A DNA stretch of 41,732 nucleotides from positions 1-41,732 of the IMG/VR virus record IMGVR_UViG_3300022841_000028. One strand, given 5' to 3'. Position numbers and translations under genes: made by a program. This DNA is from a virus. Of the stretch, positions 1 through 41,732 are shown in pieces. The notes under the pieces were generated by a model. The model searched no databases and was not told where the DNA came from. It saw nothing but the letters and a program-made list of their open reading frames with translations. Within the stretch, counting starts at the first letter, position 1, and every line of letters begins with the position of its first letter.

Positions 1-1760
1 AAGTTATCGATAGGGGTTCCGGGTGCGATTGATGAGGTAGATAGTAGTTGTTTGTAGTTAATATCCCCTGTGTTTTTACTTCCTAGGTAACGTGAATTAA
101 TACTTCGTAAACTGCTGTAATTAGAATCCGGTACGGTTGCGGGGGTGGCGGATTTATTTAATATAAGGTTAATGTTTACTGGTGTTATTGCGTTATAGGA
201 ATAGTCTACATCTTGATATAGAGTAGATGCTCTACTTGTTTCAATATTATTTAATAGTGGTTTACTATTTATAGAATGTATTACTTGGGCTGTTGTTGTT
301 GACCCTGAATATTCTCCATTAAAAAATTCATACTGTGATGATTCAACTTGGTTAACTACTCCAATCGGAGAGTTGTATACGTTATTCCATATTTGAGACG
401 TACTACTTAAACTATTAACTGACCCACCTGGTCCGGCAGATATAACTTGAAGTGTTCCGTTGTTATAGTTTCTTGATTGAGCTTTTAAGGATCCAGTTAT
501 TGTGAGGTTTTTATAGCTTACTTGTGCTGGACGTACTTTATTTCTTTCTAGTAGATGCTGCTTGATTACTATACCGGTAGCTAACCCTGTTCTTACAGGT
601 ACGTAGTCCTTTACCATCTGGAATACTGCATTATCATAATACTTAGAAAGTCTTATGTAATCGCTATAGTTGTAGTTATGACTATACTTTGTAAAGTACG
701 TCTCTCGTAAATTATCTAGTTCTAAATATGTTCTTGATATATTGTTTATATCTCTCGGATCTCCAATATACTCTCCGATATTAAGGTAACCGTGAGTAGC
801 GTTTATATCGTCGTTTATTTCGTTTTGAGGAGATAAGGCTACTTCTGCGTAGTTAACATTTCTAGTTAGACTGTTACTTACTTTTCTTTGTTGTTGTACA
901 GTTAGACTTGCTGCTAGTACTGTATTTACAGGTATGTTGCTGTATATAGAAGAGGATGTAGGTAGTATTAGTTCTTGTTTCTTTATCTTTGTGGAGCTTC
1001 TATTACGTATACCTCCTCCTACTTGGTCTACTAGTGCAATTTCATAATTAGGTCGAAAATTACCATTTGTTATTGTAAAGTTATTACCTGTACTAAATGA
1101 AAGAGGTGAGTCAGGAGTTCCTACTCCAGGATGTATGGAGCTAGTATTTCTATATAATTCTCCTCCTAGAGCTGCTCTAAAAAGTAGATTCGAACTTCCT
1201 TCTATTGAATTAGAATCTTGTACGAAATCTCTAAATTGTGGCTTAGTTACAGTATCTGTAAAGTATCTTAATTCTTGTAGAGATCCTGTGAAAGGTGTAT
1301 ATGTACCTCTTGCTATAGTAAGAGAACCTGACCCTGGGAAATATACATCTCCTGGTTTAGTCCAGTCGTCTGTTCCAGTAAACGAATGGGATGCTTCAAA
1401 CCCTACTGTATTTCCGTCTACTCCATCATATACTTTGTTTGATGCATATAGTGTGTAAGTATACTCGTCTTTTTGAGTTACCATTACAGACCACCACCCT
1501 CCATCTATAAAAGGTAAGCTTATACTTGCAGATTTCGCTAAACCTTCGTGAATGAAACTTAGATCTGCGTATTTAGCGTCTGAACTAACTATAGATCCGG
1601 AGTATGACCCGGACGTAACGGGTGTGGTATGTTCGAGTATTACTGTAAATTGGGTATCGTTTCCTTTATCTATATTTGTAAATAGGGATTGAGAAGCAGG
1701 TGTTGTTGGTGAGGCTGTTGGTGACTTAAACCTAAATTGTATACTCTTTACTGTTGCCAT
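1..1760 (-). CDS. Tail/baseplate-associated structural protein, 3' end outside window
   Basis: The frame is open from the ATG at 1760 to the left edge, giving at least 586 residues without a stop. Near residue 90 there is a GGWWSVMVTQ segment followed by Tyr-rich strands and a DGVDGN loop, which resembles a LamG/concanavalin-type beta-sandwich; this is only a resemblance. The rest is Ser/Thr/Asn-rich beta-type sequence like the neighbouring virion proteins. It follows the 1068-residue tail protein by 26 nt, so it is probably co-transcribed as part of the tail module. A TATTTATA element (1765-1772) lies 4 nt before the start. I infer a virion role from position and composition; the exact role is unknown. 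Confidence 0.8.
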   Translation of the reverse strand, partial: MATVKSIQFRFKSPTASPTTPASQSLFTNIDKGNDTQFTVILEHTTPVTSGSYSGSIVSSDAKYADLSFIHEGLAKSASISLPFIDGGWWSVMVTQKDEYTYTLYASNKVYDGVDGNTVGFEASHSFTGTDDWTKPGDVYFPGSGSLTIARGTYTPFTGSLQELRYFTDTVTKPQFRDFVQDSNSIEGSSNLLFRAALGGELYRNTSSIHPGVGTPDSPLSFSTGNNFTITNGNFRPNYEIALVDQVGGGIRNRSSTKIKKQELILPTSSSIYSNIPVNTVLAASLTVQQQRKVSNSLTRNVNYAEVALSPQNEINDDINATHGYLNIGEYIGDPRDINNISRTYLELDNLRETYFTKYSHNYNYSDYIRLSKYYDNAVFQMVKDYVPVRTGLATGIVIKQHLLERNKVRPAQVSYKNLTITGSLKAQSRNYNNGTLQVISAGPGGSVNSLSSTSQIWNNVYNSPIGVVNQVESSQYEFFNGEYSGSTTTAQVIHSINSKPLLNNIETSRASTLYQDVDYSYNAITPVNINLILNKSATPATVPDSNYSSLRSINSRYLGSKNTGDINYKQLLSTSSIAPGTPIDN

Positions 1761-1764
1761 TTAC

Positions 1765-1772
1765 TATAAATA
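1765..1772 (-). promoter_or_regulatory. TATTTATA element before late gene
   Basis: TATTTATA on the coding strand, 4 nt before the ATG at 1760. One of four such sites before virion-module genes; a late-promoter or translation-initiation element is possible. Confidence 0.4.
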
Positions 1773-1786
1773 TCCGTGACTTAATA

Positions 1787-4700
1787 TTATATCTGACCTC
1801 CGTCAATAATGTTCCAGTTATGAGGGGCAGAATTTAATGTTGACCTTGAAGCGCTAGCAGCTGATTCATATTGTATTATACCGGCCCCTAAAGATACGTT
1901 ACTTTGTATGTTTGGAGCTTGGGTAGCCCATTGTATTAGTAACTGTGTGTAATTAGTACTAGACATACCGGAACCGTCTAGCATATCTGTAGCGTCTATT
2001 AAATTAGCAATATCCCAGGAGCCGAGGTTTTGATCAAATAAACGAGCGTCTTTAAACATATTGCTCATATTATTTACACTTACTGTATTCCATGAACTTA
2101 AGTCTTGGTTAAAAGCTTTTGCATCTTTAAACATATTGCTCATGTCACTTACGTTAGCTACGTCCCAACTGTTAATGGTGTTTGTTCCTCCGTTATTGAA
2201 TAAGGATGCGCTTTCAAACATTGAACCTAGATCAGTAGTTGAGTTACCGGAAGGTAGTATAAACATATTTGAATTAAACTTGTCTGTTTCTTTAAACATT
2301 GAGTTCATCGTTGTTGCAGCAGAAACTACCCATTGGTTAAGGCTTTCATTACTTCCGTTTGTAAAGCTGGAGGCATTTAAGAACATTTGACTAAAATCCG
2401 TTACGTTTGAGACTGGCCAGTTAGATACTTGCTGAGTAAAGGAAGTAGCGTTTGAGAACATACCTTTCATACTAGTTGCTAATACAGTATTAAAACCTTG
2501 GACGGTTTGGTTGAATAGAGATGCGCTATAGAATGTATTTTCGAAGGTAGTTACGTTTCCTGTATCCCATGAACTTATATCCCCGTTAAATTTTACCGCT
2601 TGACTAAAAGTACCGCTCATATTGGTATTAGCAGAAGTATTCCAGTTTAAATCTTGATTAAAGACTGCTGCATTTTCAAATGTACCTTGTAAGGTTGTTA
2701 CGTTAGCGAGGTTCCAATCTATAAGAGAGTTAAACGCTAATGCATCTTTAAATGAAGTCTCTAGAGAAGTTACTGTATCTGTTTTCCACCCCTGTACGGG
2801 ACCTTTAAATATCGTAGCTCCTCTAAATATGTCTTTAAAACTAGTAGTACTAATTGTCGGAGCACTTGTTGTGGTTATTATACCGGTGCTACGATTACCT
2901 CCTAGATTATCTGCTCCGTAGAATGAAGCGCTTGTAGATAGTTCTAAACTACCCCAATCGAATACATCCATTATACTTGCAGTGTACCCCGTATTATTAA
3001 ATGCAAAACCTTTACATTCTCCGGTTATTGATACTTCGTAGAATCCAGAGGTAGTGTAGTTATGTGTCTTTTGAGTATCATCCCAGGCGGTTATGTTGCT
3101 TGGAGTAGTACCGTCTCCCCAATCTACAGACATATTATATGTCCCTGTACTCACTAAAGGTAGTGATATTGGACTATTTGCGGTCCAGTAAGAAGTGAAG
3201 GTTGGTCCGTTCCAAGGGGTAGTTATGTAACCTGATCCGGATGTTTCGTATGCGTAGTTAAATCGATTATACCAGTAGTCCCATGTATTAGTATTCTTAT
3301 CTCTACCTCCGAATTCAGATATTCTTAATATTGTGTCTGGTATTCCAAAGCAGTTTAGTAGTACTCTTAATCCTGATACTGTTCCTTTCTTTTTAAGGAG
3401 GTAGGGTAGGTTGTGGTATATTCTCTTATATACTAATTTCTGTGCTTCGTTGAATGGTGTGGTTTCTGCAGAAGCAGTTACGTAGTTTGTAATTAACTCA
3501 CTTCCGGTTGGTGGTAGTAAACCTCCTGTAGAAGTTACCCCTAATAGGGATGTAAACGCATCGTTGTTTGTTAAACTACTAGCGTATAGATCTACTCCGT
3601 AAGATTCTAATGCATCACTTACTAGATCTATTGATATACCGTTCTTTAATCTATTATCTCCATCTTGTCTATTTTCTAGAGCTTTAGTATAGAGCCAAAT
3701 CTCATCGAACATTTGTGCAGTGAGTTCGGAGAATAGTTGAAAGTTAGCGTTATCGGTATCGTCTGTTATATAACTTGGAAATGTTTCGAATAGGTTATTT
3801 CTATTATCTCTATCGTAAATAGTAGCAGTATCAGATTGAGTACTTAACCAAGCGGTAGCTTCAGAAGAGGTGTAAGAATACAGTATATAAGGAGGCGTAT
3901 CGTTTTGCTTAGGCCATGTATGAGAACCGCTACTGTAATAAAGGTAGTAGTCATATCCGTCGAAGTTTTTAGTTGTACTTTTAACTTGTCTCTGATATTG
4001 TTCTTTACTAGCAGATAGTTCTGTAGGTGGGGCGGTATTTAATCCTTCTAAAGTTGCTATATTCTTAGCGAATGTTTCTAATTGAGTTGCTTTGTAATTA
4101 AAATTTGTAAGTCTAGTATTAGCTGAACTGAAGAATACGAAGTTACTATAATCTGTGTAATCTGTGTTAAGTTCTGCTCTGTTTTCTGCTAACACACTGT
4201 TTAGCTGGTTTGTCATTCCATTAGCAGATGCGTCTGTTAGGTTGTTTATATCTTTGTAGACGGTTGTGTTGTTGGTTTTTGTATTTACTCGGAGATTCTT
4301 ATTAGGCCCTCTAAGTTGTTTTGTTTTGGGTAATTGTGCTTCTAGTTCTGGGAATCTTACATTAAATATGTTAGAATCAGAGACCTTACTGTATATGTTA
4401 AAGGTACTTCCTTTTTCTACTGTGAAAGGTAAAGGTTCGTATAGTTTAATTAGAAGATTTCTACCTAGGTACCCTACGTTAACTGCAAACTCTAATTGAT
4501 TTAAACCAAAATCTAAGAAGTACCCGTTTATGTTAGTAGTACTAGTTAAATATTCTTGAATAGTCTCTGTCCCTGCTTGTAATTGTATACTATCTAAGAA
4601 CCTACTATTAACCTTTAGTTCTGTTCTATCGGATGATATCTCTACTATGAATAAGGTAGGGTTACTTGTTAATAGCGGGTTTAAGAAGTTATACTGTACT

Positions 4701-4993
4701 TGGTAGATCCCTTGAGTAAACCCATTACTTATTACATCTGTGCCGGGGTCTAATACAAGTGTATTTGTGCTAGTTACATCTAACTCCCCTTCAACTTTAT
4801 AGCCTGTAGTGATTTTATCGATATACTCTCCATTTATAGTATAGATATACCCTTGTAATACGTCTGTGATTACATTAAAGTTTTGAGTCAGTTGCGTGGT
4901 TTCAATATTAGCATTGTCGGTTGCTGATAAGGTACTTACTTGGTTTTTATTTAATATGCCGTTACCTAACGGGGTTACTAGTGGTTTTACCAT
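1787..4993 (-). CDS. Tail protein with C-terminal PKD-like and BspA/DUF285-type adhesin repeats
   Basis: 1068 residues. The N-terminal half (to about residue 590) looks like a tail structural protein; its hallmark is YHNLPYLLKKKG near residues 525-537, followed by a GLRVLLNCFGIPDTILRI segment, as seen in T4-like marine phage tail proteins. Around residues 610-650 there is a PKD-like stretch with VDWGDGT. From about 650 to 1030 there are some twelve repeats of the form [MF]F-x(n)-FNQ-x-[IVL]-x-x-W-[DN], the DUF285/BspA-like surface repeat of bacterial adhesins. I infer a receptor-binding protein anchored to the baseplate through its N-terminus. The start shares a TAATG junction with the upstream gene. 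Confidence 0.85.
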   Translation of the reverse strand: MVKPLVTPLGNGILNKNQVSTLSATDNANIETTQLTQNFNVITDVLQGYIYTINGEYIDKITTGYKVEGELDVTSTNTLVLDPGTDVISNGFTQGIYQVQYNFLNPLLTSNPTLFIVEISSDRTELKVNSRFLDSIQLQAGTETIQEYLTSTTNINGYFLDFGLNQLEFAVNVGYLGRNLLIKLYEPLPFTVEKGSTFNIYSKVSDSNIFNVRFPELEAQLPKTKQLRGPNKNLRVNTKTNNTTVYKDINNLTDASANGMTNQLNSVLAENRAELNTDYTDYSNFVFFSSANTRLTNFNYKATQLETFAKNIATLEGLNTAPPTELSASKEQYQRQVKSTTKNFDGYDYYLYYSSGSHTWPKQNDTPPYILYSYTSSEATAWLSTQSDTATIYDRDNRNNLFETFPSYITDDTDNANFQLFSELTAQMFDEIWLYTKALENRQDGDNRLKNGISIDLVSDALESYGVDLYASSLTNNDAFTSLLGVTSTGGLLPPTGSELITNYVTASAETTPFNEAQKLVYKRIYHNLPYLLKKKGTVSGLRVLLNCFGIPDTILRISEFGGRDKNTNTWDYWYNRFNYAYETSGSGYITTPWNGPTFTSYWTANSPISLPLVSTGTYNMSVDWGDGTTPSNITAWDDTQKTHNYTTSGFYEVSITGECKGFAFNNTGYTASIMDVFDWGSLELSTSASFYGADNLGGNRSTGIITTTSAPTISTTSFKDIFRGATIFKGPVQGWKTDTVTSLETSFKDALAFNSLIDWNLANVTTLQGTFENAAVFNQDLNWNTSANTNMSGTFSQAVKFNGDISSWDTGNVTTFENTFYSASLFNQTVQGFNTVLATSMKGMFSNATSFTQQVSNWPVSNVTDFSQMFLNASSFTNGSNESLNQWVVSAATTMNSMFKETDKFNSNMFILPSGNSTTDLGSMFESASLFNNGGTNTINSWDVANVSDMSNMFKDAKAFNQDLSSWNTVSVNNMSNMFKDARLFDQNLGSWDIANLIDATDMLDGSGMSSTNYTQLLIQWATQAPNIQSNVSLGAGIIQYESAASASRSTLNSAPHNWNIIDGGQI

Positions 4994-5367
4994 TATGCCG
5001 TTTTGTTGATTATATCTGATGAACTAAGTCCTGCTAAACGTGAGACTTGTTTCTGTAATTCTATATTTTCTTCTCTTAACTCTGTTACTTCCTGAACCAG
5101 GGCTACTACTTCCGCGCTTATATCTTCCCCACCCGTATACTCTTTACTTGTGTTTATAAGGTATTGATGTGAATTTACTTCACCTTCTTTGGGTATTTCT
5201 AAGAAAAGTTTACGGTATGTTGTGAAGAATTCTACTATACTTATACTATCTTCAGGTAGCATAGTATTTACTAGTATATCTGTAAACTCAGTAAAACCTG
5301 TGTCTACTGCTAGGTTAAATTGACCTTTATCATAAGAGGTTGCTTGTATGTTTACCGGTTGACTCAT
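4993..5367 (-). CDS. Small virion-module protein with C-terminal coiled coil
   Basis: 124 residues. The C-terminal third (LVQEVTELREENIELQKQV) has the heptad pattern of a short coiled coil. The N-terminal part contains DILVNTMLPEDSISIVEFF. Both ends are TAATG start-stop overlaps with the flanking tail genes, so it is very likely translated in step with them. I do not recognise the family; a chaperone or small baseplate component would fit its position. Confidence 0.8.
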   Translation of the reverse strand: MSQPVNIQATSYDKGQFNLAVDTGFTEFTDILVNTMLPEDSISIVEFFTTYRKLFLEIPKEGEVNSHQYLINTSKEYTGGEDISAEVVALVQEVTELREENIELQKQVSRLAGLSSSDIINKTA

Positions 5368-6491
5368 TATTTATTACTTATTTTAAATTCCTCTGTATCT
5401 ACTACTAACACTGTGTCTCCGATAGTAGTTTTAATTTCAATTCTATAATATCTTTCAGGTTGTAAGCCGTTAAAATATAAATCGAAATAACTTCCCGTAG
5501 AGTCAGAACTTAACTTAGTATAAGTACTGTCGTAGCTAATAGCAACTTCATTTGTATATACATCTTTGATGCTGTAATAACTCTCTTCTGGTAGAGCATA
5601 GTTTTGCGTGTATATTGAACTAGTTTGGTAGGTACGGGGTGGATACTGAGGTCTTGAATTAACTCTAAATCTATTTACGCTGTCTCCGTAAAAGGTACCT
5701 GGGTTATTTGATATCTCTATTATTGCTGGTACCGTACTTAATAACTCTAAACTACCTGTATTGTAAACATGGTCGTCCCACTTAAATTCTAATTGCGGAG
5801 GGTATACTGTATGAGTGTCTCTTGAAAAATACTTGATAGTTGTCTGTTCATTTATATTACTTACAAACTCCTGCGAAGCAGATTGTCTTACGATTATTCC
5901 GTAATTATCAAAAGCAGATGAAGACCAGTTAGTTACTATCGGAGTTATATTTGCTACAATATCAGGATCTGTATAATACTGAAATGTATAACTCGCTTCT
6001 GCTTGAGTATACCAGGTACCTCCTCCTGCTGATAAAGGGTTTGTATCTATATTATAAGATCCAGTTGTTCCTGCAGCGTACGAAGAGGTAGTCCATTTTG
6101 CACCTCCGCCGTATTGACTATATGTCCAAGAAGCTCCACTTTGGTTTTCCGGTAGATCTAAAAACTTACCAGTACCCATATTCCAACTCTCTGCTAATGC
6201 ATTGATGTTAATTGTACTTGTACTAGATAAACCTGTTACATTAGCAGTGAATCCCCTTAAGTCTGCTTCCCACGTAAAATTCTTAATTTTATTCTCGAAT
6301 AGAGAATTTATTTCAGCGGAGCTAAATTGTAGTAGTATTCTTGAAGCTTGAGGATTTTCTCCTACTACCGTTGGGTTGTGTATTAGGTAGTTAGTAGTTG
6401 CTTCTAGTATTTCGTCCAATCCAGTATTAGCATTTGGATACCCGGAATATAAAGTAGTGTCTGCTGTCGGGAATAATTTATAGATTGCCAT
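5367..6491 (-). CDS. Beta-rich virion structural protein
   Basis: 374 residues. It starts MAIYKLFPTADTTLYSGYPN, an opening like that of DNRLRE/CBM-type beta-sandwich modules in which repetitive surface proteins display tails or fibres. The body is rich in Tyr, Ser and Thr with no membrane segment. It lies between the gp6-like wedge gene and the coiled-coil gene, 39 nt after the former. A TATTTATA element (6496-6503) stands 4 nt before the ATG. Likely a tail or neck component; exact role unknown. Confidence 0.8.
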   Translation of the reverse strand: MAIYKLFPTADTTLYSGYPNANTGLDEILEATTNYLIHNPTVVGENPQASRILLQFSSAEINSLFENKIKNFTWEADLRGFTANVTGLSSTSTININALAESWNMGTGKFLDLPENQSGASWTYSQYGGGAKWTTSSYAAGTTGSYNIDTNPLSAGGGTWYTQAEASYTFQYYTDPDIVANITPIVTNWSSSAFDNYGIIVRQSASQEFVSNINEQTTIKYFSRDTHTVYPPQLEFKWDDHVYNTGSLELLSTVPAIIEISNNPGTFYGDSVNRFRVNSRPQYPPRTYQTSSIYTQNYALPEESYYSIKDVYTNEVAISYDSTYTKLSSDSTGSYFDLYFNGLQPERYYRIEIKTTIGDTVLVVDTEEFKISNK

Positions 6492-6495
6492 TTAG

Positions 6496-6503
6496 TATAA
6501 ATA
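6496..6503 (-). promoter_or_regulatory. TATTTATA element before late gene
   Basis: GATATATTTATAC stands 4 nt before the ATG at 6491; it also contains TATATTTA, the box of the early promoters. Confidence 0.45.
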
Positions 6504-6530
6504 TATCAATTTACTAATCTTATGTACTTG

Positions 6531-8390
6531 TTATAGCTGCACTACTCTACCTCTAATATCTGTATTTGGATATTTTACTTCGAAAATACAGGGATCTAAA
6601 GAAGGGTATATAGTGTTATTTTCTGTTGCAGCGTTTATGTCGTAAGCAAATTCTGAATATCCGTTTGGTATTCCGCTTTTATTAGCGATGGTAATATTCT
6701 TAACTGTTTGTACTCCTCTCACTTTATCCAGATTAATATATAATTCGTTTAGTTGAATAGGGCGATTAAAAGTCCAGTTATCTATATTAAAGTAGTTCTG
6801 TAGTTCTACAATACATCTACTAAGTACTTCATCGTTGTTAAAGTTAGGTAGTATTATGATTTCAAAGTCTACTCCTATATTAACTATAAACCCGTCTTTA
6901 ATGTTAACCGTATCCCCTATTACCCTGTACTCAGAAAGGTATGTGCTTAGGTTCTCTTTAATTGTAGAGGATGACTGTGTTAAATTTTTACCTTTGTCAA
7001 ACCCTAGGATATACAGGCTTAATGTAGAAGGTATTTCTCCGGGTAAAGTGATTTCGTTTGCTTTGGTAGGTTCTACGTGAGACTTTACTACTGCACCAAA
7101 GTCAGAAGGCATTGAGAGAGCTCGTATAGCATAATCTTTAGCAGTTACGTTTCTTAATTGAGATTGGAAACTTGCTAATGTATTTTGTCTAATCTCTTCT
7201 TTTGTATCTCCGTCCCCTCCACCAGAAGCAGCTTTCTCGTTATTTACTGCTAATGTTCCGAAGATGTAATTTGAGGTAGTTGCATTAAGGTTACTATTTT
7301 GAAATGCTGCGTTACCGGTAGATATTAAAGTATTAACCGTATCTGCATCAACGTTTGCAGATACTCCTCCGCCGGTAAGGTATCGAATTGTTAATGTTGT
7401 ATTTGCAGGAGCTATTCCGTAAGTACCTGTATATAGAAAGTTGGTAGGGTCAAATGCGGTTGTCATTTTGATTTTTTCAAAAGGGAGCCCTATACCTACA
7501 TTGTTACTGTTAGGTATTATATCTTCATCTACATCCTTAGTTGTACCTGAACCGAATTGTATTTCTAGAGACCCGTTTGTTTTAAACCTAGTAACAAACC
7601 TTCTCGATACTTTCTCTAAGTTTAGTAAGTAGGGGGCGTCTGTATCTGTAAAGGTATTAGGGTTATTTGTATTAACGTTTTTTAATGGTTTGTATACCAT
7701 CTCTTGACCTAAGTAAGGTACCTCATACCATACGTTACCGTCTGAATCGGTTATATCTAGTACTTTTATTATATCAGTAGCGTTTATAGAGACAGTACTA
7801 AAAGCTTCTGGTGTTGTAAATGTTTGTGTTTGTGTACCTATTGTAGAAGATATAGCTTTTCTACTTTTCTTAAGAAGGTAATATTGTGGATTACCTCCGC
7901 TGGTTTGGTAAACTGTTACGTCTGTTGGGTCGTAAGAACTAGAAGCTTTAAAGTCTACTGGATCTTGTATTAAGAAGTTAGTTCTTCCAGGGTCGGTTGT
8001 TAAGGTAGTGTTGTTTGAAATGTATAATGCATAATCGTAGTCGGGTATATAAAGACCGTTTACGAGCTTTGCAGGTAGTTGTTGGTAAACGTCTACTGCG
8101 ACGGTTGAGGTTTTGGTAACTTTAGGAGTATATCCTAACATATATGCTAAGTTAAAGATACTTTCCGTCTGCTTTGCATACTGTACGAAAGTTTCCTGTA
8201 TTTGGTTATCTAGGTAGAAAGAAAGCACATCTCCTACATACGCAGAAGTTTCTATAAGCATCATACCGGGAGAAGCTTCAGAGAAGTCGTTATAAGTATC
8301 CGGGTAATATGTCTTTGTAAAGTCTACTAGAAGGTCTTTTAGCCCTGCAAAGTCTCTATTAAAATATTTTATGTCTTTTGTATTATGCAT
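6531..8390 (-). CDS. Baseplate wedge protein, T4 gp6-like (baseplate J family)
   Basis: 619 residues. The N-terminus has the pattern of T4-like gp6 proteins: FNRDFAGLKDLLVDFTKTYY, then FSEASPGMMLIETSAYVGDV and LSFYLDNQIQETFV, followed by NLAYMLGYTPK near residue 80. The mid region (about 390-420) contains ASGGGDGDTKEEIRQNTLAS and RNVTAKDYAIRALSMPSDFG, typical of the baseplate J core. gp6 forms the wedge ring of the contractile-tail baseplate. It overlaps the gp25-like gene by 8 nt, as expected of partners in one complex. Confidence 0.92.
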   Translation of the reverse strand: MHNTKDIKYFNRDFAGLKDLLVDFTKTYYPDTYNDFSEASPGMMLIETSAYVGDVLSFYLDNQIQETFVQYAKQTESIFNLAYMLGYTPKVTKTSTVAVDVYQQLPAKLVNGLYIPDYDYALYISNNTTLTTDPGRTNFLIQDPVDFKASSSYDPTDVTVYQTSGGNPQYYLLKKSRKAISSTIGTQTQTFTTPEAFSTVSINATDIIKVLDITDSDGNVWYEVPYLGQEMVYKPLKNVNTNNPNTFTDTDAPYLLNLEKVSRRFVTRFKTNGSLEIQFGSGTTKDVDEDIIPNSNNVGIGLPFEKIKMTTAFDPTNFLYTGTYGIAPANTTLTIRYLTGGGVSANVDADTVNTLISTGNAAFQNSNLNATTSNYIFGTLAVNNEKAASGGGDGDTKEEIRQNTLASFQSQLRNVTAKDYAIRALSMPSDFGAVVKSHVEPTKANEITLPGEIPSTLSLYILGFDKGKNLTQSSSTIKENLSTYLSEYRVIGDTVNIKDGFIVNIGVDFEIIILPNFNNDEVLSRCIVELQNYFNIDNWTFNRPIQLNELYINLDKVRGVQTVKNITIANKSGIPNGYSEFAYDINAATENNTIYPSLDPCIFEVKYPNTDIRGRVVQL

Positions 8391-8793
8391 TGTTCAGGTT
8401 TAGTTGTATGGTATCGGTCATACCAGTATTAGTTATAGTATAGTTTATAACTGTGTAAAGGGAGTTTCTACTATCCTCTGCTCTTAATTCTACAGTAGCT
8501 TGGATGTTTGGAAAGTATTCTCCTATTACAGTTTCAATATAGTCTTGTATACCTTCTATATTGTCTTGAGCTAGTTGCTCAAATATAAAAGTTTGAAGTC
8601 CTGCTCCAAAACCTGGTTTAAACGGTCTTTCATTAGGACCGGTTAAGAGTAGGTTTATTAGGTTGTTTCTAATTGCATCTTTCGTAGTATAGTTAGACTT
8701 GAATACTGCTGGGCCATTAAAAGGTATAGAGATACCCACAGCTTTACTAGGCTTATTATCTATCGGATGTATTTTAGTTGCATTAATAGCCAT
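8383..8793 (-). CDS. Baseplate wedge protein, T4 gp25-like
   Basis: 136 residues, the usual length for the gp25/GpW lysozyme-like wedge family. The diagnostic segment is NLLLTGPNERPFKPGFGAGL near residues 45-65, followed by FEQLAQDN and a terminal beta-strand region. gp25 joins the wedge to the sheath and hub. The start is a TAATG overlap with the upstream 120-residue gene and its end overlaps gp6. Confidence 0.93.
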   Translation of the reverse strand: MAINATKIHPIDNKPSKAVGISIPFNGPAVFKSNYTTKDAIRNNLINLLLTGPNERPFKPGFGAGLQTFIFEQLAQDNIEGIQDYIETVIGEYFPNIQATVELRAEDSRNSLYTVINYTITNTGMTDTIQLNLNNA

Positions 8794-9155
8794 TACTTAG
8801 CGCCTATGAACCCCATTATTTGTTCCATGTTTACTTCTCCAGGGGGTAGGGATGAGCCTTGAGCGGAGGTATTAGATGCTTGTGGAGCGTAGTTTGGAGC
8901 ATGGGATGAGTTCATAGAGATATTACGATCTTCTCCTTTAGACATTCCATTTAATACGTCTGCATATTTAGTACGAGTTTCTTGTATGTCTACTCTCGGT
9001 GCTGCTTCGGTAGGTGTAGGGGTAAAGTTTGTTTGGTTCTCAGAGACTACTTGTCTAGGAGCTCGGACCGCTTCTAGAAGGATTTCTCGCATCTCTTCTC
9101 CAATCGCTTCTTTTACTGCTTCTTTAATTAGTTTCTTTAGTTCTGTGGCTTTCAT
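8793..9155 (-). CDS. Small virion-module protein, amphipathic N-terminus
   Basis: 120 residues. The first 35 residues form a Lys/Glu-rich amphipathic helix (MKATELKKLIKEAVKEAIGE), and the rest is low-complexity Pro/Ser/Asn-rich with GMSKGEDRNISMNSSHAPNY. The helix followed by an unstructured tail resembles proteins carried inside the prohead or disordered linkers, which is speculative. A TATTTATA element (9161-9168) ends 5 nt before the ATG. It lies between the gp25-like gene and the 322-residue structural gene. Confidence 0.75.
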   Translation of the reverse strand: MKATELKKLIKEAVKEAIGEEMREILLEAVRAPRQVVSENQTNFTPTPTEAAPRVDIQETRTKYADVLNGMSKGEDRNISMNSSHAPNYAPQASNTSAQGSSLPPGEVNMEQIMGFIGAK

Positions 9156-9160
9156 CTCTT

Positions 9161-9168
9161 TATAAATA
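9161..9168 (-). promoter_or_regulatory. TATTTATA element before late gene
   Basis: AATATTTATAAAGAG directly precedes the ATG at 9155. Confidence 0.4.
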
Positions 9169-9172
9169 TTTA

Positions 9173-10141
9173 CTAGTATGCTTTTAAGTTATCTCTATCG
9201 ATAATCAATTTTAATTCTTCTACTAGTACTTTTGGGTTACCGGTAAAAGAAGGTTCTGTTTCTATAGCTACAATACCTTCTGTATTTATTGCTTGTGCTA
9301 TTCTACGTGTTACAGTAGGATCGTTTGGTAGTAGTTGGTTTACTATTTTAAACGTGAATCCGTTGTAAGGTGGGTATGTATTATTCTCTTGAATTGTTTG
9401 AGACTGTTTTAGAAACTCTTTAGTTTGGTCTCCTAATTCGTTAGGTTCTTCTCCACAAGATTTAAGTACCTCTATAATCATAGTAAGAAGTGTTACTATA
9501 GTACCCATCATAACTGCTGCTATTGTTATATAAGAAGTACCGGTCGTTAATGCATTCTTAATTTGGGGTAACCTAGGGGTACCGTCTAGTTTCTCTTTTA
9601 TTATCTGTAAGCCATCTCCTATATCTACTACTAGAGAAGTAACAACTCCTGGAGTAAAAGGTAAAGCTTTTGTTGCTTGGTTGACTCCTATCTTAACTAA
9701 CGTAAGAGCGTTTACAGCAGTAATAGTTCCGTTTAGTACCCGTGTTAGAGTATTTAATCCTATAGAGGTTATGTTAAGTATCGTTGAAGTATTTTCTAAT
9801 ACTGTTAATAGGTTGTTAAGTTTAACTAGTAGTTCTGCAGTCTTCTTAGGTTCAAGACAGTGAGCTGGTACATTTATTACAGGGTTACCGGTTTCTAGTT
9901 CTGAGATACCTAGTTCTTCTGAGAGGTTACTTACTTGATCTACCATTAAGTTTTTAAGCTTTGTAATGTTAGATAGTATTAGTTGATTTATTTTAGCTTG
10001 ACCTATTAGAGGTACAGGGGAGTTGTTAAAGTTTACTCTACTATTCAAAAGTTTACTTACTCCGGATTTGTTACTTACTTTTGCATACAAGCTTTTACTT
10101 TGTAAGTTTTTTGCTATCCGAGTTATTAATCTATCGTTCAT
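9173..10141 (-). CDS. Putative virion structural protein with hydrophobic helices
   Basis: 322 residues, ending in TAG. Long helical stretches rich in Leu, Ile, Thr and Asn occupy residues about 90-180, and one strongly hydrophobic segment lies near 205-225 (ITIAAVMMGTIVTLLTMIIE). It sits between the spike-like gene and the gp25-like gene, where T4-like marine phages keep baseplate hub or tape-measure-related proteins. The family is not recognised. It could be a hub or injected protein; I infer this only from position and hydrophobicity. Confidence 0.75.
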   Translation of the reverse strand: MNDRLITRIAKNLQSKSLYAKVSNKSGVSKLLNSRVNFNNSPVPLIGQAKINQLILSNITKLKNLMVDQVSNLSEELGISELETGNPVINVPAHCLEPKKTAELLVKLNNLLTVLENTSTILNITSIGLNTLTRVLNGTITAVNALTLVKIGVNQATKALPFTPGVVTSLVVDIGDGLQIIKEKLDGTPRLPQIKNALTTGTSYITIAAVMMGTIVTLLTMIIEVLKSCGEEPNELGDQTKEFLKQSQTIQENNTYPPYNGFTFKIVNQLLPNDPTVTRRIAQAINTEGIVAIETEPSFTGNPKVLVEELKLIIDRDNLKAY

Positions 10142-10147
10142 AATACG

Positions 10148-11335
10148 TTAAGCAGTGTAAGTTGTTGTTGATTTTAAATGCTTTATTTGCTCTACTAGTA
10201 ACTGTATTGTAGTAGCTTCTAATGTCCCGACAGTATTAAGTGTAGCGACTGGATAAGCACCAGCAGTAGCGGTTTGTGATGCTTGTAATATTTTTTGAAG
10301 TATTTTAACGATATCTTCTAATACTTGCACTGTCCTGTTTCCGTAAAGTAGAGGTTCTGTTGCATCCGGTTCTCCTAATCTTATTAACCCTGCAGATACT
10401 ATTAAAGCTTCTGTATCTACGTTTACGCTCTGTATACTGTTTAAGTTTATTGTATCTGCGGAACTTAAAAATATGCTATCAGATTTACTGTTAATAAAAA
10501 TCCTTGCAGAGTTTAATAGTATTTGGTCTCCGCTGTATTGATTTGCTGGTTGTGGTATTACTCCGGTTACTTCTCTACCTTGTGCATTCTCTTTCGTAGA
10601 AGTGTAACTATAATAACTATTAGTACTACTTGGGGTTATTGGTATTCGTTGAGTACTTGTAAGGTATATACTTGAGTTATCGTTATTTATAGTCTCCTCT
10701 GTAGGAAGAAATCCTACCGCACCTTGCTTACCTTGTCCGTTTCTTATTATAGTTATAGGTTGACCGTTAGATCCGTTAGTAGACCAATTGTTAAGAGCTT
10801 TACCTTTATGTATTGAAGTAGTTCCGAATCTAATAGAATTACCTACTCTACCTTCTAGTATAACATCTCCTTCGAATTTCTTTAAAGGTTTAATTTGAGA
10901 GCTTTCTGTGAAGTACTCCCCTAAGTCTAATTCAGAGTTGATTGTTGATACTTCTTTAGCGGCGCCGAGAGATGTTTGTTTATAATCTCTACGTTCGGAT
11001 TCTGGTATATGTTTATTGTCAAATATATTAGGTAAGGCGTTGTTGTTAGGGTGATTTTGGATGTTAAGAGGGGTTAGGTAGTAATATACTTCTTTACTTG
11101 TACTCTCTTGAATCTCTGCGGAGGGGAGACGGAAAATATATACTAGCTCATTCCTTAAGGGGTAGTTTGAGAGGTTTGAGAAGTATGGAAATGCTATTCC
11201 ATTAGCTTTACGCTTGATTCCTTTAACTTTCTGGAAGCTTATAGCTCCTATACCGTCCCATTGACCAGCATCTGCGAAGAATTTACTCGTACTATTTAAT
11301 ACGATATCGTTTACTACCGCTACTTCGAACTCCAT
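10148..11335 (-). CDS. Baseplate spike/hub-like structural protein
   Basis: 395 residues. The central motif LEGRVGNSIRFGTTS near residues 158-173, followed by QPITIIRNGQG, is the pattern I associate with spike or hub proteins (OB-fold/gp5-related) in T4-like marine phages. The C-terminal region has repeating short strands (NSARIFINSKSDSIFLSSAD) typical of a trimeric beta-helix. I infer a membrane-piercing spike or hub component. The start is a TAATG overlap with the preceding 112-residue gene. Confidence 0.8.
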   Translation of the reverse strand: MEFEVAVVNDIVLNSTSKFFADAGQWDGIGAISFQKVKGIKRKANGIAFPYFSNLSNYPLRNELVYIFRLPSAEIQESTSKEVYYYLTPLNIQNHPNNNALPNIFDNKHIPESERRDYKQTSLGAAKEVSTINSELDLGEYFTESSQIKPLKKFEGDVILEGRVGNSIRFGTTSIHKGKALNNWSTNGSNGQPITIIRNGQGKQGAVGFLPTEETINNDNSSIYLTSTQRIPITPSSTNSYYSYTSTKENAQGREVTGVIPQPANQYSGDQILLNSARIFINSKSDSIFLSSADTINLNSIQSVNVDTEALIVSAGLIRLGEPDATEPLLYGNRTVQVLEDIVKILQKILQASQTATAGAYPVATLNTVGTLEATTIQLLVEQIKHLKSTTTYTA

Positions 11336-11673
11336 TACTTTTTAGTATCTTCTATCTTATTGACTTCATTCATTAACTGTTCAATTTCTTCTTCCGTAAT
11401 TAGTAATGAATCTGCTACGGAGTCAGAAGTGTTAAGGATTCTCTGTATTATAGTAGACATCTTAATTAGATGGTCATCGTTTTTAATACCGGCATCTAAG
11501 TACTCTCTTATCAAAGGTACTATTATAGTTGCATCACCTGTATCTAGTATAAGAGGTTGCAGTTCTCTTATCATAGCAGATATCTGCTTACTTTTCTTTT
11601 TTTGATTGTTGTATATCTCTTCCAGTATATCTGCAAACTTCTTATCTTTAAATACTATTTTGTCTAAACTCAT
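11335..11673 (-). CDS. Small helical protein of the virion module
   Basis: 112 residues, charged and mostly helical; contains LEEIYNNQKKKSKQISAMI and a C-terminal EEEIEQLMNEVNK. It sits between the sigma factor and the spike-like gene with a TAATG overlap at its end. A TATTTATA element (11696-11703) lies 22 nt upstream of the start. The family is not recognised; its place matches small regulatory or baseplate-assembly proteins of T4-like phages. Confidence 0.75.
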   Translation of the reverse strand: MSLDKIVFKDKKFADILEEIYNNQKKKSKQISAMIRELQPLILDTGDATIIVPLIREYLDAGIKNDDHLIKMSTIIQRILNTSDSVADSLLITEEEIEQLMNEVNKIEDTKK

Positions 11674-11695
11674 AGGTCTGTGTATTACTTATGTT

Positions 11696-11703
11696 TATAA
11701 ATA
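11696..11703 (-). promoter_or_regulatory. TATTTATA element before late gene
   Basis: CTATTTATAAAC lies 22 nt before the ATG at 11673, in the 44-nt gap after the sigma factor gene. Confidence 0.45.
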
Positions 11704-11717
11704 GAAAGTAGTTTAGT

Positions 11718-12476
11718 TTAGAAGCCTGTGTATCCGTTCTCTAAGTAAAATACGTAGTGTTTCTTGTAAATATTACCTAATACCTTAGCGATTTTGGTTA
11801 TCTTAGAAGTCTTTACGTCTGTTATTTCGCGGATATAAATGTATAATGCTTTCTTGTTAAATACTGTAATAGAATCTCTCTTTCTAAATAATTCCAATAT
11901 AGCGTCTGCAATTTTAGCATGCTCTACTTTAGGAAATAATTCGTAGATATTCTTAGAGCAGTATTGTATGTAATCTTCCATAAACTTAGTTTGATCTGTT
12001 TCCTGTTGTAGCAGTACTTCCTCAGGTGTATTTTCTTCTAAGTTTATAGCAGTTAAATTCATACTAGAATTTTCTCCTTTCTCTACGTTAATATGCTCTA
12101 AGGTTACTGTTTGAAGTCTTTTTTTATAATTCTTCTGGTTAGAGGCGATTAGGTATCGTTTAGCGATAGTTCCAAAGTAAGAGTAAGCCTTTGCTCCGTG
12201 AGTTGCGTCGAACTTATGTAACTTACTTAGTAAAAATGTTATTACTTCGTGTTGAAGGTCTTCTAAGTTAGACTCTTCCGTATAGTAGTACTTAAATGTA
12301 TGTATTATGTTTTGAGTAAGTTTAAAGAAAGGGTGGTGTATCTCATCTCGGTAAATTACATTTCTCTCATCAAAATCTTCAGACTCATTGTACCTGTTTA
12401 TTGCAAGTTCTGTCTCGTGGGTAAAGTAGTTATTTGACTTTTTCCTCTTCTTCTTTTCTTTGTGTACTGTCTCCAT
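11718..12476 (-). CDS. Late-transcription sigma factor, T4 gp55-like
   Basis: 252 residues. The central part has the sigma region 2 pattern of gp55-type factors: NLEDLQHEVITFLLSKLHKF followed by DATHGAKAYSYFGTIAKRYL and a basic NQKNYKKRLQ. Such proteins replace the host sigma factor to direct RNA polymerase to late (virion) genes. The N-terminal KEKKKRKK is basic. The start overlaps the preceding membrane-protein gene by 47 nt. Repeated TATTTATA elements before four late starts nearby are candidate targets (inference). Confidence 0.85.
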   Translation of the reverse strand: METVHKEKKKRKKSNNYFTHETELAINRYNESEDFDERNVIYRDEIHHPFFKLTQNIIHTFKYYYTEESNLEDLQHEVITFLLSKLHKFDATHGAKAYSYFGTIAKRYLIASNQKNYKKRLQTVTLEHINVEKGENSSMNLTAINLEENTPEEVLLQQETDQTKFMEDYIQYCSKNIYELFPKVEHAKIADAILELFRKRDSITVFNKKALYIYIREITDVKTSKITKIAKVLGNIYKKHYVFYLENGYTGF

Positions 12477-12759
12477 TGTCGTTTATTAGTTGAAACTTAG
12501 TTAACATTCCTTGTAGTTGCTTCACAGTTTTGAAAAACCATCCAATTTCATCATCTGCTTCAAAGATTCCTCTTTCATCTATCTTACTAAGAGCTTTTTG
12601 CGTGTATTCAATAGTTTTTGATAAGCGATCCATGTAAAGTAAGTACTCTGCCATTACATCTTCTTGTTTTTCATTCTTTTTTAGTAGATTTCTACTAATG
12701 TATAGTAATACTATGTTAAATACTATACTTACGATTCCTGTTACCTCTAAACTATTCAT
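12430..12759 (-). CDS. Single-pass membrane protein upstream of sigma factor
   Basis: 109 residues. An N-terminal hydrophobic segment (residues about 7-23, VTGIVSIVFNIVLLYIS) is followed by a helical cytoplasmic part containing RGIFEADDEIGWFFKTVKQL. That acidic/aromatic motif recurs, as I remember it, in small proteins of T4-like marine phages. The end overlaps the sigma factor gene by 47 nt in another frame, and the start overlaps the HD-hydrolase gene by 8 nt. Function unknown; a membrane-tethered regulator would fit. Confidence 0.75.
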   Translation of the reverse strand: MNSLEVTGIVSIVFNIVLLYISRNLLKKNEKQEDVMAEYLLYMDRLSKTIEYTQKALSKIDERGIFEADDEIGWFFKTVKQLQGMLTKFQLINDNGDSTQRKEEEEKVK

Positions 12760-13525
12760 TAAAAAAATTTGCCATTACATTAGTTAATCCGTCAGTCTTT
12801 TTAATACTACTTAATGCGTTCGTCCTTGCTTTAGCTTTAGCTCCTACTTTAGGTGCGGCGGTAAATTTTTTAGAAGTGTTCCCTTCAGGGGCGTTAATAT
12901 GTCTCTCTACTTCTGATGCTAAGAAATCTGCTTGATGTAGTACGTATACTATAATAGACCTAAGTCTACTTTCTGGTATTCTTGAAATATAATACCCTTT
13001 GTTAGCATCGTCGTAAAGTCCATCGTGAGCTCTTATTGCTAGCATTTCATTTACTGAGTATTTTATACCTGCTTCTTGTAGTAAGAATAATGATCTGTCA
13101 GGTACTGTCATGAATCCTACCTCTTTATTAAAGGAGTACATTTCACCTAAGTTTTTCTTTCTCCAATCGTCATTTGAAGGTACGTAAAGATCTTGTGTGA
13201 CATCTCCTACTTTACCTAAGTCGTGGTTAATTGCAGAGAAGACTAATTCTTCTAGTGTAAATGTTTCCATGTCTGCACCGAACTTAGCCCACATCTCTCT
13301 AACTTCTATAGCAGCTGCTACTACTCTATTAATATGCTCTACGTAACCGCCTGGGAAGCAGTTATGAAATTTTATATATGCAGATGCAGGCATTATTATA
13401 AACCTATCTACTCGTTCTTTATAAAAAGTAGTTAATGCTTCCTTCCTAGGTGACTCTATATAGGTATCTATATTCTTTAAGAAAGTCTCCCAATTCTCTT
13501 GTAATTGCTCTGCTGTTAAATTCAT
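12752..13525 (-). CDS. HD-domain phosphohydrolase
   Basis: 257 residues. The metal-binding set of the HD superfamily is present in order: H64 (GGYVEH), H101-D102 (AINHDLGKVGD), H167 (RAHDG) and D200 (LHQAD). Such enzymes cleave phosphates from nucleotides or cyclic dinucleotides; the substrate here cannot be told from sequence. Nucleotide metabolism and degradation of host signalling nucleotides are both possible. It leads the late operon segment that continues into the sigma factor through short overlaps. Confidence 0.88.
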   Translation of the reverse strand: MNLTAEQLQENWETFLKNIDTYIESPRKEALTTFYKERVDRFIIMPASAYIKFHNCFPGGYVEHINRVVAAAIEVREMWAKFGADMETFTLEELVFSAINHDLGKVGDVTQDLYVPSNDDWRKKNLGEMYSFNKEVGFMTVPDRSLFLLQEAGIKYSVNEMLAIRAHDGLYDDANKGYYISRIPESRLRSIIVYVLHQADFLASEVERHINAPEGNTSKKFTAAPKVGAKAKARTNALSSIKKTDGLTNVMANFFNE

Positions 13526-13549
13526 TACGTTAAGATACGTATATTTACG

Positions 13550-13744
13550 TTACCTAGCAACTTCAGAAGAGGAGAATGCTTCTAAGGAAACTAAGGTTTT
13601 AACTTCCTCTAAGTGATTTTCAGTGTTTTCTAATTGAGTGATGTAGTTTTTAACGGGTTCCGCTCTTTGTACGATCATCCTTAATATCTTAAGGTCGTTC
13701 TCTATAACTTCTAGTTTATTATTAATACTTTCTCTATACTTCAT
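13550..13744 (-). CDS. Small coiled-coil protein
   Basis: 64 residues, charged and helical throughout; heptad-like pattern in NKLEVIENDLKILRMIVQRA and in LENTENHLEEVKTLVSLEAF. Separated by 24 nt from the HD-hydrolase gene and by 37 nt from its upstream neighbour, so probably in the same transcript. No family recognised. Confidence 0.65.
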   Translation of the reverse strand: MKYRESINNKLEVIENDLKILRMIVQRAEPVKNYITQLENTENHLEEVKTLVSLEAFSSSEVAR

Positions 13745-13781
13745 ACAGTATAATATAATACCGTAAGAGTGTTATAGCAAC

Positions 13782-14207
13782 TTATTTATTAAGAAGTGGT
13801 GTATGGTCTAATACTTTTTTAAGAAAGCTACACTTTTCATACTCTTCTTCTTCTATAAAATAACATATAGCTTTATTTGCTGCAGCTTTAAAATCTAAAT
13901 TATCGTATACAAGTAGTTGAACGAGGTGTTGTTGATTATTAAAGTTAATAGAGGTAAGGTAGTTGAAAGCGTGGTTGTAAGTTAAATATTTACTTACTGT
14001 TGTAATATCTGTTTGAGTAGCTTGGTCTACATGTAGGGACTGTATTAGTGCTGTAAAAGCAATAGAATCTTCTCTATTAATCATTTTGTAAAACAGCCCT
14101 AAGTAGAAATGTGCATCGTCTTTATAAGATGTCGCTTGTTCCTTGCCTAGTATACTAACCTCTTCGTCGGTTACGTTAAACATTGAGAACATCTTATCTA
14201 AGTTCAT
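13782..14207 (-). CDS. Unknown helical protein
   Basis: 141 residues, acidic, mostly helical, with a terminal IEEEEYEKCSFLKKVLDHTP. No motif or membrane segment seen. Spaced 28 nt from the preceding gene in the cluster that carries the NFN N-terminal motif, which this protein itself lacks. Could be an assembly cofactor; function not assigned. Confidence 0.7.
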   Translation of the reverse strand: MNLDKMFSMFNVTDEEVSILGKEQATSYKDDAHFYLGLFYKMINREDSIAFTALIQSLHVDQATQTDITTVSKYLTYNHAFNYLTSINFNNQQHLVQLLVYDNLDFKAAANKAICYFIEEEEYEKCSFLKKVLDHTPLLNK

Positions 14208-14235
14208 TACTTTTATTTAGTTTAAAGAGTTGAGG

Positions 14236-14622
14236 TTAAGCGTTTCGTATTTTTCTTTGAATATGGCTAATTAAATCATCCTTAGCATATCCTTCCATGC
14301 CTGGTTCTGTCATCGGACCGGCTTTCCATTCTTTAAATAGACTAACTATCGCATTAACATGCTCGTCTAAGTCTCGACCCATTGCTTCAACATATCCGCC
14401 GGTATCGTAGTCTGCATCATCATCATATTCCTCAGTTCCAGAGTTATACTCTTCTTTGACTTTATTTTTTGCTTCATAAGCTGCTTTAACACTTTCGTAT
14501 GTAGGTAAAGCTTCTCCTTGGTTTCTATCTACGAATCCTGGAGCTTTATCTTCTTTTAATAGTGACTTAGTGTTTTTGTTTATACCTCCTTTTCTAAGGT
14601 ATTCTGCCATGTTAAAATTCAT
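14236..14622 (-). CDS. Putative internal virion protein with NFN-type N-terminus
   Basis: 128 residues. It begins MNFNMAEYLRKGG, which matches the N-termini of three other genes in this cluster (NFNxx[EQ][YF]). The middle is very acidic (EEYDDDADYDTGGY), and the C-terminus has EGYAKDDLISHIQRKIR. I suggest that the N-terminus is a capsid-targeting signal comparable to the MKTYQEFIAE signal of T4 internal proteins. Function of the body unknown. Overlap-free, 3 nt from the next gene. Confidence 0.75.
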   Translation of the reverse strand: MNFNMAEYLRKGGINKNTKSLLKEDKAPGFVDRNQGEALPTYESVKAAYEAKNKVKEEYNSGTEEYDDDADYDTGGYVEAMGRDLDEHVNAIVSLFKEWKAGPMTEPGMEGYAKDDLISHIQRKIRNA

Positions 14623-14625
14623 TGT

Positions 14626-15027
14626 TTATTTTATTTTTAGTTTTTTCTTGTTAATCTCTTTTACAAACCCGGGATCAAGTCTAGTATTAGACCCTTCTTC
14701 AGTTGTAAATTCTCCGTCTTCATAAGTGCCTTTCTCACCTTTCTCTATATAAAGGAAATTACTTCCTCTAGACCCAGCTAACAAATCTTCTATATCATCT
14801 ATCTCATATTCCGGTACTGCCTCTTCTTTCCAATCATTGTTACCGTCGTAATCCTTCACATAATATACATCTGTTGTAATAATGTGGGTGGGGTAATCAT
14901 CTTCACCTTCCTCAATACCTTCCGGGTCATTAAATTGCCCGATGCCTAGTTCTCTCATTATACTCTTAATAGTTTCTGTATCGTCTGAATATGCTAAATA
15001 GGAGTCGTTCCATTTCCTGGACAGCAT
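14626..15027 (-). CDS. Acidic protein of the NFN cluster
   Basis: 133 residues, strongly acidic (EGIEEGEDDYPTH, EYEIDDIEDLLAG) with a basic end (KEINKKKLKIK). It lacks the NFN motif of its neighbours; no in-frame upstream start that would add it was found. Three nt separate it from the 128-residue gene, suggesting coupled translation. No family recognised. Confidence 0.7.
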   Translation of the reverse strand: MLSRKWNDSYLAYSDDTETIKSIMRELGIGQFNDPEGIEEGEDDYPTHIITTDVYYVKDYDGNNDWKEEAVPEYEIDDIEDLLAGSRGSNFLYIEKGEKGTYEDGEFTTEEGSNTRLDPGFVKEINKKKLKIK

Positions 15028-15069
15028 TGAGGTTAAAATTCTTTTTTGAGCTATGTTAGATAGTTTACC

Positions 15070-15444
15070 TCATGTTTCCATGAACTCCTCCAACCTGTAC
15101 TTCCTATCTTCTACTGTATCAGGATCTACATTTGACACTTCATTAAGCTCATCTCCGTGAAAACTTCTTGTATCTTCGATATTATCACTTAACTCTGCTA
15201 CATAATCTTCGATAGAGTCGTAATTATCTTTTGAACCTTCCCACTCCGCTTTTAAACTCTCTATATTTAGGTCATTCTCTTCTGCAAAAGCTTCTAAGTG
15301 TTCACTATCGGCCTCTTTTAGAAGTCTACCTTCTGTTAAGTACTCTCTTTTATCTAGGTTAGTAACCCCGCCGCTCATTGTTCCGGAGTTTGGTGTAAAG
15401 CTTGTACTCTCTTTAAGGTATTGCTTTATATTGAAATTATCCAT
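15070..15444 (-). CDS. Putative internal virion protein with NFN-type N-terminus
   Basis: 124 residues. Starts MDNFNIKQYLKES and carries a second copy-like element, KREYLTEGRLLKEADSEH, near residues 32-49, which repeats the EYLTEGRLLKE found at the N-terminus of the next gene. The rest is acidic and helical. T4 prohead protease cuts after [LI]xE, and both LKE and LTE occur here; that link is inference. Lies 12 nt before the next gene start. Confidence 0.75.
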   Translation of the reverse strand: MDNFNIKQYLKESTSFTPNSGTMSGGVTNLDKREYLTEGRLLKEADSEHLEAFAEENDLNIESLKAEWEGSKDNYDSIEDYVAELSDNIEDTRSFHGDELNEVSNVDPDTVEDRKYRLEEFMET

Positions 15445-15456
15445 TTTTATTTTTAT

Positions 15457-15753
15457 TTACGATTTAACTCTAAAAGACACAGTTAAGGTACTTAAATGCG
15501 GTAATTGCATTAGCATCTCAGATGCTTTAGTACCTCTCCATGTTATCTCAGCATTTACCATCACCATGTAATACTTCCCTAGTGGGGACCAATTAATTTC
15601 AAAGTCATCTTCTCCATCGGTCAGTTCAAATAAATAACCTTGTCTAAGTGCTTTTATTAATTTTCTAGGGTTTACATCTCGGTCATTAACACTAATAACC
15701 TCTTTTAGGAGTCTACCTTCTGTTAAGTACTCTCTTAAGTTAAAATTATCCAT
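15457..15753 (-). CDS. Putative internal virion protein with NFN-type N-terminus
   Basis: 98 residues. Starts MDNFNLREYLTEGRLLKE, sharing EYLTEGRLLKE with the neighbouring 124-residue protein, then a compact alpha-beta body with INWSPLGKYYMVMVNAEITW. The shared N-terminus on unlike bodies is what a targeting or docking signal looks like. Function of the body unknown. Confidence 0.75.
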   Translation of the reverse strand: MDNFNLREYLTEGRLLKEVISVNDRDVNPRKLIKALRQGYLFELTDGEDDFEINWSPLGKYYMVMVNAEITWRGTKASEMLMQLPHLSTLTVSFRVKS

Positions 15754-15772
15754 GTTAGTCTTTCTATTGTTT

Positions 15773-16630
15773 TTAAATATTCCCGAAAATTACACTCTTG
15801 TTAAAGTATGTAATTGTGTTTGCTAACTGTCTAGTAAGTTTATCATCTCCTAGAGTTTTAGCTGCTTCGTAGGCATCTACTAACTTACTAAATATTTCTT
15901 TTGAGTCTTTTTTTTCTGTCGGTGCTTCCATAGCACTTTCGTCTGCTATAACGTCATCTGCTATATCTATATCGATATCCTCTTCTTCATTTTCTGTAAG
16001 CTTTTTGGCAGCTCTTGATATTAAAGTCTCGATTTGTTTAATCTGTCCACCTGTCCATTCATCATGATCCCAATCTGCTTCCCAACTAGCTTTTACATCT
16101 GCAGCGGTTATTCCGTCTTCCTCCATGCTTACAAGAAGTACTGGTATCTCTATACCCTCGTCGTGTATCATATCACTAGCGTATTCAATTATACCGTATC
16201 CTTTCTCAGCATCTCCTCCTTCTACTTCTTCTGCTAATGTTACTCCGTAGTCACCGTCGTCCATTCGATCTTCTAAATCATCGTCAGGGTATGGTTTCTT
16301 TGGCTTAGTTTCGCTCATCATTTGGGTACTACTATCCATATCTATCATGTTTTGCATTTCGTTTGCAAGGTGAGAGACAATATCCTCTGAATCGAATATA
16401 TTATCATCTTCTAATAGTTCTCTGTAGAGGTTTGAAAAAGCTCTTAAAAACTCTTCTTTAAGTCTAATATGTAATAATCCTTCAATCATATCAGCAACCT
16501 CTGTATCGAGTGATTGATGATTTTCTTTTATGATTTTTCTCTTAGCTTTTAATGCTTGTTTGTTAGCCGCCTCCAAGGTATCGTTCCTTGTCTTTTGTAC
16601 GAATTCTTGAATGTTGAAATTATCTGACAT
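15773..16630 (-). CDS. Large acidic NFN-cluster protein
   Basis: 285 residues. Starts MSDNFNIQEFVQKTRND, then a basic helix (KQALKAKRKIIKENHQS), then long acidic helical regions (EDLEDRMDDGDY; EEEDIDIDIADDVIADE) and a helical C-terminus with DAYEAAKTLGDDKLTRQLAN. The acidic, helical composition suits a scaffold or prohead-core protein, which is inference. Nineteen nt from the next gene. First gene of the NFN cluster in transcription order. Confidence 0.75.
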   Translation of the reverse strand: MSDNFNIQEFVQKTRNDTLEAANKQALKAKRKIIKENHQSLDTEVADMIEGLLHIRLKEEFLRAFSNLYRELLEDDNIFDSEDIVSHLANEMQNMIDMDSSTQMMSETKPKKPYPDDDLEDRMDDGDYGVTLAEEVEGGDAEKGYGIIEYASDMIHDEGIEIPVLLVSMEEDGITAADVKASWEADWDHDEWTGGQIKQIETLISRAAKKLTENEEEDIDIDIADDVIADESAMEAPTEKKDSKEIFSKLVDAYEAAKTLGDDKLTRQLANTITYFNKSVIFGNI

Positions 16631-16664
16631 GTTTTTTATATAGTTGTTAGTAATAAATAGGCTT

Positions 16665-16970
16665 CTAATAGTTATTCATGAAGTTAGACTTAAAGCCTTT
16701 CATCTTCTGGTTAAGGTCCTCTATAGCTAATTCTTGACGTGTTTCTATACCGTCTAACCTACCTTTCATTAATTTTTCTAATTTAACGTTAGTCACTATG
16801 TTTAGTGTATCTGAAGTCTCTACATAAGTGTTTAGGTCTTCAACCATTGTACTTAACGTATCTATCTTTTGCTCTAAGTTTCCTAATTTCCGGCGATGTT
16901 TTAATATATAGTAGGAGCATGTAAGTAAAGAAGTTAAAAATACTGTTAAATAAAACTCGAGATAGCTCAT
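16665..16970 (-). CDS. Membrane-anchored coiled-coil protein
   Basis: 101 residues, ending in TAG. Residues about 4-24 are hydrophobic (FYLTVFLTSLLTCSYYIL), followed by a basic HRRK stop-transfer and a coiled-coil body (LEQKIDTLSTMVEDLNTYV). The start overlaps the stop of the 69-residue membrane gene by 4 nt (ATGA), so the two are translationally coupled. The pairing of two small membrane proteins resembles lysis modules, but no lipobox or catalytic feature proves it. Confidence 0.75.
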   Translation of the reverse strand: MSYLEFYLTVFLTSLLTCSYYILKHRRKLGNLEQKIDTLSTMVEDLNTYVETSDTLNIVTNVKLEKLMKGRLDGIETRQELAIEDLNQKMKGFKSNFMNNY

Positions 16971-17176
16971 ATAGTTTCAGTATCTTGAGAGAGGAACGTA
17001 TATACTGTAGATATAGAGAGAATTATAGTTAAAGTTTCTGCTGTAAAGTCAATAACTCTTTCTAGTATAGACGTAGGATCTACCGTAAATACTGCCCTAA
17101 AGGCGATTAATAAGGTGATTGTTAGTATTAACGATAATCCTGTAAGATATTTCGGTTTTAGGTTATTATGTATCAT
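16967..17176 (-). CDS. Two-helix membrane protein, holin candidate
   Basis: 69 residues with two hydrophobic segments: about 10-30 (LTGLSLILTITLLIAFRAVF) and 44-63 (AETLTIILSISTVYTFLSQ), joined by a short charged loop. Size and topology fit small class II-type holins. An AAAGGA sequence sits just before the ATG, which is unusual in this genome. It heads the transcript that continues into the coiled-coil membrane gene. No endolysin is recognised nearby, so the role is a suggestion. Confidence 0.7.
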   Translation of the reverse strand: MIHNNLKPKYLTGLSLILTITLLIAFRAVFTVDPTSILERVIDFTAETLTIILSISTVYTFLSQDTETI

Positions 17177-17266
17177 TCCTTTAATATAGGGTATTACTTT
17201 ATACTTTACAACTTTTACATGTACTTTGATAAAATAACGTGTCTAAGAGCTAATCTTGTGTAAGTA

Positions 17267-17365
17267 ACCTAAGTATGAAGGTCTATAGGTGAAACGTGCA
17301 AGACCACTAGGATAACCTACTTCTCCCTAATAATAAGGGTTATCATTCGGTCACTACAGTTAGGT
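17267..17365. ncRNA. Candidate structured RNA (three-way junction)
   Basis: Three nested or adjacent perfect pairings can be read: ACCTAA (17267-17272) with TTAGGT (17360-17365); GGTCT (17280-17284) with AGACC (17301-17305); GATAACC (17311-17317) with GGTTATC (17338-17344). Together they fold as a three-way junction, in the gap upstream of the holin-like gene. The strand is undetermined because the pairing works on both. It could be a leader of the membrane-protein operon. No known RNA family recognised. Confidence 0.35.
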
Positions 17366-17475
17366 AAAGGTTAGTAAAAGAGCATGATTCCTACAAATCT
17401 CCGCGATCTTACCAGCATATATATCTATAATAGTAGTAATCCTTCTAATAGACAGGGGCAGTTAACCAGACATAC

Positions 17476-17676
17476 CTAAGTATTAACGCTTTTAAGGGTT
17501 GAGCTATAATACACTACGTCCGACCACCCTTCTAAGGCTCGTTGTGAATCCGAGGAGAGCTCTAATGTATAGTATCGAGGCTCTAAAGAATTTCTGTCTT
17601 CTAGGTAAGGCACAAGTTTTCCGGCCTGCTTACAGTCAATTCGCTTAATAGGTGTGGTTCTGTCTTGATGTTTCAT
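17476..17676 (-). CDS. Doubtful small ORF
   Basis: 66 residues, beginning MKHQDRTTPIKRIDCKQAGK and ending with LEGWSDVVYYSSTLKSVNT. Composition is compatible with a real protein, but it stands alone in a largely non-coding stretch, with no overlapping neighbour and no clear promoter. Family unknown. It could be a chance open frame. Confidence 0.35.
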   Translation of the reverse strand: MKHQDRTTPIKRIDCKQAGKLVPYLEDRNSLEPRYYTLELSSDSQRALEGWSDVVYYSSTLKSVNT

Positions 17677-18046
17677 TGATACCCATAAGATACGTAATTT
17701 ATCTCTAAAGACCTACCCTAGAGCTTGCATCTTTACTCAAAACGTTATAACTTATAATAAAAAATGATACTCTTATATATTAAGACATGTATATATGGAA
17801 AAGTATAGAAGGAAAGAGAGAGATAAGAACGATAGAGCATATATAGATAAATACACTTAAAAAATAATGATCGAATCGAATAAAATAATGACATTGATTT
17901 ATAATAAGGAAGCTTACGCTATAGAACTATGATACTCTCAAGGGATTCAAACCGATCTTTGAGAATCTTAAAATTTTTGGAAAAAAAATCCTTCGGATAT
18001 CTGGATTCTATAATAAAGTCGGTAAAAGGTATTTAGGCCCTTTGTT
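17677..18046. other. Non-coding stretch
   Basis: No acceptable gene on either strand. AT-rich with a purine-rich run on the plus strand near 17,800-17,850. It contains an imperfect hairpin at 17931-17967 (GATACTCTCAAG pairing with TTTGAGAATC). Role unknown; it could be an untranslated leader or terminator region between late and early genes. Confidence 0.5.
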
Positions 18047-18211
18047 TCACTCACTACCTCTTTCTTTCATTAGTTTTTTAAATATATCAAGATATGCTTC
18101 CTTTAAGTCACGATGGGGATGGTATATTCGATCAATAGAGATCTTGGAGAGCAGTTTGTCCTTAAGCCCCAATTCAATAGATTGGTTTATAATATCTTCG
18201 ATGGAGATCAT
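18047..18211 (-). CDS. Small helical protein, 54 residues
   Basis: A complete 54-residue frame starting MISIEDIINQSIELGLKDKL and ending LMKERGSE. It has ordinary charged, amphipathic protein composition (IFKKLMKERGSE), and its codon pattern resembles neighbouring genes, unlike the Ser/Phe-rich antisense frame that covers the same DNA. No close neighbour and no clear promoter. Function unknown. Confidence 0.55.
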   Translation of the reverse strand: MISIEDIINQSIELGLKDKLLSKISIDRIYHPHRDLKEAYLDIFKKLMKERGSE

Positions 18212-18406
18212 TAGCGATTATACATAGTCCTTTAGTTCTCAATATACATATATATTAAGTATTAAGCTCAATTTTGTCAGAAATATGTTTATCAACATGG
18301 CACCCCTTATCTCTCAGTACTACCGTTAGTAAGTATAATACTACTTGTATTGAGTATATACAATTAACGTAGTACGTACGGTATAGTTTGGTATCAAGTG
18401 GCTATT

Positions 18407-18437
18407 ACCGGAGTAGCTCTCTCTTATACTCTCCGGT
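18407..18437. terminator. Hairpin downstream of papain-like gene
   Basis: ACCGGAG (18407-18413) is perfectly repeated inverted as CTCCGGT (18431-18437) with a 17-nt loop, about 50 nt beyond the stop of the 178-residue gene. A second small hairpin (TCTTCT, A-rich loop, AGAAGA) lies at the stop itself. There is no long U-run after the GC stem on the minus strand, so termination is only likely. Confidence 0.4.
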
Positions 18438-18485
18438 CTACTTAGGTTCTTCCTAGCCTCTATCTAGCCTCTAGTCTTCTTTTTT

Positions 18486-19022
18486 TTAGAAGAGAGTAAG
18501 CTGCTTATTAATTGATGAGGATCTTACCTCTATAGCTCCCAGAACCTTTCTAGTCATTCTATATTCTTCTCCTATGTTATCTATCAGGACTCCATCTACT
18601 ACTGCAAGGGCATGACCTGAGACAGTCAATACGAATGATCCTTTTATATTATCCTGGATGAATGATTTAACTGTCTTCTTTCTTAGGTAGATTTTTCCTT
18701 TAACTTTGTAGCGGTTTAGTATTCTACTCTTATGTAGCTCTTCAAATATTACTTTCTGTCCTCCTATCTTCATAGGGCTCTTTGTGATATTAGGTAGAAA
18801 CAACTTTATGCAGACTCCCTTGCCGTTTGATCTCATTAGATAATCACCAGTAAATGCATGAGAGGCTTCGTAAGATATCTTTGCTGCCGATGCTATGGCT
18901 TTAACTACACAGTCATTAGACTCTTCTTGAGCCAGCTTAGATCTATTAAGACCTAAACGTTCTTGGCTGTAGTTGTAATTCAATGGCTTAATGTCTCTCT
19001 TATTATTACCTCTTTCTATCAT
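18486..19022 (-). CDS. Putative papain-like cysteine peptidase
   Basis: 178 residues. A NDCVVKAIASA segment places a cysteine (C38) at the start of a helix, and GSFVLTVSGHALAVVDGVLI places H137 in a strand followed by D143 and D148-N149. This is the Cys...His...Asp/Asn order of papain-like (C39/NlpC-related) folds, and the spacing is plausible. Substrate unknown. The start lies directly after TATCTTTAGGT, a promoter-like sequence shared with the next gene upstream, so the mRNA may be leaderless. Could also be an inactive relative. Confidence 0.7.
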   Translation of the reverse strand: MIERGNNKRDIKPLNYNYSQERLGLNRSKLAQEESNDCVVKAIASAAKISYEASHAFTGDYLMRSNGKGVCIKLFLPNITKSPMKIGGQKVIFEELHKSRILNRYKVKGKIYLRKKTVKSFIQDNIKGSFVLTVSGHALAVVDGVLIDNIGEEYRMTRKVLGAIEVRSSSINKQLTLF

Positions 19023-19118
19023 ACCTAAAGATAAGGATTACTTCCCGGCTTTCCTACAGTTACTTTGCAGATAGCTACTTAGTTTATTATTTAGAATCGT
19101 TATGAGTAACGCTCTCTT

Positions 19119-19547
19119 TTAGTTATTATTCATTACAAAAGCGGTAGATGCCCAACACTTACTATTGACTGTTTTATATTGAGTCATATCCATTAGGTTG
19201 GTATTGTTATATAGGCTATTGATAGTTCCTACAGTAAGGCTTCTTAGTATTGACTCATCTACTAGCTTAACCTTCTTCCCGGTTCTACTAAATATTGTTG
19301 CCCATGTCTCTGATCCTTCCGGCTTAAACTGTACAGTCTGTAAAGCTCCTTTCTTATACCCACTTATGATAGCTTCCGGAGTCTCCATGAACGTAATGTT
19401 ATTAAAGTCTCTAGCGTCAAGGCAAGTCATACCCAAGCCAGTTTTAACTATGTATCTGAATATTCCTTTACTATGCTTTCCTAATACATTTACTGATACG
19501 ATGTTTGTAGTGTTTATTAATGCTGAAGTTCCTATCTTTTTTATCAT
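19119..19547 (-). CDS. Unknown early protein, 142 residues
   Basis: Mixed alpha-beta protein beginning MIKKIGTSALINTTNIVSVN, with GSETWATIFSRTGKKVKLVD in the middle. No known domain seen. The 5' region is a diverged copy of that of the papain-like gene: both have TATCTTTAGGTATGATA across the start and a shared element about 50 nt further upstream, so the two are probably controlled alike. Confidence 0.7.
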   Translation of the reverse strand: MIKKIGTSALINTTNIVSVNVLGKHSKGIFRYIVKTGLGMTCLDARDFNNITFMETPEAIISGYKKGALQTVQFKPEGSETWATIFSRTGKKVKLVDESILRSLTVGTINSLYNNTNLMDMTQYKTVNSKCWASTAFVMNNN

Positions 19548-19603
19548 ACCTAAAGATAAGTATTTTTTTCCAGAGTAACTAGCTAGAGTATTATTTAGAA
19601 CCG

Positions 19604-19834
19604 TTATAAACTAACCTGCTCTTGAAATCTCTCTAACGTTCTCTCTACAGTCTCTACGTTAGATACCTTATCGAATATCTTATAAACTCGCTCCTTACCG
19701 TACCCAGGGCCTAGCTCAAAGTCAATATAAGATCCACTTACGAACTTAACACTCACTACCGGAAACTCTGAATACTTATCCTTACCGTACGTTCTATACC
19801 TCATCTCTACCACTACCGTTGCTGTCGGATTCAT
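19604..19834 (-). CDS. Unknown small protein
   Basis: 76 residues, mostly beta-type (VVVEMRYRTYGKDKYSEFPV; FVSGSYIDFELGPGYG) with a helical end. An AAGGG lies 2 nt before the ATG, one of the few Shine-Dalgarno-like sites here. Its stop codon lies inside a 24-nt element that recurs downstream of other genes (19084-19107 and 22505-22528). Confidence 0.65.
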   Translation of the reverse strand: MNPTATVVVEMRYRTYGKDKYSEFPVVSVKFVSGSYIDFELGPGYGKERVYKIFDKVSNVETVERTLERFQEQVSL

Positions 19835-19913
19835 ACCCTTGTATTTATCTAGAGTATATTTAAGGATCGCTGCCTTCTTAACTGCTAGCTCTAATTCACG
19901 AACCTGCTGTCTA

Positions 19914-20156
19914 TTATATTCCTAACTCCTTTAATTGTTCAGGTGTTAAGGGTTTCATGGCCAATGGTTGTGGTGGTTTAGGATATTCTCTTTTTAGTAT
20001 ATCTTTCTTAAAGAAATATCCTGTTATATCCACATAACGAAGAAGCTCTTTATCTCCCTCTATGATAGTATTTCCTGATTTTGCTTTGAGCATTACAATC
20101 TTAAATCCTAATTTGTTTGTAAACCATTTGATAAGTACTATATATATTTTATGCAT
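19914..20156 (-). CDS. Duplicated small protein, copy A
   Basis: 80 residues, starting MHKIYIVLIKWFTNKLGFK and ending with LTPEQLKELGI. The same two segments occur in the 87-residue protein at 20886-21149; copy A contains about 30 more central residues, and copy B has a longer C-terminus. Its 5' end lies in a 76-nt perfect direct repeat (20100-20175) that truncates the upstream UV-endonuclease frame. Function unknown. Confidence 0.65.
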   Translation of the reverse strand: MHKIYIVLIKWFTNKLGFKIVMLKAKSGNTIIEGDKELLRYVDITGYFFKKDILKREYPKPPQPLAMKPLTPEQLKELGI

Positions 20157-20175
20157 AATTTTGATTGTTATTTAT
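20100..20175. repeat. 76-bp direct repeat, copy A
   Basis: Identical over 76 nt to 21093-21168, in the same orientation 993 bp away. It includes the starts of the paired 80- and 87-residue genes and their leaders. At its upper edge (20175/20176) the UV-endonuclease-like frame stops abruptly, so the repeat marks a recombination junction. Confidence 0.85.
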
Positions 20176-20398
20176 ACTCATCTTGCCAGGGGAATATTTG
20201 TGACGACAAACGAAATAATTTAATATCATGTTCATTATTCCATTCAACAATTGTTTTTAAATCCTTAACATTTAACAGTGCCAAATCAGAAACATATTCT
20301 AAACCTTTGGCTTGAAATGTTTTTTTACGCATTGTACGGTTTGTCATAATACCGTTTTCACTCATAATCGTGTTTATACACGCATATCCTAAATTCAT
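20168..20398 (-). pseudogene. UV-damage endonuclease (UvsE/UVDE) N-terminal fragment
   Basis: 76 residues. MNLGYACINTIM, then TNRTMRKKTF, KGLEYVSDLALLNVKDL and IVEWNNEHDIKLFRLSSQIF follow the N-terminal pattern of UvdE/UvsE, a TIM-barrel enzyme that nicks DNA beside UV photoproducts. The family is usually near 300 residues, so three quarters of the barrel, including most metal ligands, are missing. The frame ends within 5 nt of crossing into the 76-bp repeat. It is most likely a remnant left by recombination. The start overlaps the repeat-protein gene (ATGA). Confidence 0.75.
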
Positions 20399-20880
20399 AC
20401 AATCTCTACTACCTTACCTTCACAGGTTTTAGTTCTACTATTAAACTCTTCTTCGGTTAATTCTTTATCATTAATGTAGTAAGATTTACTTCCGTCTGCA
20501 TACTCCATAGCAGGACCATCTTCTCTATGACGCTTATCATTAATATAGTAAAATTTACATCCGTCTGTATGTTCAATAGCAGGACCATCTTCTCGGTGGC
20601 GTTTACCATTAATATAGTAAAATTTATATCCGTCTGTATGTTCTACAGCAGGACCATCTTCTCTATGCATTTCACCATTAATATAATAAGCTTTATATCT
20701 ATTAGCATATTCTATAGCAGGTCCATCTTCTCTATTAAGTTCACCATTAATATAATAGTATTTGTCTCCATTAACATCCTCAATAGCAGGCCCATCTTCT
20801 TTGTGAAGTTCACCTTCTAAGTTATACCATCTAGTACACTCTTTATTTACTTTTACTTTGTATTCTTTCATAACTTTCAT
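20395..20880 (-). CDS. REDGPA-type repeat protein
   Basis: 161 residues with about six repeats of 22-23 residues, each of the form REDGPA[IVM]E, then about eight residues, then YYIN[GD]. These resemble MORN/YwqK-like repeats common in Bacteroidota, large phages and giant viruses; such repeats form short beta-hairpins. The last unit ends in LTEEEFNSRTKT. No catalytic residues. It is coupled to the UvsE fragment by a 4-nt overlap. Role unknown; a binding surface is likely. Confidence 0.75.
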   Translation of the reverse strand: MKVMKEYKVKVNKECTRWYNLEGELHKEDGPAIEDVNGDKYYYINGELNREDGPAIEYANRYKAYYINGEMHREDGPAVEHTDGYKFYYINGKRHREDGPAIEHTDGCKFYYINDKRHREDGPAMEYADGSKSYYINDKELTEEEFNSRTKTCEGKVVEIV

Positions 20881-20885
20881 AACCT

Positions 20886-21149
20886 TTATTTTACTTTATT
20901 ATTTTGAAATATATTGATTTTCACTTTTTTGTTTAAAATTAAATCCTGTACCATAGACGCTTCTTTGTAGTTTTTACAATCCGTTACATCTACATTAATA
21001 TGTATTCCTAACTCTTTTAATTGTTCAGGTGTTAATGGTCTTACGAGTGAGGGTTGATGTGGTTTAGGATATTCTCTTTTTAGTATATCTTTCTTAAATC
21101 CTAATTTGTTTGTAAACCATTTGATAAGTACTATATATATTTTATGCAT
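20886..21149 (-). CDS. Duplicated small protein, copy B
   Basis: 87 residues: shares MHKIYIVLIKWFTNKLGFK and KDILKREYPKP with copy A (19914-20156), lacks the central segment of copy A, and continues past KELGI to an extra 38-residue C-terminus. The two genes flank the REDGPA gene and the UvsE remnant. Copy B may be the deletion derivative, or both may derive from a longer parent. Function unknown. Confidence 0.65.
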   Translation of the reverse strand: MHKIYIVLIKWFTNKLGFKKDILKREYPKPHQPSLVRPLTPEQLKELGIHINVDVTDCKNYKEASMVQDLILNKKVKINIFQNNKVK

Positions 21150-21168
21150 AATTTTGATTGTTATTTAT
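21093..21168. repeat. 76-bp direct repeat, copy B
   Basis: Partner of 20100-20175 with no mismatches seen. It covers the leader and first codons of the 87-residue gene. Perfect identity suggests a recent duplication or ongoing conversion. Confidence 0.85.
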
Positions 21169-21173
21169 TTAAT

Positions 21174-21437
21174 TTACTTTTTAGGAGCTTGTTTATCACA
21201 TCCGTTATCATCTGCTTTAACATCGTCTTCTGTAATAGATGTGCTTAAATATTCTAAGCGACCTTCATCATACCATACAGTTACTGCTTCTGTAAATTCA
21301 TCTTTCTGTTTTGCAGTCACTAAATATTGGCTACATCCTGTCAAATAGTATACACTACCTGTAATTGTCCCACTGAATCCAGTTACTTTCTCTGTAACTA
21401 CATCACCGTTTTTAAATTTAAATTCTTTTGTTATCAT
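21174..21437 (-). CDS. Small conserved phage protein with SH3/KOW-like N-terminus
   Basis: 87 residues: FKFKNGDVVTEKVTGFSGTI followed by GSVYYLTGCSQYLVTAKQK and WYDEGRLEYL. This GD-x-V-x-x-x-V-x-G-x-x-G-x-I pattern with TGC-x-QYLV is one I associate with a widespread small phage family of unknown function; the strands suggest a small barrel. Follows the 45-residue gene by 13 nt. Confidence 0.75.
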   Translation of the reverse strand: MITKEFKFKNGDVVTEKVTGFSGTITGSVYYLTGCSQYLVTAKQKDEFTEAVTVWYDEGRLEYLSTSITEDDVKADDNGCDKQAPKK

Positions 21438-21450
21438 ATTTTTTCTTTCA

Positions 21451-21588
21451 TTACATATTTACTTTACCTAATTCTATATGATGATCATACTTTATTGACA
21501 ATCCCTTATGTGAAACATAAAAATCACCATCATAACTTAATTGATCTAACTCTAATTGAAATTCTAATTGTGTTGTTCTACTATTCAT
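21451..21588 (-). CDS. Very small early protein, 45 residues
   Basis: A complete frame starting MNSRTTQLEFQLELDQLSYD and ending HHIELGKVNM. It is placed directly behind a clear promoter (21602-21624) with the common leader TAAGAGTTATG, and is followed closely by the 87-residue gene, as expected for the first gene of an operon. Function unknown. Confidence 0.65.
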   Translation of the reverse strand: MNSRTTQLEFQLELDQLSYDGDFYVSHKGLSIKYDHHIELGKVNM

Positions 21589-21601
21589 AACTCTTATTTC
21601 T

Positions 21602-21624
21602 TTATTATAATCTAAATATACGAA
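21602..21624 (-). promoter_or_regulatory. Bacteroidota-type promoter
   Basis: Minus strand reads TTCGTATATTTAGATTATAA, with TATATTTA matching the TAnnTTTR -7 box. A TTTG lies 20 nt upstream, matching the -33 box. It drives the 45-residue gene at 21588. Confidence 0.75.
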
Positions 21625-21651
21625 AGCTATTTGGTTAAACCAAATTAATTA

Positions 21652-21792
21652 TTATTTATCTCTTAATCTCTTAAAAACATTTAATAACTTAGGAGTTGTT
21701 TTGATTCTATTCATCATCTTCTCCATTTTCTCTCTTAGAAACTCATTATAATGTTCTTTACTCTCAAAACCCATTTCTTTCCAATTTCCCAT
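21652..21792 (-). CDS. Very small basic early protein, 46 residues
   Basis: Complete frame starting MGNWKEMGFESKEHYNEFLR and ending FKRLRDK, helical and basic. It has its own promoter (21806-21828) and a leader almost identical to that of the 45-residue gene. Ends before the next promoter. Function unknown. Confidence 0.65.
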   Translation of the reverse strand: MGNWKEMGFESKEHYNEFLREKMEKMMNRIKTTPKLLNVFKRLRDK

Positions 21793-21805
21793 AACTCTTA
21801 TTTCT

Positions 21806-21828
21806 TTATTATAACCTAAATATACGAA
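21806..21828 (-). promoter_or_regulatory. Bacteroidota-type promoter
   Basis: Minus strand TTCGTATATTTAGG followed by TTATAATAA; -7-like TATATTTA. A CTGG stands where the -33 TTG would be, so the -33 box is weak. Located 14 nt before the start of the 46-residue gene. Confidence 0.7.
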
Positions 21829-21852
21829 CTATATCTCATATAGACCAGCATT

Positions 21853-22113
21853 TTAATTACTCCTTAATTTATCTATAAGCCATATAGGGAGTCCTACAAT
21901 TATAACCGGTATTGCAATTGCTCCAACAAATAAACCAAGAGCCCAGTATACGAATAGATACGTTACTATGTCCTCAGTCCCTATATCAGGATTATTCCAG
22001 TTCTTATAAGCCAATACCATACCACACAACTGCCCGGCTCCTGCGAAGAAAAGAAACAGATTACGAAACAACTCATCTTCAGTCAAACTGAATAGTCCAA
22101 ATATATCTATCAT
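21853..22113 (-). CDS. Membrane protein, two to three helices
   Basis: 86 residues with hydrophobic stretches near 18-36 (LFLFFAGAGQLCGMVLAY) and 50-80 (VTYLFVYWALGLFVGAIAIP and onward), then a short basic end (DKLRSN). No catalytic motif. It shares an operon with the 101-residue gene 3 nt upstream. Role unknown. Confidence 0.7.
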   Translation of the reverse strand: MIDIFGLFSLTEDELFRNLFLFFAGAGQLCGMVLAYKNWNNPDIGTEDIVTYLFVYWALGLFVGAIAIPVIIVGLPIWLIDKLRSN

Positions 22114-22116
22114 ATC

Positions 22117-22422
22117 CTAAATATCAAATACACTTGCGACTGCAGAGTTCTCCCACTCGAAATATAAGCCAGCATCACTTAATATAGTCGCTAACCTCTC
22201 ACTGCCATCATACTTACCATTGTAGTCTAACCACATTCCGGCTCCTTGCTCCTCAGTATCAATCCAAAAATACCCTCTGTAATCTTGATACCCTGGCTTT
22301 ACTTGCCACCATATCTTAACTGGACATCCTGCCTGTACTAGGTTAACATATGCATTGAACACTACATCTGACATGTGCTCATTGTCTTCATCTCTAATCG
22401 GTCTTTCTATTTTACTTCTCAT
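22117..22422 (-). CDS. Unknown early protein, 101 residues
   Basis: Soluble, aromatic-rich protein with GYQDYRGYFWIDTEEQGAGM and WLDYNGKYDGSERLATILSD. No known domain. First gene after the promoter at 22436-22458, with the common TAAGAGTTATG leader. Confidence 0.7.
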   Translation of the reverse strand: MRSKIERPIRDEDNEHMSDVVFNAYVNLVQAGCPVKIWWQVKPGYQDYRGYFWIDTEEQGAGMWLDYNGKYDGSERLATILSDAGLYFEWENSAVASVFDI

Positions 22423-22435
22423 AACTCTTATTTCT

Positions 22436-22458
22436 TTATTATAACCTAAATATACGAA
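22436..22458 (-). promoter_or_regulatory. Bacteroidota-type promoter
   Basis: Minus strand TTCGTATATTTAGG then TTATAATAA, 14 nt before the 101-residue gene. The TATATTTA box is clear and the -33 region weak. A copy of the 24-nt post-gene element (22505-22528) lies about 50 nt upstream. Confidence 0.7.
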
Positions 22459-22520
22459 CTCTCTAACGATCTAACTACCCTTTTCTACAGAAGGGCTACT
22501 TAATATCTTATTCAGAACCA

Positions 22521-22616
22521 TTATGAGTTATGTCTACCATTGTGAACTAATACACATCCTAACGTTAATACCGGACAGATAAATATACCCAAGGCTGTTG
22601 CTATTAAATATATCAT
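22521..22616 (-). CDS. Tiny membrane peptide, 31 residues
   Basis: Frame starting MIYLIATALGIFICPVLTLG, one hydrophobic helix, then CVLVHNGRHNS. Supported by its own strong promoter (22628-22650) 12 nt upstream. Its TAA lies in the shared 24-nt element. Single-pass peptides this small are common in phage early regions; function unknown. Confidence 0.5.
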   Translation of the reverse strand: MIYLIATALGIFICPVLTLGCVLVHNGRHNS

Positions 22617-22627
22617 ATCTCTCTCTC

Positions 22628-22650
22628 TTATTATAACCTAAATATACGAA
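22628..22650 (-). promoter_or_regulatory. Bacteroidota-type promoter
   Basis: TTCGTATATTTAGG then TTATAATAA on the minus strand, with TTG exactly 20 nt before TATATTTA. One of the best matches to the host consensus. It drives the 31-residue gene. Confidence 0.75.
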
Positions 22651-23886
22651 CTTTTAACGTACCAAACAACACTGTTTTCCACTACGGCAAGAAATACCGG
22701 CCTATATGATTATATCTCTATAGATATATTACCTATACTTTCACTACCTTTTTACCCACTTTCTTACCAATTTCACACAATCTCTAATTTCCTTATGTAG
22801 ATTCTAACCGTACTTCGGATATTCCGGCTGTTTCAAGACCGAGAGACATTAGTTAAATAGAGTTTTAGGAGGGTTTATCCCCAAGATTATCCGGCGAGTT
22901 TCATATGTAGAATCTGCAATAAACCTAAAGAGAAGTGCCTCTCCTCGACTACCTTTACTACAAGAGTCAAACCGGAGGATTATCACGTGAGATTATACCC
23001 CATTTTCACTAGTTCTTCACTCATCTCCACAGTAAGTTCATTTACTTGACTGGATTTATAACTGTTAGACCGGAAAGCCGGAATAATGAGCCTCAGTATA
23101 ATACGATTCATTCTTTGCTGGATCTTTATGTTCTATACTCTCATATATTGTCATAACAGTAAGATACGATTAATTCGCAGGCCGGACAACTACATTTACT
23201 AAGATTATCCCCGTTATTCCGGAAAGTAACAGTAAACTGACGGTATTGGTGACAGTAGGGCTAAGAATAGACAGAGACATTAGGGCTAAGTAGGTTATCC
23301 TAGTGTTTGCCCCATTATCTCTCGAGAGTTATATACTAGGTAGGGACACACATCTAAACCCCTCTAACAATGATTATTACATCTACAGGATTATCTCTAC
23401 ACACTTAAACTACGTTCTTAATACCTTCTATCATAACCTACCGTATATTTCTACACTGTCATTCTGCTACCTTCTTCTTTCATCTATCTCTTTCTATCTC
23501 TTTATCATTCCTTTTACTATAGTTTTCATTCCTTTACTATTTCTTTCTTCTATGATTCATTAATGATAGATCTTATTCTCTTATACTCTTTCTTCTTCTC
23601 TCTTCTTATATTGTCTTCTTATTCTCTTTCTATTCTATCTACGTATTACTTATTAGTTTCTGAATTTCTTATTATATTATTCTTTATCGTATTGTTGGTT
23701 TTCCGGCCCATTGTTTGTCATTACTTTCAAGCTAATCATAATTTTCTCTACAACTATCTTTAATACTCTAATCAAGTGTTAAACAAATTTAAATACACCG
23801 AGTCTTTCTCCTCTTTCAATCAAACCGTTAGATGTAGTACTAAGCTTGTTCTAACTTAGCTCCCATACACTAGACGTTGTGTGTCA
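22651..23886. other. 1.2-kb non-coding region, possible origin or control region
   Basis: No convincing gene on either strand; the only open frames are plus-strand, hydrophobic and pyrimidine-driven. It contains four copies of AGATTATC/GGATTATC (near 22884, 22976, 23202, 23387), an inverted copy of an 18-nt sequence also at 17305-17322 (here 23288-23305), and a long pyrimidine-rich plus-strand tract (23,450-23,640). Repeats and strand asymmetry would suit a replication or transcription-control region, but nothing proves it. Confidence 0.4.
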
Positions 23887-24093
23887 TTAGTCCACGCTTA
23901 TTAATTTACATTTGTCTTTAAATCGGTTACATTCAATTGCTTCTAAGGCTTCTATTTTAGTACCGTAAAAACCCGTAGTCATTCCATCTATATTATTAAA
24001 GTTGTACCAAAATGGTATGTACCAAACCTTTTTTTGCACCTCAAAACTTGTTGAGTGAAAATTTTCGTGCTTTTTAATTCTATATTTTGCCAT
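23887..24093 (-). CDS. Cassette-borne small protein, 68 residues
   Basis: MAKYRIKKHENFHSTSFEVQ, then KKVWYIPFWYNF and GTKIEALEAIECNRFKDKC: the strand-strand-helix layout of small Bacteroidota proteins of unknown function. I start at the second in-frame ATG (24093), because the 7 extra codons upstream fall inside the inverted repeat between cassettes. The gene stop is followed by GCGTGGACTAATG...ACGT, a possible cassette core site. Not recognised further. Confidence 0.65.
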   Translation of the reverse strand: MAKYRIKKHENFHSTSFEVQKKVWYIPFWYNFNNIDGMTTGFYGTKIEALEAIECNRFKDKCKLISVD

Positions 24094-24100
24094 AATAATA

Positions 24101-24225
24101 ACGCCACACAGCACTGTATATAAAACATTGCCTTTGTGGTCTTTTTTTAAGTTAGTTAATAATTCAAAATTTATTGTTTATCTGTTAAGTTTTGGCTGGC
24201 AACGTTTCATACACCGAACGTTGCC
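24101..24225. repeat. attC-like imperfect palindrome 1
   Basis: Left arm 24111-24132 (GCACTGTATATAAAACATTGCC) pairs with right arm 24198-24225 (CAACGTTTCATACACCGAAC core) with a few mismatches, separated by a 65-nt AT-rich loop. It lies between two single-gene units. Outer cores resemble TAAC/GTT. Integron attC sites have this form; that identity is inference. Confidence 0.55.
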
Positions 24226-24232
24226 AATACTA

Positions 24233-24421
24233 CTACTCTATAGGCATCCACCATTCTAAGTTTTTAACTAACTCCACATCATCGTTTGCGGGTACATATA
24301 TTTCACTTGGGTTATCTTCAAAATCAGACCATATACCAATTTCAGGCAATGTAGAATGGCTTGCTTTAAATACTATTATTTGGTCTTTACTTGGTTTCTT
24401 TTGTCCTAATGTATATTTCAT
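24233..24421 (-). CDS. Cassette-borne small protein, 62 residues
   Basis: Starts MKYTLGQKKPSKDQIIVFKA, then LPEIGIWSDFEDNPSEIYVP and a Trp-rich end (EWWMPIE). Compact, soluble. It fills one unit between palindromes at 24101-24225 and 24458-24523, with no promoter motif of its own, as in integron cassettes. Family unknown. Confidence 0.65.
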   Translation of the reverse strand: MKYTLGQKKPSKDQIIVFKASHSTLPEIGIWSDFEDNPSEIYVPANDDVELVKNLEWWMPIE

Positions 24422-24457
24422 ATCTATTAAATTTTGTATTAATTAATCCGTACTATT

Positions 24458-24523
24458 GGTAACACCGTATATAATTAACCCTAAAAAGGGTCGCTATCGC
24501 TTAATTATATACAATTTATTACC
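24458..24523. repeat. attC-like imperfect palindrome 2
   Basis: Left arm 24458-24478 (GGTAACACCGTATATAATTA) pairs with right arm 24501-24523 (TTAATTATATACAATTTATT then ACC): about 18 of 21 positions pair with a 2-nt bulge. The 22-nt loop contains a CCC...GGG mini-stem. It separates the 62- and 66-residue units. Confidence 0.65.
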
Positions 24524-24795
24524 ACAAATTTAAAAAGGAAGGCAGTCATCACAACAAGGTATATACCTTTTTGGAGGTTCGTATATTTCAAGATATTTAG
24601 TTCCACAAGGGCAAGTTACTTCGTGTGGTTTAGGTAATAACTTTGGTGTTTTATCCTTAAAAAAACGTGTGGTAACAATGTATAAACTCCATTGCTTTAT
24701 ATTTCCAAAGGTGTTTTTTAATCTATTCATTTTGGTTTTACTTTAAAGGTTATTTAATATTTATAAGGTCACAACGTATCTTATACTTAGCGTTA
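24519..24795. repeat. 277-bp duplicated cassette, copy 1
   Basis: Matches 37880-38156 over 277 nt with two differences seen (G/T near 24735 and A/G near 24771). Identity starts at TTACCAC and ends at GCGTTA, that is, at the core sequences of the flanking palindromes, and contains exactly one gene. This is the pattern expected when a cassette moves as a unit. Confidence 0.85.
24530..24730 (-). CDS. Cassette-borne Cys-rich protein, copy 1
   Basis: 66 residues, identical to the protein at 37891-38091. Cysteines C40-x-C42 (CPCGTKYLEIYE) and C59-C60-x-x-C63 (YIPCCDDCLPF) suggest a small zinc ribbon. The N-terminal half is basic. The identical amino acid sequence at two sites 13 kb apart points to a recent copy. 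Function unknown. Confidence 0.7.
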   Translation of the reverse strand: MNRLKNTFGNIKQWSLYIVTTRFFKDKTPKLLPKPHEVTCPCGTKYLEIYEPPKRYIPCCDDCLPF

Positions 24796-24798
24796 CCC
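24768..24798. repeat. Short cassette boundary site 3
   Basis: AACGTATCTTATACTTAGCG followed by TTACCC: a short self-complementary sequence around GTATCTTATAC, bounded by AACG and CGTT cores. Same sequence at 38129-38158. It forms the 5' edge of the duplicated cassette and abuts the end of the resident early operon. Confidence 0.5.
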
Positions 24799-24808
24799 AC
24801 AATAAAAA

Positions 24809-25006
24809 TTACTCGCTTTCTACTTCACATTCAGCATCAGGCATTATTCCAAATACCTCTTTTATTGTTTCTTTAGAGTGTCCGTCTATTTCTAAAGCCA
24901 ACTCTATTGCATTTCTAATAGCATAAGGGTAGTGGCACGTTTTAGTATCTATTGTTACTATTGGTGATTGGCTTTCGTTTTGGTTTCTTTCAATAATTAT
25001 TTTCAT
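24809..25006 (-). CDS. Unknown early protein, 65 residues
   Basis: Starts MKIIIERNQNESQSPIVTID, contains CHYPYAIRNAIELALEIDGH and an acidic C-terminus. I take the ATG at 25006 rather than the upstream GTG/ATG at 25036, because 25006 gives the usual 4-nt ATGA overlap with the gene before it. Last gene of the operon that starts at the 26404-26426 promoter. Function unknown. Confidence 0.65.
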   Translation of the reverse strand: MKIIIERNQNESQSPIVTIDTKTCHYPYAIRNAIELALEIDGHSKETIKEVFGIMPDAECEVESE

Positions 25007-25188
25007 TTTATAAGTCCTTTTTCTCGGTCTATCCACCCTATATCATAACCTAGGTTATACGCTTTAAGTTTCTCTTCTGCTAGTAGTACCTCGTTACACT
25101 CTTTATAGAACGCTACTACCTTCTCATCTTTAGCGTAAGTCTCTCCGAAGATTAGACCTACTAACTCTTTTGCTTTAACTGTTGTCAT
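25003..25188 (-). CDS. Small helical early protein
   Basis: 61 residues, starting MTTVKAKELVGLIFGETYAK and containing GYDIGWIDREKGLIK. Helical, soluble. Four-nt overlaps at both ends with neighbours in the 24,809-26,392 operon. Family not recognised. Confidence 0.65.
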   Translation of the reverse strand: MTTVKAKELVGLIFGETYAKDEKVVAFYKECNEVLLAEEKLKAYNLGYDIGWIDREKGLIK

Positions 25189-25550
25189 ATTAATGGATTA
25201 GTTAGAGAGATTTCATCTACTTGGATAGATTCCTTACCTGTCGTTTGATTTGCAAATACGCGATGACTAGTTAAGGACTTATGTGAATAGTAACCTGTAC
25301 GCCATATAACTCCTCCACCAAACCTATAATAAACTACTGTATTATGGTCTATAACTGGCTCAGGTCGCTCTTGACTAAAGCCCTCTAAGGTATACTCTGT
25401 GAAGGATAGTAGTTCCTTATCGTCGTGGGGTATAATTAAACCGTTATTCTCCGCATCTATTATGTGAATACCGTCGCCATGTATACCATCATAAACTACC
25501 CAACCGTATACAGCGTGGTACACGTTATCCCCTTTTTTAAATTTATTCAT
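25185..25550 (-). CDS. KOW/SH3-like small protein
   Basis: 121 residues. The N-terminal MNKFKKGDNVYHAVYGWVVY resembles a KOW/SH3-type barrel opening; a second strand-rich part has VVYYRFGGGVIWRTGYYS. No catalytic residues. Coupled to both neighbours by 4-nt overlaps. Possibly a nucleic-acid or protein-binding factor; unproven. Confidence 0.65.
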   Translation of the reverse strand: MNKFKKGDNVYHAVYGWVVYDGIHGDGIHIIDAENNGLIIPHDDKELLSFTEYTLEGFSQERPEPVIDHNTVVYYRFGGGVIWRTGYYSHKSLTSHRVFANQTTGKESIQVDEISLTNPLI

Positions 25551-25882
25551 ATCTTTTTTAATTCTGTACCTGTTAGTGCGTAGTATAAGTTTTGTAGTTG
25601 GTGTACGTGTTTGACCTCCTTATCTATACAATTAGCAAATTCAAAACCGTAAGTATCACATTCTAATTCAACAAAATCCTTAATACATCCTTTGTAATCA
25701 TCCCACCCACTAATCTTTTCAAACCCAAGCATAACTAACCATTCTTCCGTGAGTGTTATAGGTTTTGTTTCAATTATTCCTACTAGGTCTAAATAAGCCC
25801 CACAAGAAACCTGATCATCTACAAACCCAGAAGGTGTTTTACTGTTTACCCAATTACCTATTCTTAATTCTTTTGCGTTCAT
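25547..25882 (-). CDS. Conserved Bacteroidota-phage protein (RIGNWVN / HQLQNLYYALTG type)
   Basis: 111 residues. LRIGNWVN near the start, PITLTEEWLVMLGFEK in the middle and VHQLQNLYYALTGTEL at the end form a pattern I recall from many phages and prophages of Bacteroidota. Its function is not known, but it supports the host assignment. Second or third gene of a tightly coupled operon. Confidence 0.8.
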   Translation of the reverse strand: MNAKELRIGNWVNSKTPSGFVDDQVSCGAYLDLVGIIETKPITLTEEWLVMLGFEKISGWDDYKGCIKDFVELECDTYGFEFANCIDKEVKHVHQLQNLYYALTGTELKKI

Positions 25883-25883
25883 A

Positions 25884-26201
25884 TTAACTTAGTATTGATT
25901 GTTTAACTTGAAAGTCTAATTCTATATTTACTTGCTGCTGATTACACCATAGCCAAACCATAGCTTCTAGCTCTTCTGTCTCTTTTATAGTACCGTAATT
26001 AGGTACGTGTAAGGCTTGACTAGCTCCTAGATAGCTTACTAACTTATCGTTGTTCTCGCATAGGTTAAGCGTCATCATTTCTAAATGTGTATGAAACTCA
26101 TCTAGGCAATGAAACCTACCTATGAAATGGTGATCTTCTGTAAGTTCTACTGTCTCATCCGTGTAGGTCTTGGTCTGTTTGTTTATGTGGTATGATTTCA
26201 T
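25884..26201 (-). CDS. Unknown early protein, 105 residues
   Basis: Starts MKSYHINKQTKTYTDETVEL, with HCLDEFHTHLEMMTLNLCEN and VWLWCNQQQVNIELDFQVKQ. His- and Cys-containing but no clear metal site. Overlaps the next gene upstream by 4 nt. Family not recognised. Confidence 0.65.
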   Translation of the reverse strand: MKSYHINKQTKTYTDETVELTEDHHFIGRFHCLDEFHTHLEMMTLNLCENNDKLVSYLGASQALHVPNYGTIKETEELEAMVWLWCNQQQVNIELDFQVKQSILS

Positions 26202-26392
26202 TTGTTTAGTGCTTTGTTAATTGCTGCTATTGCTTTGTTTTCTGATTCTATTACTTTATTTGTGTCAAACCTGTCTACGTCTAACAACTCTTGCAGTGCT
26301 TCTAGTAGGTCTGGTGCTGCTGCTATAAGTTGAGCTTCGGCTCTTGCTTCTAATGCCTTAGTTTTGTGTTCTTGTAAATTAAATTCTTTCAT
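26198..26392 (-). CDS. Small helical phage protein (LIAAAPDLLEAL type)
   Basis: 64 residues: KALEARAEAQLIAAAPDLLE followed by ALQELLD, a motif found in small proteins of many phages with unknown role. First gene of the operon; promoter 12 nt upstream at 26404-26426. Confidence 0.7.
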   Translation of the reverse strand: MKEFNLQEHKTKALEARAEAQLIAAAPDLLEALQELLDVDRFDTNKVIESENKAIAAINKALNK

Positions 26393-26403
26393 ATCTACCT
26401 TTT

Positions 26404-26426
26404 TTATTATAACCTAAATATACGAA
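26404..26426 (-). promoter_or_regulatory. Bacteroidota-type promoter
   Basis: Minus strand TTCGTATATTTAGG then TTATAATAA. It stands ahead of the six-gene operon 26392 to 24809. The -33 position is weak (GTAG). Confidence 0.7.
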
Positions 26427-26463
26427 ATATTCTTGATATAAGCTACTACTATTTATATACTAA

Positions 26464-26991
26464 TTAGTTGTGGTTAGTTAACTGAGATTTTTTCCATAAA
26501 TCATAATCTTTCTGATTAGCGATATATGCCCAATGTAATAAGGTTTGACGTATTCTTGGAGATATTAAAATATCATCTACGTGGGTTCCTTTTTTATGTA
26601 TCATACCGTAAAGCCTGTTCCTCCATCTTCCATTCACCCCACTGATAGCACTCCATCTCGCTATTTGCCTCTCATCATCCTGACCTCTCATACCTCTACT
26701 ATACTTCATATACCATTCTATCCACCCGTAAGGATCTCTTTCATTAATCCATCCATAATCAGTCCATTGCTGGAAAGATAGTCCTGATCTTACCTTATAC
26801 TTATTACGTTTCGGCAGGTACTTATCTGCTACCCAAAGGTCAGTATTAATCCCAGATAGTTCGTCTAAGCACATTGAGTACAATTCAGTATTCATAGTGG
26901 GTCCTGCTTCAGGTCCGAAGTATGCACCTCCCATAATACCTTCTGAGAACATCTTTCTAACTGTTACTTGGGGTTGGAATTCTAGTTTCAT
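26464..26991 (-). CDS. Trp-rich conserved protein of unknown function
   Basis: 175 residues. It begins MKLEFQPQVTVRKMFSEGIM and contains DPYGWIEWYMKYSRGMRG, DERQIARWSAIS and RQTLLHWAYIAN. I recall this pattern (DPxGWxxWYxxYxxGxR, then RQxLLxWAY) from an uncharacterised family shared by bacteria and fungi. No metal or nucleotide motif is obvious. Monocistronic, with its own promoter at 27003-27024. Confidence 0.7.
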   Translation of the reverse strand: MKLEFQPQVTVRKMFSEGIMGGAYFGPEAGPTMNTELYSMCLDELSGINTDLWVADKYLPKRNKYKVRSGLSFQQWTDYGWINERDPYGWIEWYMKYSRGMRGQDDERQIARWSAISGVNGRWRNRLYGMIHKKGTHVDDILISPRIRQTLLHWAYIANQKDYDLWKKSQLTNHN

Positions 26992-27002
26992 AACTACCTT
27001 TC

Positions 27003-27024
27003 TTATTATACCTAAATATACGAA
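27003..27024 (-). promoter_or_regulatory. Bacteroidota-type promoter
   Basis: TTCGTATATTTAGG then TATAATAA on the minus strand, one nt shorter than the usual form. Twelve nt before the 175-residue gene. No clear -33 TTG. Confidence 0.65.
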
Positions 27025-27205
27025 AACTTATTTAAAATACCTACTTTTTTTTAGTAAACGTAAACTAACTTACGCGTTAATTAATGATCACTAACCTCTT
27101 TACATTTATTAAAAGAGTGCCTTGTAATACCTCAACCCGGTACACCCCGCTCTGTAGGTTTTCACGTTTGAGTATATTTGATTAATTTTATTGTAAGTCT
27201 GTTTA

Positions 27206-27460
27206 TTATAGTAATTTAATAATTTCCCCGGATGTTGATTTAAGAATGTTAATCTTAAACTTATCATAATAGTAATTTAAAACACTCTCCAGTGAAAACT
27301 TAGTAAAGCTAGCAAAGTTTTGGAAATGATGACTAAATAAGTCAGGGGGTATAGGGTTCTTAATAGTAATAGAAGGTTTAAAATTCTCTATATAATACTC
27401 CCAACATATCTGCAGGTGCTTTTCTTCTTTGTAAAACTCTATAAACTGTTCTCTATTCAT
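27206..27460 (-). CDS. Unknown early protein, 84 residues
   Basis: MNREQFIEFYKEEKHLQICW, then PPDLFSHHFQNFASFTKFSL and an end rich in Lys/Ile. Soluble, aromatic-rich. Last gene of the long operon from the 29562-29584 promoter; its start overlaps the 45-residue gene by 8 nt. Family not recognised. Confidence 0.65.
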   Translation of the reverse strand: MNREQFIEFYKEEKHLQICWEYYIENFKPSITIKNPIPPDLFSHHFQNFASFTKFSLESVLNYYYDKFKINILKSTSGEIIKLL

Positions 27461-27590
27461 ACTTTTTTTTATGTTTTTCTTTTCGTTGAAATTTCTTTTT
27501 ATTACGGTACGGGTCAGGACTTCTTGTAGCGTCGAAAACTTCCCGTAGAGTTGTTTCGATTTTCTGAAGAGTTCTATCTTTATGCTTCAT
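27453..27590 (-). CDS. Very small basic protein, 45 residues
   Basis: Starts MKHKDRTLQKIETTLREVFD and ends FQRKEKHKKKYE; strongly basic C-terminus. Both ends overlap neighbouring frames (8 nt with the 84-residue gene; 11 nt with the amber-split gene), supporting it as a translated member of the operon. Function unknown; the charge suggests nucleic-acid contact. Confidence 0.6.
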   Translation of the reverse strand: MKHKDRTLQKIETTLREVFDATRSPDPYRNKKKFQRKEKHKKKYE

Positions 27591-27828
27591 CTGTTATACC
27601 TATGGCTAACATGTCAATAATAACCACGTCTCTGTAGTTTAATTTAGGGTCTCTCCTAGTTTCTCTCTAAATAGGTACCCTTTTAACAGGTGCCTCAATT
27701 GTAGATGTTAATATTATAGGAATCATTGACCCATCTACACACCAAACTTCTTCACTTACCATAGTATTGATTTGTTCATCTAACCTCTCTATACTGGCTT
27801 GTTGTATTGTTTTATATTCTAATTTCAT
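27580..27828 (-). pseudogene. 82-codon gene interrupted by in-frame TAG
   Basis: From the ATG at 27828 the frame reads MKLEYKTIQQASIERLDEQI... to TAG at 27667-27669 (53 residues). It then stays open in the same frame as RETRRDPKLNYRDVVIIDML to TAA at 27580. The downstream part has good protein composition, and its end overlaps the next start, so 82 codons appear to be the ancestral gene. Either an amber mutation or stop-codon readthrough explains it. The start overlaps the upstream gene by ATGA. Confidence 0.6.
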
Positions 27829-28394
27829 TTTTTTTCATAATAATTAAATACTTCTTCTAATTGAGTTTCATCCTTTACTACTGAATTATACCAACCTTCA
27901 CCATTATAATCTAGGGTTTCAATAACATCTACATAGAATGTTTTAGGAGTAAAGGGTAGTCTAAGGTATTGAGAGCTTGTAATTTTACTACCGTCTTTGA
28001 GCTTTACTAAATTGCTTGTGAAGGTGATATCATTTTCCCCTTTAAATACTATAGCGTTTAAATAATAAGGTTTACTATCTTCTCCATCTTTAAATACTGA
28101 TGTTAGTCTTTTGTTTTGAAACAGGGCTCCTTGATTACCGTAATCATTAGAAATATCGTTCCACTCTAAATCGGTGCATTTAAGGCTACTAAGGGGTTCT
28201 TGTGAGAGAAGTTTTTTAATGACATCTAAAATTGCTGATGTAGTAAAAGGGGCTGATCCACCACTTTCTCCATTGTTACTAAATTTCTCTAATAACGCCA
28301 TTATCTCGTTTTTAAAAGGCATAACAATTGAATCTTGTACCTCACTTTCTAGAATTTTAAATTCTAATTCTGCTTTCTTTCTTATATTGCTCAT
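27825..28394 (-). CDS. Unknown early protein, 189 residues
   Basis: The N-terminal helix (RKKAELEFKILESEVQDSIV) is followed by a Gly-rich linker (NNGESGGSAP) and a beta-rich domain (PYYLNAIVFKGENDITFTSN) ending in a helix. No family recognised. Four-nt overlaps at both ends (28391-28394 with the 84-residue gene). Possibly a two-domain adaptor. Confidence 0.7.
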   Translation of the reverse strand: MSNIRKKAELEFKILESEVQDSIVMPFKNEIMALLEKFSNNGESGGSAPFTTSAILDVIKKLLSQEPLSSLKCTDLEWNDISNDYGNQGALFQNKRLTSVFKDGEDSKPYYLNAIVFKGENDITFTSNLVKLKDGSKITSSQYLRLPFTPKTFYVDVIETLDYNGEGWYNSVVKDETQLEEVFNYYEKK

Positions 28395-28645
28395 TTTTTA
28401 AATTTATTAATTGCTTTTGATAATTTAGAGAAGTCAAGATATTTAGACAAATTGTAATCTTCATCACCTACTCCTAAACTCCCTGTTAAACTACTAGCTG
28501 TTTTGTTTTGATGATTTACTAACTCACTAACCCAATCATCCATTATACCACTAGTTTTAACCCACTCCCCTATAGGGTCGTTTATATTTAAAACTACGTC
28601 TTTAAGACCTTTACTTTCTAAGTATTCTTTAGTTAACTTACTCAT
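28391..28645 (-). CDS. Unknown early protein, 84 residues
   Basis: MSKLTKEYLESKGLKDVVLN, then GEWVKTSGIMDDWVSELVNH and a basic helical end. Soluble. Overlaps the lipoprotein gene upstream by 8 nt. Family not recognised. Confidence 0.65.
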   Translation of the reverse strand: MSKLTKEYLESKGLKDVVLNINDPIGEWVKTSGIMDDWVSELVNHQNKTASSLTGSLGVGDEDYNLSKYLDFSKLSKAINKFKK

Positions 28646-28949
28646 TAGTCTGTCTCACTAGACAACCTACTACAAAACCAAAAAGTAAAAAACCGATTGC
28701 TACTATTAACATATCACTATTACCCATATTGGAGTATTTATTTGTTATAGCCAAATCTTTATTAACAATATAATCAAAATTTTCACTATCACTTTTTACT
28801 ATTACTGAGGTGAGTGTAGTATCTTTATCGAATTTAGATTTTGCTACTTCAACTATGTTTCTATCTACACTATTAAAAATGGTAGAATCTTTCTTAGCAC
28901 AACCTATGAATACACAGGCTAGAACTACTATCATTATTACTTTTTTCAT
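28638..28949 (-). CDS. Lipoprotein with C-terminal membrane helix, unimolecular spanin candidate
   Basis: 103 residues. The N-terminus is a lipoprotein signal (MKKVIMIVVLACVFIGCAKK) with the lipobox cysteine at position 17. The periplasmic part is charged, and residues about 77-96 form a membrane helix (DMLIVAIGFLLFGFVVGCLV) followed by RQTNE. An outer-membrane lipid anchor plus an inner-membrane C-terminal helix is the layout of u-spanins such as T1 gp11, which fuse the two membranes at lysis. It sits among early genes rather than beside a lysin, so this is a candidate only. Confidence 0.65.
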   Translation of the reverse strand: MKKVIMIVVLACVFIGCAKKDSTIFNSVDRNIVEVAKSKFDKDTTLTSVIVKSDSENFDYIVNKDLAITNKYSNMGNSDMLIVAIGFLLFGFVVGCLVRQTNE

Positions 28950-28950
28950 A

Positions 28951-29208
28951 TTAATTATTTTTTATTAAGGTTAGTTTGTATGTACTGTTTGTTGTTTTAA
29001 AAACACCATCCCCTAATACCTCTCTTACTGTAGAGGTGAAGAGGTGATTGTGACTTCGATCAAGGTCATTTCCAAAATGAAACCTTTTACCTTTAGTAGG
29101 TAATTCAGTAAAATGGCCTCTTCTTAAATCTCCTTCAAATATGTTGTTAGGGTGTTTTCCATTAAACACATCATCTGATAATTTTTCTAATGTATATAGC
29201 TTGCTCAT
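28951..29208 (-). CDS. Unknown early protein, 85 residues
   Basis: MSKLYTLEKLSDDVFNGKHP, then NIFEGDLRRGHFTELPTKGK and RSHNHLFTSTVREVLGDGVF. Short strands; no known motif. One nt separates its stop from the lipoprotein gene start. Confidence 0.65.
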   Translation of the reverse strand: MSKLYTLEKLSDDVFNGKHPNNIFEGDLRRGHFTELPTKGKRFHFGNDLDRSHNHLFTSTVREVLGDGVFKTTNSTYKLTLIKNN

Positions 29209-29211
29209 ATA

Positions 29212-29550
29212 TTAATATTCTTTTTTTAAAATATCAATAACATTTACATTACTGGTTTCCTTACAATCTGCTAGATGTTGTTCAGTTAAATCCTCAGTAT
29301 AAAAAACTCCAGGCCCAACCTTTATAACATCATAATCTACAAAATCTACTGAGTTGAGAAACTCTCGATTATGGTTACCCTCAAACAACTCATAAAGCAA
29401 TTCACCTTTTATCTCTTCTTTAAATTCTTTAATGGCTTGTTCCTTTTTACCACTGCTTAACCCTTCGTGATTGCTGAAGGAATTAAGTTTTACTTTTACT
29501 TGAAGTGTTACTAGTACTTCTTCGTTTACTTCTACTGTTCTCTGTGACAT
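29212..29550 (-). CDS. Unknown early protein, 112 residues
   Basis: MSQRTVEVNEEVLVTLQVKV, a charged helical middle (KEQAIKEFKEEIKGELLYEL) and a C-terminal VFYTEDLTEQHLADCKETSN. First gene behind the 29562-29584 promoter of an operon that runs to 27206. Family not recognised. Confidence 0.7.
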   Translation of the reverse strand: MSQRTVEVNEEVLVTLQVKVKLNSFSNHEGLSSGKKEQAIKEFKEEIKGELLYELFEGNHNREFLNSVDFVDYDVIKVGPGVFYTEDLTEQHLADCKETSNVNVIDILKKEY

Positions 29551-29561
29551 ATCTATCTTTC

Positions 29562-29584
29562 TTATTATAACCTAAATATACGAA
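29562..29584 (-). promoter_or_regulatory. Bacteroidota-type promoter with upstream element
   Basis: TTCGTATATTTAGG then TTATAATAA on the minus strand. TTG lies 20 nt before TATATTTA, and AATAAACACGACTTT lies just further upstream, an element also found before the promoters at 34924-34946 and 36936-36957. Confidence 0.75.
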
Positions 29585-29615
29585 TAGTTACTCGAGTAGA
29601 CAAGCAAAGTCGTGT

Positions 29616-30115
29616 TTATTGTTGCTCTCCTTCGTAATCTACTAAAATATATTGATCATCTTCATTAGGGTAAATGTCAGTTCCACCATTTAAGTTTACT
29701 GTTATAGAATGATCTTCTAAATTAACACCCCTCACTTCAAGTATAGTATAAAAATGTTCTTTAGTATCATAGTTTAAATCAATTAATACCCTAGCCCTTA
29801 CTTTTATGTCTTCAAATTTTACTGCTTTTATACCTTTTTTAACTTTTCTTGTTTAAGTCCCCAATAGGCTCCTAGTGTACCTCCTAATAGAAAGGCTATT
29901 ATAGTTAATAAATTACCATTAACTATTGAGTTTGCTCCTACAGATACTACAATTAGCCAAGCTAACCCTATACCATTACCTGTAAGTACGGTAGGGAGTA
30001 TTCTTCTTTCAGTAGTGTATATTACATTTAAAGTTCTTAAATAGATAAATACTATTTGGGTAAAAAATATTGTTAAAGCGGATAACCACTCATTATTTAA
30101 AATTGTTTCCATCAT
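29616..30115 (-). CDS. Membrane protein with candidate -1 frameshift extension
   Basis: The 0-frame (29828-30115) gives 95 residues with three hydrophobic segments (ALTIFFTQIVFIYL; IGLAWLIVVSVGA; LLTIIAFLLGGTLGAYWG), resembling a DUF5698-type membrane domain. It ends at TAA two codons after AAA-AAG. The heptamer A-AAA-AAG at 29840-29834 is a classic slippery site in the right phase. A -1 shift joins a 72-codon frame (GIKAVKFEDIKVRARVLIDL onward, to 29616) that has no ATG, GTG or TTG of its own. The full product would be 166 residues. A sequencing or true indel in the A6 run is the main alternative. Confidence 0.6.
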
Positions 30116-30118
30116 AAT

Positions 30119-30247
30119 TTATAAATTTTCTTTAATCCAGTCTTCAAATTCTACAGCTAATCCTGTACAGCCTTCATTCACCTCTTTCCACATATCCGAT
30201 ATTTCTTCTTTGGTGTGCCTTTTAAAAAACTCTTCTATCCCTTCCAT
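30119..30247 (-). CDS. Very small acidic protein, 42 residues
   Basis: MEGIEEFFKRHTKEEISDMW then KEVNEGCTGLAVEFEDWIKE and NL. Acidic amphipathic helix. Three nt before the start of the membrane-protein gene, consistent with coupled expression from the 30346-30368 promoter. Confidence 0.6.
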   Translation of the reverse strand: MEGIEEFFKRHTKEEISDMWKEVNEGCTGLAVEFEDWIKENL

Positions 30248-30345
30248 ATTTATTTATAAAATCCCATCCATTCTTCATAATGCTCTGTATTAATAACCAT
30301 TTTTAATGATTGGTATTACTAGAATGTAAATTCCATAATTATTTC

Positions 30346-30368
30346 TTATTATAACCTAAATATACGAA
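30346..30368 (-). promoter_or_regulatory. Bacteroidota-type promoter
   Basis: TTCGTATATTTAGG then TTATAATAA on the minus strand, about 100 nt before the 42-residue gene. The leader between holds only very short open frames. Confidence 0.65.
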
Positions 30369-30370
30369 AC

Positions 30371-30718
30371 TTAGTTCGGGGAGATAAGAGGAGATGTGTT
30401 TTCTAACCACCCTCTTTTAATCATATCCTTAAGTAGAAACCTAATGTGCTTATAATCTACCTTACCTAACATTTTTCTAGTCTTCTTAACTTCTTTATTA
30501 CATTGGTATCCGTGAGCTAAGTCTATTAGAAATTCATCAAAATCCCAAATGTCAACTGTTTTGAAATTCAAGTCCTTTAATTCCACAGAAGGCATTATAT
30601 ATTCTACCTTACCGTTTTTATTATTGAGTAAAGCATGAAATTCAAACCAATAATTTTTACCTTGATATTCACACCCTACATAGGGGTTTAATAGTTCTTT
30701 TCTACCTTTATTTTTCAT
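30371..30718 (-). CDS. Unknown early protein, 115 residues
   Basis: Basic protein: MKNKGRKELLNPYVGCEYQG, then FHALLNNKNGKVEYIMPSVE and a C-terminal helix-rich part (YKHIRFLLKDMIKRGWLENT). No family recognised. Ends just before the next promoter. The end lies 2 nt from the promoter motif at 30346-30368. Confidence 0.65.
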   Translation of the reverse strand: MKNKGRKELLNPYVGCEYQGKNYWFEFHALLNNKNGKVEYIMPSVELKDLNFKTVDIWDFDEFLIDLAHGYQCNKEVKKTRKMLGKVDYKHIRFLLKDMIKRGWLENTSPLISPN

Positions 30719-30746
30719 ATCTTATTTCACCTTGAATATATTAACT

Positions 30747-30890
30747 TTATAACAGATCCCCTACTAACCGTCGATGTAGTTTAGAAAACTTCCTTTTAAG
30801 TCTTAACTTTTTCAGAACCATATAAAAAGGAGTATTATACTGCTCCCAAATTACATCATCTAACTCTTTAATTTCTTTACTATTTATCAT
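30747..30890 (-). CDS. Very small basic protein, 47 residues
   Basis: MINSKEIKELDDVIWEQYNT, then a highly basic helix (LKKLRLKRKFSKLHRRL). Its start overlaps the 68-residue gene by ATGA, supporting translation. The charge suggests nucleic-acid contact; unproven. Confidence 0.6.
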   Translation of the reverse strand: MINSKEIKELDDVIWEQYNTPFYMVLKKLRLKRKFSKLHRRLVGDLL

Positions 30891-31093
30891 ATTATTTTTA
30901 CTATTTTTGATTGGTAAGGGCCGGTATATTCTACTATTACATACTGCAATTCTCTTTTCGGGTATTTTTGCTTGAGTTCGTATACGTCTTTAATTACATC
31001 TGACATGTTTTTATTTTTATGTTTTATTGGAGGGTTGTTTACTTTTGTAAGTGTTGCGTCTCTGTATGTGTATACTCTAAAATCCCCTATCAT
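30887..31093 (-). CDS. Small basic protein, possibly leaderless
   Basis: 68 residues: MIGDFRVYTYRDATLTKVNN ... LQYVIVEYTGPYQSKIVKII. Short strand-helix-strand fold likely. The sequence TTCGTATATTAAGTTA directly precedes the ATG, so a promoter box appears to touch the start codon. Followed by the 47-residue gene through an ATGA overlap. Confidence 0.65.
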   Translation of the reverse strand: MIGDFRVYTYRDATLTKVNNPPIKHKNKNMSDVIKDVYELKQKYPKRELQYVIVEYTGPYQSKIVKII

Positions 31094-31109
31094 TAACTTA
31101 ATATACGAA
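31094..31109 (-). promoter_or_regulatory. Promoter-like sequence touching start codon
   Basis: Minus strand CTTCGTATATTAAGTT ends beside the ATG at 31093. It keeps TTCGTATATT of the phage promoter but lacks the TATAATAA tail. Transcripts starting here would be leaderless or nearly so. Confidence 0.45.
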
Positions 31110-31135
31110 GAAAAACTTTAACAGTCAACTAAAGG

Positions 31136-31477
31136 TTACCTGTTAATATAGTTAAGGTATTCTCTTGTAGTTTTAACTCTATAAGGTTCTCTGCATTTAA
31201 AGACTCTAAAATCTGCTTCGAACATGTTTGTTACCGTAAACACTTTTACACTTCCGGAAGGTTCTCCTCCGCTAGTATAATAAAACCAATTACCAGGTTT
31301 AGTAGCCTGGTATTTATAATCTACTAAGCATACGGTTATTTGAGCTTGATATTCATATTCACAGTAGTATATAGACATATCGGCTTGGTACTTATGTTGA
31401 ACTTCTATAATTACTTGTGAGTATGTTTTATTTAAACTGCTTACTGTGATAAGAAGTAGGAGGAGTGTTTTCTTCAA
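31136..31477 (-). CDS. Exported DUF6150-like repeat protein
   Basis: 113 residues. A signal peptide (MKKTLLLLLITVSSLNKTYS) is followed by repeats of the form [EY]YQA-x-[IM]-x-[VI]-[YC] (KYQADMSIYY, EYQAQITVCL, KYQATKPGNW, FEADFRVFKC). This pattern matches my memory of small exported Bacteroidota proteins (DUF6150). It would act in the periplasm or outside; possibly acquired from the host. Function unknown. Confidence 0.7.
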   Translation of the reverse strand: MKKTLLLLLITVSSLNKTYSQVIIEVQHKYQADMSIYYCEYEYQAQITVCLVDYKYQATKPGNWFYYTSGGEPSGSVKVFTVTNMFEADFRVFKCREPYRVKTTREYLNYINR

Positions 31478-31490
31478 TTAGCTAGTTTCT

Positions 31491-31688
31491 TTAGTAACTG
31501 TTAACCTCTACTTCATAACCCAGGTGTTGTAGTATCATCTCAACTATTGTACCTGTATCCTCATTATCTAATGGCATCTCTACTCCATTGACTGTTGTCG
31601 TTGTACCGTAGGTTAGACAGCATCCATCTCCGCAAGAATGAGACCATTGCTCAATTTCAATCTTTAACTTTTCTTTTTTCTTTATCAT
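31491..31688 (-). CDS. Small Cys-containing protein
   Basis: 65 residues: a basic start (MIKKKEKLKIEIEQWSHSCG), then GDGCCLTYGTTTTVNGVEMP and an acidic end (DTGTIVEMILQHLGYEVEV). Three cysteines close together could bind metal. Separated by 13 nt from the exported-repeat gene. Family not recognised. Confidence 0.65.
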   Translation of the reverse strand: MIKKKEKLKIEIEQWSHSCGDGCCLTYGTTTTVNGVEMPLDNEDTGTIVEMILQHLGYEVEVNSY

Positions 31689-31739
31689 ATCTTTTATTAC
31701 GTATTACAGATTGCAATACTTCTCCCCACTGTTACTTAT

Positions 31740-32033
31740 TTACCCCTCTATTAAGAAACCGTTCTCATCATTATCATACTCGCAACAAGGCCATTCTCTT
31801 CCTAAAGCATCTAAGGGAGTCCATTCTAGATTTTTTTCAATCCATTTCCAGTCTTCACCTTCAATACCATCCTCTTCAGTAGGAAGCTTCTCCCAATCGT
31901 TAACTATGTAATGGTTATTGCAATCACATCCTCTACTTACACAATTGTCACAATTAAAAGGATTTCTCCTCCTACTAGAAGGCATGTATAACCAAGTGGC
32001 TATTTCACCACAATTACAAAGTTTTTTATTCAT
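31740..32033 (-). CDS. Cys-rich, probably zinc-binding protein
   Basis: 97 residues. Cysteines at 6, 8, 28, 31, 36 and 38 (KLCNCGE; NCDNCVSRGCDCNN) suggest one or two zinc sites; a further CC pair occurs near 87. The rest has WEKLPTEEDGIEGEDWKWIE. Overlaps the preceding gene by 4 nt. Role unknown. Confidence 0.65.
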   Translation of the reverse strand: MNKKLCNCGEIATWLYMPSSRRRNPFNCDNCVSRGCDCNNHYIVNDWEKLPTEEDGIEGEDWKWIEKNLEWTPLDALGREWPCCEYDNDENGFLIEG

Positions 32034-32413
32034 CTTATAAGTATAGCTAAAACTGCAACTAAAGAAGCTGTGAGCACTCCTAACCTACTACGCGTTATTA
32101 CAATATCTTTTCTGGCATTATCTGCAGCTAAGGTTGCATTGTTTTGTTGAAGTTCAAACTCCACTTCTCTAAGTGTGTTAATATCTTTCTTAGAACTGTC
32201 TATTATTTGATATAGACTTTCTTCTTTCTCAGCGTTTACGTAGCTCTGTTCCATTAAACTATCTTTCTGTATTAGTTCTACATATATCCTATCCATTTGA
32301 GATAACGAAATAGATAGTGATGTATCACCAGCACTATCTATTAATACGGTCTGAGAATAGCTGTATGCGTTTATTAGTAGGAGCAGTGCGGTAATTAAAT
32401 ACTTTCTTTTCAT
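32030..32413 (-). CDS. Exported protein with C-terminal membrane helix, spanin-like partner
   Basis: 127 residues. A signal peptide (MKRKYLITALLLLINAYSYS) with no lipobox cysteine is followed by a coiled-coil periplasmic part (LREVEFELQQNNATLAADNA) and a C-terminal helix (LGVLTASLVAVLAILIR). The first 80 nt overlap the 3' end of the 91-residue membrane gene in another frame, as spanin genes often do. It could bridge inner membrane and periplasm; the missing lipobox argues against a classic outer-membrane spanin. Confidence 0.6.
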   Translation of the reverse strand: MKRKYLITALLLLINAYSYSQTVLIDSAGDTSLSISLSQMDRIYVELIQKDSLMEQSYVNAEKEESLYQIIDSSKKDINTLREVEFELQQNNATLAADNARKDIVITRSRLGVLTASLVAVLAILIR

Positions 32414-32609
32414 AATACTTTTTTATGGTGTCTGTTTTTATTTTTAACTCTTCTATAGCCTCAACAATACTGTCTGTATTGGTTAACTCTACTGGGGTTT
32501 TAACTGCAATAGGTTCCGGGTTAGGTTCGTATATGTACTTACCTAATAAGAATGTTCCTGTCATAAGTACCAGTACTAGCCCTATTAGCAGTATTTGTTT
32601 TACGTTCAT
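32334..32609 (-). CDS. N-terminally anchored membrane protein, inner-spanin-like
   Basis: 91 residues: a membrane helix at about 5-23 (ILLIGLVLVLMTGTFLLG), then a Pro-rich linker (YEPNPEPIAVKTPVE) and a charged helical stretch (VEAIEELKIKTDTIKKYYEK). This matches i-spanin topology. Overlaps the exported 127-residue gene by 80 nt at its 3' end and the 78-residue gene by 4 nt at its start. Confidence 0.6.
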   Translation of the reverse strand: MNVKQILLIGLVLVLMTGTFLLGKYIYEPNPEPIAVKTPVELTNTDSIVEAIEELKIKTDTIKKYYEKKVFNYRTAPTNKRIQLFSDRINR

Positions 32610-32842
32610 CTTGATATTTTATCTACGATAATACCGTTTTCTTGAAGTATGCCATATATCCGTTCAAAGACTATGTCTATAGGGTCCTTATCGTTACTAT
32701 CTACATCCCACTCTACTTTTTTCCTAAGGTTATTTGAGATTTCCCATAAAGCCATCGCCATATTCTCCGCGTTGACACATTGGTAATGTTTTAATTCGTC
32801 TTCCATATTGGATAAATCGAACTCTAATTTTGCTATTGCCAT
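32606..32842 (-). CDS. Small conserved phage protein (ALWEISNNLRKK type)
   Basis: 78 residues: AKLEFDLSNMEDELKHYQCV, then MALWEISNNLRKKVEWDVDS and IVFERIYGILQENGI. A similar layout occurs in a widespread family of small phage proteins of unknown function. Coupled to the i-spanin-like gene by ATGA. Confidence 0.7.
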   Translation of the reverse strand: MAIAKLEFDLSNMEDELKHYQCVNAENMAMALWEISNNLRKKVEWDVDSNDKDPIDIVFERIYGILQENGIIVDKISR

Positions 32843-32864
32843 GTTTGTTTTGTTTTAACTATAA

Positions 32865-33035
32865 TTATAAACCTTCTTGTAATAAGTTATCTAAACTTGT
32901 TGGTTCAAATGTGTTTGAGTCTTTTAGTATATGGAAGAAAGGGCATTTAAATACTGATGTGAGTGAATGCCAATGTAGTAATAGGAGTAAGCTAGCAGTC
33001 TTGTTACTTGTAATTATAAAGTGTCCTATTTTCAT
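32865..33035 (-). CDS. Small hydrophobic protein, 56 residues
   Basis: MKIGHFIITSNKTASLLLLL, then HWHSLTSVFKCPFFHILKDS and an acidic end. One moderately hydrophobic segment. Its ATG overlaps the stop of the metallophosphoesterase gene (ATGA), which supports translation. His and Cys residues could bind metal; no family recognised. Confidence 0.6.
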   Translation of the reverse strand: MKIGHFIITSNKTASLLLLLHWHSLTSVFKCPFFHILKDSNTFEPTSLDNLLQEGL

Positions 33036-33745
33036 GATTGTTTCGCTATTTCTACTATATTTCCATTATTGCTAAGCGCTCCCATTTGACCGTCGCATAC
33101 TACTGACCCGTTTGAGAATATAGTTTTCAGTTTAGGTAGTTTCCTTGTACCGGCATTTAATATACCTCTACAGTTATGTATATGACCAAATAGCATTAAT
33201 GACGGTTTAACTTTTAAAACTCTATTTAATAAACCGTTACACCCGCAGGTCTCTAGGTTATGATCTCGGTCGTAGGATAGGTCAAGTATTCCTTTCGGAG
33301 GACCGTGTGTAATGATAATATCGACATCATCATCTATCAAAGTCTTCCATATACCTGGTAGTTTTGCTCTGGATTTATTAAATGCCCAGCCGTTACCGAA
33401 GGAGGGAGTATATGGAGAGCCGAATATTTTAATACCTTCAATAGTTACATGAGTATTTTCTAAGTAGTAAATACATTCATTGTCGAAATCACCTTTAGTA
33501 ACTAATCCTTTCTCTATAGAGGTATCATGGTTTCCGGCTATAAATATTTTATATTCAATAGGTAAAGCAGAAAACCAATCTATGAAGTTTCTTACTTCCG
33601 GTTCATTGTTGTACGGGTTACTTGGGTTAGAACAATCTCCACTAAAGATAACCATATCAACACCTTCCGGCACTTTTAACAAATTATGGTTTGAATGGGA
33701 GTCTGATATATGCCATATTACCATGTTATCTTTTGTATGTATCAT
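33032..33745 (-). CDS. Calcineurin-like metallophosphoesterase
   Basis: 237 residues. All family motifs are visible: D15-x-H17 (HISDSHS), G36-D37 (FSGDCSN), G71-N-H-D74 (AGNHDT), a histidine in IIITHGPPKG, and GHIH (LFGHIHN). These bind two metal ions and hydrolyse phosphodiesters or phosphomonoesters. The substrate is not evident; RNA-cap, nucleotide or DNA processing are all known for phage relatives. Probably transcribed with the upstream 145-residue gene. Confidence 0.9.
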   Translation of the reverse strand: MIHTKDNMVIWHISDSHSNHNLLKVPEGVDMVIFSGDCSNPSNPYNNEPEVRNFIDWFSALPIEYKIFIAGNHDTSIEKGLVTKGDFDNECIYYLENTHVTIEGIKIFGSPYTPSFGNGWAFNKSRAKLPGIWKTLIDDDVDIIITHGPPKGILDLSYDRDHNLETCGCNGLLNRVLKVKPSLMLFGHIHNCRGILNAGTRKLPKLKTIFSNGSVVCDGQMGALSNNGNIVEIAKQS

Positions 33746-33774
33746 TTTTTCTGTTACTATTCTTAAATGTAAGG

Positions 33775-34212
33775 TTATTTATCCAACTCTACCTCTATTG
33801 GTTCTAGTTTTTTAGAACATAAATGTATATGTGAGTTAACAGATACATTACTTCGTTCATTATTAGATTTCCAGAATTCATGTCGTATAGTCTGGAGTAT
33901 ATCAAATGCTTCCCTGCAAGATTCATCAACTTTCTTATTATGAATCCCCCAACTGCCGTTTCTTGGTTGGTGTGGTTCATTCATTAACATATTACGCGGG
34001 TGTACTAGTAGTGAATCAACAGCATCTCTAGTTCTATGGTAATGGTTGTAGCCAGTGTTACCTGTTTCATCTACGAGTTCTTGAGTCAAGTGTTTTTCAA
34101 ATGTAGGATGTTCCTTTATAACATTAAATTGACCGATACCAATCCTAGTGTATAAATCTAATGCTGCTTGAATTAACTGTAGCTGTTTATTATTTACTTT
34201 TAGTGTTGCCAT
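33775..34212 (-). CDS. Conserved phage protein, 145 residues
   Basis: QLQLIQAALDLYTRIGIGQF near the start and RNGSWGIHNKKVDESCREAF then DILQTIRHEFWKSNNERSNV in the middle. I recall this pattern from many lytic phages, where its function is unknown. All-helical, soluble. Followed by the metallophosphoesterase and preceded 2 nt by the 87-residue gene. Confidence 0.75.
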   Translation of the reverse strand: MATLKVNNKQLQLIQAALDLYTRIGIGQFNVIKEHPTFEKHLTQELVDETGNTGYNHYHRTRDAVDSLLVHPRNMLMNEPHQPRNGSWGIHNKKVDESCREAFDILQTIRHEFWKSNNERSNVSVNSHIHLCSKKLEPIEVELDK

Positions 34213-34214
34213 GT

Positions 34215-34478
34215 TTACGAATGCTTTTCAATTAGTTTATTTATTTGATCTACGTCTTGCCACCCTTCAGGTTCTCCTATTAAACCATCCTCGTTAAAGA
34301 AGGCCACTTCAAACGAAGTAAAGTCATCAGTTGAATACCCAGGTGCTTTTGGTGAGCAGTACATACTAGGTCCAGCAACTATTGATACTTCAATACCGTT
34401 TTCCAAATTCAACATTCCTTGAATAGCATTTGGTACTACAGAATGACTTTTCCACTTTACATCTTTAAACTGTTTCAT
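34215..34478 (-). CDS. Small conserved phage protein, 87 residues
   Basis: MKQFKDVKWKSHSVVPNAIQ, then IEVSIVAGPSMYCSPKAPGY and FTSFEVAFFNEDGLIGEPEG. Soluble alpha-beta; similar small proteins occur in other phages (from memory). First gene behind the 34495-34516 promoter. Confidence 0.7.
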   Translation of the reverse strand: MKQFKDVKWKSHSVVPNAIQGMLNLENGIEVSIVAGPSMYCSPKAPGYSTDDFTSFEVAFFNEDGLIGEPEGWQDVDQINKLIEKHS

Positions 34479-34494
34479 AACTTATTATCTTTTT

Positions 34495-34516
34495 TTATTA
34501 TACTTAAATATACGAA
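34495..34516 (-). promoter_or_regulatory. Bacteroidota-type promoter
   Basis: Minus strand TTCGTATATTTAAG then TATAATAA. It stands before the operon 34478 to 33032 and beyond. The -33 region is weak. Confidence 0.7.
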
Positions 34517-34563
34517 GAATATCTTAAAGTAACTACTACTTTATATATTTTTTAAAAGCAGAG

Positions 34564-34836
34564 TTATACTTCTCTTGCCCCTATTAAATAAGATGTAGCA
34601 TCTAAATAAGCACGTAATTTTATTAAGTCCTCTTTTTTAAATATAGTACTATCCCAGTCGCCAAATCTGCTCTTATAACCAAAGGCATATTTTAATCCAT
34701 ACCATAGTCTTTTAAAAAAGTTTCTGTGAGTTGTTAAATGTGGCTCACAATACAAGTCCCCATCTTCTTCATCATACCAAAAAATTACTTGGTGTTCGAG
34801 TGAGTGGCATTCGCATACCATTATTTGTCGTTCCAT
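34564..34836 (-). CDS. Unknown early protein, 90 residues
   Basis: CECHSLEHQVIFWYDEEDGD, then LTTHRNFFKRLWYGLKYAFG. The Cys/His cluster at the N-terminus could bind zinc; the hydrophobic-basic middle may touch membrane. Monocistronic, from the promoter at 34924-34946. I recall similar short phage proteins (LYCEPHL...RLWYGLKYAFGYKS pattern) of unknown role. Confidence 0.7.
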   Translation of the reverse strand: MERQIMVCECHSLEHQVIFWYDEEDGDLYCEPHLTTHRNFFKRLWYGLKYAFGYKSRFGDWDSTIFKKEDLIKLRAYLDATSYLIGAREV

Positions 34837-34923
34837 AATTTAAATTTAAATTTCAGCTTTAAAATATTCTATAATCTCTTCTATTTCTCTCATAACCTAC
34901 TTATGCTATCATTTTTTATTTCT

Positions 34924-34946
34924 TATTACGTCCGGAATATACAAAC
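34924..34946 (-). promoter_or_regulatory. Promoter variant with upstream element
   Basis: Minus strand TTTGTATATTCCGG then ACGTAATAAG, a diverged copy of the phage promoter. AATAAACACGATTT lies upstream at about 34966-34980, as at 29562-29584. It serves the 90-residue gene. Confidence 0.5.
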
Positions 34947-34967
34947 TAGATTTGACATAGCCTAATG

Positions 34968-35002
34968 AAATCGTGTTTATTTTCTATAGTTCTAATTTAA
35001 TT
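34968..35002. repeat. 35-nt dispersed repeat, copy 1
   Basis: Same as 36980-37014 except for one base. On the minus strand it contains the last codons (KLEL, TAG) of the tetrapeptide-repeat gene plus AATAAACACGATTT. The other copy has the same gene end without a gene. Confidence 0.75.
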
Positions 35003-35199
35003 GGTACGTCTACTGAATTACTTACTGAATTACTTACTAAATTATGTACTGATTTATATACTGAATTCTGTACTGAATTCCATACTGAATTACGTAATGA
35101 ATTACTTACTAAATTACGTACTGAATTACTTACTGATTTATATACTGAATTCTGTACTGAATTCCATACTGAATTACGTAATGAATTACCTAATATCAT
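34984..35199 (-). CDS. Tetrapeptide-repeat (S-V-x-N) protein 1
   Basis: 71 residues: MILG, then about 15 tetrapeptides of type N-S-V-x, where the fourth position varies (R, W, Q, Y, S, R, S, R, W, Q, Y, H, S, S, D), then VPIKLEL. At DNA level the unit is AATTCAGTA plus one changing codon, and the segment R-W-Q-Y is repeated about 40 residues later. Such SVxD/SVxN runs occur, as I recall, within DUF6745 proteins; the DUF6745-like gene lies 560 nt upstream. Start and leader are copied in repeat protein 2. Confidence 0.6.
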   Translation of the reverse strand: MILGNSLRNSVWNSVQNSVYKSVSNSVRNLVSNSLRNSVWNSVQNSVYKSVHNLVSNSVSNSVDVPIKLEL

Positions 35200-35399
35200 A
35201 TTTCTATATTTGTTACTTTATGTACTGAATTACGTACTGAATTATGTACTGAATTACTTACTGAATTACTTACTAAATAACTTACTGAATTACTTACTGA
35301 ATTACTTACTAAATAACTTACTGAATTACTTACTGAATTACGTATTGAATTCCATACTGAATTATGTACTAAATTATGTACTGATTTACCTAATATCAT
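35196..35399 (-). CDS. Tetrapeptide-repeat (S-V-x-N) protein 2
   Basis: 67 residues: MILG, then tetrapeptides N-S-V-x with x in the order H, H, W, R, S (eight times), H, R, H, then KVTNIEI. Some units have YLV or NLV in place of NSV. It overlaps protein 1 by 4 nt (ATGA). The start and its leader (ATATAGAAATATGATATTAG on the minus strand) are shared with protein 1, so the pair arose by tandem duplication. Confidence 0.6.
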   Translation of the reverse strand: MILGKSVHNLVHNSVWNSIRNSVSNSVSYLVSNSVSNSVSYLVSNSVSNSVHNSVRNSVHKVTNIEI

Positions 35400-35464
35400 A
35401 TTTCTATATTTACCTGTTTAAAAAGTATGGGAGAATATTATTATTCCCCCCATATTAATTTTAA

Positions 35465-35701
35465 CTAATCGGCTGACTTTTCGTAAACTGCTGTCAAAGG
35501 ATTGTAGACAACTTGAGTTGTAATTAGACAACTTTTACCTTGTTCTAAAGTTGTGTGGTTTTCTGTTGTTAATATAGATTTACCATCTACCAAGAAGGTT
35601 TCGTTTATCATATCAATGTTTACCACTCTCTTTGCATCTTTAATAAAATGCCCACTTGTACTGCTTGGTGCAACGTTTACACCTACTTTTAAATTTTCCA
35701 T
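35465..35701 (-). CDS. Unknown protein, 78 residues
   Basis: MENLKVGVNVAPSSTSGHFI, then KDAKRVVNIDMINETFLVDG and VVYNPLTAVYEKSAD. Beta-type, soluble. It lies between the DUF6745-like gene and the tetrapeptide-repeat genes, probably in one transcript. Family not recognised. Confidence 0.65.
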   Translation of the reverse strand: MENLKVGVNVAPSSTSGHFIKDAKRVVNIDMINETFLVDGKSILTTENHTTLEQGKSCLITTQVVYNPLTAVYEKSAD

Positions 35702-35760
35702 TTGTTACTGTGTTAATTATTTGTTATTTATTTGTTAAGTTATATATTAATAATGCTATC

Positions 35761-36912
35761 TTAAAATTCGTATGTCATTAATTTAAAATAGGTATCTCCA
35801 GGTAGGTCTGAGTATGATTGAAGTTCCTCAGTACTAAATCCTTCGTTTTCTAATTTTTTAGTAGTAGTATCATCAAATAAGGTAGAGAATTTCTCACCTT
35901 GTCTACTAATACTAACAATATTATTCTTTAAAACTGTTGGTATTCTATATAAACTTGCAATAGCGTCTTTAGCTGATGTATGTTTTGGTTCAACACCTAA
36001 GAAGAACATTCTGTCAGTAGAGGGACAATAGCACCTTACATAAGCTATCGATATGTCATTTACCTTACCTTTAAATAATGTATATACGCCTATTTTCTGA
36101 GAACGAGTTGTACCCTTCAAATACTTTTTGCTGGTGTCGTTTATAAAGGAATCAACTTCTTTTAAGTTGTCTCTCATAAAGTCGAACACACCTTCCGTTC
36201 CACTTCTTCTCTCAATATAACGCAATACAGTTGATTTTACCTCTTCATTTTCTTCTTGGATAAAATCCTCAAAGGTGTATTTACGGTTCTTTAATTTTAA
36301 GAATAATTCTTCTGCTATATTAACGCCATCTACAAAATAATAACCAGTACCATCTTGGAATTTAATAGCATAGTCAGACATATTATGAGGCATGTCATTC
36401 TCGGATGTAATATATTCAGGTGGTTGAACTGCAAAAACTACGTTTTCAAATTCAAAGGTTTCAAATACATTTGATTCGGTTAACTTTTGGTATCTATTAA
36501 ATGATACATCGTTTAAAACACCTATTTGTGTGAAGTAATCATAAAATGATACCCATCCAAAATTAGACCACCCTACATAGGATGATTTTAAATGCTGGTT
36601 TTCTTTCATGCTAGAAACAAAATCAGTATCTAACGTTTTATCCATATACTTACCGTACATTTTTGGATAATCCGTAATCTCCATTTTAAAATCTTTAACC
36701 ATTGTAATTTTAATTATAGCTTCAATTAATGAATCACAGTATTCAAAATGAGGTTTAGTAAGTTTTAAAAACTCACTATAAATCCACTCCATACCTTCTT
36801 CAAACTTAACCTTGTCGATACCCTTACCACACTCTTTAAATGCCCGGTTAATACACCTGTCTCTTACAACTTTTTGTAAATCTTCTTCTTGTTTTGTTAA
36901 TGTCTGTTTCAT
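35761..36912 (-). CDS. DUF6745-like protein
   Basis: 383 residues. GWVSFYDYFTQIGVL near residue 120, then FENVVFAVQPPEYI, DYAIKFQDGTGYYFVDGVNI and YTFEDFIQEENEEVKSTVLR, and near the end YVRCYCPSTDRMFFLGVEP. This order matches my memory of DUF6745 proteins (FYDYF core, then the GYYF-x-GV strand, then the C-terminal cysteine region). Typical members carry SVxD tetrapeptide repeats before FYDYF; here that part is short and the repeats are in separate neighbouring genes. Function unknown. Own promoter at 36936-36957. Confidence 0.7.
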   Translation of the reverse strand: MKQTLTKQEEDLQKVVRDRCINRAFKECGKGIDKVKFEEGMEWIYSEFLKLTKPHFEYCDSLIEAIIKITMVKDFKMEITDYPKMYGKYMDKTLDTDFVSSMKENQHLKSSYVGWSNFGWVSFYDYFTQIGVLNDVSFNRYQKLTESNVFETFEFENVVFAVQPPEYITSENDMPHNMSDYAIKFQDGTGYYFVDGVNIAEELFLKLKNRKYTFEDFIQEENEEVKSTVLRYIERRSGTEGVFDFMRDNLKEVDSFINDTSKKYLKGTTRSQKIGVYTLFKGKVNDISIAYVRCYCPSTDRMFFLGVEPKHTSAKDAIASLYRIPTVLKNNIVSISRQGEKFSTLFDDTTTKKLENEGFSTEELQSYSDLPGDTYFKLMTYEF

Positions 36913-36935
36913 AACTTTTATTTCTTATTTATTTC

Positions 36936-36957
36936 TATTATACCGTGAATATACGAA
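36936..36957 (-). promoter_or_regulatory. Promoter variant with upstream element
   Basis: Minus strand TTCGTATATTCACGG then TATAATAG. AATAAATACGATTTT lies upstream at about 36979-36994. It drives the DUF6745-like gene. Confidence 0.65.
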
Positions 36958-36979
36958 CAATATCTCGGGGAACTAAGTA

Positions 36980-37014
36980 AAATCGTATTTATTTTCTATA
37001 GTTCTAATTTAATT
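36980..37014. repeat. 35-nt dispersed repeat, copy 2 (gene-end remnant)
   Basis: One mismatch to 34968-35002. On the minus strand it encodes KIKLEL and TAG, the same end as tetrapeptide-repeat protein 1, but upstream only MKD precedes it. This is probably the 3' remnant of a third repeat gene, cut off where the cassette block begins. Confidence 0.65.
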
Positions 37015-37110
37015 TTATCTTTCATCTGTTTATAAATTTTAATTATTAATATTAATTTTGTAACTCTTTAAAGGTGGTTACGACACCATATTCAACACGT
37101 TAGTGGCAAT

Positions 37111-37464
37111 TTAAACGAACTCCCAATTAACAACTTCCTCTGTATCTAAATAAATTCTTTCTTTAAACATTCGGTTAATGACAAATTGAACGCCTCCCCA
37201 ACTATTGATACTTGCTAAAAAAGATTTATATTTCTTTCCGTTTTTCAACGTGATTTCTACATCCATCCAACAAGGTGGTAATTTAGGAAAATCCTCTACT
37301 TTGTTTCCTGACTTTATCCATAAATTACATATTTTTTTATGTATAGATAAATCTTTTTTAGTAACATAATCAGCAATCGTCTCCAAAGATAAACTGCCAC
37401 TAACACTCGCTATAAGTAATGGCGGTTTAATGCTAATTTGGTGTTTTGTGCTTTCTGTTGTCAT
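37111..37464 (-). CDS. Cassette-borne protein, 117 residues
   Basis: MTTESTKHQISIKPPLLIAS, then LWIKSGNKVEDFPKLPPCWM, DVEITLKNGKKYKSFLASIN and EEVVNWEFV. Alpha-beta, soluble. The stop lies 13 nt from a GTTAGTGGC sequence resembling a cassette core. No promoter motif of its own. Family not recognised. Confidence 0.65.
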   Translation of the reverse strand: MTTESTKHQISIKPPLLIASVSGSLSLETIADYVTKKDLSIHKKICNLWIKSGNKVEDFPKLPPCWMDVEITLKNGKKYKSFLASINSWGGVQFVINRMFKERIYLDTEEVVNWEFV

Positions 37465-37525
37465 TTGTGCTTAATTTAAAGTGAGTAGTTCTAATTACGC
37501 CACTACTCATAGCGGATGCCGTTAG
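37465..37525. repeat. Short cassette boundary site with inverted repeat
   Basis: GAGTAGT and ACTACTC form a 7-bp inverted repeat with a 12-nt loop, followed by GCCGTTAGC, a core like those at 38156 and 38621. It lies between the 117- and 76-residue units. Confidence 0.4.
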
Positions 37526-37756
37526 CTACAATAAGCTAATTTCGTGTTTTACCTTATCCCAATATTCAAATTCAGCTTTCCATAACATACTTTCTTTATA
37601 TTGGAACATTGGTTTGTTAAGTAAATCTTGTGCTTCGTTAGCCAAAACCAAAGCAAGTTTTTTACACATTCCATTAACTGTGCTTGGTTGGCTATTAAAT
37701 TCTGTTTCAAACTTCATTTTTTCATAAAGTTGCTTTGCTTTTTTACTTGGTGTCAT
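37526..37756 (-). CDS. Cassette-borne helical protein, 76 residues
   Basis: KKAKQLYEKMKFETEF, CKKLALVLANEAQDLLNKPM and EFEYWDKVKHEISLL. The pattern (C-x-x-x-ALxxANE and YWxxVKxEI) recalls a family of small helical proteins seen in Bacteroidota and phages. One gene per unit; the palindrome at 37792-37882 lies just upstream. Function unknown. Confidence 0.65.
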   Translation of the reverse strand: MTPSKKAKQLYEKMKFETEFNSQPSTVNGMCKKLALVLANEAQDLLNKPMFQYKESMLWKAEFEYWDKVKHEISLL

Positions 37757-37791
37757 AATTTAATTTTTGTGCTTCTAACCTACTTACAGTA

Positions 37792-37882
37792 GTTAACAAT
37801 GTATATAGTTTATAAGCCATTTAATATTCGTTTTCAATTGTAAATTTCTGCTATGGCTTACAAAACCATATACTAAACGTTA
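37792..37882. repeat. attC-like imperfect palindrome 4
   Basis: Left arm 37792-37820 (core GTTAAC; ATGTATATAGTTTATAAGCC) pairs with right arm 37853-37882 (ATGGCTTACAAAACCATATA then CTAAACGTTA), about 22 paired positions with bulges. The outer ends are GTTAAC and AACGTTA. It is the best attC-like site in the window. Confidence 0.7.
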
Positions 37883-38156
37883 CCACAAATTTAAAAAGGA
37901 AGGCAGTCATCACAACAAGGTATATACCTTTTTGGAGGTTCGTATATTTCAAGATATTTAGTTCCACAAGGGCAAGTTACTTCGTGTGGTTTAGGTAATA
38001 ACTTTGGTGTTTTATCCTTAAAAAAACGTGTGGTAACAATGTATAAACTCCATTGCTTTATATTTCCAAAGGTGTTTTTTAATCTATTCATTTTGTTTTT
38101 ACTTTAAAGGTTATTTAATATTTATAAGGTCGCAACGTATCTTATACTTAGCGTTA
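37880..38156. repeat. 277-bp duplicated cassette, copy 2
   Basis: Partner of 24519-24795. The left end is inside the GTTACC core of palindrome 4 and the right end inside GCGTTA of site 5. DNA outside these cores is unrelated between the two loci. Confidence 0.85.
37891..38091 (-). CDS. Cassette-borne Cys-rich protein, copy 2
   Basis: 66 residues, identical to the protein at 24530-24730: C40-x-C42 and C59-C60-x-x-C63, probably a zinc ribbon. The synonymous sites are unchanged as well, so the copies separated recently. Confidence 0.7.
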   Translation of the reverse strand: MNRLKNTFGNIKQWSLYIVTTRFFKDKTPKLLPKPHEVTCPCGTKYLEIYEPPKRYIPCCDDCLPF

Positions 38157-38158
38157 GC
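38129..38158. repeat. Short cassette boundary site 5
   Basis: Same short palindrome as at 24768-24798 (CAACGTATCTTATACTTAGC then GTTAGC). The TAA stop of the 64-residue gene (38154-38156) is part of the GTTA core, as with some integron cassettes. Confidence 0.5.
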
Positions 38159-38348
38159 AGTAATTTAAAGGCAACCAACCTATCGTATCGTTGAACTCAA
38201 CAAAACGATGAAGTCCGCTATTGTCTTTAAATACTTTTGTTTTTATTTCACTGCCATCTTTTAAAACTGCAATAAAATCAAAACCTTCGGTGTTAGGTAT
38301 TAGTGCTAATTCTTTCATTTTTAAGTTATTTATTTGATTAATATTCAA
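38154..38348 (-). CDS. Cassette-borne protein, 64 residues
   Basis: MNINQINNLKMKELALIPNT, FDFIAVLKDGSEIKTKVFKD and FVEFNDTIGWLPLNYC. The true start could be the ATG 10 codons later (MKELALI). Small beta-rich domain. Its stop coincides with a cassette core. The tRNA-like element lies just upstream. Confidence 0.6.
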   Translation of the reverse strand: MNINQINNLKMKELALIPNTEGFDFIAVLKDGSEIKTKVFKDNSGLHRFVEFNDTIGWLPLNYC

Positions 38349-38357
38349 TTACTTATA

Positions 38358-38390
38358 TCCACAGAAGGTTATAAATAAACCTCTGTGGAA
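38358..38390. terminator. Hairpin between tRNA-like element and 64-residue gene
   Basis: TCCACAGAAGGTT (38358-38370) pairs with AACCTCTGTGGA (38379-38390), 12 bp with one bulge and a short AT loop. The plus strand continues with ATTTTTG, a U-run; the minus strand has no clear U-run. Terminator-like; direction uncertain. Confidence 0.5.
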
Positions 38391-38396
38391 TTTTTG

Positions 38397-38524
38397 TGAG
38401 ACAGGTTGGATTCGAACCAACAACCCTATTTTATTAAGTACGCTAATACTTTTTTATTTAGGTTTTTTAAAAAAACTTGTACTTCGTTTTTTATAATAGC
38501 GTCTGCCAATTCCGCCACTATCTC
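38397..38524 (-). tRNA. Leucine-tRNA-like element, abnormal anticodon region
   Basis: The minus strand begins GAGATAG and ends CTGTCTC plus A, a full 7-bp acceptor stem. TGGCGGAATTGGCAGACGC is the D-arm typical of bacterial tRNA-Leu. GTTGG-TTCGAAT-CCAAC is a perfect T-arm. The middle, about 77 nt of A/T-rich sequence, gives no normal anticodon stem with U33; a 7-bp A6C/GT6 stem with a 9-nt loop and a small AAGTA/TACTT stem can be drawn. It is 128 nt against about 85 for a normal tRNA-Leu. It may be a pseudo-tRNA or carry an insertion. Confidence 0.55.
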
Positions 38525-38571
38525 ATATTTTGACCATATTTCTGAACTCAGCAAAAAGGCATAAAACTACA

Positions 38572-38624
38572 CCTAACACTGTATAAAAGCCATAGAAAAA
38601 ACGGCTCTTATACTCACGTTAGCG
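38572..38624. repeat. attC-like imperfect palindrome 6
   Basis: Left arm 38572-38591 (CCTAACACTGTATAAAAGCC) pairs with right arm 38603-38624 (GGCTCTTATACTCACGTTAG), about 17 paired positions. Outer cores are CTAAC and GTTAG; the TAA stop of the 69-residue gene (38619-38621) lies in the GTTA core. Confidence 0.65.
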
Positions 38625-38828
38625 TTCATTTGCCCACTTTGCACCTTCTCTAAACATTTTCCTAGCCCAATACAATTTACCTTCATCCCAATGCGGTTCA
38701 TCATCATCATCATCATTATATTGAACTATACTTCTTTTTTCAAGTTCTATATCAATTTCATCATCAAACGAAACGCTAACACTATGTAAAGTGAATGGCT
38801 TTTTGGTTTTTGAAGTTTCGGTTTTCAT
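38619..38828 (-). CDS. Cassette-borne acidic protein, 69 residues
   Basis: MKTETSKTKKPFTLHSVSVS, a run of acidic residues (YNDDDDDEPHWDEGK) and a basic helical end (WARKMFREGAKWANER). Stop codon inside a cassette core. Polar domain halves suggest a binding adaptor; unknown. Confidence 0.6.
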   Translation of the reverse strand: MKTETSKTKKPFTLHSVSVSFDDEIDIELEKRSIVQYNDDDDDEPHWDEGKLYWARKMFREGAKWANER

Positions 38829-38863
38829 ATTAAAAGTTGTTTAAGTGTGAAAATATGTAGCTT

Positions 38864-38989
38864 TTAACAGTTATCAATACTTCCTGCATTTATTTGAGAA
38901 CTCCATTTACCAACCCTTATCCAAAACCATTTGTGTTTTAGTCCAATTCCAAACTTACTTTCAACGTGTCTTTCTTTGTAAAATCTCAT
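38864..38989 (-). CDS. Cassette-borne small protein, 41 residues
   Basis: MRFYKERHVESKFGIGLKHK, then WFWIRVGKWSSQINAGSIDN and C. I use the ATG at 38989 because the 32 codons before it fall in the palindrome at 39006-39102 and have no protein-like character. Basic and Trp-rich. Family not recognised. Confidence 0.5.
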   Translation of the reverse strand: MRFYKERHVESKFGIGLKHKWFWIRVGKWSSQINAGSIDNC

Positions 38990-39005
38990 AATATTAAATT
39001 TAAAA

Positions 39006-39102
39006 GCTGCTAACAATAAATAAATTGAATAGTGCATTGCAGCCGTTTTGCTTCTATCCAAGTGTAGTGAAGATGCACTACTCATTTTATTAAGGTCGTT
39101 AC
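39006..39102. repeat. attC-like palindrome 7
   Basis: TAGTGCAT (39030-39037) and ATGCACTA (39073-39080) are a perfect inverted repeat, and the outer edges are GCTGCTAAC and GTCGTTACC. It separates the 41- and 88-residue units. Confidence 0.45.
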
Positions 39103-39105
39103 CAA

Positions 39106-39372
39106 CTATAAACTGCTTTTTGCAATCCCAAGGAATAAATCAATATCCCAATTATCGTCAGGAATTTCCCCACGTTTATAAAACTCATACGCCGTTAACA
39201 GTTCCCTTCGGTTGCTAACAACGGGTATAGTTAATTTTTTAACAGCCTCATCGTAATCGTACAACATTGTAAAGCAATCAGGAACATCTCCTCCGCTTGG
39301 CTTCCATTTTCTAATATCTTTTATCAGATTTGTTTTAAGTTCTAATAATTCACTTTTCTCTATATTATCCAT
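39106..39372 (-). CDS. Cassette-borne protein, 88 residues
   Basis: MDNIEKSELLELKTNLIKDI, DCFTMLYDYDEAVKKLTIPV, and LTAYEFYKRGEIPDDNWDID. Acidic and helical, no motif. GTTAGCAACC, a cassette core, lies just upstream at 39415-39425. Function unknown. Confidence 0.65.
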   Translation of the reverse strand: MDNIEKSELLELKTNLIKDIRKWKPSGGDVPDCFTMLYDYDEAVKKLTIPVVSNRRELLTAYEFYKRGEIPDDNWDIDLFLGIAKSSL

Positions 39373-39416
39373 AATTTATCTATTTATCCGTTAAAAATCT
39401 AACCATACCCAAACCG

Positions 39417-39527
39417 TTAGCAACCATACAGAATAATAAACTCCTGCCAAGGCTGCAATACTTTAGCTGTTAATATTGTAATAGCCTTCAAAGGTTCCCC
39501 TCCAGCATCAATATCACTCTTTTTATC
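39417..39527 (-). pseudogene. Remnant ORF at the end of the cassette block
   Basis: 36 open codons, DKKSDIDAGGEPLKAITILT continuing as KVLQPWQEFIILYGC and TAA, with no start codon. Composition is protein-like, and the stop lies in a GTTAGCAACC core. It looks like the 3' end of a cassette gene whose 5' part is missing. Confidence 0.45.
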
Positions 39528-39826
39528 TTATAAAACTCTTTGTCCAAATTTCAGTTATGGAATGTTACCCTTTACACTAGGTCGATATGGTTAATCTATA
39601 TATCCGTGAAGATATCTAACATCTCTACAATAAACACAACTGCTGATACAGTCTATAATTATTATCTACCAAACGTTCTTATGGTGGTTATAGATATAAA
39701 ATTATCGTTTATCTTCAATCAAAGAGTTTAAAATTAGCTTTTCGGGTCTTACAAGGTTACTGCATGAATGAGAGGCTAACCTTTACCTTAATCTCAATTT
39801 AATCAGCTTTACTGCTAATAATATTT
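39528..39826. other. Non-coding stretch
   Basis: No acceptable gene on either strand; the plus-strand frame at 39540-39731 has no neighbours or promoter. It lies between the cassette remnant and the long hairpin and is AT-rich. Confidence 0.5.
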
Positions 39827-39944
39827 TTATATAACAATAAACAATAGGGCTCGTGAGAATATCTCTACTTAACGTCTTAGGAGCTGTTGACGTAGTTCCA
39901 AGCTACTCCAGTTACGCTATGCCCTATTGTTTATTGTTATATAA
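39827..39944 (-). ncRNA. Candidate non-coding RNA: 24-bp perfect inverted repeat with 70-nt insert
   Basis: 39827-39850 and 39921-39944 are perfectly complementary over 24 nt (ending AACAATAAACAATAGGGC on the plus strand). The 70-nt insert can fold further (ACGTC with GACGT; GGAG with CTCC). A phage-type promoter (39976-39998) stands 32 nt upstream on the minus strand, with no ORF between. The plus strand has TTTTTT after the right arm, so a rightward terminator is an alternative use. No reverse transcriptase or transposase is seen nearby. Confidence 0.6.
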
Positions 39945-39975
39945 TTTTTTATATTCTGTTATTGTGTCAATGAAC

Positions 39976-39998
39976 TTATTACTTACGTAATATACGAA
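39976..39998 (-). promoter_or_regulatory. Promoter-like sequence ahead of hairpin RNA
   Basis: Minus strand TTCGTATATTACGTAAG then TAATAA, a variant of the phage promoter placed directly after the stop of the 86-residue gene and before the long inverted repeat. No gene follows, so it probably serves the RNA. Confidence 0.5.
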
Positions 39999-40009
39999 TA
40001 GTATTTGTA

Positions 40010-40270
40010 TTAAGCAACTAAAGTAGTATTTAACTCTTCACTTCTCAACATTTTTAATTGCTTCAAAATAGAGAGAGTATTTCCCTTTAGTCCGTAATAG
40101 TTTTTTACATCTTGCAGTCTCCACATCCTATGTGGCTTTATTCCTTTACTAAACAGAGTTACTTCCCTTATCGAATGTACTAAGTTCCACTGTCCTTTCG
40201 GGAAATCCTTGCCGTTTAGGTTTAAGTTAACCTGCAGGTCTTTTTGGTATTGTGTTTTTGTATTTGTCAT
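40010..40270 (-). CDS. Unknown early protein, 86 residues
   Basis: MTNTKTQYQKDLQVNLNLNG, then KPHRMWRLQDVKNYYGLKGN and a helical end. Basic; the helix-rich C-terminus (DVKNYYGLKGNTLSILKQLK) resembles a small DNA-binding helix-turn-helix, which is only a resemblance. Promoter at 40289-40310. Confidence 0.65.
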   Translation of the reverse strand: MTNTKTQYQKDLQVNLNLNGKDFPKGQWNLVHSIREVTLFSKGIKPHRMWRLQDVKNYYGLKGNTLSILKQLKMLRSEELNTTLVA

Positions 40271-40288
40271 AACTCCTATTTCGATATC

Positions 40289-40310
40289 TTATTATACTTA
40301 AATATACGAA
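40289..40310 (-). promoter_or_regulatory. Bacteroidota-type promoter
   Basis: Minus strand TTCGTATATTTAAG then TATAATAA, with TTG 20 nt before TATATTTA. Drives the 86-residue gene. It lies in the short gap after the formyltransferase gene. Confidence 0.75.
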
Positions 40311-40321
40311 GAATATATTTA

Positions 40322-40870
40322 CTAGACAACTAAAAGGTCTAACCTTTGAAGATAACTTATCCATAGTTCTATAGAGTTTTTATGAAGTACACTGTACACC
40401 TCCTCTAAGTTCAAATCCTTTATATGCACCAGTCTCTCCTCTAAGATAGGTCCTTCATCTACTCCTACCGAGACCTTATGTATAACACAAGCTGAGACGT
40501 CTAGATTCAGGTGAAATGCTTTCTCTTGAGGATCCTTTCCTGCTAGTAGAGGGAGTATACCCGGATGACCGTTTAAAATGTTAGGATACTTGTCTATGAC
40601 TTCATGCGGTACTATCCTTAACCATCCGTGTAGTGTTATAACTTTAACCCCTTCCCCTAGCGCAGTAATGTATTCGTCTGGTGTTGGTTTATTACTAATA
40701 TAAGTAATCTCTTTTCCGGCTAACTTTGAGCTTATAGTTCTCACTTCCGAGGGTCTCTTGTTTGTTATAATCTTATCCGGCCACCGGCCGAGAGCCTCTG
40801 CTATAGAAGCTATTTCGGATCCGGTTTGAGAGAAGAAAGCTACCCAGGTATTATATTTAGAAGTTTCCAT
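40322..40870 (-). CDS. PurN-like formyltransferase
   Basis: 182 residues. The catalytic Asn-His-Asp set of the formyltransferase fold is visible: N100 and H102 in ILNGHPGILPLL, and D138 in VSVGVDEGPILEE, with spacing as in glycinamide ribonucleotide transformylase. HGWLRIVP before it matches the usual GYMRIL-type segment. The family moves a formyl group from formyl-tetrahydrofolate; the acceptor here could be a purine intermediate or a sugar nucleotide used in DNA modification. Follows the DUF932 gene by 3 nt. Confidence 0.85.
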   Translation of the reverse strand: METSKYNTWVAFFSQTGSEIASIAEALGRWPDKIITNKRPSEVRTISSKLAGKEITYISNKPTPDEYITALGEGVKVITLHGWLRIVPHEVIDKYPNILNGHPGILPLLAGKDPQEKAFHLNLDVSACVIHKVSVGVDEGPILEERLVHIKDLNLEEVYSVLHKNSIELWISYLQRLDLLVV

Positions 40871-40873
40871 AGA

Positions 40874-41671
40874 CTATGCGAATTGCTCTGCTAAAGCGAA
40901 TAGTTCTTTATTCATTTTTATATCTCTCTGAAATGCTTTTATTGGTTTAGCAGTTCTTACCTTACCAGTCGAAGTAGTATACTCAAAACGACCTTTAATT
41001 ACTTTCTCTTGTAGAATATTATATACTGTCCAGAGACTATCGCCCTTATCAGCTTCTCTTAGAGGAGTGAGTAGTAGCTTAGGTTCTACAACTGCCTTAT
41101 CACCAGCGAAACGTATACCCATAGCACTTAAAGCAAACTCTGTCTTTTGCTCTTCGCTTAGTTGGACATCTCTAAACTTATTCAATACCTCTATTGTACC
41201 TGGAAGTTCTTCTATCATCTTTACTATTGTAACCTGCAACTCTTCAAAAGAGTAACCCCTATGTCTAATTCGAAGTGATCCGAAACTCTTAGTAGCTACT
41301 ACTAGACCATTTGCACAAGCTACACGGTATAACCCTGCACTAAACGAGAAGGCTCCTAAAGCGTTATGAGAGTTTTGAATTAATACTTGAGGGAATACAG
41401 TCTCTCCATCCTCTGTCCGGAGTACTATATTATCATTTCTAAAAGCAACTAAATGCTTTGCATATCGATCCGTATCAAGGTTACCTGAAGTCTGTTGATC
41501 AGCCCCTATCACTTTCCATCCTAATTTAGCCATATCGTCAAGTATCCTTGTTGTCGGTATGTGAATGTAATGTTTAGAAACTAAAGGTGAAGCATGTTGC
41601 TCTACAACTGCTGGTGCTTTCTCACTTATCTCTTCTAAGGTAAGCGGTGTTTGGTTTGAAAAATTAATCAT
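40874..41671 (-). CDS. DUF932 protein
   Basis: 265 residues. The core NSHNALGAFSFSAGLYRVAC followed by ANGLVVATKSFGSLRIRHRG is the signature of DUF932, common in phages and plasmids. The N-terminus has HIPTTRILDDMAKLGWKVIG; the C-terminus is helical. Its role is unproven (it is found near replication and recombination genes). First gene behind the 41689-41711 promoter. Confidence 0.88.
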   Translation of the reverse strand: MINFSNQTPLTLEEISEKAPAVVEQHASPLVSKHYIHIPTTRILDDMAKLGWKVIGADQQTSGNLDTDRYAKHLVAFRNDNIVLRTEDGETVFPQVLIQNSHNALGAFSFSAGLYRVACANGLVVATKSFGSLRIRHRGYSFEELQVTIVKMIEELPGTIEVLNKFRDVQLSEEQKTEFALSAMGIRFAGDKAVVEPKLLLTPLREADKGDSLWTVYNILQEKVIKGRFEYTTSTGKVRTAKPIKAFQRDIKMNKELFALAEQFA

Positions 41672-41688
41672 AAACTTTTATTTATTTC

Positions 41689-41711
41689 TTATTATACTAT
41701 AAATATACGAA
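41689..41711 (-). promoter_or_regulatory. Bacteroidota-type promoter
   Basis: Minus strand TTCGTATATTTATAG then TATAATAA, with TTG exactly 20 nt before TATATTTA. It drives DUF932 and the PurN-like gene. Confidence 0.75.
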
Positions 41712-41732
41712 CTTGCTAAGTCGTAGGCAACT

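Follow-up and report, generated by a model that had tools for sequence, protein, structure and literature searches.

Gene-cassette arrays with attC-type sites but no integrase in a phage genome, and similar arrays beside recombinase genes of other phages

The region between 37.1 and 39.4 kb of the window (the whole analysed stretch of 41,732 nucleotides, IMG/VR virus record IMGVR_UViG_3300022841_000028) is a gene-cassette array with five attC-type palindromes and without an integrase; a second, worn array, missed in the preliminary description, is located at 23.85-25.0 kb. An integron-like cassette array lacking an integrase, which that description had suggested for the first region, proved to be the best reading in view of the five attC-type sites and the unit-exact differences among related phages. 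It is likely that both regions are arrays of mobile gene cassettes and belong to a phage-adapted system of the integron type. This reading draws on the sites and their covariation, the unit boundaries, a duplication, the exchange between phages, the reversed polarity and the linkage of integrase and array in other phages.

The genes of array 1 are short and all of them are found on the minus strand, while the sites are given on the plus strand. The left end is a truncated attC-type site (37080..37105, read from the sequence) of which the GTT-side half only (..ACACCATATTCAACACGTTAG) is present, and the homology to the L003/L004 loci begins within it, at 37101. The adjacent gene of 117 amino acids (37111..37464) has its ATG inside the loop of S1 (37402..37523), a long-loop site detected by the scans; in L003/L004 a 77% identical homologue of the gene differs in its N-terminus and in the site upstream of it, and a stretch 88% identical to S1 adjoins the recombinase of the 246-kb phage contig G001. 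The stop of the 76-aa gene (37526..37756; weak match to phrog_21441, function unknown) adjoins the S1 core, and this gene is followed by S2 (37795..37881, supported by scans and fold), by a 66-aa gene (37891..38091), which is identical to the gene at 24530-24730 and has its ATG inside the S3 loop, and by S3 itself (38035..38155, scans), which has a weaker stem. The 54-aa gene (38154..38318), common to the window and L015/L023, has a TAA formed by the core; the same cassette contains a tRNA-like sequence (38397..38524, minus strand; Rfam tRNA 33.9 bits), 108 nt of which are absent from L015/L023. S4 (38575..38620) carries the 20-mer AAGCCATAGAAAAAACGGCT in its loop. Beyond it are a 69-aa gene (38619..38828) with a TAA again formed by the core, a gene of 41 aa (38864..38989; 73 aa if the ATG at 39085, inside S5, is used), S5 (39012..39100, scans and fold), a 76% identical copy of which is present in L035, and an 88-aa gene (39106..39372), which shows 88% identity over 140 nt in L015/L023, there directly after S4. 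Thus the three palindromes singled out earlier were recovered as S2, S4 and S5 among the five sites, and two further observations were borne out: the TAA of two genes (54 aa and 69 aa) belongs to a GTTA core, and ORFs run into the palindromes, those of 117 and 66 aa starting within site loops.

A large palindrome at 39833-39938 also scores in the scan, and it was left out of the attC count because of its near symmetry and its position beyond the array. The promoter-like phage repeat ATATACGAAY occurs on the plus strand at 36949 and 39990, flanking array 1, with none on this strand in between. The cassette proteins have almost no Pfam or PHROG match and no tblastn match among isolate phages, and the flanking 383-aa gene has no relative in IMG/VR. 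Matches to baseplate-wedge, terminase and primase proteins in this phage give partial support for the designation T4-like.

In the first scan three sites scoring at least 24 were found in the array 1 region, where 60 dinucleotide shuffles averaged 0.03. Another scan used arm matrices trained solely on integrase-linked sites of other contigs, the arms of which are somewhat different from those of the window sites; over the whole window its five best hits all fell on the plus strand, between 37402 and 39100, and shuffles give 1.05 hits of at least 19 per whole window on both strands. All five sites fit, above shuffles, an imperfect palindrome bounded by RYYYAAC / GTTRRRY cores. Since model R1 performs best on short-loop sites and misfolds the long-loop ones, the long sites were judged by the script scan. 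In the site alignment (A1) 87.5% of the cells are paired and 29 double changes could be counted, as compared with 17.0 in shuffled and 1-12 in slid controls, indicating that the structure rather than the sequence is conserved. Folding of both strands, proposed earlier as a check, gave the better fold for the minus strand at 5 of 5 array 1 sites, which may reflect the strand asymmetry of attC, but an A.C mismatch or a G.T pair stands where attC usually has its extrahelical base, and the z-scores of the DNA folds are modest, with -2.2 attained by one control segment.

The orientation of the genes differs from that of bacterial integrons. In the phages the genes run opposite to the attC polarity (28:1), as they do in the integrase-linked arrays (100:1), whereas in Bacteroidota chromosomes they have the same direction (29:0), and a class 1 integron control was canonical by the same rule. 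The window and the phages depart from the canonical cassette, in which attC is 3' of the gene and co-directional with it. Of the integron layout described earlier, then, the cassette array with its attC sites stands and the canonical orientation does not. Since the attC polarity is opposite to that of the genes, the start of every gene falls at the attC belonging to it or within that site.

Array 2 begins with a 67-aa gene (23887..24087, minus strand), to which L041 has a 94% identical stretch (23909-24094), and a degenerate attC-type site (24097..24229, plus strand) which has lost the AAC of R''; the latter was missed by the scan and read from the sequence. These are followed by a 62-aa gene (24233..24421, minus), a site with a worn core (24458..24524, plus; 18.7 bits with model R1), a duplicated cassette and the last small gene (24809..25006, minus). 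One copy of the duplicated cassette (37880..38156) extends from just past the G|TT of S2 to the GTTA of S3, in which it ends; the other (24519..24795) contains the gene at 24530-24730 on the minus and the site at 24674-24794 on the plus strand. The copies are identical at 275 of 277 nt (99.3%; 2 differences), the identity stops at the cores on both sides, and GTTA or less is shared with the new flanks at each end. Another contig of the same phage, G882 (99.98% identity over 24.6 kb), breaks at the edge of this cassette in array 2. The duplicated cassette and the tRNA-like sequence at 38397-38524 had likewise escaped the preliminary description.

The comparison of related phages, recommended earlier as a check, went against the outcome named there as refuting: entire units are gained and lost, and the breaks fall at the cores. 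L015/L023, for instance, are without the units between S4 and S5, and the junction is at a core. Among the phage loci 51 of 169 homology ends are at most 5 nt from a core, in contrast to 58 of 3380 random positions. These core-proximal ends divide into 42 at R' and 9 at R'', where random positions give 31:27; some of the 42 are the site's own homology ending at its edge, therefore the count overstates the number of events. On sequence grounds the natural breakpoints would match an exchange at the G|TT of R', which leaves the breaks at R'' (9 of 51) unexplained by a simple R' exchange. An early suggestion, that genes swapped in obtain their start codons from the attC sites upstream, was rejected, since by the R' breakpoints a site and the gene starting in it form one unit. 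Hybrid sites, in which two arm types are joined in a common loop, are present in L006 and L032. The 20-mer of the S4 loop occurs in 48 IMG/VR stretches, in every case within such a palindrome, and a search of 84,980 prokaryote species genomes gave just one true site; most contigs carrying it have no detectable tyrosine recombinase, most of these contigs being fragments.

The PF00589 search of the window yielded no tyrosine recombinase, and the 17.8 kb of this phage that adjoin the window showed no recombinase signature (59.5 kb in all), in agreement with the absence of an integrase reported before. With no intI gene and no attI identified, the window does not hold a complete integron, and its five sites, without a recombinase there or in the 17.8 kb beyond, correspond to a CALIN (at least two attC, no neighbouring integrase). 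The search for an IntI-type recombinase was thus negative for the known sequence of the window phage and gave a candidate clade in other phages. These small XerA/IntI-like recombinases (e.g. L058 1477-2292), without the IntI-specific domain, adjoin reversed arrays in IMG/VR contigs; the integrase-bearing contigs there number 182. Of 37 phage loci 32 have a recombinase next to a cassette array, as have several chromosomes, and around the phage integrase 89 sites are on the array side versus 6 on the other, shuffles giving 2 in 216 kb. G001 and other integrase-array contigs of 200-360 kb carry a terminase gene. The phage integrases form one clade (support 100/100), separate from the chromosomal enzymes. 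A stretch of some 40 residues that is specific to IntI and present in IntI1 is missing from the 4 family members aligned with that enzyme; this domain has been reported as required for IntI activity. The integrase scores 151-231 bits with TIGR02249 (cut-off 265; IntI1 507), the matches of the phage and Bacteroidota enzymes being split in two pieces. The best family match is NF040815 (cut-off 220), with 245 bits for the chromosomal and 184-195 bits for the phage enzymes. The catalytic residues of tyrosine recombinases (R..HxxR..H/W..Y) are invariant in alignment A3 (R135, H221, R224, H247 and Y256 in the numbering of the first sequence).

Could the palindromes be intergenic hairpins of an ordinary kind (terminators, or signals for RNA processing) which resemble attC? 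Their intergenic position, their expected folding as RNA and the modest z-scores of single sites would suit this, but the fixed AAC/GTT edges, the orientation bias, the covariation, the unit-exact breakpoints and the integrase linkage are unexpected for terminators, and we give this explanation hardly any credence. A passive fossil, i.e. a piece of a bacterial chromosomal array picked up once by the phage and immobile since, would fit the lack of an integrase in 59.5 kb, the worn state of several array 2 sites and the occurrence of the same site family in Flavobacteriales chromosomal arrays. Against it, the phage polarity is opposite to that of all 29 scored chromosomal sites, the 20-mer is nearly absent from bacterial genomes, and the 99.3% identical duplication together with the gain and loss of units in relatives indicates recent movement, which largely refutes the fossil and makes it very unlikely. 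Slightly less improbable, though still unlikely, is that similar hairpins recombine with each other, homologously or illegitimately, and in this way shuffle the units without a site-specific enzyme. T4-like phages possess efficient recombination, and the hybrid sites of L006 and L032 as well as part of the breaks, those at R'', point in this direction; the duplication, however, has GTTA or less in common with its new flanks, R' is favoured 42:9 where random positions give 31:27, and the recombinase clade is found on one defined side of the array.

The alternative that we regard as a real, if lesser, possibility concerns the enzyme, which might be a chromosomal integrase of the host and not a member of the phage clade. 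Chromosomal integrons of the Flavobacteriales type with a recombinase of 277-383 aa beside canonical attC arrays do exist (e.g. L117 10642-11475), and most array-bearing phage contigs are without a recombinase; on the other hand, the integrase-bearing phage arrays are reversed like that of the window and the phage enzymes constitute a separate clade. The gp38 protein of Cellulophaga phage phi13:2 was rejected as the acting enzyme, being a distant XerD-like match of 29.5 bits.

The preliminary description knew of no such array in a T4-like Bacteroidota phage, a statement to be corrected in that CALINs have already been published in the virulent phages Polaribacter phage P12002L (a Bacteroidota phage), Tetrasphaera phage TJE1 and Pseudoalteromonas phage PH101 (Qi et al. 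2023, PMC9892861). Two P12002L sites were tested there, one being active with IntI1 in the assay, and the site directions were called divergent (PMC9892861). In our hands the P12002L sites belong to the same family as those of the window (26.1 and 22.8 bits with model R1), the five best model hits being on one strand and the genes on the other. The published CALINs share with the window the attC sites and small cassettes in an integrase-less virulent phage, and DNA methyltransferase cargo; a dedicated phage integrase of the present clade, a duplication or unit-exact exchange between phages were not reported there (PMC9892861). Chromosomal sedentary and class 1 integrons likewise have imperfect palindromes with R''/R' cores, the exchange point at the G|TT of R' and one small gene per unit, and in their complete forms the array adjoins a tyrosine recombinase, but the phage genes run against the attC polarity and the phage integrase is without the IntI-specific stretch. 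XerA-type recombinases (NF040815, 'site-specific tyrosine recombinase/integron integrase'; PDB 4a8e, 5hxy) are the closest family and have the catalytic residues in common, while the phage members score less than the 220 bits required by the family and make up a separate clade, tied to reversed arrays. Finally, phi13:2, an isolate phage of a Bacteroidota host, contains a DNA methylase gene (gp36) between a site of this family and an attC-like palindrome; unlike the phages above, its own tyrosine recombinase, gp38, is outside the phage integrase clade.

Returning to the integron-type reading, a unit on the plus strand would consist of TT(A) with the stop codon of the gene, a short reversed gene and an attC-type site, the exchange point being the last G|TT of that site. 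The minus (coding) strand, when single-stranded, would fold as a hairpin, which may be the substrate of the recombinase, and a tyrosine recombinase cutting at the core would excise, insert and duplicate units whole. The integrase is probably supplied in trans to the window array, the phage most likely using an enzyme that its known sequence does not contain. It might come from the phage integrase clade, through co-infection or an unsequenced part of the phage's own genome, or else a related integron in the host chromosome might provide it. The linkage with the arrays suggests that the phage clade acts on these sites.

The window array is best read as a member of a largely unrecognised phage integron lineage. 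That many large uncultured phages have an array of this kind next to an integrase gene, its cassettes reversed as compared with bacterial integrons, suggests a cassette swapping of the phages' own. We somewhat favour the view that Bacteroidota phages, jumbo phages among them, have an integron lineage of their own, with a dedicated XerA/IntI-like clade that lacks the IntI domain, a phage-only reversed pool and smaller, enzyme-less T4-like users such as the window phage; since the genes are reversed relative to attC, array and integrase would then form one co-directional operon.

Integrons are usually regarded as bacterial devices, now and then acquired by phages. If the linkage holds, complete integrons are present in many uncultured phages, and current software misses them because it requires the IntI-specific domain. 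How a gene and its attC become joined would also be testable, as the phage pool joins them the other way round. Phages would then trade small genes as discrete cassettes, among them some anti-restriction genes and methyltransferases, a cargo which may help against host defences, and the rapid turnover of small phage genes would thereby acquire a mechanism.

The preliminary description had placed alternating short genes and palindromes at 37050-39530, and this layout was recovered: in array 1 (37.1-39.4 kb), seven short - strand genes are accompanied by five imperfect palindromes with AAC (R'' core) and GTT (R' core) edges on the + strand (S1, 37402-37523; S2, 37795-37881; S3, 38035-38155; S4, 38575-38620; S5, 39012-39100). 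Three of these sites scored at least 24 in the stem scan, against 0.03 per shuffled region. When the whole window was scanned with arm matrices trained solely on sites from other contigs, the top five matches in all 41.7 kb, on both strands, were these five sites, all on the + strand. A second, more worn array was found at 23850-25010 (array 2, 23.85-25.0 kb), with four genes like those of array 1, worn sites and a 99.3% identical copy of an array 1 cassette.

The shared cassette (37880-38156 and 24519-24795, 277 nt, two differences) is bounded on the left by the G/TT step of an array 1 site, where ACTAAACG is followed by TTACC and array 2 has ATTTA before TTACC, and on the right by the GTTA of the next site (GCGTTA followed by GCAG versus GCGTTA followed by CCCA). 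A further contig of the window phage (G882, 99.98% identity across 24,645 nt) ends 127 nt into this cassette; such a break would be expected if the unit adjoins two different sequences on its left in this assembly as well, and we infer that 127 nt is the assembler word size. In the related contigs L015 and L023 the 54-aa cassette with S4 is directly joined to the 88-aa cassette, the intervening stretch of the window being absent and the junction falling at the core, so that the whole-unit differences sought among related phages do occur. The terminal 127 nt of L023, identical to window 38975-39101, are again core-bounded.

Of the 169 internal homology ends across all phage loci compared, 51 lay within 5 nt of a core, as against 58 of 3380 random positions; the 51 are an upper estimate, since some ends mirror the similarity of the site itself. 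They fell at R' in 42 cases and at R'' in 9 (31 and 27 for the random positions). The exact 394-nt duplication in locus L170 and the 210-nt, 100% identical match between L019 and L037 are not mere site similarity. The gp38 methyltransferase cassette of Polaribacter phage P12002L recurs, with 98% identity across 856 nt, in a contig of an uncultured phage, L022, with another site attached (copies at L022 3764-4619 and L072 31374-32227), and the homology stops at R''. Core-bound exchange of units is general among these phages. At two hybrid sites (L006 1361-1415, L032 7623-7678) the arms of two site types are joined across a shared loop, which suggests homologous recombination within sites.

A 20-mer from the loop of S4 was found in 48 IMG/VR stretches, including Cellulophaga phage phi13:2, invariably inside palindromes of the AAC...GTT type, with core damage in a few of them. 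Its four occurrences in 84,980 species genomes were three chance matches in coding sequences and one true site, on a 13-kb MAG contig. The outer stem of the family covaries. Less similar sites matched the model (E<=0.001) in 24 of 399 genomes from Flavobacteriales and 9 of 395 from Bacteroidota; some of these sites are in arrays. The family is phage-enriched.

Site direction was set by three lines, namely the class 1 attC arm motif, the R' breakpoint preference and folding of the - strand. The arm motif (AACAAT side versus AAACGTT side) is common to class 1 attC and these sites, the - strand folds better at all five window sites, and the class 1 controls aadA1 and dfrA1 come out canonical, with gene and attC co-directional, under the same rule. 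In phages the genes ran opposite to the sites in 28 cases, the same way in 1 and mixed in 2; in chromosomes 29 were the same, 0 opposite and 7 mixed. At the 20-mer loci, 91 of the 96 ORFs next to a site lay on the strand opposite to it. Since the genes run against the site, the attC of a phage cassette adjoins its gene on the 5' side. Most start codons are 25-35 nt away from a short site or, where the site is long, inside its loop; the core often supplies the TAA stop. The proposed integron-cassette layout stands as a CALIN (an attC array with no neighbouring integrase) but is not canonical.

In Flavobacteriales genome G150, a 277-aa XerA/IntI-like tyrosine recombinase, under the TIGR02249 cut-off, is followed immediately by gene-plus-attC units in canonical direction (L117 10642-13280), a complete-looking chromosomal integron. 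Further recombinases of its family adjoin sites in genomes G135, G200, G365 and G328. A 246-kb phage contig, G001, carries a terminase gene and a 271-aa recombinase (41-49% identity to the chromosomal recombinases aligned) beside reversed cassettes, among them a copy of the window's S1 region at 88% identity. The same 56-aa gene occurs near both recombinase genes of this contig (L335 15346-15516, L336 9592-9762).

Searching IMG/VR with the G001 enzyme gave 182 relatives, of which 80 were kept. Sites lay 5' of the enzyme in 32 of the 37 loci with full flanks, picked by the enzyme alone; 89 sites were on its 5' side and 6 on its 3' side, while shuffled sequence gave 2 in 216 kb. Genes opposed the sites 100:1 in these arrays. 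Array and enzyme gene are co-directional in these phages, with the enzyme coming last; in the chromosomal example the enzyme comes first. Thirty phage enzymes formed one clade (support 100/100) separate from 12 chromosomal ones. The IntI-specific stretch is absent from the members aligned with IntI1, and every enzyme tested fell below the TIGR02249 cut-off (IntI1, 507). Among isolate phages the best-ranked matches to the phage enzyme had just 35-37% identity. PF03237 terminase was present in 14 of 47 records tested, including contigs of 208-362 kb; the viral label of the remainder comes from IMG/VR.

Other features were recorded in the window phage. A tRNA-like sequence (38397-38524; Rfam 33.9 bits, about 50 extra nt), of which L015 and L023 lack 108 nt, is not found by ARAGORN. 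Just outside array 1, a perfect 24-nt inverted repeat encloses 70 nt of non-coding sequence (39827-39944). An intergenic ATATACGAAY-type motif on the + strand (21820, 22450, 22642, 29576, 36949, 39990, 41703), often directly upstream of - strand genes and with two copies flanking array 1, is perhaps a phage promoter. Direct repeats at 35011-35411 and 20464-20814 (71-85% identity) are possibly repetitive proteins or non-coding repeats. In G882 the terminase matches of the 994-aa terminase large subunit (L340 591-3575) are interrupted by some 400 central residues that may be an intein or an insertion.

Qi et al. 2023 (PMC9892861) reported 17 phage CALINs, among them that of P12002L, and 5 of 6 phage sites tested there recombined with IntI1; the P12002L sites are of the same family as those of the window. 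In Bacteroidetes proper, the only complete integron reported with IntegronFinder 2.0 (PMC9024848) is that of Salinibacter ruber M1. Since IntegronFinder 2.0 recognises integrases via the IntI-specific domain (PMC9668308), the chromosomal and phage integrons found here would be missed. No paper on jumbo-phage integrons or reversed cassettes was found in the open-access journal literature searched. On this comparison, the window is filed by its layout as a CALIN and not a canonical integron, and the wider system as a new, variant form of integron. Most likely, a recombinase of this family would recognise the - strand hairpin of each site, with exchange most likely at R', by analogy with integrons. 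The preliminary description's "without an integrase" agrees with the 59.5 kb of the window phage, where no recombinase gene of this kind was found; the enzyme would thus act in trans or be encoded in the unsequenced rest of the genome. As to cargo, Pfam gave eight protein-family matches (E<=0.001) on 85 cassette proteins from integrase-linked arrays, five being DNA methyltransferase families and one the restriction-alleviation protein Lar, which fits a counter-defence role.
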